A DNA stretch of 64,000 nt from NCBI GenBank assembly GCA_026168455.1, contig CM047429.1, forward strand, positions 3,097,720 through 3,161,719, given 5' to 3'. The notes below the pieces were generated by a model. The model had not been told where the DNA came from. It ran no database searches and was given only the letters and a program-made list of their open reading frames with translations. This document shows, piece after piece, positions 1 to 64,000 of the stretch. A program made the position numbers and the translations under genes. The stretch's first letter is position 1. Each line of letters begins with the position of its first letter. The stretch comes from Theocolax elegans. Its lineage: Eukaryota > Arthropoda > Insecta > Hymenoptera > Cerocephalidae.

Positions 1-430
1 TTCTATTAGTGGAAATATTACACCAAATATTTCAATAATATTTAAAAAATATTACTATAAATTATTTTAGAAGAATATTTTGTAATATTTTTGATATATT
101 TTCTAAACATTTCCGCAATATTTTTTTGTAATATTTCATGTAATATTTTTTTGTAATATTACATGCTGTGTGGGGGACAATTACGATTTAATAGGAATTT
201 TATTAATAATTTATTTTGTTTGAACATGTAACTGTTGTATATAATAAATAACATAATCAATTTTAAATACTATAAAAAATTTTTTTTCAAAATGTCAAAA
301 TTATATTCTACCTTCATTGATGTTATGTTTTTATTTACATTTTTTTATAATTTTATTCATAATAACATTGTAATATTTTTCATCCAAAATAATTGAATAA
401 ACAATTATTTATTAACTTCTAAGAAAGGAA
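1..430. other. AT-rich sequence, no gene seen
   Basis: Very AT-rich DNA with loosely repeated TGTAATATTT-type words between about 60 and 165. No coding frame or RNA gene is recognisable. The right end lies just downstream of the Lst8 copy in that gene's orientation. Confidence 0.6.
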
Positions 431-575
431 ATAAGGATATTTATTTACAAAATGTTTCTTATTAGAAATAATAAATTATATTTTTTAATGTCTTTACACT
501 TTCTTAACAAATATATTATACTAAAATTGTTCATCAACATTTTTCAATGAACTAATAATGTACAGTCTATTGTTT

Positions 576-1551
576 TTAACTTGTTGGAAGCACTTCATCT
601 CTGAAGGCAAGAGCAGAAACTACTTTTTGGTGTCCTTGATATTCTCTCTTCACAGTTCCTGTTGCTATATTCCATAATCTTGCAACACCATCCGACGAAA
701 CAGTAAAAATGTATTGCGAATCAGCACTGAAAGCTACATTCCAAACCCATCGTTTAGCTTCGTGCTGTAGAACTTGCACCTCGTAAAGGTCTGTTGTTTT
801 CCAAACTTTGGCAGTCTTATCTGCTGAAGTAGTAACAAGAAGTGTACTATCAGGACTAAACTTACATCTAAGTGCATATGCTCTATGTGCATTTAACTTA
901 TGCCTAGGATTTAATTTTGTAGGTTCTTCACCGATACCACCGGTAAGTGTCCATATAAAACAATGACCTCTGTTGTTAACAGCAGCCATATAAGTCCCAT
1001 CTGCATCAACTGCTATGTCTTGAATAGAAGCTTCTGCTTCAGGTATTAATTGCTCATTATGGTCTGACCTTAGATCCCACAAATGTATAACTCCACTTTG
1101 ATCACCAACAATTAATTCTGCTTGATTGGGATGCAAAAAACACAATTAACGGGTGCTGACACTTGAAATATTCTTTGACACTGAAAGGTACTGGATTTTA
1201 AGTCCCAAATTCTTGCTGAACAGTCTTCACCTCCAGTAAACATCCACTTTCCTTCTTCCTGAAATCCCAGTCCACTGACATTTTTGGAAATACCTCCGTA
1301 GTTTGTCACAGGGTTTGGATTATTGGAACTCAAATCATACATACGAATATACTGGTAACCTGCTGCAGCGATCATATGTTTATTTGGCATAATAGCTAAA
1401 GTTCATTGACTTTGAAGTCATTGACTTGAGAATCTGTGTGCTGTAACGTCCTTTGACAAATTCCAGTATGAGCTTGCCATATCTTGATAGTGTGATCATA
1501 ACCTCCGGTAGCAAAAATAACTTGATCATTGCTTGGATTAATATCATTCAT
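576..1551 (-). pseudogene. Lst8: Lst8 (mLST8/GbetaL) WD40 protein, single-exon frameshifted copy
   Basis: This is a full-length copy of LST8, the seven-WD-repeat subunit that binds the TOR kinase domain in TORC1 and TORC2. The minus-strand reading starts at an ATG at 1549-1551 and ends at TAA 576-578. Diagnostic LST8 stretches are [40 protein letters not shown] and KREYQGHQK. No intron interrupts it. Two lesions split the frame: a 2-nt excess (or 1-nt loss) near 1395-1400, just before the MPNKHM segment, and a 1-nt loss in a T6 run near 1135 between NCVF and LHPNQ. A poly(A)-signal-like AATAAA lies about 130 bp past the stop (minus strand, 440-445), but no clear poly(A) tract marks a retrocopy. 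It may be a processed pseudogene, or a real single-exon gene damaged by homopolymer sequencing errors; the conservation is high enough to keep both open. Confidence 0.85.
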
Positions 1552-1559
1552 CTCTTACT

Positions 1560-2115
1560 ATTTATGAATTCTTAATAAAAGTTTAATTCTAAGCTATATA
1601 TTTATAGTTATAATGTTTTTAATAATCAAAAAGTATCACTGACAAATCCATGTGAACTTGTTTGATAAACTACAAATGTATTTGTATATATTTCTGTGTT
1701 CCGCATGGAGTCGAATACAAATACAATACAACATATATATATATATATATACAATACGTTCAGTCGGTAACATCAGTAGCAACTTTATCAATACCGATCA
1801 ACAGTCAAAACATTATGAATTTTCCATAAAAATAATTTTTGTTTAATTTATTTTAATTTATGCAACAACACACGCATTTCACATTTCACAAAAGTATATA
1901 AGTCGAATAATGTAAAAATTCGCAAGTATGGTCTAACAATCACACTTTTCAAATTATAATATCAAATAAATAAAACTAATTCTTACTCCCTTTTTTATCT
2001 TTTTTCTACATAGACAATAGCTTCAAACTGAATACAGACAAATTTTACTTTTTTTTATTTAGACAATAGCCTGCAATTTTTTATTAAGAAATAACTATGT
2101 AAAAACTTGAAATTT
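1560..2115. other. AT-rich intergenic DNA, no gene
   Basis: Upstream flank of the Lst8 copy. It contains a short (TA)n tract at about 1734-1751 and T-rich stretches. The small open frame here has no recognisable features. No promoter element can be assigned with confidence. Confidence 0.6.
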
Positions 2116-2118
2116 CTA

Positions 2119-3523
2119 ACATTGAATTTGTGTCTCTAGGAAGTACTTTATTAAACACCTTCCGCGAAGGTGTCAACGTTCGCAATATGGTTTCCAATCG
2201 CAATTTCAAAAATGTTATCTGACGAGAAAAATCTTTAATTCTTACTCATCCCGTCTTTTATTACTCATTTTTATTTTAATTAGGCATTATATATATTTTG
2301 CTTAAACTCCATAAATAGTTTCTGCAATAGAAACTGCTGAAATCAAAGGAACACAATCGATATGTATTTATATAACCATATCATAAATTTGTTTTTTTTA
2401 TTAAACATTTATATATTTTGCTTAAAATCCATAAATAGTTTCTGCAATAGAAACTACTGAAATCAAAGGAACACAATCGATAAGTATTTATTTCCATATC
2501 ATAAATTTATTTTTATTTAAACATTTACATATTTCAATAAATTATTTATTTGTTATTAAATTTTTAACATTGAATTAGTGTCTCTGGAAAGCACTTCATA
2601 AAATACCTTCTACAAAGGTGTCAACGTTCGCGAGTATAGTTTCAAATTGCACTTTCAAAAATGTTATCTGATAACAAAAATCTTTAATTCTTACTCCCGT
2701 CTTTTATTACTCATTTTTATTTTAATTAGGCATTATATATATTTTGCTTAAACTCCATAAATAGTTTCTGCAATAGAAACTGCTGAATTCAAAACAATTA
2801 AGTATTTATAACCATATCATAATGCTTATGCAATAGAAAGTACTGAAATCAAAGCGGAATAATCGACAAGTATTTTTTACCGTACCGTAAATTTGTTTTT
2901 AATTAATCATTTATATATTCTTTTGCGTTAACTTCATAAAAATTTTCTGCAATTGAAAGTACTGAAATCAAATTGAATCCACAAGTTTTTATCTTTAAAA
3001 ATACAAATATTTATTAATTCAATTGAATACAAACATTTGTTCGGAATAGTATTCTACAAATTTTGTCCACATAAACAGAAACTTTTAATTTATTTATTAG
3101 GGTTTCACTTTCAATAATTTATTTATTCGTTATTATTACATGTTTAATGTTCATTTTGCGTCTCTAGATAGTAATTTATAAAACACCTTCCACGAAGGTG
3201 TCAACATTCGCAAGTATGGTTTCTAATCACAGTTTAAAAAACGTTATCTGATAAAAGAAATCTTGAATTCCTACTCCACCTTTTTTCTACTTACTATTAT
3301 TTCAATTTAACATTTTATATACTTTGTACTGAAGCTCTATAAAAAGTTTATATAATACAAAGTACTGCATTCAGAGTGGAATAAGCGATAAGTATTTTTA
3401 CTATACCATAAATTTGTTTTTAATTAATCATTTATATATTTTTTGCGTTAACTTCGTAGAAAGTTTCTGCAATTGAAAGTCCTGAAATCAAATCGATATC
3501 GACAAGTATTTTTTTCCATATCC
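2119..3523 (+). repeat. Array of ~110-bp units with a CACCTTC/GAAGGTG hairpin segment
   Basis: Diverged tandem copies of an AT-rich unit recur here. Landmarks are CATAAATTTG, AAACATTTATATA, CTCCATAAA, GTTTCTGCAAT and GAAATCAAA. Interspersed is a second segment with a perfect hairpin, CACCTTC-CGC-GAAGGTG at about 2158-2174, repeated near 2600 and 3184 with changed loop bases. The same units resume at 5381 and 6296 and occur inverted at 20.1-20.7 kb. No coding capacity is seen. It behaves like a satellite or an array of short non-autonomous elements. Confidence 0.7.
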
Positions 3524-3693
3524 TATTGAAAATAAATACGTAATTTTGTTACGTAACAAAAGCACGTACCAAAATTACGTACCAAAAGTACGTATTATTA
3601 CATGCTAAATTCGAACATTTTGTTACGTACATATTGGCGCGTAGATTTGGCACGTCATTTTATTACGTACTTTTGGTACATAACTTTCCTTTT

Positions 3694-3830
3694 CTTTTTT
3701 TTTTGCTTAACGTCGCTCTCACACTGATGCGTATCATCAGCGACCACAGAGGTATGTGCGATATCTTTTGTAAAAGCATATTTATTGAAAATACACTAAT
3801 CAATCGGCAGACACAGTAAGCGCACGAGCC
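3694..3830 (-). mobile_element. SINE fragment inside the foldback element
   Basis: On the minus strand this matches the body of the SINE at 58.9-59.1 kb: AGCGACGTTAA plus A-tail (here a T-run at 3694-3707), preceded by a segment around ACCTCT, a GCTTTTACAAA-like stretch and TGTATTTTCAA. The tRNA-like head is missing, so it is truncated. Confidence 0.6.
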
Positions 3831-3899
3831 GGCATCTCCGGATTAAGCTTTACGGACCAAGCGTAACAGTTAAAAGATGTTTTTTTTATATTTTTATTG

Positions 3900-3977
3900 A
3901 GTTACGTACCTGAAGTACGTAATTGAGTTACGTACCTGCAGTACGTAAATGAGTTACGTACCTAAAGTACGTAATAG
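3900..3977. repeat. 26-bp tandem repeat, three copies
   Basis: Three head-to-tail copies start at 3900, 3926 and 3952, each AGTTACGTACCT followed by a changing trinucleotide and GTACGTAA. Each copy is itself nearly palindromic and resembles the TACGTA words in the arms of the surrounding foldback element. Confidence 0.8.
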
Positions 3978-3989
3978 TATTACATGCAG

Positions 3990-5190
3990 AAGTATCATCA
4001 GTGTTTTTTGCAAACCCAAATAATATTAATAATAATAATAATATAATAAAATAATAAAATAATAAAAGAGTGAGTAGGAAGGGGTAATGGGTGATCGTAC
4101 TAATCTATGATGAAATAAAATACACAGGATTAAAATGTAGGTAAAAATGATATTTATTTAAAATCTAATGCAAAAAGAAGAAATGCCAGCGTTAAAAAAC
4201 CCCAGTTGAAGTGGGGAAAAAGCTTGGTATTTAAATTTAATTTTACTTTAACTAATAATGAAAATAAGTTGATACTAATTATGAATTAATGTACATTAGT
4301 TTACAAGACAATTACGATATTAATATATAAATATATATGTAAGAAGTAACCGTGGACAGTTAATATTAGATGATCATCTATACCTTATATGTACAATATT
4401 AAATGTTCGCACGCTGGGTGACTTACGCGGGCGCAAGTTGCAGTCGTGTAGCGGTCCTTGGGAGCGTAGGTCAGTCCAGGGCTCGACTCGATCACAGTCG
4501 ACTACCTGGATGAAGTGGCGATCTCGAGTCCTCGTGACGTTACGGCGATCGGCCACAAGAGCGGTAATTATCCGCGAAAACGGTTGGCAGTGATCACACT
4601 GTTGCATAAACCGTCAGATAACTATAGCGGCTGCCGCTTATTATCCAAATACGCACGACGAGTCGGACCGCACACACACACTGAAGCGAATACTACACCG
4701 AGCACTAATTTCTCTACACGAACCAAATGCTTATCTCGAGAAAAGAACTGTTTTTAGACACGAGTTGCTAGAGCGGCAACTAGAATCGAACTGACCCATA
4801 ATGCCAAAAGGGTCTTTCGGGATGAGCAGAGGTGACCATGGAGGGGAGATGCGCCATCTCACCCTCGCACCTCTCACGTACTCCTTTTCACCTATACCGA
4901 GCTTGTTGTGACAGGTAATGAGCATGCAAAAGTACGCGCACCGACGTGTCGTTAGTTTTATTGCCCTTAATGATGGCCGTTCGAATCGTGCGACGAAGCA
5001 TCGAGTAAAGCAGTAAAGAAAATCCCGGGCCCGCACGCCGGGGTTTTCCAACCCGGCACGTGGGTCTTGGTTTATTATACGAACAAAAGGGCTCAGTTAA
5101 CGATTTTGCCCCGAACTTGCAAAATAAAAGTCTAATTCGATCGACTATTAATTTGTAATAACGGTGGAGCGTATATTTGACGCGAACAAT
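3990..5190. other. Interior of the foldback element, no gene assigned
   Basis: Short AAT/AATA repeats occur near 4021-4070, followed by AT-rich DNA and then a more GC-balanced block from about 4395 to 5120. Several small open frames overlap on both strands in that block, but none has recognisable motifs, so no gene is called. Confidence 0.5.
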
Positions 5191-5380
5191 CAGTGTGAGA
5201 GCGACGTTAAGCAAAAAAAAAAGAAAAGGCAAGTTATGTACCAAAAGTACGTAATAAAATTACGTGCAAAAACTACGCGCCAATATGTACGTAACAAAAT
5301 GTTCGAATTTAGCATGTAACAATACGTACTTTTGGTACGTGCTTTTGTTACGTAATAAAATTACGTATTTATTTTCAATA

Positions 5381-5660
5381 CCATAAATTTGTTTTTAATT
5401 AAACATTTATATACTTTCCTTAAACTCCATAAAAAGTTTCTGCAATTGAAAGTACTGAAATCAAATTGGTATCGACAAGAATTTTCCATACAATAAATTT
5501 GTTTTTAATTAAACATTTATATACTTTCCTTAAACTCCATAAAAAGTTTCTGCAATTGAAAGTACTGAAATCAAAGTGTTATCGACAAGTATTTTTTACC
5601 ATATCACAAATTTGTTTTTAATTAATAAATTTAATTAAACATTTATATACTTTCCTTAAA
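5381..5660 (+). repeat. ~110-bp unit array, continuation
   Basis: Three units start their AAACATTTATATACTTTCC landmark at 5401, 5511 and 5637. The first spacing is 110 bp; the second is longer by a 16-bp internal duplication. Between landmarks the copies are nearly identical, much closer to each other than the units at 2.1-3.5 kb. Confidence 0.8.
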
Positions 5661-5675
5661 CTCCATGAAAAGTTA

Positions 5676-6280
5676 TATGATAAATGAATTTATTGATCTT
5701 TACAGCCAAAGAAACATTCCTCACATCTCAAGTAAGGCGGACTGTATTAATACCAGCCACTTTAGAAACCTCACAGGATGAGTGTTTGAAAAAAGACTAA
5801 GACAAGCTAAGTCAACAAAAATATAAAATTTAATTGATTGTAGTAGAAAATTAATAAAAACTTAATAAGACGGAAAAAAAAAATTTTGTATTTCGCCCGG
5901 AGTATGCCTGGTGGGCTCATCAGTAGAGTCCAGGCATCTCGTCTCTAGATACAAATGACATATATAAAAATTTTTGAAAACTTTTGAAAACCAGCTCTAT
6001 CCTGACGAGGAAGACATGGGGTATATATGCCCTACCGATAGCAAACTTTAATAAGTGCCACATATTAACAGGTAGCCCCCTAACGCACTTACATAGAACT
6101 AATGTCTTAATCGTCAGAATATTGTTACATAAGGCATATTCGTGATCCAATGCCATATAATTTTAAAATTTGAATTTTCCAACTATTAGAAAAATTCGTG
6201 AATTTATTGCTTTTTTACACTATAAGTTATATGATAAATGAATTTATTGATCTTTACAAGCCAAAGAAACATTCCTCACA
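5676..6280 (-). mobile_element. Hammerhead-bearing retroelement with terminal direct repeats (retrozyme/Penelope-like)
   Basis: This insertion in the 110-bp array is flanked by a perfect 15-bp duplication, CTCCATGAAAAGTTA (5661-5675 and 6281-6295). Its two ends share a direct repeat of about 59 bp (5671-5729 and 6225-6283) that differs by one base. The copy therefore has the form of a unit of about 554 nt plus a partial second unit. A complete hammerhead ribozyme lies inside on the minus strand. Terminal direct repeats plus a hammerhead match what is known of Penelope-like elements and of retrozymes copied from circular RNA. No reverse transcriptase is encoded; the 78-codon open frame on the minus strand overlaps the ribozyme and is not recognised. 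It is probably non-autonomous. Confidence 0.8.
5885..5955 (-). ncRNA. Hammerhead ribozyme, type I topology
   Basis: Read on the minus strand from 5955. Stem III 5' strand UUUGUAU (5955-5949) is followed by the cleavage-site C (5948). Stem I is UAGAG/CUCUA (5947-5943 with 5928-5924). The core CUGAUGA is at 5923-5917. Stem II is GCCC/GGGC (5916-5913 with 5898-5895), then GAA (5894-5892) and stem III 3' strand AUACAAA (5891-5885), fully complementary to its partner. Loop I contains AUGCCUGG and loop II contains CCAGGCAU, an exact 8-nt complement, which gives the loop-loop contact that fast natural hammerheads use. All conserved core bases are present and every stem is perfect. Cleavage is expected between 5948 and 5947. 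Confidence 0.93.
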
Positions 6281-6295
6281 TCTCCATGAAAAGTT

Positions 6296-6535
6296 ACTGC
6301 AATTGAAAGTCCTGAAATCAAATTGATATCGACAAGTATTTTTTTTCATACCATAAATTTGTTTTTAATTAAACATTTATATACTTTCCTTAAACTCCAT
6401 AAAAAGTTTCTGCAATTGAAAGTACTGAAATCAAATTGGTATCGACAAGAATTTTCCATACCATAAATTTGTTTTTATTTAAACATTTATATATTTTCCT
6501 TAAACTCCATAAAAAGTTTCTGCAAAGAAATTAAA
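6296..6535 (+). repeat. ~110-bp unit array, last units
   Basis: The array resumes directly after the second copy of the 15-bp target duplication. Two further AAACATTTATATA landmarks lie at about 6371 and 6481, 110 bp apart. The array fades out after GTTTCTGCAAAG. Confidence 0.75.
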
Positions 6536-6604
6536 GGGAATAAAAAAGAGAGAAATTTTTTTTATTAGTTTTGCAGAAATTAATTTTGCACAAATGAATA
6601 TTAT

Positions 6605-7328
6605 TATATTAATTAGTTTATTATCGAGTTTTCGTCACCCTCACCAAAAACGTCTCGAGCTGTTCGTCCTTTTAAAAGGTGCGCCTTCTCCATCACTGCA
6701 TCTCTGGAAATGATTCATGAAAACTTGACGACCAAGCCACGCGAACGCATCTGAGTAGGGGGAGAACCCGTTGACTTTAATTTCTGTCGCGGAGTCCAAG
6801 GTCGAAGGTCGATCACCTGATTTAATAGTTTTGGTAACTTAATTGTCTCCAAAATATCCGCAATCAGCTGGTTTTCGGTTTTCATGTTTTTTTCCGGTAA
6901 TCCCGTAATAATCAGCTCAAAGTATTTTTCAGCGCTGGAGATTGTGTAGCATGTACGCCTTTGCTACTTGCTTCAAAGCTGCTAATCCGGTTTTCCAGCT
7001 TGTTGATACACTCATCCAAAACTGAGTATTTCGCTTCAATTTCCTCTTCAATTATGCTGACATTCGCCTTCAAGTTCTTTAGCTCAGTCTTAACCTTGTC
7101 CACTTTACCCTCCACACGGCTCACCACTTTCAACACCGATTTAATGTCGCTTCTCAAGTTGTTTTGTAGGCTCCGTGTAAAGACTTCTACCCACGGTGGC
7201 GGGGCAGCCGCCATCGGTACGTAGTCAACGAGTGTGTCATGCGCGGCCTGATTGGGCTTAGTGGGCGGATATCCACCGTCCGTCGTAATGAGTAAAGGAG
7301 AATGCGTGTAAAAGTGCGGGATATCCAC
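6605..7328 (-). pseudogene. LINE ORF1 relic (C/D/E-type), minus strand
   Basis: Minus-strand coding relic of the same ORF1 found in LINEs C, D and E. From 7328 down it reads through NQAAHDTLVD, MAAAPPPWVEVF and NLRSDIKSV, then a heptad-rich coiled coil with RVEGKVDKVK. After a frame change near 6912-6920 it continues as LIITGLPEKN, VIDLRPWTPR, SRGLVVKFS and AHLLKGRTARDVFGEG. An in-frame TGA interrupts the second part near 6705. The N-terminal zinc motif and all of ORF2 are absent. It is the only LINE piece in the window that lies on the minus strand, and it is not bounded by (GA)n on the plus strand. Confidence 0.8.
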
Positions 7329-7480
7329 CGCTCACCGTAATGAGAGTGAGAGAGAATGTGGATAAAAGTGCAGGATATCTGCCGCCTACCGTAGTGAGTG
7401 AGAGAGAGAGCGCGGATAAAAGCGCAGGATATTCGCCGCCCGCCATCATGAGAGTGAGAAAGAACACGAGTAAAATCGTG
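7267..7480. repeat. ~54-bp minisatellite, four copies
   Basis: GGATAT(T/C) followed by CCACCG-like sequence recurs at 7267, 7319, 7373 and 7427, giving spacings of 52, 54 and 54 bp. Each unit also carries AATGAGAGTGAGAGAGAA and GGATAAAAGTGCA. Because 54 is 18 codons, overlapping frames stay open by chance of periodicity. It lies immediately upstream (minus sense) of the ORF1 relic. Confidence 0.8.
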
Positions 7481-7559
7481 GGTTCTGACCGCAAGGCGTC
7501 GCGTCAGGATTGTCGCGAAAGTAAAACGCAGGACATCGTTCGGAAGCTTTTCCAATAAA

Positions 7560-8340
7560 ATGCGAAAAAACAAAAAGGGAAATGTTGGATCTTGGCTGCG
7601 CTTAACAGTTATTTTATTTACCGAATATCCGGCTCGCTAGGACCAATGAATGTTTTCGGGAGGCTGGCAGGAAAAATAAGATGAAAACGTGGGTTCATCG
7701 GTCTCTCTCTTGAGTCGGTCTTCATTTGACGCGGTCTCATTGACAAATGACTTGGGGGCACACTCTCGTGACCCAACGGCTGAGAGGAGAGGTGATTCCG
7801 GCCGAATGGTATCCGAACTGACTCGGCTGCGGTTTCAATTTCAACATATATATATATATATTTATTAAACGTTCACTGGGGATCAGGGAGCACGGCTCCC
7901 AATGCCATAAATAATAGACAACACCATATTAAATAATCAGTTAGAATATTTAATTAAATAATATATTGAATAAATACACTATAACATCGTTTGAACAGAC
8001 ACGGTCGCCAGTCGCGGTTTCGCGGCAAAATTATATACACGCTGACGTCGCGATTACTGCACACACATACACACACACTTCAATAGCTTTTCCATAAAGC
8101 TGGATAAACGGGAGCATAGGAATTCTCACCTCAGGATGCTAGATTAAACATTCATGACTAAATCTCACTCGTAAGATTAATTATCTAAGAAGAAACAAAC
8201 GAACAACCGGTTTCGGTCGACGGCTCGACTCGGAATCACCGAGCTGATCAGCGAATCTGCGCGCATGCGCTTGATGCAACAGTCTCATCTCGTCCGCTTT
8301 AACTCGGATGATCCGACACTCGTATACTGTGTATGTAGCG
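7560..8340. other. No gene; possible old LTR piece
   Basis: A (TA)n tract is at about 7846-7861. CACTGGGGATCAGGG at 7875-7889 is the reverse complement of a word at the 3' end of the solo LTR at 22.4 kb (CCCTGATCCCCAGTG), so an old related LTR may lie here on the minus strand. Its limits cannot be seen. No coding frame is supported. Confidence 0.4.
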
Positions 8341-8346
8341 CAACGT

Positions 8347-8347
8347 T

Positions 8348-8442
<95 letters not shown>
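8347..8442 (+). repeat. (CT)n microsatellite, about 48 repeats
   Basis: An almost pure CT tract. Its right edge abuts GGTGAGT at 8443, taken as the 5' end of LINE A. The same tract-then-GGTGAGT arrangement recurs at 25.7 and 49.5 kb. Confidence 0.97.
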
Positions 8443-8445
<3 letters not shown>

Positions 8446-9059
8446 GAGTTGGTCTGACCTGCCTTGTATTGCTCCTGCTTTATTCCACGACGAGGAGTTA
8501 TTTACCTGCTGTTGTGTGAGTTTGACTGTTACAGATAAATCTTGGCTCCTGCTGGCTCTTCGATATCTGAGCATAAACAGCATAGCTTTACTATAATCAG
8601 CCAGGGAGTCATTTAAAAATTGAGAACATTTTTGAGGTTATCTCGCAACGTGGCTTTCGACCGTCTTCTCGATCAGCGGCATCCTGCGTCGACCAATCAC
8701 AGCGCTCCTTGTAAACAAGCTTAGTATCCTGAGTACCAACCTTAATTCTTCTAGATGAATTCGCAGTACCAACTTAAATCTTCTATAAAGCGTATAGTAA
8801 CATTTAGTCTTGTGCACGGTACCATCATAATTGTCGTTTTTAATTGTATAGGGATTTTCTAGTGTAAATCGTATTGCCAGCCTAAATTGTTTAGTTTGAG
8901 ATCAAGTACCAACTTAATTTTCGTTTCATTTTTCTCATAACATTCTCTATACCTACAACTTTAATGAACTAATTTAATGCATTTATTTATTTACTTTTTA
9001 TATAAACCTTGCTGCTTAAAAGAGAGAGAGAGTATATATATTTATTTATCTATAGATCT

Positions 9060-9177
9060 CAAATTAAACAATTTAAAAATTAAACAATTTAAAAATTAAA
9101 CAATTTAAAAATTAAACAATTTAGAAATTAAACAATTTAAAATTAAACAATTTAAAAATTAAGCAATTTAAAAATTG
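9060..9177 (+). repeat. 17-bp tandem repeat, about seven copies
   Basis: Head-to-tail copies of AAATTAAACAATTTAAA with a few substitutions and one shortened unit. Each unit is close to palindromic. It lies in the 5' region of LINE A, just left of the foldback insertion. Confidence 0.85.
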
Positions 9178-9213
9178 GATGGAGCCACCATAAAGTTTTT
9201 AAACTTTTATATC

Positions 9214-9877
9214 TGGAAAATATATAATATCGGTCTCTCCGAACTAAATGCTTTATTTTAGATTAGCAGGCCTATCGTACTCTTTGTCCACTATGGTTGG
9301 TGGAATTTCCCAGAGCACGGCCTTTTAAAATAATTAAAGGCGTTTCGTCCTCGATCTCTAGCTTGGACTCCTCAGTAAGGAACTGGAGATCTTATCTTAG
9401 ACGTCTGTCGCAAGATAAACCGCGACGCCAGCTCGATGTTCTGCGGCTATATATATAGAAAAGAGACGACGATCTCTCCAACGAGTGTAGAGAGGTAGTC
9501 GTCTCCATCTGGTGGTGGGAAATAACTTGCGACTCGGTTTAATACGTCGCACTCTGGCTGGTGGTTTTTCCCAACACCAGATGGAGACGACTATCTCTCT
9601 ACACTCGTTGGAGAGATCGTCGTCTCTTTTCTATATATATAGCCGCAGAACATCGAGCTGGCGTCGCGGTTCATCTTGCGACAGGCGTCTAAGGTAAAAT
9701 CTCCAGTTCCTTACTGAGTAGTCCAAGCTGGAGATCGAGGACGAAACTCCTTTAATTATTTTAAAAGACCATGCTCTGGGAAATTCCACCAACCATAGTG
9801 GACAAAGAGTACGATAGGCCTGCTTTAATCTAAAATAAAGCATTTAGTTCGGAGAGACCGATATTATATAATTTCCA
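9214..9877. mobile_element. Foldback/MITE-like palindrome in the 5' region of LINE A
   Basis: Left arm 9214-9520 and right arm 9569-9877 are inverted copies with few mismatches, joined by a loop of about 48 bp. The ends read TGGAAAATATATAATATCGG and its near-complement. The arms include TCTATATATATAG and a TCGTCGTCTC-like block. No coding region is present; the two small frames here are mirror images of each other. A transcript of this region would form a dsRNA of about 300 bp. Confidence 0.85.
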
Positions 9878-10164
9878 CATATACATATCACCGAACGATA
9901 AATTCATTTTATTTCAAATTTTTAAACTTTTGTTTTGTTATTCGTATATTATTAAGTTTATTGCGCTAATTTCTAAATTTTACTAGATTTTGTGAGCTTT
10001 TATTAGTTTATTTATGTGAACTAATGTAATTTGCGCTTTTAATTTTGTGACGACTTTACTGTATTATTACTATAATATTGCTGATTTGGCACGGCGGATC
10101 GTACTAATGTTTAGATGCATAGAAATTTTAAATCAAAAGTTTGTGCTAGGCATATAGTTAGTTA

Positions 10165-11101
10165 CTTAAAGTCTGTTCTGAATGTGGTAAAGTTTTTCAC
10201 CCGGGATGTTCCGTCTATTTCTTGCGTAATAAACCATTAGATTTATATTGTTACTGTACCTTAAGTGATGCTATTGACCAGGCGACGTATTTTAAAAGTT
10301 TAAATTCAAAAACTTTAGCTTCAACGTAATCTTCGGCTAGACACTCGTTAATTGACTCTACTGTCCATAGTACTGACGAAAATGTTATTGATATGGACTT
10401 ACCGCCAGGTTGGGATACTATGAATCACTCGCAGCAGCTAGCTTACGTATACAGCGACTTAACTAGAATGGGTCGCGAGAGTACAAATTCAATAAATGAC
10501 CGTTTGGATGGCATTACTAATAGGCTTGATACTCATAACGACCGCATAACGGCGATTGAATCGGAGAATGCTGCGTTACGGGCTGAAAATGCACAATTGA
10601 AGGATATGTTTATTAGGGCGGCCCCTAACACTCAGATTAAAGTTACTGGCATTCCTTTAACCTGCACTCTTTCTCTCGATGATTTGTCTAAACAGATTTT
10701 ATGTTTATTGAAACTTGAGCACCTTTGTTCAGACATATTAGAAACTCGCGCGTTTATGTCGGGATCGGCCTCAAGTTCATCTTAATCAGACCCAATAGTA
10801 TCGAAAAGTTTTATTATTAGATTTAAGAATAGTGAACTACGAAATTTTATATTGGACGTTAAGCGACATTAAATATGGCAGCCTTGTGAGTGAGGTTGGT
10901 AACGCCACCAACAAAATAATCAACATGTATGAAATGTTGCCTCCTGCAGTTCATGAATTGCGCTTACTTGTGAAATCGAAACTTGAGCCGCTTAAATATA
11001 AATATATATGGACTCGAGACAGTAAAATTTACGTTAGGAAGGACGACAGTTCAGAGAGGATTCTCATTGCAACTGAAGCTGATCTCTCGAAGCTTCTGTG
11101 A
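10165..11101 (+). pseudogene. LINE A ORF1: zinc-knuckle, coiled-coil protein (broken)
   Basis: ORF1 proteins of this kind bind the LINE RNA. The reading is recognisable from a PHD/zinc-knuckle-like CSECGKVFHPGC (about 10171-10206), followed by a TAA near 10328 in the same frame. The intact part from 10393 has MGRESTNSINDRL and a heptad-rich stretch (residues ~30-80), then IKVTGIPLTCTLSLDDL, the start of an RRM-like domain. A stop or frameshift near 10785-10835 separates the C-terminal part (YEMLPPAVHELRLL, YVRKDDSSERILIATEADL). ORF1 ends with TGA at 11099-11101, and the frame then continues into ORF2. LINE F has the same protein with the zinc motif intact. Confidence 0.75.
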
Positions 11102-13940
11102 CTGTCCTCCACAATAAATACGAACTCAAAGGTCATTCAGTCTGCTATTAGGGTTGTAAATCAAAATTGCATCTCATCCATTCGTGTAGCACAAGCTAAT
11201 GTAAATTCCCTAATGAATCATCTATCTGAGATTGAACTGTTTTTACAATCATATAATGTTGATGTTCTTTCTATTTCTGAATCTTGGCTAACTCCGAATC
11301 GTTCTACTTCTATGTTTAATATAAATGGTTATGTTTTGGCGCGAAACGATCGTGGCTTAACATCAACCACGGGGAAGCGTGATTATATGCAAAGTGGTGG
11401 TGTTGCGTGCTATATTCGTAGTAACATAAATTTTCGGATTTTGGATGCACCTCAAATTCATAATGTCAACGATACTGAATACTTATTATTAGAATTAATT
11501 GCGAACAATAATAAATTACTGTTTGCTTCGGTTTATAGACGTCCTAAGGGTCACCTGTTATCTAAATTTTTTAATACTCTCGATGATTATTACAGTTCCC
11601 ACCTTAAGAACTTAATTAAAGAATCATCCTTATATTTGGTTCCATTTAATGCCTCTCATCATCGTGATAATTCGGACACTTGGCTTGATATTATCTTAGT
11701 GGATTCGATTGAAAAAATTATAACCATGAAGCAGTCTGAAAGTCCTTTTATAAATGGTCATGACTTTCTGTACATTGATTACTGTCTACCATCGTTATTC
11801 ACAGAGCGCAGATCATATCGGTATAGAGACTTTAAAAACTTTGTTCCATCCGAATTTTCTGCTACACTAAAAACTGAATTTGATATGTTTTGTAGTAATA
11901 GTCTAAACGAATTGGGGACAGTTGACTCATTTTTAGATGGCTTTCGTCATTCCCTTATTTCTGGTCTCGATAAACATGCGCCAATCGTTTCTCGGCTAGT
12001 ACGAGCCCGTACTGCCCCTTGGATGACAAATATTCTGAAAGCTAAATGTCGGGAACGTGACCGTCTATATAAGCGAGCTAAGCGACTAAACGACCGATCT
12101 TTGTTATTAGAATATAAGACTCTTAGGCGTAATATTAGGCGAGAAATCAAGTTTATTCGTGATGCTTATTATGAAAAACAAATGCTTGAAGCCCCAGGGC
12201 AATCGGAATGTTGGCGAATTTTACGACAATTAGGCATCACAAAACCGACTGCAAACTCACCTTTAAAATATTTTTCAAACCAAGAATTGGCAATTTATTA
12301 CTCCTCTGTAAATAAACGTCATCCTTGCTGTACTCTTGAACAATTAGTTGGAATTATTAATTCCCCCTCAGTATCTGTATATCCATCGTTTTCGCTGCAA
12401 CCTATCTCCTCTGAACAGATTATGAGTGCTCTAAAAGTATGCCTACGCAAAGCCAAGAGTCGAAGTTTAGATGACCTTTCTCTTCCATACTTTAAAGATG
12501 TTTTTCTATTAATTGTGCCTGCTCTCGCAAAGTTATTTAACTTGTCAATAGAATCTAGCACATATCCTGAAGCTTGGAAGCGTGCTTTGATCATCCCTCT
12601 TAATAAAGTTACTACCCCATTATCACCTTCCGACACAAGACCAATTGCAAATTTTGTGCATTTTGCGAAAGTATTCGACTATTTGATTACACGTCAAGTT
12701 ACGGAGCATATAGAAAGAAATAATATTTTGTCACCTGTACAATCTGGTTTCCGTAGCTCATATAGTACGCAGACTATAAACAGAAGGGTATGGTAACTTT
12801 CTTGTTACTTTTCGATTTTAAGAAGGCTTTTGACACAATTGACCATGTCAAACTTTTGAGTACTTTTAAAAATTTAAATTTTGATGAAAAATCGATTAGA
12901 TGGTTTCATTCATATTTATCCAATAGATCTCAGCTGTTATTGATGTAGACGGTGCCCCATCACAATTTATCGAAACATCATCTGGAGTTCCTCAAGGCTC
13001 TGCACCTGGGCCTATATATTTGTCATCTTTATTAATTCGATCGTAAATCAATTAATTCATTCCAAAAGCATGCTATTTGCTGATGATTTACAATTATATT
13101 TACATTGTCATCCAGGTGATTGTGATGATCATATTAACAAGTTGATTCAGGATGGTTTAAGAGTGGCTCAATGGGTAAATATTCGTGGCCTTGACATAAA
13201 TTTTTCGAAAACCAAAGTACTCATGTTAGGCTCTGTTCAGCAACTTAGATTTATTGACAAAAATGCCCTTCCTCCTGTTGTAATAGATGGTCATCAAATT
13301 GAGTGGGTTGACTCGGCGCGAAATTTAGGTATTATTTTAAACGAGAATCTAACGTGGAATAATAAGGAATAATCAGGTATCCAGCATAATCTCTAGAGTT
13401 CATGGAGTGCTCCATAGGTTACGAAATAGAGGCAATTTTCTTTCGCAAAATATGAGGAAAAGGTTAATCACAACTCTAGTTTTGCCGCATTTTGACTATG
13501 CATGCACTGTATTTTGTGATTTACCAGACTATTTAAATACTAAATTGCAAAGACTGCTAAATATTTGTGTGTGATACATTTTTCATCTTCGTAGAGACGC
13601 CAGGCATGACTGTTTTTACTCTAAATTAAATTGGTTTACAGTTTCTGAGCGCCGTGATTATTTTATTGGGATTTTAACTTACCAGGTACTTACTACAGGT
13701 AAACCTGGTTACCTCTATGACCTTCTTCCATCGCCTAGTCAAGAGTTGCGTCGTTCAGCGCGTTCTATACAGTCAAATTTCGAACGTCCTGTTGCACTCA
13801 CAAATACCTATCAGAAATCATTTACCATACAAACAATGGATTTATGGGATTCGCTGCCAACAAATTTGCGAATGATTCCGAGTCTGCTTAATTTTAAGAA
13901 TAAATTGCGAAGTCACCTAACTGGTTGTGATTTAGATTAA
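11102..13940 (+). pseudogene. LINE A ORF2: AP-endonuclease and reverse transcriptase (inactivated)
   Basis: Follows the ORF1 stop in the same frame, with no AUG until 11213. The endonuclease part shows VNSL, SESWLTP, VYRRPKGH, SDTWLDIILVDS and NGHDFL. About 20 residues containing the Gly-Asp-(Phe/Leu)-Asn motif, present in LINE F at the same place, are deleted near 11590, so the endonuclease should be dead. The RT part shows DTRPIANF, QSGFRSSYSTQ, then after frameshifts near 12785 LFDFKKAFDTIDH, SSGVPQGSAPGP near 12980, and the catalytic FADD at 13076-13087. The C-terminal region (LPHFDYACTVF, SLPTNLR) runs to a TAA at 13940. There are further stops near 12946 and 13573. No RNase H is seen. 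Confidence 0.85.
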
Positions 13941-14324
13941 TTCACCAGGGATGGTTACAATATACTACACTATATTAGTTTAATTAGTTTATAACAGCGG
14001 TATTATTATTATTATTGTTATTATTATTGTTATTATTATTATTTTCACAATTAGCGTTTAAGAATTTGCGAATTTAGGAATTTATGAATTTAAGAATTTA
14101 TTAAATTAATTTAACCTTGTTGGTGAGCTCCACTTATTCTCCTGATATGCCATTATATTTTGTTATATTTTGCTATATTTTGTTCTTTGTTTACATATGT
14201 ATAAATTGTTAGCTAACTTACGGGTAGTTTTATTGCTGCGTTATTTTTGTAACTCATAAATATGTAATATTGTTTGCCTTAAGGATTGAATTATCCTAGG
14301 CATTAATAAAGTCTATTCAATCAA

Positions 14325-14343
14325 TCTCTCTCTCTCTTTCTCT
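14325..14343 (+). repeat. (TC)n junction between LINE A and LINE B
   Basis: A short TC tract with one interruption. The A-type (TCAA)n tail ends on its left and the B-type 5' end (GGTGTATATACTGGAC) begins on its right. Confidence 0.9.
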
Positions 14344-14872
14344 GGTGTATATACTGGACGCGCCTAAATTTCAGCTCTACTTGTGTCGTGATATAATTAT
14401 TCACATTTATTTCCACGAATTTCAGCTAAGAGGACGGGATTCCCTCGAGTGGCGGCTCCTGTCTAAAATAATAACAGATATTTTTAATCGCCCAGGAATC
14501 CTTATTTTTTCCTCTGAAAAGTCGGTTTTTAAAAGAGGTTAGGAACCGTATTCTCGCAAATTGGCGGCCCAGCATCGACGATTTCGCACAGTCTTATAAG
14601 CCCCTCTACTGGTCACCATCTGTATAAAAGGTCAGCCTCGTCGCGGTTTCTGCTTCTTCCCCAATGCTTCATTTACATTATCTACATCCCTGGTAAAAAG
14701 CTCATGCGGAGGTATGTTCAAGATGTGGCAGTTATATTCATGTAAACTGCTTCGCGATAATTCCGGATTTCATCGAACCGCGTTGTTGCCGACTCGCGGA
14801 GAATTCTGCTTTGCCCATATCGCGTGAGGGGGCAGCCCTCCCGGGACTGCTACAATCGAGAACGAGCTCGCT

Positions 14873-15820
14873 TTGATCGCCGCTCATTCTACAGCAACCC
14901 CCACGACGGGGACGGCCAAGCGCGTCGCCTCGCCCACTTGGCCGCCATGTGCGCAGGTTGCTAAGCAACCTCGCGGCGCTGCGCCCACTGAGAACTGCTC
15001 CGGCCTACCCGCGCAATCGACTGGCACCGTTGACATGGCCGCTCTCTTCTCGGACTTCGCGAGCCGGTTAGAGGCAAATTTCAAGCGCACGGTCTCGCGC
15101 ATTGAAACATCGGTCTAGGGACTGTCCAGCGAAATCCGGGACCTTAATTTCCGGGTTTTACAAATCGAGGCAGCGACCGAAGAGAGATTTTCCAGCGTCT
15201 CAGACCGCATACGAGCGCTGGAAATTGCGAACGAGAATATTCGCGGTTTAATCGGTGACGTTCGAGGTAGCCAGCCGATATCGGCAGTTTCTTCCATCAG
15301 AGATACCTGCAAGGTGTTGCTGCTCGGTATCCCCACTAACATGGCCAATTCGGATATGGAGGCTATAGATAAAATTTTGACAGTCATCAATCTCCCCTAG
15401 GTTAGCTCACAAATCGTGGATGTTCGTCCCTGGCTTGCCCGGATCAAGCCAGGAATTCAAGAATCAAGACCGGCGACTGCAGCTGTTACCAACAACAAAG
15501 GGCTCGTTTTCCGGGTTTCCTCCCCCACGACCAGAGATCTTATCTTAGAGAGGGTACGTCTTCTCAAGGGCATTTCAGCTGATTCCCTCTTTAGTGCGGG
15601 TGGAGGCTCGTCGATTCTTTTGTGTGTGTTATGGCCCAACGAGCTGCATGTTATTTTAAGTAAAGCACTTCGTCGTTCTGCTGACTTGGGTTTAGCGAGA
15701 CCTATAGTTAAGAACTACACGGTTTTTATGCGTAAAACTAAAGGAGGGCAGCTTCTTCCGATACATTCCGAATCGGACATTTTTAACCTTACAATACATG
15801 ATTCTTCTCCTTCGCAATGA
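14873..15820 (+). pseudogene. LINE B ORF1 (two in-frame stops)
   Basis: Same protein as LINE C ORF1: TTGTAKRVASPTWPPCAQ, AKQPRGAAPTE, a coiled coil (FASRLEANFKRTVSRIE, then RDLNFRVLQIE), KVLLLGIPTNM, the VDVRPWLAR signature, GLVFRVSSPTTRDLILE, LLKGISADSLF and KNYTVFMRKTKGGQLLPI. TAG stops at about 15116-15118 and 15399-15401 interrupt an otherwise continuous frame. The N-terminal zinc region before 14873 is shifted out of frame. It ends at TGA 15818-15820, after which the frame stays open (RLSGQAS) until the ORF2 deletion. Confidence 0.8.
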
Positions 15821-15903
15821 AGGTTGTCTGGCCAGGCTTCATCATCTACTAACACTATATTATAAATTTTTTGCATATTGCACTTACTGTAAATGGTGTT
15901 TAC

Positions 15904-15917
15904 GGGGTTTCTACCCC
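15904..15917 (+). promoter_or_regulatory. Conserved LINE 3'-terminal hairpin (B)
   Basis: GGGGT-TTCT-ACCCC, a perfect 5-bp stem just before TAATAAAG and the tail repeat. It is probably the structure recognised by the element's own RT when priming, as known for L2/CR1-type tails; the function is inferred from position and recurrence. Confidence 0.7.
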
Positions 15918-15947
15918 CATGTAACGTAATAAAGATCTATTTATTTA

Positions 15948-15969
15948 TCTCTCTCCCTCTCTCTCTCTC
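15948..15969 (+). repeat. (TC)n at the 3' end of LINE B
   Basis: TCTCTCTCCCTCTCTCTCTCTC. No further LINE follows; non-repetitive sequence begins at 15970. Confidence 0.9.
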
Positions 15970-16067
15970 GCACCATATAATCAAGATATCAGCTAGAAGT
16001 TCGACATTAAGAACGTACACAGAAACAGCTTGGAAAACCCATTAACCCATTAAGGACTGAAAGGACA

Positions 16068-16965
16068 TTTTTTTAGGTCCAAATTCGAACGGTCACCAAG
16101 TGGTTAATTTCATTTTTTAAAAATTCCGAAACTACCTATTCCGATGCTTTAAAGTGTGCTCTTTTTTATGATGACAGTCGTTTTTTGCTAAAATAAGTTT
16201 TTAATGGCAAAAATTAACATTTAAAAAAAACGCTGATTTTTTGATGAAAAAAATTTTTTTTATGCAAATTTTTTTGCCTTATAATTTTCTTATGTGCCTA
16301 AGACCTATAAAAAAGGTATCCATGATACCTAAATTGTAAGTTATGGACCCTAGAAAATTTCCAACATTTTTTTTAAACAAAATGGCGTACAGAAAAAAAA
16401 TTTGTATTCATTAACTTCACCAATTTTTTTCTCAAAAACTATGGACTTTGATAAAAATTTCATAAAAACGAAAAATGCTTAGAACCAGTCAAGGAACATT
16501 GAATTTTTCAAAAAATGGCCAAATTTGAGAAATCCAAAAATGGTCCCAAAAGATCTGAAAAAATTCAGGCGTGTTCCTTGACTGATGCTAAGCAATTCTA
16601 GATTTTATGAAATTTTTATCAAAGTCCATAGTTTTCGAGAAAAAAATTGGTGAAGTTAATGAATACAAATTATTTTCTATACGCCTTTTTGTTTAAAAAA
16701 AAATGTTGGAAATTTTCAAGGGTCCATAACTTTCATTCTAGGTATCATTGACACCTTTTTTATAGGTCTTAGGCACATAAAAAAACTATAAGACAAAAAA
16801 ATTTGCATAAAAAAATTTTTTTTATCAAAAAATCAGCGTTTTTTTATAAAAAACTAGTGTCATTATCCAAAAGAGCATATTTTAAAGCATCGGAATAGGT
16901 AGTTTAGAAATTTTTTTGAAATGAAATTAACCACTTGGTGACTGTTCGAAATTGGACCTAAAAAA
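16068..16965. mobile_element. Large palindrome (foldback/MITE-like), arms ~410-445 bp
   Basis: Left arm 16068-16513 and right arm 16557-16965 are inverted copies starting TTTAGGTCCAA and its complement, with a hinge of about 40 bp around CATTGAATTTTTC. The arms have diverged mainly by small changes. The phrase GGACTGAAA before the left arm (about 16053) recurs as its complement at about 17063, so the true ends may lie further out and the right side may be interrupted. It has no coding capacity. Confidence 0.8.
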
Positions 16966-17139
16966 CTATATTATAAAACTATTATATAACTATATAATCT
17001 ATATATAATTTATATATATAAACTATTTTGAGGGTATAAATATCGTGTGGAATAGTTTTTCATTTCAGTCCCTGATGAGGAGCAGCAGCGAGCTCGAAAC
17101 GTCGGACAGCATATTTGGGGTTAGTAGATTTTTGGTGCA

Positions 17140-17273
17140 GGGGCAGTCAGATTGTTTTATTAATAATTTGTTTTTATTTTCAGTTAGTGTTTTTATTTTT
17201 TATTTTTTATTTTTATTATTTTTTATAGATTCTTCGGGGGTGATTATAAGTAGGGGCAATCTGACTGCCCATA
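17140..17273. repeat. Short inverted repeat GGGCAGTCAGATTG / CAATCTGACTGCCC
   Basis: A 14-bp perfect inverted repeat, left copy ending about 17156 and right copy ending about 17272, encloses roughly 100 bp of T-rich DNA. It may be the ends of a tiny MITE-like insertion. It follows closely on a hammerhead-like core motif at about 17070-17100 that lacks convincing outer stems. Confidence 0.5.
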
Positions 17274-17389
17274 TAATGGATTGTAAGACCGATAAAAATA
17301 TTAATTAATTTAGTTATACTATAGTCGACATAAGTAATATTTTATTAATATTATGTAACATCCTACTTACTACGTCACTTGTAAGTGAG

Positions 17390-18005
17390 GCTTGACCAGC
17401 AGAACCTATGATTTTCCCTGCCTTTCCTTTTTGGTTTTCTCCAGAAGAATGGAAAGTAGCGATGTCTCAGGGCTGTGGACAAGACGATCGTATGGTCCTG
17501 TTCTCTCAGCCTGGTCCGGCAGAAGGGGAAGCAGTGATATCGCAGGTTATCAAAGAAGAATACTTTATAGTCCTTTCTTTTCCGATTCCCGCAAAAGTAA
17601 ACTTTTAGTGTGTACCAAATAGATCAAAGAATTCAATAACCACCTTAGCCATCACCTATCAACTGAACGAGAAACTGATCAATATCGTATATGTTAGGAA
17701 GGAGCAATGTAAGGTTACTGATGTACTGGCTATCCCACGGGAGCCATTCAAAAATGAAGAAGCCGATGGTAGTAGCCAGGCCGAGAGTGGAAGAGGTCGC
17801 GTGTCCCACAGGAGATGTTTAGAGAAGGCAACGGTAAGTCGGAAGGCGGTGCACAATTTGGATGCCTATTTCGGGCTACCACCATCGTTTGGTCCCAAGG
17901 ACAACGAACAGGTTCGAGATAGGAGTACATCTTGCACTTCGTGGTATTGGGTCACAGATACCGCGCTCAAACAAACACAACACAAACAACACAAACTCTG
18001 ACCCA
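17390..18005 (+). other. Unrecognised coding-like remnant
   Basis: Composition rises to about 45-50% GC and plus-strand frames of 66-76 codons stay open, for example 17408-17608 (FPFWFSPEEW near its start) and 17801-18001. Adjacent frames look continuous in style, with tags such as NEKLINIVYVRKEQ near 17670. This suggests a decayed gene or element ORF with frameshifts. No family is recognised and no function is proposed. Confidence 0.3.
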
Positions 18006-18029
18006 AATAGATAGAGCAGGTTCTAGAGT

Positions 18030-19514
18030 CCCTGTTGCAAAAGTACAGGTGATAACCACCTGATTTTCAGTTGATTATCATGCCAAAATCACAGATGATT
18101 ATCACCTGATGTTCAGGTGAAAATCATATAACCTTTGTAATTGATTGAATATATATTTTATATAATATAGTCAATTTGAAAAACTATTTAACAGATTTAA
18201 ATATCTATGATGAAGAAGGGAAGGACGGTATTAATAATTTTATTGTTTGCATATGAAATATTGTTTTTATTTATTTAAGTTTACCAAAACCTTCAAAGGT
18301 TTACACAGCTGTAAAATATAAAATAAAGTTGCAACTTGTCAATAAAATAAAAATTTTATTTTTAACGTAAAAAAATATAAATTAATATAGGAATTTTTGT
18401 CGGTCTTGCTGAGCTAATTTTCTGAGCTACGATTTCCTCTGCTGAATTAAATCGAGCTAATGTAATGTTGCATGAATTAGTCGCCAACACTGAAGAACTA
18501 TTTGGACAAAAAGCAATGACTTACAACATTCATGGTAACGCAATGGTAACATTCTACTTTCTCATTTGAATCAGCAAATCATGACTTATTAAATAAGCAA
18601 TTAAATGTGCAAAAGGTGTCTCGTCTCAAATTATTAGATATACCAACATCAGCCATTGCATAAGAATTTTACAAGATAAATTATTTCCTTACATTAGTGA
18701 CTTAATAAAAATACTGTGATGATGTTCTCTCTTCAAATGTTATAATAGCTTACTTTGGACGAAGTCAAGACGTAGATAATGCTCTAATAAATAGTTTAAA
18801 TCTGTCAGATCCTGCTGAAATATATTTTAAAATTGACAAATATGAATGCTTATTCGAATCATCTTATAAAGTGAAGAGAAGATCAAATAATTCATTGGTT
18901 CATCTTCCTACCGACGGAAAGTTCGCGAGAATTGATAAATTCATTGTAGATAATGCAATGTCGAGAGAAATTACGATATGTACATTATTACGAACGAGAA
19001 ATTATTTTAATAACTATTACAAAGCATTGCAAATAATAGACCAAATTGAGTCACAACCCATTGCGATAAATACTGAAGATATTCAAGGTATTTGCATTTT
19101 TATGGAAATTGTTGGTATTATGTACGTATTGCCACTCCCAAATTTATGACACTATTAAAAGATTATGAATCAAGTACAAAATGCGTAAAGTTGTTTCTTC
19201 ACAAATGCGTTTAAGTATGTAAATATTGTATCAAATATTTTGTAACTTAATATTAAAAATTATTTTCCAAAAATTTATATTAATTATTTATTATATCGTT
19301 TATTTATAATATTTTTATAACATATTTTCTAAATAATATAATATTTTATAATTGATAAACTTGATCAGTTCAATGTTAATAAAAATTTTATTCAAATATT
19401 TAATTACTATAGAGTATACAATATATCAAGTTTATTTTTTTCAATGGTTACATGATTTTTACCTGAAAATCAGGTGAAAATCAGGTGATTATCACCTGTA
19501 CTTTCGCAGCAGGG
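18030..19514 (+). mobile_element. CACTA/EnSpm-like DNA transposon relic with 2-bp target duplication
   Basis: Terminal inverted repeats begin CCCTGTTGCAAAAGTACAGG on the left and CCCTGCTGCGAAAGTACAGG on the right, and continue for about 33 bp with three mismatches. A GT dinucleotide flanks both ends (18028-18029 and 19515-19516), fitting the 2-3-bp duplications of EnSpm/CACTA elements. Subterminal DNA has several copies of the palindromic word GGTGATAATCACC and parts of it, probably transposase binding sites. Inside is a decayed transposase C-terminal region. At 1.5 kb it is far shorter than autonomous members. Confidence 0.75.
18450..19149 (+). pseudogene. Transposase C-terminal relic (CACTA/tnp2-DUF4218-like)
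   Basis: Pieces of one protein are spread over frames: MLHELVANTEELFGQKAMTY with NIH, then FSFESANHDLLNK, QDVDNALINSLNLS, RRSNNSLVHLPTDGKFARI and a final IQGICIFMEIVGIMYVLPLPNL-like end. The order (N-I-H, then FE-S-N, then a C-terminal strand ending in a P-x-P-N-L phrase) matches, from memory, the C-terminal domains of invertebrate proteins annotated as transposase-domain/DUF4218 products. The final part from 18871 is one uninterrupted frame ending at TGA 19149. The catalytic domain is not present. Confidence 0.55.
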
Positions 19515-19516
19515 GT

Positions 19517-20130
19517 AATATCTATTTACAATATATACAGAAATCAGTCCTCAAACAAGATAGTAGGACGTTGCATCATGAAGAAAAATAACCTAATTTG
19601 AATGAAATCAAATATCTTAAGATGGACTAGACACAGACAAATGGGACAAGATGAATTTTATAGCTGAAGTAATGCAAAATACACGAAAATTTGTCTGGTT
19701 TATTAAAAAATGAACTTGTGATCTTCACCACAGAGATCAAAATTCACATTTTTCGTATAATTTGACTTATACGGTATTTTAACATACTTACACAACTATT
19801 TTCGAAAAGTGGCTTAATAAACTGGGTTACCATTAAAAAAAGGATGAAAAATATAAGTTTCAAAACTTTTTTATGTAGGTCATATGATTACTATGGATCA
19901 ATCTTCGACTAACCTATACAAAAAAACCTAATTAAATTTAATAAATCACTAGCTACACGTAAGTCAAATTTGACCCATGGTAATTTTATGACCCTCATTA
20001 AAAAAGAATGTAAGCGTTAGAACTTTATTTCGTTTAATGGGAGATGAACAATGAATTATTATTATTCTATAAAATTTTTTATCTACTGATGTAAAACACG
20101 GAAAGGATAGACATTGTTTATTTAAAGAGA
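19517..20130. other. AT-rich DNA, nothing recognised
   Basis: No long frame, repeat or RNA gene could be supported between the CACTA-like relic and the inverted 110-bp unit array. Confidence 0.5.
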
Positions 20131-20139
20131 ATAAAAAAA

Positions 20140-20700
20140 AAGAAGTTTCCTTTTTATCAGTTTTGTGGAAATTAATAAAAATTTTTAATGGAGTTTAAGC
20201 AAAATATATAAATTTTACTTAAAATACAATGTATGGTATCGTAAAAAATACTTGTCGATTATTCCGCTTTGATTTCAGTACTTTCTATTGTAGAAACTTT
20301 TTATGCACTTTAAACAAAAAAAATATATAAATATTTAATTAAAAATACTTGTTGCTTACGTCGATTTGATTTTTGCAGAAACTTTATAGAGTTTAAGCAA
20401 AAAAATATATAAATATTTAATTAAAGATACTTGTTGCTTATGTCGATTTGATTTCAGTATTTTCTATTGCAGAAACTCTATGAAGTTTAAGCAAAATATA
20501 AGTAGAAATAGGATGGAAGTAAGAATTAAGGATTTTTTTATCAGATAACATTTTTAAAGTGTGATTGGAAACCATATTTGCGAATGTTGACACCTTCGTG
20601 GAAGGTGTTTTATATAAAGTACTGTCTAGAGACACAAATTCTATGTGGAATATTTAATAATGAATAATAAAATTACTGAAAGTGAAACTCTAATAAATAT
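20140..20700 (-). repeat. Inverted copies of the 2-6.5 kb array units
   Basis: Minus-strand counterparts of the 110-bp unit occur (ATTTATATATTT, GTTTCTGCAAT, GAAATCAAATCGAC landmarks), three or four copies. They are followed at 20583-20610 by the hairpin segment TGACACCTTCGTGGAAGGTG and the GTCTCTAGACAG-type flank in reverse. Together with the 2-6.5 kb array they form a very large imperfect inverted repeat about 14 kb apart. Confidence 0.7.
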
Positions 20701-20891
20701 ATAAATTGTAAATACATTTAATATTAAACTATAATAGTGTTTAATCAATTTTGTGGTATTTACAATATTTTTCATTTTTTCAACATTTTTACCAACTGTT
20801 TTGGAATAAAAGCAATCAAAAAATTTTAATTAAGTTTTTTTCTTACTTATTTTATACATTTAAAGTTGTGTACAAATGTTAGATCAAACAG

Positions 20892-21561
20892 GGGAAGTAC
20901 ATGACCTCCGGGAAACGGATCTCATCCTAACTTTGGTATGTCTTTTATAATATAAAAATATGAAGAAAGCCAAGTTATCTCTTGCCAATGGCCACTTTTA
21001 CGGAAGTTATTCGACTTCCAATAATAATAGCAGTAAAAATTACTACCAATTCGGTCGCTTATAACTCGAAATCAAATAAAGATAACCAATCGAACCAAAA
21101 ACCAGAAGAAAGTTGAGTTCAAGTAGATATGGTTTGAAAAAAAAGAAGCTCAAATTGCTTAATTTGAAGTAAAGTTATGAAGAAAATAAGAAATTGAAGA
21201 TTATTAGGCCAAAATTTAATATGAAAAATTTATTGTTTCTTTTGGCCTAATAATCATCAATTTTATTTTCTTCATAACTTTGCTTCAAATTAAGCAATTT
21301 GAGCTTCTTTTTTTTTCAAACCATATCTACTTGAACTCGACTTTCTTCTGGTTTTTGGTTCAATTGTTTATCTTTATTTGATTTCGAGTTATAAGCGACC
21401 GAATTGGAAGTAATTTTTACTGCTATTATTATTGGATGTCGAATAACTTCCGTAAAAGTGTCCATTGGCAAGAAATAACTTGGCTTTCTTCATATTTTTA
21501 TATTATAAAAGACATACCAAAGTTAGGATGAGATCCGTTTCCCGGAGGTCATGTACTTCCC
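20892..21561. mobile_element. Palindromic foldback/MITE-like element, arms ~323 bp
   Basis: Left arm 20892-21214 and right arm 21239-21561 are inverted copies starting GGGAAGTACATGACCTCCGG, with only a few mismatches and a loop of about 24 bp. It interrupts a ~305-bp repeat unit whose other copies are seen from 22421 on. No coding capacity. The low arm divergence implies a recent insertion or gene conversion between arms. Confidence 0.85.
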
Positions 21562-21569
21562 TTGTAAGT

Positions 21570-22420
21570 TGTGACAAGGTGATTCGACACCTGTCACAGA
21601 ATTATTAAACCAGCTATCCTTACACGTATCCTACCTACCCGGGTACCGCACACACACTATCCTTATAAACCTCACCCACGAATATCCCCACGAAAACCCG
21701 TAAACTGAGTATTTCCCCGCATTCCCCGCACGTACAACGCACTCACCAAGAAAAAGAAGGAATCGGCTGATCGAGCGACTTCGACATTAACGAAGTGGGA
21801 CCCAGCTGACTACCCGAATCGGCAGCGCTATCGTCGCTCGTCGACGTTGGGCCGATCGTACGGACGAGCTCTCGCCTCGTGGCAAATAGAGCGCGGCGCG
21901 CATGCGCGCGCACGAACGAGACGAGCCGAGTGCCGACGGAGAGCAGAGCTCCGTGAACTACGGTCGAGAGTGCTTGGTCGCGGTGTGATTTATCATCGTA
22001 TCGGCTATTTTACCGATTTATTGCTCGATTTTGTTGTGTGAGCTGAACAGAGTGTGGCAGCGATTTAGAGACTTTATCAATCGGCTGCAGTTACGAAAGG
22101 TGAGTGCGTATGGTGCACTTTCCCCTTTTCTTTTATCGGTCGCGAATTCCCGGTCCGCCCGCGTGTGTGTGCGCGTATTATTCCCCGCCATCTTAGCGTT
22201 GACTCTCTCCCGCATTTCCCCTCTTTCCCCTGCGCTACGCTGAGCGATCGCGTTAGATTAATTAATTTACTAGAATACAATCGACTGGTGCCCGACTTCG
22301 ATTGAAAATAAATTGTTGTTTTCTTGTCTTGTCAGTTAATAAATCTTAGTGTTAATTTTATAATCTCCCCGCGTATTTATTTAAGTAGTCCCGCACCCTG
22401 ATCCCCAGTGCGGCGTGACA
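21570..22420 (+). mobile_element. Solo LTR (Gypsy/BEL-type), 851 bp, AAGT duplication
   Basis: Begins TGTGACAAGG and ends GGCGTGACA (TG...CA), flanked on both sides by AAGT (21566-21569 and 22421-22424), a 4-bp target duplication. Inside are TATAAA at about 21663, a GC-rich block with GCGCGC words (21890-21990) unlike the flanks, and AATAAATC at about 22339 as a candidate poly(A) signal. No internal retroviral-type genes are next to it, so it is a solo LTR left by recombination. The superfamily cannot be fixed from the LTR alone. Confidence 0.8.
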
Positions 22421-22880
22421 AAGTATACAAGAAGTTGAAAATTCACCGACACTTGTAAAATCGACAGATTCAATTTTGACATTATACTTATTCTAATTGA
22501 TTTAATGTTAATTTAATTACATTAAACAATTAAGTTTAACGTAATATACATTATAAACACATAACAATAAGTATTTAATTGAATTTTGTGTGTTTTTGCA
22601 AGGTTTTACGTTTTTCGACAACTTTTACCAACAGTTTTTGAAAAATAAGCATTCAATAATTTTTATTTAATTTTTTTCTTACTTATTTTTCACATTGTAA
22701 GTTGTGTGCAAAATTTTAGACCTCTATGTGCACTAGAAGTTGAAAAATTATGACCCACTTAAAATAACACCGATCATAGAAAACTCGACAGATTCAATTT
22801 TTGATTTTATACTTATTCTAATTGTTTTAATGTTAATGTAATTACATTAAACAATTAAGTTTAATGTCTATAATACACTT
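22421..22880 (+). repeat. ~305-bp tandem repeat, about 1.5 copies plus an older copy
   Basis: GAAGTTGAAAA followed by CGACAGATTCAATTTT and TTACATTAAACAATTAAGTTTAA occurs at 22431 and again at 22736, 305 bp apart. A related segment (TTTACCAACTG, TTTTTCTTACTTATTT, AGTTGTGT) is also found at 20.72-20.89 kb, left of the palindrome. The palindrome and the solo LTR therefore appear to be nested insertions into one tandem array. Confidence 0.65.
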
Positions 22881-23273
22881 TAGTTAGTGCCTTGAACGAT
22901 TTTAAGTCACATAATTTTTGTTTTTACGTTAATATTCTTTATTTTAAGAAGATGTGATAGCTAAATTACAGGGATCTACTCTTAAAAATCCAAAAATTTT
23001 CTGTAAATACGGAAATAAAAATCTGAAAAAAAATATACGTGATACTTGTTTCACCTAACCTTGAAATAAAAAAATCCTATACCCATTAGTTCATATATAA
23101 TTATTAAATATTATACAGTTGCCAAAGAATCAAACACACATTGGCTTTATAGAAAATAAATATGGTTATTCAGTAACTTTAATACGGATGGAGAATTATA
23201 GAGTTACCACTATAAAAGTTATAAAAGTTACAAAATTATTAATGACTTCCCCAATTGCCAATGCATCAAACAC

Positions 23274-24015
23274 ATCCCTACTAAAAATTATCACGTGATT
23301 AATCCGTGGTTAAAAACGTGATTATCACATGGATATCTACGTGATAATCACGTGAGATTTTCGACCATTTTCCACGTGATAATCACGTGAAATATAAAAA
23401 TTTTTATTTTTTATAAATATAATCTTAGACACGGAGTTGATGGAATTCAATTTCACAAAAACTAAACTGGGCATTCGGTTTTGACAAAAAAAATCATTTA
23501 TTCGCCACGTTATTAATATACGAGGCAAAGTAAAAGCATAGAATATGATCAAAGTCGCTTTTACCTTCCTAGTTTGCCTCCATATAAGCCCTACGCGCAC
23601 GCTAATCTATAGCGGCAGCCACCTATCGGTCGAAACGGTTTTGAAATATGACTACTGCACTTGCTCACGGTATTACCAGTTACAACCGATAGGTGGCTGC
23701 CAGTTACCCGCTATAGATTAGCGTGCGCGTAGGACTTATATGGAGGCAAAGTAGGAAGGTAAAAGCAACTTTGAACATATTCTATGCCTTTACTTTGCCT
23801 CGTATATTAATAACGTGGCATATAAAGGATTTTTTTTGTCAAAACTGAATTGCCAGTTCGGTTTCTGTGAAATTGCATCCAATCAACTCCGTGTCTAAGG
23901 TTACATTTATAAAAAAACAAAAATTTTCATATGTCACGTGATTATCACGTGGACATCCACGTGATAATCACGTAGTTATCCACGTGATGATCACGTGATA
24001 ATTTTTAGTAGGGAT
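23274..24015. mobile_element. Non-autonomous DNA element with CACGTGATAATCACGTG subterminal palindromes
   Basis: Inverted arms of about 330-340 bp start at ATCCCTACTAAAAATTATCACG and its complement. Each end carries about three copies of GTGATAATCAC (or GTGATTATCAC) usually framed as CACGTGATAATCACGTG. AT flanks both ends and may be a 2-bp duplication. Insertion is supported by paralogous flanks: ATCAAACACA...TTTATAGAAAAT is uninterrupted near 23130 and nearly so near 24680. Ends of the form CCCT, a 2-bp duplication and a GTGATAATCAC core are shared with the CACTA-like relic at 18-19.5 kb. No coding region was found. Confidence 0.75.
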
Positions 24016-24065
24016 ATGTTGGGTTTATATAGAAAATTATAAAAAATTGTTTTAAAGTAGCTATA

Positions 24066-24506
24066 GAGCCGCGGTGGCTCATGGGTAGAGCTCCCGACTC
24101 TCACACCGAGGGTCGTGGGTTCGATCCCAGACGTGTACCTCTGAAAATTTTTTCATGTGCATTTTTCGAACACCGCGACTCAGTGGCTCGGCGTGACACT
24201 ATAATGTGACACCAGTTCACGTGCGCGTGCGTTTCGTGCACTTGTCAGTGCATGAGAGGCACGGGCATCTAAACTATAGGGAACGTTAGGGACGCAAAGA
24301 TGTAAAGACGATCGCGGTGGTTCCATCGGGAGGACAGGAAACTGTAATTATTAGACTAATTACAGTGACCGATGATATCTTCCGATGGACACAAGCACCA
24401 CTGTTTCAACTACATGTGCTTTGTTTACAGACACACCGTTCACCTCCGTCGCTGATTAGCCCTGGCAGCGTAAATAGAGCGACGTTAAATAACAAAAAAA
24501 ATAAAA
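24066..24506 (+). mobile_element. tRNA-derived SINE, complete, 12-bp target duplication
   Basis: A tRNA-like head at 24066-24138 has an A box (TGGCTCATGGGTAGAGC) and a B box (GGGTTCGATCCC), the RNA polymerase III internal promoter. A body of about 340 bp follows and the element ends AGAGCGACGTTAAATAAC plus an A-rich tail. A perfect duplication, AAAGTAGCTATA, flanks it at 24054-24065 and 24507-24518, showing target-primed insertion. The AGCGACGTTAA tail is shared with the SINEs at 3.7 and 58.9 kb, and such a shared tail normally means all use the same partner LINE. That partner is not one of the (TC)n LINEs here, whose tails differ. Confidence 0.9.
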
Positions 24507-24519
24507 AAAGTAGCTATAA

Positions 24520-25640
24520 TAAGGATGGAGAATGACAAGGCATCCACTTGATTATACTATATTTTTTAAATTATGTTATTCAATGTGACTATCATTCATA
24601 TTACACAGCATTGGAATAAAAATAATTCTATACATATCTTATAGTTCATATAATTATTAAATATTATGCACTTGCTAAAGTATCGAACAGATATATTGGC
24701 CTTATAGAAAATAAAATGATTATTCAGTAACTTTAATTAAGATAGAGAATGATAGAGCATCCACTTAAATGTAACATTGTTTCTTTTTAATTATATACTA
24801 GCCAAAATGCTCGCTCCGCTCGCAGTTAAATAGTATTGTTAACATAATAATTCTTTACCATCAAATTACAAAGTAATGTAATATTCAAAAAATTATTTTT
24901 TAAAAACTATTTAGTAAAATAATTTATAGTACTAGTAATTAAATAAATATTACAATTATATAATTTATTGGGATAAATCCGTAATAATTAATAGAATAAT
25001 GATTATTTTTACTATTTATATCATTAACAATTTTTGTTATTCCCAATAATTAATTCTAATATTATTAGTTACATTAATACCTGATAAACTTTATATAATT
25101 CATAATAGATCGATTCATATTAATAAATTATTAATTATAACATTCCAAATTGAATTTAAAATACCACATGTACTAGGATGACAAATATTAGAAGTTCAAA
25201 TAGAAATAACGAATTGTTTTTACAATTTTCGATATATTGTTTACTTATATATATCCCCATTAAAAAATCTCACTGGAGATCTCAGATCATATCCCAGGTA
25301 AGATGTCATACCAAAAATTCATTTTCGCAATTTTTCGTTCATTACACGTTTTAAACCTTCTTATGTCGATTGATAACTTATTAAAGTGGATATCATACTC
25401 AATTGCAAATACAAATTTTGCACCAGAAAATAGCAGACGAAAAAACAACTGATTTAGTTGGAAAAACAGGAGTTAGTTGCCCTCCGTTATGTAATTATCT
25501 ATCATTTTACAAAGCTTCAAGTTATTATAACAATATGTCGCCGAGAAAACCTTGATAAATGCAATATTCTTATAATTTCTTGTATGAAAAATAAAGTTCA
25601 ACCCTTTAGACATTCTCGAAATTTCAATGAAAACAGCTTC
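24520..25640. other. AT-rich DNA with a dispersed repeat, no gene
   Basis: A segment at about 24535-24790 (ATATTATGCA, TTATAGAAAAT, TTCAGTAACTTTAAT) is a diverged copy of 23.10-23.22 kb. The rest is AT-rich with no supported gene. The frame from 25458 to 25778 runs into the (TC)n tract and has no recognisable domain. Confidence 0.5.
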
Positions 25641-25642
25641 AG

Positions 25643-25659
25643 CCCGGATTTGAACCGGG
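25643..25659 (-). other. Isolated tRNA T-arm-like hairpin
   Basis: On the minus strand CCCGG-TTCAAAT-CCGGG is a perfect 5-bp stem with a canonical 7-nt T-loop and a B-box core (GGTTCAAATCC). A full cloverleaf could not be built upstream, so this is probably the 3' half of a tRNA pseudogene or an old SINE head. Confidence 0.45.
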
Positions 25660-25700
25660 ACCTAGCTCTCACTCTCGCACTCTATTACTCTAACTTTCGT

Positions 25701-25735
25701 TTTCTCTCTCTGTCTCATTCTCTCTCTCTCTCTCT
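25701..25735 (+). repeat. (TC)n before LINE C
   Basis: TC tract with a few interruptions (TGTCTCATTC). It ends directly at GGTGAGT of LINE C at 25736. Confidence 0.9.
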
Positions 25736-26078
25736 GGTGAGTTTAGTGGACGCTCATAGCTTCGCGCTTCAAATATAACGTAAATTTTCTTGCTCACGCT
25801 CTTTCTACGAGTTTCAGCCTAGAGGAAGGGATTCCCTGGAGTGGCGACTGTTATCAAATTTAATAACAGGTACTTATCTCGCCCTGGAATCCTTTTAATT
25901 CCTCTAAGAAAATTGGATTGCTGGAGAGGTTAGGTTGTCCACTGGCAAATTGGCGGCTCCTCGACGTTTTTGCACAGTTAAAGCAGCGCCTCTACTGGCT
26001 TTCACCGGTGTTAAGGGGTCAACCTCGTAGAGCACATCTCATCTTCCCCAGGATTCTTCATTTTAACACCGTGGAGAG

Positions 26079-27344
26079 ATGCTGCCGGCTTCGCGCACCA
26101 CCTGCTTTATTTGCAGCTGCAGAATCGTTAAGAAGGACCTGGCAGAGGTATGCTCTCGTTGCGGCAATTTTATATATGCCAATTGTTTCGCGATCCTGCC
26201 GGACTCAAACGAGCCGCGCTGCTGCCGACTGGCAAAGACCGCTGCCTTACCCGCGACTACTGAGGGGGCAGCACCTCCCGGGACAACGCTTTCCCTAAAC
26301 GTGCTCGCGTCAACCGCCGGTCTGCCTGCTACGACCCCCACCACTGGGACGGCCAAGCGCGTCGCCTCGCCCACTTCGCCGCCATGTGCGCAGGTTGCTA
26401 AGCAACCTCGCGGCGCCGCGCCCACCGAGAGTTGCTCCGGCCTACCCGCGCAACAGGCTAATGCCGTTGACATGTCCGCTCTACTATCCGAATTCGCGAG
26501 CCGATTAGAGGCAAATTTCGAGCGCACAGTCTCGCGCATCGAATCCTCGGTGCAAGGGTTAGCCAGCGAGATTCGCGATCTTAACGCCCGGGTTGCGCAA
26601 ATGGAAGCGACGACAGAAACACGATTTTCCGGTGTCTCGAGCCGCCTGGGAGCCCTTGAAGCAGCAAACGTGGAGATACGTGGCAGATTAAATAATGCAC
26701 AGACTGTTCGGTCTTCGCCTGCGGGGTCGTCCTTGACTGCCTCTTCGGATACTTGCGAATTGCTAATTTTAGGCGTTCCTACAAATCTTGCGCTATCTGA
26801 GGAGGAAGTCGTAAATAAAATTCTATCGGCCATTGATCTCCCACGTGTCAGCGCGCACGTCATTAGTACGCGCCCTTGGCTTGCTTCGAACAAGTCGGGA
26901 GCTACAAAATGGGATCAGGCGAATTCGTCCGCAACTGCAAGCGGCTTTTTTAATAATAATTCTAGTTTTAGTCTAGTTGATAGTGCTAGTAGTATTAGTA
27001 GAAACACTGTAAGCGTAAGCAAAGGCCTTGTTTTTCGGGTTTCCTCCCCATCAATTAGAGATATTATTTTGGAAAAGGCTCGCCTCTTAAAGGGATTATC
27101 TGCAGACTCTCTTTTTGGTGCGGGAGGAGGCTCATCAATTTTTTTGCGTGCACTCTGGCCCAGGGAGTTGCATGTCTTACTTAGTAAGACACTGCGACGT
27201 TCCTTGGACTTGGGTTTTGCTAGGCCTTTGATAAAGAATTACACGGTATTTTTAAGAAAAACGAAGAAAGGGCAGCTTTTCCCCATTTACTCAGAATCCG
27301 ATTTGGAAAAATTTTCACACATTAATCCATCTCCTCCTCAATGA
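26079..27344 (+). CDS. LINE C ORF1: zinc-knuckle / coiled-coil RNA-binding protein
   Basis: 421 aa. The N-terminus has a PHD/zinc-knuckle-like array (CFICSCRIVKK, then CSRCGNFIYANC, then CC at ~41-42). The histidine ligand seen in LINE D (THTHC) is a tyrosine-containing YANC here. Residues ~50-130 are Pro/Ala/Thr-rich with KRVASPTSPPCAQVAKQ. Residues ~140-215 form a coiled coil (FASRLEANFERTVSRIESS, LNARVAQMEATTETRF). From ~225 on an RRM-like half and C-terminal domain follow: CELLILGVPTNLAL, STRPWLAS, GLVFRVSSPSIRDIILE, LLKGLSADSLFGAGGG and KNYTVFLRKTKKGQL. Such ORF1 proteins coat the element RNA. It ends at TGA 27342-27344, and ORF2 follows in the same frame. The start at 26079 is the first Met before the zinc motif. 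Confidence 0.85.
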   Translation: MLPASRTTCFICSCRIVKKDLAEVCSRCGNFIYANCFAILPDSNEPRCCRLAKTAALPATTEGAAPPGTTLSLNVLASTAGLPATTPTTGTAKRVASPTSPPCAQVAKQPRGAAPTESCSGLPAQQANAVDMSALLSEFASRLEANFERTVSRIESSVQGLASEIRDLNARVAQMEATTETRFSGVSSRLGALEAANVEIRGRLNNAQTVRSSPAGSSLTASSDTCELLILGVPTNLALSEEEVVNKILSAIDLPRVSAHVISTRPWLASNKSGATKWDQANSSATASGFFNNNSSFSLVDSASSISRNTVSVSKGLVFRVSSPSIRDIILEKARLLKGLSADSLFGAGGGSSIFLRALWPRELHVLLSKTLRRSLDLGFARPLIKNYTVFLRKTKKGQLFPIYSESDLEKFSHINPSPPQ

Positions 27345-30300
27345 AGGTCAACTGGTCAGACGTCATCACCTACTAATAATTCATTCTCCATTTTTCATGT
27401 AAATATTAACCGGCTAAAAACACACTTTTCATCCATTGAATCACTTATTCATCCATTAAATCACGATATCATTTCATTTTCAGAAACTTTTCTCACGGAG
27501 TATGACTCCTCCAGCATGCTAGACCTCCCTGGCTACACATTGCACAGATTGGACCGGGTGGGTAAGGAGGGGGGGGGGGTGTGGCTGCCTATTTCAGGAG
27601 TAATCTTGATATTAGGCTCGTGGCTCACTCTGACCCTGTCTTTTCGAACACCCCGGAATTTTTGATTTTTCAAGTTAATAACAAGGTTAGTTCGCTGCTA
27701 TTTAGTGTCGTCTACAGGAGGCCCACAGCGGCCTACCCATCACAATTTTTTGATACGTTAAATAATTTTTTACATACTTGTGACCAGGTAGTCATCACAG
27801 GCGACTTTAATATTAATATGTGTGGTAGGGACGGGGCGTCCGCCATGCTGGAATCATACATAGCTTCACTTAACCTCTTCCTTATCAAATCGGAACCTAC
27901 TCATCATGCGCATTTCACCAACCATTCATCTCATACCTGGCTGGATTTATTTATAACGCGTAATCCTCCGCCAGATTATTCTTATTTTAAGTCATCAGTT
28001 CCTTTTGCAGCAGGACATGATTTTATTGTATTGACTTTTGACTTTACGAAACCGTTGTTGGCGGTAAAGAAAATCTGGTCACGGAACCTCGCTGCTATTG
28101 ATCCGCCAGAGGCAGCTGCTCTTTTCTCCGTTACTCTAGATCACTTTTTAGCTCACTCTAGCACTGCTACCGAGTCATCATCACCTTCAATATCACACCC
28201 ATCAACCTCGTCGTCTGGCCGTTCACCTTCTTCCTCTCAACTCACGTCAATGCCTTGTTCTTCAACCGCCGCTAATATCAACATCCTGATCTCAAGCTTG
28301 GTTTCAGCTACCCTACATACTTTTGACTCCCTCGCTCCCGCCAAACTCATCACCATCAAAAATATCAACAAATCATGGATCACACCTCATATTAAGCGTA
28401 ATATTAAATCTCGTAACATGGCATATAAAAGATACTTGGCCACGGGCCTGAGCTCAGACTATCAGACGTACAGAGACTTGCGCAGTCTGGTTAGAAACGA
28501 CATAGATTCTAATAAATTCTCGTACTATAACAATAGGATCAATTCAGCCTCTAACGCGGCTAATATGTGGAAGGAGCTCAGGACCATGGGCCTCGTATCT
28601 AAATCGTTTAAATCACCTCTAAGTATTTTTTCACCCGACCAGCTCAATATCCACTATGCTTCCATTTCATCTTCACCCATTCCTTTCACTCATACTCAAT
28701 TTCAATCTCTCATTTCATCAGTAATTTCGCCCTCATCCTACCCATTAATTTCCTTTCACTTTACCCCTACCACATCGCATAAAGTCCTCACTACTATTTC
28801 AAAGGCCACCTCCAAGGCTACGGGGTATGATGGAATCTCTGTTCCAATGTTGAAATTATTATCTACTCAATTAGCTCCGCATCTTACAGATCTGTTCAAC
28901 TTATCTCTCTCAACGGGAGTTTTTCCGAAGCCTTGGACTAGGTCTCTCCTTTTTCCTCTAGCAAAGTCGAATAGGGTGGTATCGCCGTCGGATACTAGGC
29001 CTATTGCAAAGCTCTGCGAAGTCTCCAAGATCTTAGAAAAATTAGTTCACGAACAACTTACAGATTATCTTAATGGTAATAATCTAATTATAGAGAGACA
29101 GGCAGGCTTCCGCCGGGGGCATAGTACCCAGACGGCGTTGATCGGTGTATTGGACGATGTTAGGAGAGCTATAGACAAGCGAATGATCACCATCTTAATT
29201 TTATTCGATTTCTCGAAAGCGTTCGACTCGGTGCCACATGACCTGATGCTCTGTAAATTACGCACTTTGGGTTGCTCGGACACGGTTCTTTCGTGGTTCT
29301 ACTACTATCTGGTTGGACGTTCCCAATCAGTTGTGGATGAGCTGGGGGAGGGTTCGGCCTGGCTTGACACGTCTAGGGGGGTGCCGCAGGGCAGTGTCCT
29401 TGGCCCACTCTTATTTTCTATTTTTATTAATGACCTCCCGCGGGTGTTAAAACATTCCAATCATATGATTTTCGCGGATGACACCCAAATCTATCACTCG
29501 TTCTACCCAACTGATTTTGCTCAGGGTGTACAAAAGATTTCGGAAGACGCTAATGCGATAAACAACTGGGCGAGATCAAATGGTCTAAATTTAAATGTTA
29601 AGAAGACGAAAGTGATGATTTTGGGAAGTCAGGCATTCATCTCGCGCATTGACTTTGATTCTGCCCCGAAGGTTTCAATTGAGAATGAATTACTTAACTA
29701 CGAATCTGATGTCAAATCTTTGGGCATATGGATTACACCCACACTGGACTGGTCTCGTCAGGTCGCATCTGTGTCACAGCGAGTTCACGGAGTTCTTCAC
29801 TCCCTAAGATTTTTTAAAAGAGCGCTTTCACGTCCAAACAGAAAGAGACTCGTCGAAGCTCTAATATTCCCGCATTTCGACTACGCCTGCGCTGTGTATC
29901 ACGATCTGGATGCTACCAGAAATTTGAAACTAAAGCGTCTACTAAATGCGTGCGTTCGTTTTGTATGGGGTATTATTCCATGGCGGGAACATGTGACACC
30001 GTACCGGCTTAAGTTAGGTTGGCTGTCGGTCGAGCTTAGAAGATCCCTTTTTATTGCTTCATGTGCATACAATATCATTTCCCATAATTCCCCTTCCTAT
30101 ATATCTAGTCATTTCATTATTCGTGACGCTTCATTTCCTGCCCGTTCTTCCTCACGTCTCCCTCCTTCATCCCTTTTTTATCTTCCTCCTCGGACTGAGG
30201 CTCTTAACAACTCATTTGTTATCACTGCTTCTCGCCTCATCAACCATCTTCCTTTCACAAACTTTGATCCTCTCCTCTTTAATTCTTTCAAAGCCTCACT

Positions 30301-30391
30301 CCTATCGTATCTTACTGAGCTCGACCGTCAGACTTGGGAAGCGAGAGTGGTAAATGAGGGAATCGTCTGCCCTTCCCTGCCGGATCTTTGA
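27345..30391 (+). CDS. LINE C ORF2: AP-like endonuclease plus reverse transcriptase
   Basis: Continues the ORF1 frame past the UGA with no nearby AUG. The endonuclease has VNINRL, ISFSETFLT, then after the G11 frameshift AAYFRS, VVYRRPTAAYP, TGDFNINM (27797-27820), SHTWLDLF and AAGHDFIVL. The RT has [74 protein letters not shown], the catalytic FADD at 29471-29482, NVKKTKVMILGSQ and IFPHFDYACAVYHDL. The C-terminal ~200 aa match LINEs D, E and G. There is no RNase H domain. It nicks the target and copies the RNA in place. The G11 run needs one more or two fewer G to restore the frame, and homopolymer miscalling is a real possibility. Confidence 0.85.
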
Positions 30392-30657
30392 TCTTTGATT
30401 TTTGATTGGATGTGCGTTTACTTTTCGTTGTTCAATGCGATTTCTATTTTTTATTTTTTATTTTTCTATTTTTTATTTATGTATTTATCACGTCTGTTAT
30501 TACTTGCGAATATTTTTATTTTTTTTGTTACTGTTATTATTTGTATAGAAATTTTAATATTGTTATTGTTACTTGTTATTTTTGATTATATTATATTATA
30601 TACTTATTGCGGATCAGCATATTGTTAAAACTCATTAAAGAGTTCATGTGTGTATAC

Positions 30658-30670
30658 GGGGTTTCACCCC
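30658..30670 (+). promoter_or_regulatory. Conserved LINE 3'-terminal hairpin (C)
   Basis: GGGGT-TTC-ACCCC, preceded by TATAC and followed by AAATAAATAAATC. It is in the same position relative to the tail as in B, D, E, G and J. Confidence 0.7.
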
Positions 30671-30702
30671 AATTTACCCAAAAATAAATAAATCAAATCA
30701 AA

Positions 30703-30989
30703 TCTCTCGCTCTCTCATTCTCTCTATCTCTCATTCTCTCTACCTCTCATTCTCTCTATCTCTCATTCTCTCTATCCCTCATTCTCTCTATCTCTCATTC
30801 TCTCTATCTCTCATTCTCTCTATCCCTCATTCTCTCTATCTCTCATTCTCTCTATCCCTCATTCTCTCTATCTCTCATTCTCTCTATCTCTCTCCATCTC
30901 TCATTCTCTCTATCTCTCTCTCTCTCATTCTCTCTCTCTCTATCTCTCATTCTCTCTTCGCTTGCTCTCTCTCTCTCTCGCTCTCTCTC
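30703..30989 (+). repeat. Complex (TC)n array between LINE C and LINE D
   Basis: About 290 bp of TC-rich DNA, mostly 16-bp units of the form TCATTCTCTCTATCTC, ending in pure CT. LINE D starts GGGGAGTACAAAG at 30990. The higher-order unit suggests expansion after the LINE insertions. Confidence 0.9.
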
Positions 30990-31305
30990 GGGGAGTACAA
31001 AGTTGCCTAGTTATTTGCTCCGCTTTATAATCTTCATAGTACTCACACAATTGCCTCGAGTATTTTTCCAGAGGAATCATTGGGACGCACACTGACAGCA
31101 GTATCTATTTTTATAAATAGTTTGTGTTTTTGCTGTCAGCTGTTCCTACGTTTTATCGTTTTTCAACCAAAAACATTTTGGAGGTTATCTGCGAGACTGC
31201 AAAAAGGCGGCTTGTCTAGCGTTCTGCGAGCAGGATCACCAACCTACGCACACAAGCGGATTTAGTGCACCGCAAGGTCAACTGAGTGGACGCCTCATTA
31301 TTCAA

Positions 31306-32532
31306 ATGGCAACGTCGCGCGGCTGCTTTGTGTGTGGCGCTCGTCTAACGCGAAAAGATTACACCGAGGTTTGTGTATTATGTAGTAATATCACGCACAC
31401 ACACTGCTTCAAGGTCGCGCCGAGCTCGACGGAACGCCGCTGTTGTGCGCTGGCCAAAGCTAAAGCGCTAGTTGCGGCTCCCATTAAAGCGAGGGCGCCA
31501 CCGCCTGGGTTGCCGCGACAAGCGAGCGCGACCTGCCGCACCGCGCCGTCAGCCACGCCTACTCGGCCCTCCTCCGTATCTAAGCGCGTGACCTCGCCTC
31601 CGTCGCCATCTTCGTCACAGGTTGCCAAGCAACTTCGTGGCGCCACGCCTCTGCCGCCCAATCAAGCGTCGCATGATATCGCAGTTGAAGTCGACGCAAT
31701 GGCGGGTGCTACACCACCGTGGATGGAGAGCTTCGCGCGCAATTTACAGGCGAACCTCCAGTTAAACATTGATAATTTGCGAAGCGACATAAAATCAGTG
31801 GTCGAGAAGGTTGACCGTGTGGAGGGGAAGCTGGACGAAGTGAAGGCGGATATTGTAGCTTTACATGCTCGCGTTGATCAGGTGGAGTCGGCTACGGAGG
31901 TGCGCTTTGGCAACTTAAATGAACGTTATTCCGAGTTAGAGCTGAGAATTGCTGCCATGGAGAAAAACGAACCTTCCGGCGGTGGTTTAGATGCGCCTTC
32001 ATGTGCCTTATCTCCTGACACTAAAGATACTTGTGAGATTCTGGCCACGGGTTTGCCCTTATCGACGTCCCTCTCTGACATTGGCATTGTCGACAAGGTG
32101 CTCGACACGATCATGCTACCACTAATGTCAAAACAGGTTGTCGACACTAGACCTTGGCTACCGCGATCCAGACCAGCTTCTGAGGGCGAAACATCGGCTC
32201 AACTGCACAGCCGAGGTTTAGTTTTTCGGTTATCGTCGGCCTCAGCTAGGGATCTGATTTTAGATAGAGCGCATTTGTTAAAGGGGCAGTCGGCGTCAAA
32301 GATCTTTGGGGATGGCGGAAATCATGTGTTATTTATTCGGCCGCTATGGCCCAAGCCTATATTTGACCTTTGGCAGGCGGCAATTTCAAAATGTAAAGAG
32401 TTAGGCTACGCGAGGCCTGTTGTCTATAATTTAAGTGTATTTGTACGAAAGGTGATGGATGGTCTACTCATGCGCGTGACTTCGGAGGCTGACATAAATA
32501 AACTTCCTCCGCTCTCGCCTCATACTAAATGA
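31306..32532 (+). CDS. LINE D ORF1: zinc-knuckle / coiled-coil protein, intact
   Basis: 408 aa. The zinc array is complete: CFVCGARLTRKDYTEVC, CVLC, THTHC, then RRCC, so a C4HC3-like set of ligands is kept. A Pro/Ala/Thr-rich linker follows with SKRVTSPPSPSSSQVAKQ. Then comes a coiled coil around residues 145-225 (NLRSDIKSVVEKVDRVEGKL, ALHARVDQVE). The C-terminal half has CEILATGLPLSTSL, VVDTRPWLPRS, RGLVFRLSSASARDLILD, LLKGQSASKIFGDGG, FIRPLWPK and YNLSVFVRKVMDG. It ends at TGA 32530-32532 in the context AAA-UGA-GAC-AGG, and the frame continues into ORF2. It is the only copy in the window in which the zinc ligands and the whole ORF1 are undamaged. Confidence 0.85.
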   Translation: MATSRGCFVCGARLTRKDYTEVCVLCSNITHTHCFKVAPSSTERRCCALAKAKALVAAPIKARAPPPGLPRQASATCRTAPSATPTRPSSVSKRVTSPPSPSSSQVAKQLRGATPLPPNQASHDIAVEVDAMAGATPPWMESFARNLQANLQLNIDNLRSDIKSVVEKVDRVEGKLDEVKADIVALHARVDQVESATEVRFGNLNERYSELELRIAAMEKNEPSGGGLDAPSCALSPDTKDTCEILATGLPLSTSLSDIGIVDKVLDTIMLPLMSKQVVDTRPWLPRSRPASEGETSAQLHSRGLVFRLSSASARDLILDRAHLLKGQSASKIFGDGGNHVLFIRPLWPKPIFDLWQAAISKCKELGYARPVVYNLSVFVRKVMDGLLMRVTSEADINKLPPLSPHTK

Positions 32533-35175
32533 GACAGGACTGGTCGGGTCGGGAACATTAAATCATCTAACACATTCACCATCTTCCATACTAATATTAA
32601 TTGTTTAAAAACTCATTTTTCATCTATCGAAGCAATTGTTTTTCCTGAATCCCACGATGTCATTGCCATCACGGAAATCTTCCTCACTGAAAGCGATTCT
32701 TCTGAAATTCTTCAGTTACCTGGTTATGCTCTTTATCGGTTAGATCGAGTAGGTAAGGAGGGTGGTGGTGTGGCGGCGTATGTTCGGAATGGGTTTGCTG
32801 TGAGCATCATAGCTTACTCCGATCCTGTCTTCTCTAACGCCCCCGAATTTCTTATATTGCGTGTAGTAAACAAAACGGTGGCGTTGGCGTTGGCAGTGGT
32901 GTATCGCAGACCTTCTGCTGCTTACCCTACGGAGTTCTTTGATGCTCTTGCTGACATTCTCCCCAACTATAAACATGTTATTATTACTGGTGATCTCAAC
33001 ATTGATATGTCATCATCTAACGCTGCAGCGAATATGTTGAGGGGGAGTATGACAGCTCTAGGCCTTTTCCTCATTCCATCAGAACCTACGCATCACGCGG
33101 TGACGTCGGCGGGATCATCTCATACTTGGTTGGATCTTTTCCCGGTTCGTGAACCAGTGCCTGATTTTGTTTATAATAAATCTATTTCTCCCTTTGTGGT
33201 GGGGCATGATGCCATTAGCATCTCCCTTATGATTAATAAAACGCAGGATCAAGTCAAGAGGTTCTGGGTTAGGGACTTGGAGAAGATCAACCTTCATCAT
33301 CTTGCTACCACCTTCACTTCATTTCTGGATCAATCATCACATAACGTCCTGGAAACTTCTCAGAAATATGGGTCTGGGCATGAAGTATAATCCTTCGCCA
33401 CTAAAATATTTTACAACTTGTCAACTCAATAGTTACTATGCTTCTGTATCAAATCATTCTTCACCGCTCACTATTCATTCATTCGCATCCATCATATCTA
33501 ACCTTTGTCATTTTCCATCGTCTCCCTCCTTCGATTTCCTACCTGTGTCAGCCAAAAAAGTTCAACGGACTATTGTTAGAGCCTCTTCTAAGGCGTCGGG
33601 CATCGACGGCATATCAGTCAATATGTTGAAACTGTTGGAACCGCAAATTATCCTGCCATTAACAGAACTTTTTAACGGGATACTCTCTGCCGGATGGTTC
33701 CCCGATTGCTGGAAGAGGGTCGTGCTGTTCCCGTTGGCGAAGTCGAGTAGGTTGGAATCGTGTTCGGACATAAGACCAATTGCTAAGCTTTGCGAGATCT
33801 CAAAGGTTTTGGAGAGATTAGTGCTTGATCAGCTGGTTGAGTACCTCGAATCTAATCATTTGTTAATCGACAGGCAAGCGGGCTTCAGAAAGGGCCATAG
33901 TACTCAATCAGCTCTTCTGGGGGTGTTGGATGACGTTAGAAGAGCTATTGACTCCAGAATGATTGCGATCCTAGTTTTATTTGATTTCTCCAAGGCCTTT
34001 GATACAGTCCCACACGATAAGCTCATCCGCAAGTTGGGTGACATCGGCTGTACAGACTTGGTACTTAACTGGTTTTACAGATACCTTATGGGTCGCAAGC
34101 AGGCCGTTGTGGACGAGGTTGGCATGTTATCTGATTGGCTGGAGGTGAATGCTGGTGTGCCTCAGGGCAGTGTTCTGGGTCCGATCTTATTTTCCATTTT
34201 CATTAATGATTTACCTAAGGTTTTAAAGTATAGCAATTATATGTTATTTGCCGATGATGCCCAGGTCTATCATTCGTTCTTTCCATCTGACTTCGACGTT
34301 GGTGTTCAACGCGTATCTCACGATGCGAACGCGATCGCAAACTGGGCATTAGAAAATGGCCTCTCACTGAATGTTAAAAAGACGAAGGTTATGATCCTGG
34401 GCAGTCAGGCTTTTATTTCGCGTATTAACCTGAGCACTGCCCCGAAGGTTAAACTAGGTAATGACTTGCTGGATTACGAGAATGTGGTAAAATCACTGGG
34501 GTTGCTGATCACCCCTACCCTCGACTGGTCTAAGCAGGTCATGTCAATCTCTAGGTGCGTCCACGGAGTTCTGAATTCTCTACGCTATTACAATAAATCA
34601 TTATCGATTAAGCTCCGCAAGAGTCTTGTTGAAACGCTTACTTTTCCCCATTTAGATTATGCGTGCGCAGTATATAATGATGTAGATCAAACTAAAAATA
34701 TAAAGCTTCAAAGATTGTTGAATGCTTGCGTTAGATTTGTGTGGGGCAACATAGCGAGACGTGAACACGTCACCCCGTTTAGAATCGGTTTAAAATGGCT
34801 GTCGATTGAGTCCAGACATTCATATCTCATCGGTTCCCTAGCATTTAATATCATTGCTCACAATTCACCTCATATCTAGCTAACCATTTTACCTTACTTA
34901 ATACCTCCGGCCAAAATCCCCGCTCTTCCTCTCGTTATCCTCCCAAATCGCTCATGTACCTTCCACCACGCACAGAAGCCTTAAATAAATCATTTATCAC
35001 CTCCACCCGCATTTTGAATCAGCTCCCTATCATCAATTTTAACCCATCATGCATCAACGACTTCAAAAATACATTACTTAATCATTTGTCTGGGCTCGAC
35101 CAAGCAGCCTGGTCCTCACGGGTAGTGTCTGAGGGCTTGTTGCCGAGGTCCATCCCTCACCTGGATGCTGCTTAA
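32533..35175 (+). pseudogene. LINE D ORF2: EN-RT with internal deletion and frameshift
   Basis: Same frame as ORF1. The EN is complete: TNINCLKTHF, ITEIFLTE, GKEGGGVAAYVR, VVYRRPSAAYP, TGDLNIDM, SHTWLDLFPV, VGHDAISI. Near 33340 about 115 residues that LINEs C and E have here are missing and the frame changes. The RT then runs open to 34879: [72 protein letters not shown] and the FADD at about 34248-34259. A one-base loss near 34871 shifts the C-terminus, which resumes at MYLPPRTEALN (34954) and ends at 35175. EN and RT are individually nearly complete but no longer joined. Confidence 0.85.
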
Positions 35176-35514
35176 TTGCGTTTTTAATTGCTTTCTAAAA
35201 TTGTTATAGCGCTTAGCATTTTAAGTTTTAAGTTTAATTTGTTCAGCCAATTTTATTGTTATACTCCAGCGATACCTGCAGAGAGCAGTTAATTTATTTA
35301 TTTATTGTTGTTTAGTTTTAAGTATTTATTTAATTAATTGTACATATTTTTTTTTCTAACTTATTTTATATTGTATTATATCTAGTCACTGCTCGTTTAT
35401 ATATTATCTCGCAGCTGCAATTTTACTGTTATCTTATTGATATCTTATTTTATATATTTCATTTATTGTTATTTTATTTTTATATCACTGTAATTTCATG
35501 CTAATAGTGCTTAC

Positions 35515-35528
35515 GGGGTATTTACCCC
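35515..35528 (+). promoter_or_regulatory. Conserved LINE 3'-terminal hairpin (D)
   Basis: GGGGT-ATTT-ACCCC, preceded by GCTTAC and followed by AAATAAAAG and the (AATC)n tail. The loop differs from other copies while the stem is kept. Confidence 0.7.
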
Positions 35529-35567
35529 AAAAAGCCAAAATAAAAGTTCAATCAATCAATTAATCAA

Positions 35568-35592
35568 TCTCTCTCTTTCATTCTCTCTCTCA
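35568..35592 (+). repeat. (TC)n between LINE D and LINE G
   Basis: Short TC tract. LINE G starts within its endonuclease coding region just to the right, so its 5' end is truncated. Confidence 0.85.
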
Positions 35593-35609
35593 CCCGCTCG
35601 ACTCATCAA

Positions 35610-38357
35610 ACATTTTTAATCTCCAATTCTATTCCTTTCATAGACTCGATCGCGTCGGGCGGGGCGGGGGAGGTGTTGGTGTGTATGTTCGTGGTGGCTC
35701 ACTCCGACCCGGTCTTTAGCAATACGCCGGAATATCTCATGCTGGATGTCTCGTGCACGCGTTTTAAGTTTCTTTTGTGCGCTGTTTACAGGCGCCCGGG
35801 AGCCGCCCAGCCTTCAGTCCTTTTCGACACGTTATCGAGAACATTCCATCATACGAACATGTTATAATAACGGGTGATTTTAATTACAACTTTCAAAGAT
35901 CTTGCTCACGTGCCGAGTACACGCGGGCGCGTTTAGCGGAGTTGGATTTGAAGCTCGTGCCATCGGAGGCCACGCATCATGCGCACTGCATTGATCACAT
36001 GTCTCATACGTGGTTGGATTTGTTCATTGTGCGCGACGATCTCTCCGATTTTAATTACGTGAAATCCGATACGCCATTTTTGGCTGATTCGGGGCACGAC
36101 TCTATAACGCTTCGTGTCAACCTTTCGAGACCTCGGGCCGTAGAACGCCGATACGAGTCACGGATATTGGAACGGGTTGATCGGGCGCTTGTTGCACGGA
36201 CAATGGGATCAACGTTTGCCGACTTTCGACATTTTCTGCCGCCTACTTCAGACACAGTGACCGGAGCCTTGCGGCTCGCCGCTCATGCTGATGTTGAGAT
36301 GATGGCTGCTGATTTTACAAATGCGTTGACAGCTGCTTTTGATCTAGTTGCGCCGATTAATTCCATTGTAGTTGGCCCCAAGCGAAGGCCATGGATCACG
36401 CTGCGTATAATGCGTATTATTAGAGAGAGGAGACGAGCATATAGAACTGCTAGACGCACGGGCGATCCCCGCGACTTTCGGCATTATAGGCTTCTCCGAA
36501 ATCGTGCATCGAACGCGTTGAAAACAATGAGATTTTATACTATTAATCGTAAACTTGAGGCCTCGTCTGACCCGCGCTCGCGCTGGCGTGTTCTCAGGGT
36601 CTATGGCGTGTCGGGACGCGTGATACCTTCACCTGAATTGCTGTTCAGCCTTGATGAGCTGAACGATCACTATGCCGCTGTGTCACGTGCGTCGCCCCTG
36701 CTTTCGTATCACGTTTTGGCGGACATTGTTACGTTTGCGCCCTATTGCGTGGAATCTCGGTTCGATTTCGGGCCTGTGTCGGTTGCTCAAATCAGTGGGG
36801 CCCTGGGGCGGGCGACCTCGCGGGCGATGGGATTGGACGGTGTCTCAGTCCAGATGCTCAAGCTTGCGGGCTCGGCCGTCCTTGGGCATCTCGCTGACCT
36901 CTTTGATGCCTCGCTCCAGCTGGGTTTTTTCCATCCGGGTGGAAGATGGCGCTTCTTCGCCCCTTGGCTAAGTCTGCCACATGTAATGCTGTAACTGATA
37001 CAAGACCTATAGTCCAGCTGAGCGAGGTGTCGAAGCTGCTGGAGAGAGTGGTTCATGCCCAATTAATGGGCTATCTCGAGGCAAACGGGTTGCTTTCGCC
37101 GCGCCAGGCGGATTTTCGCTGCGGGCACAGCACGCAATCGGCTATGCTCGGGATTCTGGAGGACGTGCGGTGGGGAATTGACCGGCGTATGGTCACTATA
37201 TTGGTATTGTTTGATTTCTCGAAGGCTTTTGACACGGTCCCCCACGGCTTGCTCCTTTGGAAGCTGCGAGCACTTGGGTGTCAGGACCGCGTGATCGAGT
37301 GGTTCTTTCATTACCTGGGGGGCCGCACGCAGGCGGTGGTGTGCGACCGGGGTCGGCCGTTCACGCGGGCGTCCCTCAGGGCAGCGTCCTTGGACCGCTT
37401 CTTTTTTCTATCTTCATTAAAGACCTGCCTGAGGTCCTCCAGTGTTCGCGCTGCATGATATTCGCCGATGACACCCAGTAATACCACTCTTTTCTACCGG
37501 CCGATTTTAAACGGGCCATCGAGTATATTTCGCGAGACGCCAGTGCGGTGGCCGACTGGGCAACCAGAAATGGACTTGCTCTAAATTTAAGTAAGACTAA
37601 GGTAATTCTATTAGGCAGTCAACAGTATGTAAGTCGATTTGACACTGAAACAATGACGAAATTAAATGTAAACGGTGTGCTGCTACCGTACGAGCGTGTC
37701 GTCAAGTCGTTGGGGTTGTCCATTTATCAGAGGGTTTACGGGGTTTTGCATACCTTGAGATTCTTCAAGCGTGCCCTCTCTAGAGACTCACGCAAGGCGT
37801 TGGTCGAGAGTCTGGTGTGGCCCCACCTCGATTATATGAGCGCAGCCTACAATGATGTGGACCGTACGCGTGATCTTAAACTGCAGCGCTTGCTCAACTC
37901 GTGTGTTCGGTTCGTCTGGGGCAATATCCCTAGGATGGCGCATGTGACGCCCTACAGAATCGAGATGGGGTGGCTCTCGGTCGGTCTCAGAAGAAAGTAT
38001 CTCATTGCATCATTGGCATACAAAATCCTCGCCACTTCTTCACCCTCTTATCTCCACCAGCATTTTTCTCTTACCAGCTCTTCTCTTACCAGCTCTGGCC
38101 TTGAATCCCGCTCTTCATCACGTTTTCCTTCTCGCCCTCTTACCTACCGCCCACCTTGCACTGAGGCTCTAAATTCATCTTTTTTTATCACAGCTTCCAA
38201 AATCATAAATGACCTCCATATACAGCACTTTGACCTCGCGCATTTCCGCTCATTTCAGTCTCATCTTCACGACTTTTTATCTCAAGCCGATCGTACTGCC
38301 TGGGCTCGACGCGTTGTCGAGGAGGGTATCGTGGTGTCGCCGGTCCGGTCGTTGTAG
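35610..38357 (+). pseudogene. LINE G ORF2: EN-RT with several frameshifts
   Basis: EN motifs: VFSNTPEYLM, VYRRPGAAQPS, then in another frame ITGDFNYNF, SHTWLDLFIV, SGHDSITLRV. RT motifs: AMGLDGVSVQMLK, then after a frameshift near 36935 [35 protein letters not shown], and after another near 37350 [21 protein letters not shown] with FADD at about 37463-37474, followed closely by a TAA at 37479. The C-terminus from 37548 lacks the segment that follows KSLGL in the other copies (about 13 residues). It ends at 38357. Frameshifts number at least three, so it is dead. Confidence 0.85.
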
Positions 38358-38595
38358 GCTCTGTTCGTTGGCCCTGATTGTATATTGTATATTGTATGTC
38401 TATGCTGATTAATTTATGCTTCTCGTCCGTGCCTAGATAGATGGCTGTACTTTATATATATATTTTGTACATTTTAGTTTTAAGTTTTCACTCGAATTGT
38501 AAAATTATCCAAGCTGTTATCCAAGCTTTGGCGTAGTATTAAGTGATAAGTCTAAGATATGTATTTTTGTTGTATTTGCCATTTAGTGCTACTTT

Positions 38596-38609
38596 GGGGG
38601 TTCACCCCC
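38596..38609 (+). promoter_or_regulatory. Conserved LINE 3'-terminal hairpin (G)
   Basis: GGGGG-TTCA-CCCCC just before CAATAAAATATT and the (ATCA)n tail. Stem sequence differs from the C/D version but pairing is kept. Confidence 0.7.
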
Positions 38610-38640
38610 GTAGCCCAATAAAATATTATCAATCAATCAA

Positions 38641-38902
38641 TCTCTACCTCTCATTCTCTCCCTCACGCTCTCTCTCTATTTCTCTTTCTCTCTCTCTACC
38701 TCTCACTCTCTCTCACTCTCTCTCTCTCTATTTCTCTTTCTTTCCCTCTCTCTTTCTCTCATTCACTCTCGCATTCTCTCTCTCTCTCACTCACACAGAC
38801 TCTCATTCTTACTCATTCTCACTCTCGCATTATAACACTCTCCCCCTCATTCTCTCTCTCTATCCCTCATTCTCTCTCTCATTCTCTCCCTCACACTCTC
38901 TC
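38641..38902 (+). repeat. (TC)n-rich array after LINE G
   Basis: About 260 bp of interrupted TC repeats with TCATTCTC and CACTCTC variants. Its long open frame is just low-complexity Leu/Ser repeat and is not a gene. Confidence 0.9.
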
Positions 38903-39021
38903 GCAAGTCGGACGGACGGACATTATAATTTATCGTTTTTTTTAATATCATTTAGTAATTATAATAATAATTTTTTTGTCAGTAATATGAAGCATTAACT
39001 TATGTAACACATATTTATCAT

Positions 39022-39290
39022 AAAATAGATATGTTTTAAGTATTTTTCGCATGACTTGGGAAGTTTTTACAAAATCGCTCAAAAAGATAACTTTAATATA
39101 ATGTAGATAGATGTAGATTTAATATTGTTGTAGGTCAAACGCAGAGAGCAATAGATAATGAATTCAAATTATAGTTTTGAAATATAGATGTTTATTTTAT
39201 CATCACGCAGAACTTGTTTTAAAAGAAAGTTATTCTATCTTGGTGAATAAATCACACTTTTAATTAGATGGCTAACTCACTTTCACTGAC
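39022..39290 (+). repeat. ~265-bp repeat, copy 1 (copy 2 at 49.1 kb)
   Basis: Nearly identical to 49128-49386, including TTTTTCGCATGACTTGGGAAG, GTCAAACGCAGAGAGCAATA and TTTAATTAGATGG, and in both places followed by CTTTCACTGACTCACTCTC and a (TC)n tract. It has no coding capacity. It could be an older element whose end abuts TC, or a duplicated target region. Confidence 0.85.
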
Positions 39291-39382
39291 TCACTCTCTC
39301 TCATTCTCACTATCTCTCTCTCTCTCTCTCTCTCATTCTCTCTCACTCTCTCTGTAAGTCATTCTTACTCACGCTCTCTCTC
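39291..39382 (+). repeat. (TC)n tract
   Basis: Interrupted TC/CATTC repeats following the 265-bp repeat. It is followed by a piece of LINE 3'UTR. Confidence 0.9.
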
Positions 39383-39504
39383 TTTATATTTTATATTTTA
39401 TTCTATATTTTATATTGTTATTGTTATGTATACTTTACTGATTTTATTGTTGTTATTGATACTTATTTATTCAGTTATCTATTTATATCGTCGCCTTAGT
39501 GCAA
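39383..39504 (+). mobile_element. LINE 3'UTR fragment, interrupted
   Basis: TTATATTTTATATTTTATTC through TTATTTATTCAGTTATCTATTTATAT matches the 3'UTR-only copy J at 55.09-55.19 kb almost base for base, with (TC)n on the left as in J. The match stops at about 39490, where the minisatellite begins, so the hairpin and tail are missing. Confidence 0.75.
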
Positions 39505-39778
39505 GAAGGTTCCAATTCAAATTTTTCTTCAAAAAGGGTCCAATTCAAATTTTGTATTCAAAAAGGTTCCAATTCAAATTTTCGTTTCAAAAAGGTTCCA
39601 ATTCAAATTTTCGTTTCAAAAAGGTTCCAATTCAAATTTTCGTTTCAAAAAGGTTCCAATTCAAATTTTTGTTTCAAAAAGGTTCCAATTCAAATGTTTA
39701 TTTCAAAAAGGTTCCAATTCAAATGTTTATTTCAAAAAGATTCCAATTCAAATGTTTCTTCAAGAAAGTTCCAATTAA
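39505..39778 (+). repeat. 29-bp minisatellite, about ten copies
   Basis: GGTTCCAATTCAAAT recurs every 29 bp (39565, 39594, 39623, 39652, 39681, 39710 and flanking copies). Since 29 is not a multiple of three and the unit has no stop in any frame, all frames read a repeated FKKVPIQ / KRFQFKF / KGSNSN peptide. The two apparent ORFs are artefacts of this. Units diverge gradually left to right (TTTTCG to TGTTTA), a typical sign of local expansion. Confidence 0.9.
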
Positions 39779-39779
39779 A

Positions 39780-40987
39780 TAGTTAACTTTGTTTCACTAA
39801 AAATCGTGACAGCACCTTATTCTCTAAAAATTTTTATCACCTAATACCTTTTCAATAACTCTCGGCATTTCTTATTAGAAAATTTTTATCTAAATATTTT
39901 CGCGGTTTCGTAAGATAATTTTTGCTGAAGAATTATATCGTTGTATTTAAGAAGACTAGCACGTTTACATTTAATAAAGCATTCAGATGGGCTGGTCTTC
40001 GTAAATCACGACGATATAAAAAAATGAAAATAATTTTTACTTCCGTATGAAAATATACTGTTTATTATTTAAATTTATTATTGTTAATAATATAAGTAAT
40101 TAAAAAATTCTCGTCTTAGACAAGAATGTAGATTAGACTGGAAAATATAATCTAATATTTAAAATTCAATTAATACATTATTCGTCGAATCGTTAATACT
40201 GTAACTGTATAGTTCGAATTTACGCCCATTTATACCAATAAATATATCTTCACTGCCTATACGATTAAAATAACTTTATTGGCTTCGTAACAAATACATA
40301 TTCCCAATTGCCTATACGAATACGAATATCCATCCATAATATCCATCCATAAAATTACGACGTGCGTAGCGCGCTTTATCCACTATTCCACTAGTACTAT
40401 TAATACACTGCGAGACTTTTTCTCTGTAAAAGACAGTGCACATACAGTTTCAATATTTGAAACCAGAAGAATATATCAGAATTCTAATGCACTGCTAGAT
40501 ACTCTTAGTGGTACATGAGTTTCTTGATTGCATTAAAATTTTGTACGAACATTACCTCCAGCAATTATAACTATTGGACATACTTAAATACTAAATTACA
40601 AATGCTTTAGAGTATATTTAGAGAATTTGTAATTTAGAATTTTATTAAGAGTTTAACATGATATTACCATGACAATGTATGATTTTTACCATCAGTTTCA
40701 ATATTTGAAAATAAAGGAATATATGAAAATTCTAATGCATTGCTATCACTCCCAGTCCTACAAGAGATTCTTGATTGAATTACTATTTTGCACAAACATT
40801 TTGCAAATTAAATGTAATAACTTTAATAAAAATAATGGAAGAAAAAGTTGAAAATATTAATACTGTATTATATTTTTGGCATGGCTTATTATGATTCAAT
40901 ATTTATATAATTAATAATAGTATTGATTAAACATTTTGTTTGTATTAATTATAAATCGCTTAAGCTATAATACGTATAAGAGAATTT
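39780..40987. other. AT-rich DNA, no gene
   Basis: No supported gene. A phrase around CAGTTTCAATATTTGAAA with a following ATTCTAATGCA(C/T)TGCTA occurs twice, near 40445 and 40694, so there is a weak ~250-bp tandem repeat. The 60-codon frame at 40669 lies in the second copy and has no recognisable features. Confidence 0.5.
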
Positions 40988-42012
40988 TATTTATATTTCT
41001 ATCAGCTTAAGGAGGTGGTACATCTGATTGGCTACCGACGGAGCAAAAAACTTTTTGGGCGATACATTTTTGGGCCTTACAAATTTGGACCTTACATTTT
41101 TGGGCCTTATAAATTTTGGGCCTTACATTTTGGGCCTTATAATTTTGGGCCTTACATTTTTGGGCTTATAGTTTTTTTAAACAAATAGATATCAACTACT
41201 ATGTCGATATTATTACCAGAAATTATCTTAATAACAATAATTAAAATACATTTGATTACGTAATTAAAAATTAATAAAATTTCAACACTGGAAGATACAA
41301 TAAATCAAATTAATTTTTATTGTTTATTTTACAAACTTATTTTTGCAAAAATTTCAAATTACAATTATTATGTTACAATTGTAGTCTATTGCACTTGTTA
41401 TTTCATAAGATATATTTTTTTCAATATATCGTTTTTTATTGTTTATATAATTTAATAAATTCAGCAAGTATCATCGAAATCATCTTTAATAGAAAAATTT
41501 ATATTTCTATCAGCTTAAGGAGGTGGTACATCTGATTGGCTACCGACGGAGCAAAAAACTTTTTGGGCGATACATTTTTGGGCCTTACAAATTTGGACCT
41601 TACATTTTTGGGCCTTATAAATTTTGGGCCTTACATTTTTGGGCCTTATAAATTTTGGGCCTTACATTTTTGGGCCTTATAGTTTTTTTAAACAAATAGA
41701 TATCAACTACTATGTCGATATTATTACCAGAAAATTATCTTAATAACAATAATTAAAATAACATTTGATTACGTAATTAAAATTAATAAAATTTCAACAC
41801 TGGAAGATACAATAAATCAAATTAATTTTTATTGTTTATTTTACAAACTTATTTTTGCAAAAATTTCAAATTACAATTATTATGTTACAATTGTAGTCTA
41901 TTCACTTGTATATTTCATAAGATATATTTTTTTCAATATATCGTTTTTATTGTTTATATAATTTATAAATTCAGCAAGTATTCATCGAAATCATCTTTAA
42001 TAGAAAAATTAA
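40988..42012 (+). repeat. 510-bp tandem duplication containing GGGCCTTA repeats
   Basis: Copy 1 (40988-41497) and copy 2 (41498-42012) are aligned from TTTATATTTCTATCAG to TTTAATAGAAAAAT. By eye, all of about eleven differences are single-base insertions or deletions, and no substitution was found. Each copy starts with a short array of ACATTTTTGGGCCTTA-type units of about 17 bp. The short open frames in both copies are the same AT-rich stretch and are not genes. Confidence 0.88.
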
Positions 42013-42429
42013 ATTATATCATTAAATATTAAATGTATAATTAATTAAACATTAGATAAAATATTCAAATAAATATTACTGTTTTTAAAATGCCATTTAG
42101 AAGATTTATATCCAATATGCATATTGTCACATATTATTGATATTATATATGTTATATCTGTAACATAAACATTTTTATTATTAATTATAAATAAATTGAC
42201 AAAGTCAGAACTATACCTTTTAACTTAATCATTAAGAAATACTACTGCATTTTTGATTATTTCGATAGTCTTAATAAACTAATCAGGATACTGAAATACA
42301 AAAAGACTTATTATATTTCAAACAATAATAATTTAAAATGAAAATTAGATAATTTTATAATATACCTTGTGACTTTAATCGTATGGAATGCCATTAGGAA
42401 TATAATATTTTATTGATATAATATTAATT

Positions 42430-42920
42430 GGAATGCTGCTGCCGTTTGTTATTTTTATTCAGCGCTGCATTCATTGGAATGCTGCTGCCCATTGTTTCTT
42501 TTATTCAGCGCTGCATTTATTGGAATTATGAGTGTCAAACTACTAGCAAAGAATTTGTGCAAATATTGGCCTATTAGATGGAAAGTTTGGCCCTCTTTGT
42601 GTAAAGGTTGGCCCAGATTCTTTAAATGTTGGCCCATTTACAGAAAAGATTATTACAACATATTATTTACAACATATTATTATTGCAATATTAAATATTA
42701 TCAACGCAATTAAGTGCGCCTTAATTTAAGAAATTGCATGTGAAAAACAATTTTTTACTGGTTGAAAAATTTATTCCATAATCAATACAAAATGTTCCTA
42801 AATTGGCCAAAAGTGGGCTAAAGTTTGCCAAAACTGGAAAAATGTTCCAAATATTTCAATGTTGGTAAACATCGGCCCAGTTTTGGCGCAAGTTGGCCCA
42901 CTTTTAGCATACTTTGAAGC
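42430..42920 (+). repeat. 48-bp duplication and degenerate TTGGCCC repeats
   Basis: GGAATGCTGCTGCC followed by TTTATTCAGCGCTGCATT occurs twice, starting at about 42430 and 42477. Then TTGGCC(C) recurs irregularly every ~20 bp to about 42640 and again from 42790 to 42900 in both orientations. The composition recalls the GGGCC units at 41 kb. The small frames on both strands reflect the repeats. Confidence 0.65.
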
Positions 42921-43279
42921 ATTATCATCGAAAATGTATTTCCACTAGGGTATGTATAATATTAGTATTTATAAAATATTAAATTTATATTAACTATATT
43001 TCATTCATTACATGGAAGCTACTTTCTTATAAACACTGTTTTCTAATAATTTATATTTTATTTTTTTCAGCTTTACAAAAAAATATTAATAAAAAATTTA
43101 AAATAATCGTTTAGAAAAATAAAAAAAATTATAATTATTATTAAACAATTGAAACAAATTATTAATATTATTTTTATAATTGTGAATCATTTTGTAAAAT
43201 AAACCATTTTTATAATGGGTTTGACGGAAATAAAAATATTAGTTGTAAAACGATTGAACCATATAGCGACGATGCTTCT

Positions 43280-43762
43280 ATGTTAAATGATGAACACATA
43301 TTAGAATTTAATAACATCCTTAAATCATGTACACCGTTCAATATGCAAACAACTCTTTTAGTTCAAAAACAATATAATATTAACTCAGTTCAAATGAATA
43401 ATGAATACATTCAATTGTTATTTTCTGGAAAATATGAAAAAGGTCATTGGATTTGTATGTATTACAATAATAGAACGATACACATTTATGATAGTTTAAA
43501 TGCTAAATATTTGCAAAATGAACATAAAGTATACATCAATAGATTATTTCCAGATAGTCAACAATTAAAAATTGTTTTTGAAACAGTGCAATTTCAAACC
43601 AATAGTTATGATTGTGGAATTTTTGCGACAGCTTTTGCTGTCTCTATTGTATTTAATTTATGCCCATGCAGTTTAAACTATGATATTTCCCAAATGCGTT
43701 CACATTTACTAAAAATATACGAAACACGTAGTATTACGATGTTTCCAATTTTACAAATATAA
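43280..43762 (+). CDS. Ulp1/SENP-like cysteine protease (C48 family), copy 1
   Basis: 160 aa with the full set of Ulp1-family active-site motifs: GHWICMYY (His), IHIYDSLN (Asp) and VQFQTNSYDCGIFATAF (oxyanion Gln and nucleophile Cys). Ulp1-type enzymes cleave SUMO or related modifiers; transposon-encoded versions are known but their substrates are not. The frame ends at 43762 because of one A missing in ACAAATATAAAC; copy 2 has the extra A and continues. Upstream the sequence stays coding-like only from the Met at 43280. The neighbours are Helitron parts on the same strand, so it may be a Helitron passenger or an N-terminal domain of its polyprotein. Confidence 0.75.
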   Translation: MLNDEHILEFNNILKSCTPFNMQTTLLVQKQYNINSVQMNNEYIQLLFSGKYEKGHWICMYYNNRTIHIYDSLNAKYLQNEHKVYINRLFPDSQQLKIVFETVQFQTNSYDCGIFATAFAVSIVFNLCPCSLNYDISQMRSHLLKIYETRSITMFPILQI

Positions 43763-43990
43763 ACTATAATATTTCAACAATACCAATCAAAAGATACATG
43801 ATTCATATTTGTTGTATTGATGAAAAAAAAATTGAATTTCAATGTAGCAGAAATAAAAATAATAGAATAAAATTTTCAACAGAAATTTAATTCTGAACAA
43901 CAAACAATAATGAATTTATATAATAAAGATAAAATCATTTCCGTTGATTCTATTGCCCCAATGGAAATAGACTATGAAATACCACTTATA

Positions 43991-44609
43991 GTTCATTTTA
44001 TCAAATGATGAAATATTAATTAATAACATCCTTAATCATGTACACCGTCAATATGCAAACAACTCTTTAGTTCAAAAACAATATAATATTAACTCAGTTC
44101 AAATGAATAATGAATACATTCAATTGTTATTTTCTGGAAAATATGAAAAAGGTCATTGGATTTGTATGTATTACAATAATAGAACGATACACATTTATGA
44201 TAGTTTAAATGCTAAATATTTGCAAAATGAACATAAAGTATACATCATAGATTATTTCCAGATAGTCAACAATTAAAAATTGTTTTTGAAACAGTGCAAT
44301 TTCAAACCAATAGTTATGATTGTGGAATTTTTGCGACAGCTTTTGCTGTCTCTATTGTATTTAATTTATGCCCATGCAGTTTAAACTATGATATTTCCCA
44401 AATGCGTTCACATTTACTAAAAATATACGAAACACGTAGTATTACGATGTTTCCAATTTTACAAAATATAAACTATAATATTTCAACAATACCAATCAAA
44501 AGATACATGATTCATATTTGTTGTATTGATGAAAAAAAAATTGAATTTCAATGTAGCAGAAATAAAAATAATAGAATAAAATTTTCAACAGAAATTTAAT
44601 TCTGAACAA
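43991..44609 (+). pseudogene. Ulp1-like protease, tandem copy 2 (frameshifted)
   Basis: Second copy of a ~708-bp tandem duplication (the phrase ACAGTGCAATTTC is at 43583 and 44291). It keeps GHWIC, IYDSLN and the intact C-terminal frame from 44294 (QTNSYDCGIFATAF) to 44599, but single-base losses near 44030-44070 and 44248 break the N-terminal half. The C-terminal end is longer than in copy 1 (NINYNISTIPIKRYMIHICC) because an A is present. Differences from copy 1 are again only indels. Confidence 0.75.
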
Positions 44610-44618
44610 CAAACAATA

Positions 44619-45397
44619 ATGAATTTATATAATAAAGATAAAATCATTTCCGTTGATTCTATTGCCCCAATGGAAATAGACTATGAAATACCAACTTATA
44701 GTTCATTTTATCAAAAAAATAAAAATAAACAATTTAATGATATAGAAATAAAACAGCTAAAAATAAAACAGCAAACTATGATAAAAAGGCAAACAAGTAG
44801 CTGTATCGATATAAAAAATGAACGAGAAAAAGAAGCGTTGCATAAAAAAGAAGCTTATATGAGAAGTAAAGATAGTAATGACGGCAAAATAGAAGAAAAA
44901 AAATAAAGAGAAAACAGCAAACCATGATGAAAAGACAAAAATAAATAGTGACGAAATAAAAAATGAACGAGAAAAAGAAGCATTACGAAAAAAGAAGCTT
45001 ATGTAAATAATAAAAATAGCAACGACGGCAAAATAGAAGAAAAAAAATAAAGAGAAAACAGCAAACCATGATGAAAAGACAAAAAATGAATGATGACGAA
45101 ATAAAAAATGAACGAGAAAAAGAAGCATTACGAAAAAAAGAAGCTTATGTGAAAAGTAAAAATAGTAATGACGACAAAATAGAAGAAAAAAAAATAAAGA
45201 GAAAACAGCAAACCATGATGAAAAGACAAAAAATAAATCGTGACGAAATAAAAAATGAACGAGAAAAAGAAGCATTACAAAAACAACATATTTATTATAA
45301 TGAAAATATTGATCAATGTAAAAAAAATGAAAAGAAAAAATTAAATGGAAAAATATTAAACGAAAGTAGAAAAAATGATATCGATAAATTAGTATAA
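44619..45397 (+). pseudogene. Charged repeat protein, ~49-aa units (Helitron N-terminal type)
   Basis: Four tandem units of about 147 bp, with the IKNEREKEAL phrase starting near 44812, 44957, 45102 and 45249. Each encodes Lys/Glu-rich sequence: KNEREKEALRKKEAY, KSKNSNDDKIEEKK, KRKQQTMMKRQK. The frame is open for 44619-44906 and 45068-45397 and is broken between by A-tract length changes at each EEKK. Repeated basic/acidic stretches of this kind precede the Rep domain in many arthropod Helitron proteins (from memory). A long open frame on the opposite strand here is only the mirror of the repeats. Confidence 0.65.
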
Positions 45398-45433
45398 AAC
45401 CATTTACAAAAAAATTTAAAAAGACGCATATGT

Positions 45434-46200
45434 ATGAAAAATGACAAAGACATGGAATTACCAATCATATTGCTTAAAAAATTAAAAATTGATGAAGGAA
45501 AATTTTTTAACGTATATGATAAACCAATTAATACCAAAAAAGGTATAAATTATAAAGAATTAAATAAACGTATTTTAATTAAAAATGAACAAAATGTAAA
45601 ATTAGTAAGTAAATCCAAAATAATGGTCGAACAGCAAATGTAGATTTTGATGAAAAAATAATTACTGAAAACAATTTAGGTTATATGTCTGAAATTTGTA
45701 AACATTGTAATACTAAACATTTTGTTTTTGAATATACACTAGGTAAAGAATTTTCTAATTGTTGTCACAAAGGAAACGTAGACTTACCGAAAATGCCTCC
45801 TTATCCGGAAGAATTAAAGCAATTAGCTACAGGAATATCGGAAGATAGTATTAATTTTCGCAAAAATATTCGGCTATATAATAATGCGTTAGCTTTTGCA
45901 AGCTTTGGAGCTAATTTTGATAAGTTATCTGGTAGTGGACCACAAATTCTTAGAATATGTGGTCAAATATATCACAATGTTTTTGCTTTACATCCAAATG
46001 AAAATGAAGCTCGAAAATATGGGCAATTGTATGTTCTAGATAATGAATTAGCTGCAGCTGAAAGAAAAAGTTTTAAAAATAATTTAGATACAAAATTAGA
46101 ATTGTCAAGTAAATTAGATAGCTTAATTAGAAATGTTAATCCTTATGCTAAAGCTTATAAAATGATGTATGAGGTAGAAAAAGAAAAATTAGAATATTAG
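45434..46200 (+). pseudogene. Helitron N-terminal region with CxxC-type knuckle
   Basis: Two adjacent frames, 45434-45643 and 45685-46200. The second has ICKHCNTKHFVFE with NCCHKGNVDLPKMPPYP (a zinc-knuckle plus linker), then FRKNIRLYNNALAFASFGA, PQILRICGQIYHN and ARKYGQLYVLDNELA. This order (knuckle, KGKV/NVxLP, FRxxIRxYNxAxAFxSxGA, G-x-x-YH, YxQLYxxD) is that of the region just upstream of the Helitron Rep domain. A single-base shift separates it from the Rep part at 46258. Confidence 0.75.
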
Positions 46201-46257
46201 AAGAAAAATTAGATAAAAATATATATATATAATGAAGCTACTTGTAATGAAGTTGCA

Positions 46258-46978
46258 ATGGTAATTGTAGGAAAAAATGGACTGCCTACTTCAGAGCGGA
46301 ATATAGTTATATATTCAAAATATGACAATCCAATTAGTATTCCTTTAATAAGTAAACACACTGATCCAATGACATACCCACTTATTTATCCAAATGGAGG
46401 ATATGGATGGATGCCTAATATGAAATGCAAATATAAGAAAAACAATATTTCATGTTTGCAATTTTATAATTACAGACTTTCTATGAGAAATGGATTTAAT
46501 CCATACCTTAATATGGGAAAAGTTTCTCAACAGTTTACAATTGATGCATTTGTAAAAGTTGAACAATCAAGATTATATTTTGTAAAGAAAAACCAAGATA
46601 TTTTAAGAAGCGATTATTATAAAGGCGTAATGGATTATTTACACAAGAAAAAAGAATCTGAAAATATAAAAAGTGGAAAAATGTTTATTTTGCCATCAAA
46701 TTTTGTTGGAAGTTCAAGATTCCTAAAACAAAATTACATTGACTCAATGAGTATAGTAAATTGTTACGGAAAACCTGACTTATTTATAACAATGACATGT
46801 AATCCAAACTGAAAAGAAATAACTGAACATTTAAAAGAATATGAAACTGTAATGATAGACCAGATTTAGTATTTAAGGTATTTCATCAAAAAATAAAAGA
46901 ATTTAAAGAATTGGTAATTAAGCAAGGTGTTTTAGGAAATTGTATCGCCTACACTTATGTTATCGAATTTCAAAAAAA
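46258..46978 (+). pseudogene. Helitron-like Rep domain, N-terminal half
   Basis: Open from 46258 to 46812: HTDPMTYPLIYPNGGYGW, QFYNYRLSMRNGFNPYL, QQFTIDAFVKVEQSRLYF, PSNFVGSSRFLKQNYID and YGKPDLFITMTCNPN, the conserved Helitron_like_N signature. A TGA replaces the Trp expected after CNPN at 46810-46812. The relic then continues (KEITEHLKEYET, DLVF, VFHQKIKEFKEL, AYTYVIEFQK). The catalytic HUH motif, expected within about ten residues after this point, and the tyrosines beyond it are deleted. Confidence 0.8.
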
Positions 46979-47200
46979 TCTCAAATTGACAAATCACAAG
47001 GACAGTCATACAAACAAGTTGGTATCTATTTACCATCTCCAATTTTTAGCCATGGTCAATTATACGTAGCTCTTTCAAGAGCTAAAAGTAGAAAAAATTT
47101 AAAAATATTACTGTTAAACAATGCAAAAATAGAAAATGATACATTAAAAAATAAACACAAAATTTACACTAACAATATAGTGTTTAAAAAAGTATTGTAA
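46979..47200 (+). pseudogene. PIF1-type helicase, last C-terminal segment
   Basis: KSQGQSYKQVGIYLPSPIF and SHGQLYVALSRAKSRKNLKIL are the final helicase motifs (V and VI) of PIF1/RecD-like helicases, as in Helitron proteins, and are followed by a short tail to TAA 47200. Everything from motif I (Walker A) to motif IV is absent. It is joined directly to the Rep relic by a deletion that also changes frame. Confidence 0.8.
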
Positions 47201-49127
47201 ATGTGTAGACGAAAATTTATACACATTTTATATAAATTTTATAAATAAATAAAAATGGAAGTATGAAAAAAAACATTAAAATATCACAACTATTGAATGA
47301 TTAAAGTGAATATGCAAAATAATTAATAATTGTTTGCGCTGAAAATCATTAAAATACAATTGAAAATCGGCTGCAAAATATCATATTGTAAATGACAAAT
47401 CATTACATTAGTTATAATAAATAAAAAAAAAGAATATAAGAAAAATCCATTGAAATATTACTACTACTGAATCATTAAAATAAATATGTAAAATAATTGA
47501 TAATAGCCTGCCGTTCGACAAAACTTACAGACTTCAAAAAAGAATCAGAGTTTCCCAAAATACAACGACCGAAAGTTTAATTCTTATAATAACGTATAAA
47601 CAGGTATTTAAAATTATTATTTAAAAACTTAAATTTGTTAAAATTTTACAATTAGAATTATATTTGCATATATCATGTATAAAATATTTCGACAGAGCCG
47701 CCATTTAGATACAATCACTCACCCAACGTGCGTAAAAAATGATTTTCATAACACTCAATTTTATAATAACAATTACTATACAGATTCTATTAAATACCAA
47801 AATTTTTAAATATGCATTATAAAAACCATCACTTTGAAATAATACTACATTCACATACAAATTAAAACCATATATAACACAACGACAGTATTATATACCA
47901 CTTTATAAAAAATGTTACCACCGCCATTAAAGAAAAATATAATTTATGAGAGTATATAACATGCTTATATTTTATGTATTCTGTAAACACATTATATTAC
48001 ATCAATTTATTTAAAATTACGATATCCCCCCAAATGGAAATTATTTTATGTGTGTGCATTTTAAATATATTAAATATATGGACATATTTCACTTTCTTTC
48101 TGAACACACGCACACACACCTTCTTTATAATAACCTATAATGATTATTTTTACACAGACACAATATATATATATATATATATATATACTTATTTTTTACT
48201 CTTTGTCATATTTATTTTCTTTTTGTATTTAATTCTATCATTATTAGCGTCAAAATTTAACAGTATACTTTTCTTTCCTTAACTTACACTGTTACAGAGC
48301 CCTTATTATGTTACTATTAAATGGATCATGCATTGAAAAAATATATGATTCTTGAAATGTATACCTCACCAGCACATCCTTGCCGTAAGAGTCGAATACA
48401 ATATTCATATGTTGGCTAACGCTGGAAGCATAAATATATTTTACGGAGCGTGTGTTACAACTATACACGAAAAATCTAAATGACTTCAGTACAACATGTC
48501 TTGGTCTGCAGAAACGACATCAGGTTTTCATCAAATACACTATCCAAGAGCCTAACTCTCGTCCAATAATGTATAAATAGTTATTTAAAATTATCAAATA
48601 AAACGAAAACATTGGAAAGTCGACACAAAACATATGGAGTTCTCACATATTTTCAACTCGTCTACGCGAGATCAAGATTCGAAATGCCTTTTTGAAACGA
48701 TTGCCCGCTCATATACTATAAAGGACCCCTGCAATAATGATGAAAATGGAGTCGAAATCTCACGAATGATTGACATTTGACGGATTCTTTGAATGTCACG
48801 AAATAATTGATAGTCATTAGATAATCAAGTTTTCAGTTGAACTTTATTTTCAGTTCTGTCTTTGATGTTTTTTTTAATTTATAACCTCTTTTAAAAAACC
48901 AAATTGGAATGTCGACACAAAATATATCGAGTTCTCACACTCTTTTCAATCGTCTGTACAATAGTAGTTACATGTAATTTTAAAGAAATTTTGATTAATT
49001 TTAAAACTTTGGTAGTTAACTATCATATTTTGTTTATTTCTCAATTTTTTTTACAAAAACGACATCTCAGTCACCACATTAATTATACCATAATCCTCTT
49101 CGCAATGCGCAAATTATCATTATTCAT
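47201..49127. other. AT-rich DNA, no gene; small repeats
   Basis: No gene is supported. There is a short (CA)n-like tract at about 48105-48119, a (TA)n tract at 48162-48186, and a related pair around GTCGACACAAAA(C/T)ATAT...GAGTTCTCACA at about 48618 and 48912. The 102-codon frame at 47974 is low-complexity and crosses the (TA)n. Confidence 0.55.
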
Positions 49128-49386
49128 ATAAAATAGATATGTTTTAAGTATTTTTCGCATGACTTGGGAAGTTTTCAAAAATCGCTCAAAAAGATAACTT
49201 TAATATAATGTAGATAGATGTAGATTTAATATTGTTATATGTCAAACGCAGAGAGCAATAAATAATGAATTCAAATTATAGTTTTGAAATATGGATGTTT
49301 ATTTTATCATCACGCAGAATTTGTTTTAAAAGAAAGTTACTCTATCTTGGTGAATAAACCACACTTTTAATTAGATGGCACTTTCA
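49128..49386 (+). repeat. ~265-bp repeat, copy 2
   Basis: Second copy of the 39022-39290 sequence with few differences, again leading directly into (TC)n. Here a LINE (E) follows the TC tract. Confidence 0.85.
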
Positions 49387-49499
49387 CTGACTCACTCTCT
49401 CTCTCATTGTCACTATCTCTCTCTCTCTGTCTCATTCTCACTATCTCTCTCTCTCTCTCTCTGTCTCATTCTCACTATCTCTCTCTCTCTCTCTCTCTC
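49387..49499 (+). repeat. (TC)n before LINE E
   Basis: TC tract with three TGTCTCATTCTCACTATC-like interruptions. GGTGAGTAAAAG of LINE E begins at 49500. Confidence 0.9.
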
Positions 49500-49808
49500 G
49501 GTGAGTAAAAGCCTCCCTATTTTTGTGCTCTGTGTTCTCGCTATCATTGTATACTCACATCGCCGCCTGGAGTTTTTTACAGTAGTTGATAGGACCGGAG
49601 TCTGTCTGCAAGAGCTATTCAAATAATAGTTGCAACTTTCTGTGGACAGTGGTTCTTGTGAATTTATATTAAAACTCGAGAAATTTTTGGAGGTTAGCTG
49701 AGCAGTTCAGTGGAGTTCGCATGGGCGGTTAAAATCAGCAGGTCAGCCAATATTTAGGAGTACGTGACACCCGGTAAGGTTGGATGAGTTGCGATAAATA
49801 CCGCGAAA

Positions 49809-50907
49809 ATGGCAACGTCGCGAAGCTGCTTCGTCTGCGGTGGTCGAGTCACGAGGAAGGATTATTTCGAGGTTTGCGCAGTATGTAACAGCTTAGTTCA
49901 TACTAACCGTTTTGAAATCGCGCCGGGCTCAACAGAGCGTCGCTGTTGCGTACTAGCGCGAATCAAGTCGGTAATTCACACCACTACCGAGGCGGGGGCG
50001 CCATCGACTGGGTTGCCACGGCTGACTGAGGCGACTGACGTTATCCCATCGATGGCCACGCCCACTCCCTCTACTTCTTGCGCAAAGCGCGTTGCCTCGG
50101 CTTCGTCGCCGTCAACAACGAAGGTTACCAAGCAACCACGCGGCGCCGCGCCCACCTTCTCTAATCAGGTAGCTCGCGATACACTCGTTGACTCCGTTCA
50201 AATGGCGGCCGCTCCACCGCCGTGGTTAAAAGCATTTGCGCGTGGTTTCAGAGAAGACCTAAGAAAAGATATTAGTCTGATTACGGAAATGGTTGGTCGG
50301 GTAGAAGAGAAGATGGATGTGGTCGGGGCGGATCTTAAGGCGCTTCATGCTCGCGTAGTGTGCACTTGAGGAACAGACAAACCGGAAAATAAGTGATGTG
50401 TCGAAGTGCTCTATGGGCGTCTCGCGCACCGCTGTTTCAGTTGACACTGAGATGTTAGTTGAAAAATTAATTGGAGTAATAAATGTGCCGATGCTGGCAA
50501 AGCAGGTTGTTGACATTCGTCCGTGGGTTTCGCGAGTGGGTACAGGCTCCGATGAGAGCACATCGCAACCTAAAAGCAAAGGGGTTGTTATTAAATTATC
50601 CTCTACGTCAGCCTGAGATGCGGTCGTGGATAAAGCTTACCTTCTGAAAGGATGAAAGGCGCGCGAAATTTTCGGAGAGGGAGAAAACAACGCTATTTTT
50701 ATTAGACCATTATGGCCAAAAACCATTTTTAAACTTTGGTCGTCAGCAAATCGAAAGTGTACAGAGTTGGGCTATGCGAGGCCCCTAGTAGTTAATTTAA
50801 AAGTATACATACGGGAGACGAGAGATGGGCCATTGACGCGTGTAATCTCTGAAGCCGACATACTAAACCTGCAGCCGCTTTCCTCATCTTCCTCGCATGC
50901 TAAATGA
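49809..50907 (+). pseudogene. LINE E ORF1 (frameshifts and stops)
   Basis: MATSRSCFVCGGRVTRKD, CAVC and LVHTNRF: the Cys expected after HTN is Arg, so the zinc site is damaged. Then come CAKRVASASSPSTTKVTKQ, MAAAPPPWLKAF, a coiled coil to 50350, a frameshift near 50360, VVDIRPWVSR, GVVIKLSSTSA, TGA near 50615 and again near 50655, AREIFGEGENNAIFIRPLWPK and the C-terminal VNLKVYIRETRDGPL. It ends at TGA 50905-50907 in the context AAA-UGA-GAC-AGG, identical to LINE D. Confidence 0.8.
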
Positions 50908-53793
50908 GACAGGAGTGGTCGTGCCAATAAAAATAACAAACACTTTTCATCTAACTCATTTTCCATCTCTCATACTAACATAAATCGTCTAAAAACTCAT
51001 TTTGCAGCCATTGAAGCTTTAATCTATCCGAGATCTTTCGATGTCATCGCATTAACCGAAACCTTCCTTACTGAACATGATTCCTCTGATATTTTTGAAT
51101 TACCTGGTTATGTATTACACAGATTGGATCGTGTAGGTAGGGGAGGGGGTGGAGTTGCGGCGTACATACGTGAGGAGTATAAGGTTAGCGTTGTTGCAAA
51201 CTCGGATCCGGTTTTTTCTAACAAACCGGAATTCTTAATCTTACGCTTGGTGAGTGGCTCGTTAACGACTCTTCTAGCGGTGGTCTATCGTAGACCAACA
51301 GCCGCCTATCCAAGCGAATTTTTTGAGGTTCTTTCTGATATTTTACCAGATTGCAACAGCGTTATCGTCACGGGTGATTTCAACATGGATATGAACTCAA
51401 ACAGTGCAGCTGCTAACATGATGAAGTCAAATCTGATGGCATCGGGCCTTTCGCTCATACCATCGGAGCCGACCCATCATGCAGCGACATCGAACGGTTT
51501 CTCTCACACTTGGTTAGACCTCTTCCTGATTCGTGAGCCGGTGCTAAATTTCAAATATCTCAAATCTACTGCTCCCTTCGCAGCCGGCCACAACTCCATT
51601 AGTCTGGAATTAATTGTACCGAGTAATCAAAAAGTAGGGGAGAGGATGTTTTGGAGGAGAAATCTGGAAGAGGTAAACTTACAGACTCTCGCCACCACAT
51701 TCACATCCTTCATGAACAACCCATTAGCTTCTGCCTGGCCCGACCAACCCCTTTCCTCATATTCTAACTCATTCGAAATCATCTCCTCTTTATTAACAAA
51801 CATTAACCAATCAACCATAAATTCATTTAATGCTCTGGCACCATTGAAATTCATCACCATTAAAAATTCACAAAAACCATGAGTCACACGCGAAATAAAA
51901 TTGTCCATTAGAGAAAGAAATAATGCTTTTGAGAGGTTCCGTATTTCAAGAGATCCACTGGATTATAGAAACTATAAGGAGCTTAGAAATAGTGTATCAA
52001 ATTCGTTAAATTCCAGTAAATTTAAGTTTCTTGCAAATAAATTAGGTGTAAATAAAGATCCTGCTAGCTCCTGGAATTCTCTTCGGAATATGGGATTTTG
52101 CTCAGGGGCTCATACTTCTCCATTAAAAGTTTTTTCACCTCATCAACTCAATACCCATTATGCCTCCATCTGAAACCGATCACCCCCTCTCTCAGTTCAG
52201 TCATTAGCATCCATCATTTCTAACACTTGCTCATTGTCATCCTCATCTCTTTCTTTTTCTTTCTCTGTAGTAACGGCCAAAGTGGTGAGCCATGCAATAC
52301 TGAAATCTACCTCTAAAGCAGTCGGTATTGACGGAATCTCCTTAAAGATGCTCAGACTTTTAGAGCCACAATTAATCTTTCCGCTTGTCGAAGTATATAA
52401 CAATATGTTAATTGCGGGTTTTTTTCCCGACTGCTGGAAGAGGGTGGTTTTATTTCCCTTGGCTAAGTCAAGTAAAATTGTAACGTGTGCGGATACCAGG
52501 CCAATTGCTCAGTTATGCGAATTATCTAAAGTACTCGAGCGCATTGTACATCTACAACTCTCTAATTACTTAGAGACAAATAATTTATTGACAGAGAGAC
52601 AGGCAGGCTTTCGTAAAGACCATAGCACTCAGACAGCATTGTTGGGGGTCCTGGATGATGTCAGAAGAGCCATTGACTCTCGGAAGATTACGATTCATAT
52701 GCTGTTTGACTTCTCCAAGGCCTTCGATACTGTGCCTCATGATGTGCTTATTACCAAATTAAGTAATATTGGTTGTTCAGAAAATGTATTAAATTGGTTC
52801 TACAGGTATCTGGTAGGTCGCTCTCAGACGGTGGAGGGTGAGGGTGGTGAACTCTCCGATTGGTTGAATATAAATACGTGTGTACCTCAGGGCAGTGTAC
52901 TTGGTCCGATTTTATTTTCCATTTTTATTAATGATTTACCGAATGTATTGAAATATAGCAAATGTATGTTGTTCGCGGATGATGCCCAGGTTTATTCGTC
53001 GTTTTATCCGGCGGAGATCGAAACAGGAGTTCAGCAAATCTCGGAAGATGCAAATGCGATTGTTAAAATAGGGAATGAATATTTGCTGTATGAAAGTGAG
53101 GTTAAGTCTCTGGGACTGTTCATTTCGCCCACATTGGATTGGTCAAAACAGGTTTTAGCACTTTCTAAACGGGTTCGTGGAGTCCTTCACTCCTTAAGAT
53201 ATTATAGAAGAACTCTATCGCGTAAACTAAGGAAAAACCTGGTGGAGGCGCTCATTTTCCCGCATTTTGATTATGCGTGTGCGGTTTATGACGACATTGA
53301 TCAAACCAAAAATCTAAAGTTATAGAGATTACTAAATGCGTGCGTAAGATTTGTGAGGGGCGATCTACGTAGATATGATCATGTGACGCCCCATAGGCTT
53401 GATCTAAAATGGCTGTCGGTTGAGTCCAGACGCTCCTCCCTCATCGGATCATTAGCATACAATATCATAATACATAACTCACCATCATACCTCGCAGTTC
53501 ATTTCTCATTATTATATAACCCAGTCACCAATCCTCGCACCTCATCACGCCATCCGCCTAAAGCACTTACATACTTACCACCTCGTACAGAAGCCTTAAA
53601 TAAATCATTCGTCATTACATCATCCCGCATAGTAAACTCCCTGCTTATCGACATCTTTATGAATTCCTCTCTAAACCATTTCAAACGTTCCCTTTTCGAT
53701 CATCTGTTTGGACTCGACCAGGCAGCTTGGTCCGACCGGGTAAACAACGAGCGAATAGTATTGCGGTCCATCCCTCGTTTCCAAGCGGAGTAG
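50908..53793 (+). pseudogene. LINE E ORF2: EN-RT (stops, deletion)
   Basis: In frame with ORF1: TNINRLKTHF, LTETFLTEHD, RGGGGVAAYIREE, VVYRRPTAAYP, TGDFNMDM, SHTWLDLFLI, AAGHNSISLE. TGA at about 51880 replaces a Trp codon of the KPW motif, and another TGA lies at 52171. [72 protein letters not shown] and FADD at about 52975-52986. Directly after SEDANAI about 40 residues present in C and D (the KKTKVMILGS block) are missing. A TAG at 53323 precedes the C-terminal segment 53353-53793. Confidence 0.83.
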
Positions 53794-53993
53794 CATAGAT
53801 TTTATAGTTTAGTTTTATTAAATCAGTATTATCATGCGTTATTTAAATTTAAATTTTTCATTGCTTGTAAATACTTGTATGGTGATCACTGTATTTTATT
53901 TTATTTATTATTTTTACAATGCGTTAAGATATTCATTTGTGTTGCTTTTTATACTTACGTTAATTTAAATAGAAGGAAAAAGGAAAGGGATAG

Positions 53994-54880
53994 AGTGAAT
54001 AATGTGTAACATAATTGAAAAAATGCAATTATTTCGCGGAAAACAAAGACTCTTGTTTTGGCGTAAAAACCCTCACGAACTTGAGAGAAAAGCCGAAACA
54101 AGGGGATTATTTATTATTAAAATACACTTAAATAATATATATAAATACAAAATACGAAATATACAATACCAAATGCACGCAACGCAACGCAATATAATCC
54201 GCACGGAGATACAAACGCTTACCTGGGCACGCTGCCCTCGCAAATACGCTTTCCTACTCGAACACCACGCCGCCAAAAAGAGTGTTGAGTAGTCCGCTGA
54301 CGTTCTGCCGCAGCTTCTCGCCGAGGTTGTATTGGCAAGCCGGGTCCGGGGAACGCCTAGATGGTCCGCGACCTTGCACCGTGCGCGCCTCGACGTCTTG
54401 AGGATCCAGACGCAGCGGTGCTGGGCAACAAGGGGTGCTGCCGTTCTCAACCAATGTCCACTTAGCCTCGAGGCACACACACACGCACACACACACATTC
54501 ACCGTTAACGCACGCGGCCACACCAATCCGTGGAATTCGATCGCGCCCAAATTGCACGAAAAACCCGCTCGCGAACTTCTTAATACGTACACGCCCGATT
54601 CCCTACGCGAGAAAAACGAAAAACCCGGCGAAAATTAATAACGTGCAGAGACCAACGGAAATTCAAAGGCACACTTGAATAGACACCTAATGCACGAGCA
54701 CTTCGGCCGTCTAATCAAGAATGCTCGCGTGAGCGCGCGTCCGCGAGCCCTTTGCGCGCGAAACCACCCGCCCCGATACGCCCATGAACGAGTTCGGCAA
54801 CGTCGCGTTAACGAATGCGCGTGGTCTACGCGTTTTAAATTAACGCAAACAATTTGTTTAACTATCAAATTTCTAATTTT
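53994..54880. mobile_element. GC-rich insertion in LINE E 3'UTR, possible solo LTR (minus)
   Basis: The LINE 3'UTR is AT-rich on both sides, but this ~0.88-kb block is rich in CG words (GCGCGC, CGCGGC) and has a CA/CACA tract at 54474-54500. On the minus strand AATAAATAATCC near 54105-54118 could be a poly(A) signal, and the right half (minus start) has the GC-rich look of the solo LTR at 21.6 kb. Ends of the TG...CA type can be drawn (TGTGTAACA / AACTATCA), but a target duplication is not clear. The overlapping small frames have no recognised domains. Confidence 0.4.
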
Positions 54881-54992
54881 ATTATGTTTGTATATATATA
54901 TTTTATTTTTGTTGCGTAGTTCTAAGGATATTTATTAATTGTTATTTTTATTTATTTGTATAACATCTCAAATGTATTGTTGAAGTGCCTAC

Positions 54993-55006
54993 GGGGTTTC
55001 TATCCC
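54993..55006 (+). promoter_or_regulatory. Conserved LINE 3'-terminal hairpin (E)
   Basis: GGGGT-TTCT-ATCCC with one G-T wobble, followed by CAATAAACC and the (ATTC)n tail. Confidence 0.65.
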
Positions 55007-55045
55007 AAAAGGCCCAATAAACCAGATTCATTCATTCATTCATTC

Positions 55046-55092
55046 ACTCTCTTTGTAACTCATTCTCACTCTCTCTCTCTCTCTTTCTCTTT
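55046..55092 (+). repeat. (TC)n between LINE E and fragment J
   Basis: CTCTCTTTG-interrupted TC tract following the (ATTC)n tail of E. Confidence 0.85.
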
Positions 55093-55388
55093 ATATTTTA
55101 TATTTTATTTTATATTTTATATTGTTATTGGTATGGTTACTTTACTGTTTTTATTGTTGTTATTAATACTTATTTATTCAGTTATCTATTTATATGTTTA
55201 TCTGTGTATTTATTATCTCATGTTACTTTGTTATCTGTTCTCTAGCGTGATGAATGTTTCGTTTTGATTAATTTTGATTTCCACTATGTTTTATTTCATT
55301 TTAGTTTATTTGTTACTGCGCAGATTATATTCATAATATGTATACGGGGATTTTTCCCCGAAATACCAAATAAAGATTCTATCTATCT
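55093..55388 (+). mobile_element. LINE fragment J: 3'UTR-only copy
   Basis: T-rich 3'UTR sequence matching the fragment at 39.38-39.49 kb and resembling the end of LINE C. It ends with the hairpin at 55345-55360, AAATAAAG and a (TATC)n tail, with (TC)n on both sides. It is an extreme 5' truncation: only about 300 bp was copied. It shows that 3' tail recognition plus a TC target are enough for insertion. Confidence 0.8.
55345..55360 (+). promoter_or_regulatory. Conserved LINE 3'-terminal hairpin (J)
   Basis: GGGGA-TTTT-TCCCC, extended by an outer C-G pair. Relative to the GGGGT...ACCCC copies, the closing pair has changed from T-A to A-T, a compensatory change. Confidence 0.7.
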
Positions 55389-55433
55389 CATTCTGGCTCT
55401 CTCTCCATCTATCATTCTCTCTCTCTCTCTCTC
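55389..55433 (+). repeat. (TC)n between J and H
   Basis: TC tract with GGCTCT and CATC interruptions. LINE fragment H begins at ACAAATTACAC. Confidence 0.85.
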
Positions 55434-56073
55434 ACAAATTACACTATCAAGCTCAGTAAAGAGTTTGGGTGTTATCCTGACTAGTGACCTCTCATGGAAT
55501 GCTCATATTGCGCGTATATCTTCGAATGTACATGGAGTATTATACCGTTTAAGATATAGGGGCTACCGTTTGCCGGAGGCAGCTCGTCTGTTGCTTGTCA
55601 AGGCTTTAATTATCCCTCATTTCGACTATGCTTGTCTTGTATTCAATGACCTACCATCGTTTCTGGAGGTTAAACTTCAAAGGCTGTGTAATTCTGTTAT
55701 ACGATTTATCTATCATCTAAAACGAGATTCAGCTTTACAACCGTATTATGAACGACTAGGCTGGTTTTCTCTAAAAGTTCGTCGCAATTATTTTCTTGCT
55801 ATCTTTATGTATAAATTATTATTAACTCAGAGACCGAGCTATCTATATGATGGTTTGAAATTTATAAGTGATGAAAATCGTAGATCGAAGCGCTTGGATG
55901 ATGTTTTTATAATTCCGGTTGCATATAGAGACTCTTATAAGTCATCTTTCATTTTGTCTGCAATGGAACTCTGGAATAAACTACCAAGCAATATTAGAAA
56001 TAGTCCCAGTATTCTGATCTTCAAATCAAGCTTACTTAACTTTCTCCGCAATGTTCAAGACTCCAGCTCATGA
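55434..56073 (+). pseudogene. LINE H ORF2 C-terminal domain, open
   Basis: About 213 codons downstream of RT motif D, from SSVKSLGVILTSDLSWN through YRLRYRGYRLPEAARL, IIPHFDYACLVFNDL, LQRLCNSVIRFIYHL and FILSAMELWNKLPSNIR to TGA 56073. There is no stop in this stretch, unlike LINEs A and F, so this copy is younger or was lucky. It lacks the catalytic RT core and the endonuclease, so it is non-functional. The open frame extends leftward into J's tail and the (TC)n only because those repeats lack stops. Confidence 0.8.
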
Positions 56074-56572
56074 TCGATGTTTTTAAGCAATGTTACTGTA
56101 GTACATTTGGTTATTTGATTTATTTATTTTGTGTCATAATTTATTTATCTATATTTGATCCTGTTACTACATGTTACTATTTATTACTTTTCTATTATGT
56201 GATCCTTTTTAATTTATGAGTTTTTTTTAATTTATGAATTTTTGATTTTTATATTCGATTAAATATATGCTTAGTTCCTAAATAATAGATTTGTTTGCAT
56301 AATTATAATTCTTACGCTTTTTATGCTTTTACTTTACGCTTTTATTATATTTTATTATATTTTATTCTATTTTATAGATATTTATACTCTTGCGTTTTTG
56401 CTTTATATTTTATTTTGTAATTCTTCGTCGAAATATTTCTTCACTATAATTATGTTAATATTTTCTCTTATTATTTGATGTAAAAATATTAGTATTAGTA
56501 TTGTATTTTCTAGTGCCATTCGGTTTTTGTTAAACCTTGGCACAAAATAAACTTTGTTATCAATCAATCAAT
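55434..56572 (+). mobile_element. LINE fragment H: 5'-truncated A/F-type copy
   Basis: Only the C-terminal end of ORF2 and the 3'UTR are present. The protein resembles LINE A (YACLVFNDL versus YACTVFCDL; LWNKLPSNIRNSPS versus LWDSLPTNLRMIPS). The 3' end has a hairpin, GGTTT-TTGTT-AAACC within TGCCA...TGGCA, then AAATAAAC and (ATCA)n before (TC)n. Confidence 0.83.
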
Positions 56573-56596
56573 CTCTCTCTATCTCTCTGTCTCTAT
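56571..56596 (+). repeat. (TC)n after fragment H
   Basis: TCTCTCTCTATCTCTCTGTCTC, the right-hand end of this LINE cluster. Confidence 0.85.
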
Positions 56597-56599
56597 GTG

Positions 56600-58905
56600 T
56601 TCACCTGAAACTAGCTCCCTCTCACGGCCACGTGTCAACTACTTTTATATGTTTTTACTTCTGTACGCGTTCTCTCACGGACTGGAAAGCATTGTATCTC
56701 TTTCTATCTTATGAATTTTACATACTATTGCTATCTCTTTTTGTTTCGAGTTGACTAATATATAAAAACGGAGAAGACAAAAATCGAATATCGGAAATCG
56801 ACATCCAATTTCTTTATCGCGACTTTTCTTAATGATGCGTGAATGAATTTGGACAAAATTGGATGTAAACAGAAGATAAATAAATAGGCAAAGTAATGTT
56901 TCATAGATTTCATGAAAATAAATAGTATATAATAAACGGTTATGAAATGAAAAATATGAGGACTGAGTTATTTGTATATATGGCTTCGGCGGCAATACTT
57001 GCGTCGGGCGCTATCGCGCCCTTTGATATTAATTTATTATAATTTTTCTAATTGCGTTCTACAACTTAAAGGGAAGCCGTATTACCTACAGTACGATTAT
57101 TCATTTTATTCAATGTAATCGTATAATTTTGAAATTTCTCCAACCGACCAACAATCAATAGATTTTATAGTATGTAGATATGTTCGTACCATTGCGTTTA
57201 AACAAAAATTGACAGCATAAAACGAAAAATCGTGTATGTCGGTATATAGGTATAATACATAAGATTGCGGTATCACCTTAAGCACGGTGCAAAACGCGAA
57301 TAAATAGGATAAATATAAAGCGGCCTTCGGTTATGCATCAATAGTAAAGGTATTTTTGATGTGCCAAGCAAAAACGTCTCTTTTTAACTCGAGGGGCGCA
57401 CCACCCACGTTGGCTACAAAAGTCTTTAACTCAGAGTATTTACAAGGCTCCGAAATAAAAAAAATTTTGTTAGATTGATATTTTGAGGTAGAATACATTC
57501 TATTTGTTTATATATGAGTTACAGAAAACTTTTTTTAGTAAAAAAATAAAATTTATAAAGTTTTCGAATGTTTAAAAAGTGAGTAACACTTCTATTAGAA
57601 TTTTTAATTTTTTTCTTGATAAATGCACATTTTTGAACCTTATTTATTTCAATAGTATTTATTGAAAGGTAACTAAAAAAAATTTTTGAAGTAATTTGTC
57701 CAAGACTTTTCTTTTTTACAATGGTAAGAAAAATTTTTTTATAGCGAGTTACAACTTAAATTCTTGAAAAAACCATACATTTTCAAACCAATTTCAGATA
57801 CGAATTTAGCGCATCAATTTACTTAAGGATATAGAGGTATCCTAGCATTATATTTTTGAGCCGATATATAGGCTTTCCGGCCCTATAAAGGTTAATGGTA
57901 CTACAATAAACAATGTAAACATTATTTCACAATATGATAAAATTCAAAACTATATTAATATATGATATGTTTGCTGAATAGAAGCAATATCAATTTTATA
58001 TCAATTTCAAGTTTCAATATCCTTTATATGAACTATCACATGCTATATATAGATTAGCAATTCACCGCTGCGGCCTCTCTTTGTGAGTTGTAACGTGAAG
58101 GTGTGTTACAAAAGAAGAGAGAAGATAAACCGATGATAGACTAAGAAGAAAAAGAAAACTGTAAATACATGTGCATATAGATATTTTAAACACGTCTATG
58201 ACGATCGTGAAATGCAGGTAATGAATCCCTTGACGGCGAGCCGACAAACACCAGTGCTATATGATATTACTAATACAGTTACTACTACTACGAATCTAGG
58301 ATATTAATCTAGGATGAGCCCAATTCTAGAAATATAAATTGAACAATATGCAGCTGTGTACCGCGGGCTCATCTGCTGACAGAAAAGAAGGGTGTGGTAT
58401 TCCTGGGACAAAGTACGGAATACTTGAATGAAAAACGGAGAGTTAAAATTGATTGAATCTTTAATCTAATTATCGTTAAAAATATTTTAATCAACAAATT
58501 ATTGTGTGTAAATTTTAATGCGCACGAGCGTAGATGCGATTAATACGAACGCAGCTCGCACGATACCGTGCGCAGGGACGCAATTGCGGCGTGAGGAGAT
58601 TGCAAGGTCCGCGTGAGCTCTCTGCCCACCGATTCGGTTCGTAATCGCGAGTATCGAGTACTTTGACGTCTTACGTGCAGCCTTCTGACGATCCAAAGTT
58701 ACAACCCTTGTCCCTAGGTGGACTCTCTCAGGTAAATCCATGCCTCTCCAAGTCGATGTCAATCCTTCTGCTATACCTCTGACCTTTCTAACCTAAAACG
58801 ACTTGAGGAGAGCGCAATAGAAAATTTGAGGAAATTTGAGCGAGGGAAATAAAGGAAGAGGGTAACAAAAATGATGCACGACTCCATCCGTAAGATCATG
58901 GATGC
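56600..58905. other. Mostly AT-rich DNA, no gene supported
   Basis: No repeat family seen elsewhere in the window was recognised here. The segment 58500-58800 is more GC-balanced and has an 87-codon minus-strand frame (MTSTWRGMDLPERVHLG near its start) without recognisable motifs. The 106-codon minus-strand frame at 56675-56995 is likewise unrecognised. Confidence 0.5.
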
Positions 58906-58910
58906 AGACA

Positions 58911-59124
58911 TTTTTTTTTGTTCATTATTTTAACGTCGCTCTTTTTATGCTCCCAAATCGGTGGTAATTAGCGATAGAGGTCATACGATGTCTTTGTTAA
59001 GAAAGCATTTGTTGAAAATACATTCCCCAGTGCTGCTTGTATCAATCGCCCGGGGCCGAGAATCGAACCTGGGACCTCCAGATTACGAGCCCGACGCCCT
59101 ACCGACCGATCCATCGCAGGCCTC
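58911..59124 (-). mobile_element. tRNA-derived SINE, minus strand
   Basis: On the minus strand the head reads GCGATGGATCGGTCGGTAGG (A-box region) and AGGTTCGATTCTC (B box, 59057-59068 region), with a CTCGTAA anticodon-arm-like stretch between. A short body follows, ending AGAGCGACGTTAAAATAA and an A-tail (plus-strand T-run at 58911-58919). At about 210 bp it is shorter than the SINE at 24 kb and has a different tRNA-like head, but the same 3' end. It is therefore a second SINE family sharing a tail. Confidence 0.8.
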
Positions 59125-59289
59125 TATTCTTATATTTTATATTTTAAAATTCTTTTAAAATATTTCTAAAAAATTTAAATTGTATTATTATTTTTTAATT
59201 ACTTTTTTATTTTTCTATTTTTTTCATCCACAAAGAAAACCATCTACTGATTAAATACTCTTGAATTCAGATTTACCCTACTGGGCCAC

Positions 59290-59940
59290 ACTGTATGCGC
59301 AATGGTTTTTCCATTCCTTTCCCTACTATTCCACAAACAGAAGAAGCATGGATTGTTTGCAAAGCCGGACTGTTAGCTGAATATCATAGACTTATGGTCA
59401 ATGTAATTGATCTTCTGTAACACCTTCTTAATGTTTTTGTGACTTTCTTTTAGCACCACTGAATGTGCTACTGGTATTGGGGCATAAAAGTTGCCTATGT
59501 GAAGCAATACTCATTTCAGACTCCGCTTTAATGAATCAAGGAACAGTCTCTATTTTTCTGCCTTATAATTTTGAGGCTTGAGTTCATCCATTAATCCTTC
59601 TACATCGTTGCAGTATGCTATTTCTTCTTTCTAAAAAATATTCTCAAAACTTCTTCTCTCTATCTCGATATACTGAAACCTTAGTGCCCTCAGCAAGAAG
59701 ATTTTTTTTCTTAGTGCAGAAGCTAGATATTCAGCGCTACCTTTCGGAAATCCTAGATCTCTGATTAAATCGTTCAATCCCTGCTGCGTATACGGTTAAA
59801 GGATTTTTTGTTATTTGTGCCCATATGAAACATACTCTTCAGCATCTTCTTCAGATTCAATGTCCTCATCTGATGCTTCTTGATCTGCATTTAAATGTTC
59901 CGAGCTTACATCCATTTTCTCTATGGATGTCTACTTCCCT
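59290..59940 (-). pseudogene. Decayed transposon-associated ORF, minus strand
   Basis: From 59940 down, the minus strand reads an acidic stretch (MDVSSEHLNADQEASDEDIE, then EEDAEEYVSYGHK), then TQQGLNDLIRDLGFPKGSAEYLAS-like sequence and LRKKNLLAEGTKVSVYRDREKKF, followed by scattered stops. The phrase Q-x-L-N-D-L-x-R-D-L-x-L-x-K-x-x-A-E-x-L-A-S-x-L-x-x-x-N is one I recall from many multicopy 'uncharacterized' invertebrate proteins that travel with mobile elements. I do not know its function. At least six in-frame stops are present. Confidence 0.5.
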
Positions 59941-59999
59941 CTGCTGAAGATCTCTTGTTAATGGGTGTGGGATTCTTAAGATATTATTTTTTTAACCTG

Positions 60000-61336
60000 T
60001 AAGGAGATACTTTATTTTGAAAAAAATTTTCCAATATGTCCTATAGTGCGCTGATAAGCCGAGGCTGCATGAACAATAATTGTCAACAGATGTATTATTT
60101 AACAAATATGTAGCATATGTACTGAAATACACTGGTTGTGGTACTTACTATTTTATTTATGAGTGATTTCTCGTCAAGTCTATAAGTCGGGTATTGTGGT
60201 AGATACCTGACCAAAAAGAATTTCTAACAATACATATATATATATATAATTTCATCAGTAGAGGTTTCTGCCACCCAAGATAGAAAAGATGCGTTGATAC
60301 TGAAAAGATCGAATACAGTCATTGAGTGCAGTGCTTAATTTAAGGTTATTTCGCGGGTATATTTTACTGTTATGTACACTTGGCATATTTTACCGACAGT
60401 CGGTAACTACTATACTATTGTAGTCTTTTTTTTTCTTTTTCTTTTTTCGTCCGCTAGGTGACACAACCAAGACAGTTTTCAATTTATTATTAAATCGCTT
60501 TATGTTTATACTCAAACTAATAATTTACAGTCAATATCGATGAATTATAGTGATATTTTATCAATTTTATTATAGATGTTAAGCAAATTGTAAATTTATG
60601 TAATTTAATTTTTGCGCTACACCACATGTATCAATATTGTAAACTTCCTAGTATTATGTTGCAATATCATTATCTTTACTCTGTTTAGTGCAATATGATC
60701 ACAATGATTGATTTATTATTCTAATTTGATTCAAATTCGATTGTTATTTCATTACTTTCACTTTTATCTTGTTATATTCAGTAATTATGCGCATTTTATT
60801 TTATTTTTCTTGTTTTTTCGTTTCACAATTTAAACTTATTTTATTAAGTATAACTTTACCTATTGTATAAATATTATAGTTATCTTTTTACTTGACTAAT
60901 TTATATTAAATTGAATTTATTGTCTCGGAAACATACGTATAATTGATTGTAGTTATTAGTTGCGTACTCTCATAGCATATATGCTAGTATTTTTTGTGTT
61001 TAAGCTATTTTATATATCTCATGTATTTTACTTTTTATTTTGTTTGTATGTTGTGTTAAACTTTAGAGTAAGTGTAAATTATCATCTTACACTATTAGTT
61101 ATTTGTTACTAACTTTTGAGCGATCTTTAAATTCTTATAAAATTATTTTCATATTTATCACTCCGGTGCAGCTTTGTGTTATGTTATACGAGTTCAATTT
61201 AATATGATACCACGCGTTAATTCATTATTTATTAATCATTTATTTTTTACATTGAGAAGCCAATTTATTAGACGCGTTGAGTATTGTATATATTCTTTAT
61301 TAGATTTTCTGTCTCTGTATTAATATTTTTGTTTAA
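60000..61336. other. AT-rich DNA, possibly the 5' region of LINE F
   Basis: No gene. By analogy with LINE A, whose 5' region before ORF1 is over 1 kb, part of this stretch may be the 5'UTR of LINE F. No (TC)n or GGTGAGT marks a start here, so the boundary is unknown. A (TA)n tract lies at 60235-60247. Confidence 0.4.
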
Positions 61337-61354
61337 GTGTATTGGTTGTTTCAA

Positions 61355-62350
61355 ATGCCTAAATGTAATAGGTGTAACAAGAGTATTGTAAAGCAAAGTC
61401 GCAAATGCCTAATTTGTGGTAAATCATATCATCCTGGTTGCGCGATTATTTATATTTCGAAGAAACCAGCCGATAACTGCTGCGTGCGATCTTTTTGTGT
61501 CATCGATCGCAAGCACCAAGTTTCTCTCAACGTCAAATCGCCCTCTCCATCTAGTCGGTCTCTGAGTTTCGATAAACTTCGTAATATAGACACGGATATA
61601 AATTTGAATCTAGATTGTGATCTTTTTTCTATTCAACCTCTAAACATGTCTATCAATACTAACAACACAAGCAGCTTTGTTTGTGACGGACTGGCATCTT
61701 CAGTATCTGGGGAGACAACTCTTCATGCCACACAAACATCAGTGCAATCTGCCCCAAGTGATTGGTCGAACATGTCTGATTCTGTTAAAATGGCAATGAT
61801 TTTTTCTAAAATTACGCAAAATCACAGTGAAGTTACCAATCAACTTGATTCTGTCAAATCTCTATTAGGAGAAAATGCCTCTCGTATGGACAGGATTGAA
61901 GCCCAAATTGAGGAAATGAAAGCTATGTGTTCTATGCCCCTCGGTTCTGAATTAAGAGTGTTTGGTATTCCGGCAAATTCGACAATACCACCTAGAGAGT
62001 TGGTAGTTTCAATTTTGAAGTGCTTAGAGTTGTCAAAATTTGAAAATGACATTGTTGAAGTTCATGAATTCCAACAAAAACGTCATGAATCAAACAAATC
62101 TTCTGGTTCGCATCCTTCTACGTCTAAGTTCATTTCGTATATTATCAAATTTAAATCGTATGAAATTAAGGAACATGTTCTTAAGTTAAAACGTGAATAT
62201 GGTGATATCATCTATCACAGTCTTGTGTCAAACTCAACGATGTCTGATAATGATAATGGTCCGGAGATTAAACTATATGACATGCTACCTCCAGTCTTAT
62301 ATCGTCTGCTTGTTCAGACTAAATTCAAAGCGCGTGAATTAAATTTCTAA
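61355..62350 (+). pseudogene. LINE F ORF1: zinc-knuckle / coiled-coil protein (premature TAA)
   Basis: Starts MPKCNRCNKSIVKQ. The zinc array is complete: CNRC, CLICGKSYHPGC, then NCCV. A Ser/Asn-rich linker follows, then a coiled coil around LLGENASRMDRIEAQIEEMK, then LRVFGIPANSTIPPRELVV (RRM-like start) and IKLYDMLPPVLYRLLVQTKF. A TAA at 62348-62350 stops the frame, but the next codons (HVWSRNGLIYVRRND) still match LINE A ORF1, so this is a premature stop. The normal ORF1 end is deleted, and the same frame passes straight into ORF2 sequence (LRVAQINVNSL). Confidence 0.8.
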
Positions 62351-64000
62351 CATGTATGGTCAAGAAATGGACTGATTTATGTTCGACGGAATGATCATTC
62401 TGATGCTATTACTATCTCTACTGCTCAAACGCAGCCATATTTAAGAGTAGCACAGATTAATGTGAATTCTTTAAAAGAACACTTCAATGATGTCCAAGAT
62501 TTTATTACAAAAGAATCTATAGATGTATTGTCTATTTTGGAAACATGGCTCACTCCAAGACAACCAACCTCTCTCTTTAATATCAATAACTATATTCTAA
62601 TTAGAAATGATAGAAATATTAAATCTGCGGGAGGAAAGAGAGACTTCATGTAGGGAGACGGAGTAGCTTGTTACGTTCGTAAATCTATTTCTTTCAAGAT
62701 TCTTATTGGTTCAAATAATGAGGATGTAAATGCAAATGAGTTTCTCTTTCTCGAATTGTGTCCTTGCTCTGATCATAAAAGTACAATTTTAATGATATCA
62801 CTATATCGTCGACCAAAGGGACATGTCCTATCTAACGTATTTCTAGTACTTGGTGAATATATACACTTGCATCAGAATATTATTTTGGCAGGTGATCTTA
62901 ACTCGGATCTAACGAACGACAACTACTATTCATGTCACCTTAGAAGCTTGATCAACGAGTTGAATCTCACCTTGATTCCTTTTGGTCCTACACATCACCG
63001 CGACTCTTCTGATACATGGTTGGATGTCATTATTGTTGATTCTGAGGATAGAGTTAAATCATTTTGCAAGTCCCAGTCTCCTTTCATAAATTGCCATGAC
63101 TTCCTGATATTTAGACTACAAATTGGACCAACCAGTGAGGCCCCAACTATCTTTATCTTCTTGTAGATTCACTGGCTTTAACCCGGAACTTTTCTCCTCA
63201 GAATTGAAAGCATATCTCAACTTAAATTATTTTTGGCATAACTTTAATGAGTCTCTTGATGTCAATTCTGCTCTAAATGTTTTCCGAGACAAAGCTTTGA
63301 ACTTGCTCGACATTCATGCACCAATTGTAATTCGAACTTTAAAAAAAAGGCCCGCACCGTGGTTTTCAAATGAGCTTAGAGAAAGGTGTCGTGCTCGTGA
63401 TTGATTATATAAAAAATCTCGAAGGCAACATAACTGCGATCTACTCAATCAGTACAAAGCTATGCGTAAACTGCACAAGAGAGAAATCAAAATAGCTTGC
63501 GATAATTATATTGTTAATGCTCTAAATGAAGCTTCTGATTCAGCAAGTTACTGGAAATTATTACGTAACCATGGTCTAACCAAGCCCAAGCTTGAGTCGC
63601 CCCTTCACTATTTTAATGCAGAGGACCTTATCAATTATTATTCTATGATTGCATGTTGTCATCCTTCATGCTCTCTAAGCCAATTAGATGATATTTTAAA
63701 TCGCCCCTACAAAGATAATGCGATACAATTCTCTTTTCATCATGTTGACTTTGAATCAGTACTCTTGGCAATGAAATCTTCTCTTCCAAACTCAAAGAGT
63801 CGCAGCTGTGATGGACTCTCTCTATTATTTTTTGCTGATGTCTTTCCTAGTATAGTGCCATTCTTTGTTAGTCTCTTTAATAAATCAATTGATTCCGGAT
63901 CTTACCCTGCACTTTGGAAGAAATCAGTCATTATACCTCTATTGGCCGAAACTCGCCCAATTGCACAATTACCGCATTTTGCAAAAGTATTTGATTCTAT
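62351..64000 (+). pseudogene. LINE F ORF2: EN and start of RT (broken, runs off the window)
   Basis: EN: AQINVNSLKEHFND, SILETWLTPRQP, a TAG after KRDFM (62651-62653), SLYRRPKGHVLSN, AGDLNSDL (intact here, deleted in LINE A), SDTWLDVIIVD and NCHDFLIF. A frameshift lies near 63150, after which the linker continues (RPAPWFSNELRERCRARD) with a TGA at 63402-63404. Further coding-like sequence reads SYWKLLRNHGLTKPKLESPL, SKSRSCDGLSLLFF and ETRPIAQLPHFAKVFDS at the window edge, so the RT fingers region has begun. It is the closest relative of LINE A in the window. Confidence 0.8.

Follow-up and report, generated by a model that had tools for sequence, protein, structure and literature searches.

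How an intact hammerhead ribozyme came to lie within a repeat array of a hymenopteran genome, and which machinery placed it there, is the question raised by a stretch of 64,000 nucleotides from Theocolax elegans (assembly GCA_026168455.1, contig CM047429.1, positions 3,097,720 to 3,161,719 of the forward strand), the whole of which is referred to below as the window. From sequence comparisons across the genome, the ribozyme probably belongs to a young retrozyme-type element, non-coding and about 550 bp long; self-cleavage of its RNA is likely, as is its mobilization in trans by Penelope-like elements. As candidates for the mover of animal retrozymes, LINEs or Penelope-like elements have been named (PMC7229834). 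The insert ends reported here give a testable answer to the question of retrozyme mobilization, in the form of two internal sites at which copying would recurrently start, one for each target strand.

The ribozyme and its complementary loop segments are located as follows:

5885 to 5955, minus strand: type III hammerhead ribozyme (direct reading; match to Rfam RF00008; found in 0 of 300 shuffles)
5930 to 5937, minus strand: loop I segment AUGCCUGG, exact complement of CCAGGCAU (direct reading)
5904 to 5911, minus strand: loop II segment CCAGGCAU, exact complement of AUGCCUGG (direct reading)

All parts of the complete hammerhead claimed by the first-pass annotation can be read directly. The core is formed by CUGAUGA at 5923-5917 and by GAA at 5894-5892 followed by A15.1; the UH cleavage site of the class is also present, with C17 at position 5948 and cleavage predicted between 5948 and 5947. 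Stem III comprises 7 bp (5955-5949/5891-5885), stem I 5 bp (5947-5943/5928-5924), and stem II 4 bp (5916-5913/5898-5895), and the exact 8-nt complement between loop I (5937-5930) and loop II (5911-5904) is there as described. The label "type I" is wrong, because the free ends sit in stem III, stems I and II being closed by loops; by this layout, the motif is a type III hammerhead, in agreement with its match to RF00008 (Hammerhead_3).

That such a motif would hardly arise by chance is borne out by a descriptor that combines the core with GAAA, UH, and stems I to III, each of 4 bp or more, and that matches the window once, at the hammerhead, and matches none of 300 dinucleotide-shuffled windows; the motif is therefore not a chance occurrence. 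The Rfam covariance model, for which the annotation had taken a sub-threshold score to speak against the ribozyme, gives a divided answer: the score of 36.6 bits lies below the gathering cut-off of 48.5 bits, at which a scan of the window returns no matches, yet it corresponds to an E value of 5.4e-6 (search space 1.1 kb). This cut-off is a curation threshold and represents no structural feature, and the short loops of the RF00008 consensus, compared with 14 nt for both loops here, may account for the low score. A second covariance model (R1) scores 70.9 bits, a value that is partly circular because this hammerhead is among the nine sequences from which the model was built. The core is absent from the opposite strand, where R1 leaves a weak echo of 15.5 bits.

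The pseudoknot-free minimum-energy fold of 5885-5955 is not the hammerhead (-22.2 kcal/mol, versus -9.9 kcal/mol for the nested hammerhead). The helix of 8 to 12 nt that loops I and II could form, here and in the other hammerhead elements described below, would act either as a tertiary contact activating cleavage or, because a hairpin built on the loop letters folds better than the nested hammerhead, as a switch keeping the finished circle uncut. Such loop pairing has an inhibitory role in a plant satellite RNA. A full 12-bp loop-loop helix would hardly be compatible with closed stems.

The hammerhead lies inside an insert of a repeat family that we call family B, whose features in and around the window copy are:

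5676 to 6281, minus strand: family B insert of 606 bp, consisting of one non-coding unit of 555 bp and a partial further unit (sequence comparison)
5661 to 5675, plus strand: target-site duplication on the element's 3' side, CTCCATGAAAAGTTA, 15 bp (exact repeat)
6282 to 6296, plus strand: target-site duplication on the element's 5' side, the same 15 bp (exact repeat)
6224 to 6284, minus strand: terminal redundancy, first copy, 98.4% identical to 5670-5729 over 61 positions
5670 to 5729, minus strand: terminal redundancy, second copy, which ends at the site that the window copy uses, 3' end site 1
6223 to 6232, minus strand: 3' end site 1 in the first unit (unit position ~58; recurrent insert ends at unit 53-66)
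6155 to 6165, minus strand: 3' end site 2 (unit positions 120-130), unused by the window copy and used by many others
6172 to 6197, minus strand: weakly supported candidate hairpin of 9 bp, located between the end sites (fold z-score -1.46)
5369 to 5660, plus strand: host DNA, ~110-bp repeat array, left part (repeat analysis)
6297 to 6520, plus strand: host DNA, the same ~110-bp repeat array, right part (repeat analysis)

The exact ends of the insert are blurred by short letters common to the element and the target duplication, and the whole sits inside the ~110-bp array. Its terminal redundancy of ~60 bp contains no hammerhead, leaving a single one per window copy. The unit has a GC content of 32%, and its longest frame encodes 78 amino acids.

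Intact loop pairing had been taken by the annotation to imply recent selection or recent copying, and these two proposals fare differently. Recent copying agrees with the 99.1% identity between the window unit and the unit at another locus, L019 (4 substitutions and 1 extra base), and with the exact 15-bp target duplication; relative to the per-position family B majority, the window unit differs by three substitutions besides indels. It carries ~10 bp that are missing from three of the four copies aligned and that L019 has. On this comparison, the window insert is a young family B copy. Recent selection leaves no sign within family B, where the 71-nt span of the hammerhead ranks 240 of 484 in conservation, in a profile that counts no insertions and in which 20 positions of the window unit are missing from most copies (~10 bp of these are real, the rest being ambiguous gaps in a 10-bp tandem repeat).

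Family B has at least 128 matches in the genome, many at 90-99% identity and dispersed over several chromosomes; this is a lower bound from a search of 658 Mb in 1277 contigs in which 37 of 928 candidates were scored. Units are ~544-555 nt long. The 30 best loci contain 58 hammerheads, of which 49 keep the core and GAAA, and 42 keep both exact loop octamers. These loci merge into 25 pieces corresponding to 25 complete inserts, with two more cut by piece ends.

Most of the complete inserts (17 of 25) are inverted, with two arms arranged head-to-head and their 3' ends facing outward. The 3' ends of the family cluster at two sites ~67 nt apart, at unit 50-68 and unit 118-132, and 14 of the 17 inverted inserts (13 independent ones, since two have common flanks) have one end at each site. 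None of the 17 has both ends at one site; the remaining three have one atypical end (unit 3, 22, or 23). Among the eight one-way inserts, three end at site 1, the window copy included, four at site 2 (two of them with common flanks), and one at unit 35. Target duplications of at least 9 bp, spanning 9-17 bp, accompany 17 of the 25 inserts, compared with 22 of 596 mismatched flank pairs; the other eight inserts have no duplication of 9 bp. The flanks are 78% AT, and in those inspected a poly(A) tail is not evident. For a structured element separating the end sites, the signal in family B is weak, with a z-score of -1.46 that 21 of 200 shuffles equal or better.

Arm lengths bear on the form of the template. 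In a hand-picked set of 29 arms, which leaves out multi-piece arms and loci L020-L022, L028, L044, and L045, 22 exceed the length allowed by a linear monomer cut at 5948/5947, and none starts within 10 nt of the cleavage site; the set is biased to long copies because the loci were chosen by their match to a 609-base query. Arms beyond monomer length and the lack of starts near the cut suggest circularity or multimerization, so most family B templates would have been circles or uncut multimers. Two of the loci, L040 (C3:42268720-42269870) and L044 (C3:41939781-41942019), have the same flanks and duplication and measure 1151 and 2239 bp, respectively; they appear to be one duplicated locus in which the number of units changed in the minus arm.

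A second family, A, carries at least 16 RF00008 matches in the genome, several of them within one insert, in units of ~480-513 bp with a GC content of 37%. The underlying search was of low yield, scoring 68 of 79098 candidates and missing the window's own copy. None of the 16 family A matches reaches the RF00008 gathering cut-off; in 14 control genomes searched at E 10, matches occur in 7 and exceed the cut-off in none. Family A shares no DNA match with the window insert. It forms arrays on small contigs (L002, L012, L014) as well as dispersed inserts, with target duplications of ~10-12 bp as judged by eye only. Four of five independent inverted inserts (L003, L007, L008, L009) end near units 292 and 330, and the fifth, L013, does not conform, with ends at 334 and 279; L011, which runs off its locus, is left out of this count, as is L004, with both ends near 290, because it is part of a tandem duplication of L003 whose breakpoint lies there. 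This duplication (C4:79.79 Mb) spans ~2 kb, its breakpoint coincides with family A end site 1, and, by eye, it adjoins a short stretch resembling the 3' end of family C (see below). No structured element is found between the two end sites of family A (z -0.09).

In their commonest form, the loops of family A are complementary over 12 nt, and the nested hammerhead again folds less well than the alternative (-13.9 versus -36.3 kcal/mol). In a joint alignment of nine hammerheads, eight from family A and one from family B, 96.9% of the cells pair. Between the two families, 10 of 25 pairs have changed on both sides yet still pair, compared with 0-2 pairs in slid controls, and the same is true of 4 of the 8 loop-loop pairs; this covariation amounts essentially to one comparison of two families, with the structure drawn from those same sequences.

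The window holds a member of a third family, C, at some distance from the family B insert:

9208 to 9883, no strand assigned: family C element with two head-to-head arms, 95% alike, 3' sides outward (sequence comparison)
9337 to 9407, minus strand: candidate family C hammerhead, type III, intact core CUGAGGA (RF00008 26.3 bits, E 0.0037; R1 19.5 bits)
9682 to 9752, plus strand: candidate family C hammerhead, type III, broken core CUGAGUA (RF00008 20.5 bits, E 0.16; R1 19.8 bits)

In the copy at 9337-9407, stem III and the loop pairing each contain a single mismatch; the copy at 9682-9752 has the exact 8-nt loop complement AUCUCCAG/CUGGAGAU. Scores of 19-20 bits prove nothing alone, since R1 also gives 14-25 bits to genuine family A copies read in antisense, and a microRNA family scores E 0.0075 on the same palindrome in the Rfam scan, against E 0.0037 for the hammerhead. 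The strict descriptor (core, GAAA, UH, stems of at least 4 bp) misses both copies because stem III has decayed. The hammerhead call for this family thus leans on core, stems, and loop complement jointly, and both copies look old and decayed. Relatives of the family C 3' part occur at L001 and at L067:6692-6812. We rejected L001 as a type I ribozyme (RF00163, 32.4 bits): its downstream DNA is common with family C, and it may be read as a truncated family C relative in which the likeness begins inside the hammerhead. The design common to the unrelated families A, B, and C is a type III hammerhead with an 8-12 nt complement between loop I and loop II.

The genome also contains the proposed source of the protein. 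A GIY-YIG search returns 98 matches, many in minus/plus pairs 1-5 kb apart, and all four Penelope-like proteins scanned combine RVT_1 with GIY-YIG. The nearest named homologues of the resident Penelope-like and reverse-transcriptase proteins come from Leptopilina heterotoma and Trichogramma. The five frames of lineage 1 measure 814-884 aa and are 98-100% alike, so this lineage has moved recently. Its 3' ends fall at 266-278 or at 298 of the reference 3' region, the former lacking and the latter retaining a tail of ~20-32 nt, and all six inverted inserts with both ends visible (L052, L053, L063, L064, L067, L069) have one end of each kind; of the 12 loci surveyed, L058-L061 gave no match, and L065 and L066 lack two outer ends. 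An insert of lineage 2, L068, displays the same two-end pattern by eye, with a duplication, bringing the inverted Penelope-like inserts to seven. Lineage 1 has its own CTGATGA...GAAA core in six of six long loci; Rfam at E 5 detects no hammerhead in L063-L069, and R1 gives 13.8 bits at one locus, L052. When families A, B, and C are compared with the 3' regions of 17 Penelope-like stretches, some of which come from one and the same insert, only weak AT-rich matches are in common.

These ends can be compared with a characterized enzyme of the same class. In vitro, the PAc protein of the anole cleaves AT-rich DNA on both strands and extends each of them, and its reverse transcription starts internally at two sites bounding the genomic "tail"; the start site is reported as no different between the two strands, and hammerhead mutants still inserted (all PMC11167929, as described there for the in vitro system). 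Two internal end sites bounding a tail, and extension of both target strands, are likewise the pattern read from the ends of family A, family B, and Penelope-like inserts. By analogy, the ends of family A and B inserts look like the record of a PAc-type reaction on another RNA. The use of one site per strand is seen in these inserts and is unreported for PAc.

We propose that a multimeric family B transcript would cut itself at the hammerhead to yield unit-length RNA and that these units would be closed to circles. Penelope-like elements, encoding a reverse transcriptase and a GIY-YIG endonuclease, would supply the protein in trans. The enzyme would break AT-rich DNA, and both strands of the cut would prime reverse transcription, each starting at a different internal site of the circular or multimeric RNA, with site 1 (6223-6232) as one such internal start. 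The result would be head-to-head arms of one to several units, to which unequal exchange may later add further units. A broader reading, towards which we incline slightly less than away from it, would cast animal retrozymes generally as the "SINEs" of Penelope-like elements: a dimeric enzyme would copy one circular RNA from both target ends at two fixed sites, writing head-to-head multimers, and type III hammerheads with a long loop helix would serve at least three unrelated families of one genome, the helix locking the circle.

Could LINEs instead have moved the same retrozyme? With twin priming in the manner of L1, target-primed reverse transcription would yield inverted arms and 9-17 bp duplications, and both these duplications and the variable 5' ends suit LINE machinery. 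Under twin priming, however, the second arm would begin at an arbitrary position within one RNA, and the ends of 14 of the 17 inverted family B inserts lie at two fixed sites, one each. The resident Penelope-like elements show the same one-of-each ends, and the flanks inspected lack an evident poly(A) tail. LINEs are named beside Penelope-like elements as candidates (PMC7229834), and the window itself contains RVT_1 frames, one with an endonuclease match above cut-off; on balance, we consider mobilization by LINEs unlikely. That family B is ordinary satellite DNA, with a relic hammerhead and with units multiplied through unequal exchange and through DNA circles that reinsert, we judge improbable. 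The family A arrays on small contigs would suit such an origin, as would hammerhead conservation no better than that of the unit at large and the possibility that units in multi-unit arms stem partly from unequal exchange, as at L040/L044; but dispersed inserts, target duplications, and recurrent 3' with variable 5' ends are marks of retrotransposition, and the same ribozyme design is kept in unrelated families.

An endogenized HDV-like or viroid-like infectious circular RNA would also bring a hammerhead of this kind, some animal members carrying type III hammerheads with loop-loop pseudoknots. Such an origin appears very improbable, given a longest unit frame of 78 aa, units of 480-555 nt rather than 1500-1700, and an opposite strand without the core, on which the weak R1 echo does not amount to the ribozymes on both strands that, together with a delta-antigen frame, mark HDV-like agents. 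We give almost no weight to a regulatory self-cleaving element taken up by a host gene at this locus: hammerheads are known in mammalian mRNAs (PMC2837043), but this motif is part of a mobile insert with copies throughout the genome, here embedded in a repeat array.

Among described systems, the present elements would work like the non-LTR retrozymes of metazoans (PMC7229834; Cervera and de la Pena 2020). As characterized there, these are non-autonomous elements that lack LTRs; their small non-coding units are low in GC, carry a single hammerhead, and occur as tandem copies, with target duplications of more than 4 bp. The elements described here are likewise short non-coding repeats, both tandem and dispersed, with GC below 50% and duplications above 4 bp. 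They differ in carrying type III hammerheads with an 8-12 nt loop complement instead of type I hammerheads, and in a unit length of ~480-555 rather than ~170-400 nt; they are therefore a variant, not a plain member, of that group. The same report proposes Penelope-like elements as a strong candidate for the mover, and it is to these that the insert signature points here. Plant LTR retrozymes, as presented in PMC4918200, also have a type III hammerhead, are non-autonomous, and use a multimer or circle as template, but no hammerhead-bearing LTR pair is found here and the duplications measure 9-17 bp rather than 4 bp. They have boxes in common with Ty3-gypsy (PMC4918200), whereas families A-C have no such match to the Penelope-like stretches. 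Their GC content exceeds 55%, compared with 32-37% here (PMC7229834), and the loops of plant type III hammerheads form conserved non-Watson-Crick contacts (PMC7936874).

The nearest ribozymes found, as far as the account in PMC7936874 goes, are the type III motifs of dipterans and termites. That account reports hammerheads of type III whose loops form pseudoknots, both from HDV-like RNAs and from termites, Drosophila pseudoobscura, and other dipterans, and these resemble ours in being animal type III motifs with Watson-Crick pairing between loops I and II. The toad and termite forms differ in having an internal loop and an extra hairpin in helix I and ~4 nt of pairing; the termite motifs are described as isolated, and the hymenopteran search reported there found none. 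Insect "elements with type III HHRs" come up in a review, which cites a 2010 paper and work in preparation, a mention that comes without element structure, retrozyme assignment, or mobilizing machinery (PMC7761336). The anole PAc element (PMC11167929) has in common with our inserts two internal starts bounding a "tail", the use of both strands, AT-rich targets, partial tandem copies, and a hammerhead; unlike families A-C, it is autonomous, codes for RT and GIY-YIG, and has a hammerhead of another form. The pDo500 satellite of Dolichopoda cave crickets (PMC2837043) is an insect satellite of ~500 bp with a self-cleaving hammerhead; at 49 nt, this hammerhead would be too short for complementary loops of 8-12 nt.

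Insect type III hammerheads as such have thus already been published (PMC7761336, PMC7936874). Most descriptions of type III hammerheads concern plants and subviral RNAs; here, they occur in mobile retrozyme-type elements of an insect genome. In the literature covered (titles and abstract openings, with most subscription journals and all of bioRxiv outside the scope), no paper on animal type III retrozymes was found, and the two-site head-to-head insert signature was unreported for retrozymes.

The window contains several further repeats and coding stretches. Two arrays of a 13-bp TACGTA-rich repeat, at 3524-4001 and 5189-5395, are partly inverted with respect to each other (arms of 179 nt, 92%), and 7267-7475 is made up of tandem 52-54 bp units that contain GGATAT motifs. 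Reverse-transcriptase frames are present at 27581-30391, 33302-34879, and 52234-53325; one of these frames encodes 936 aa with an endonuclease match, and its nearest named relative comes from Trichogramma brassicae.
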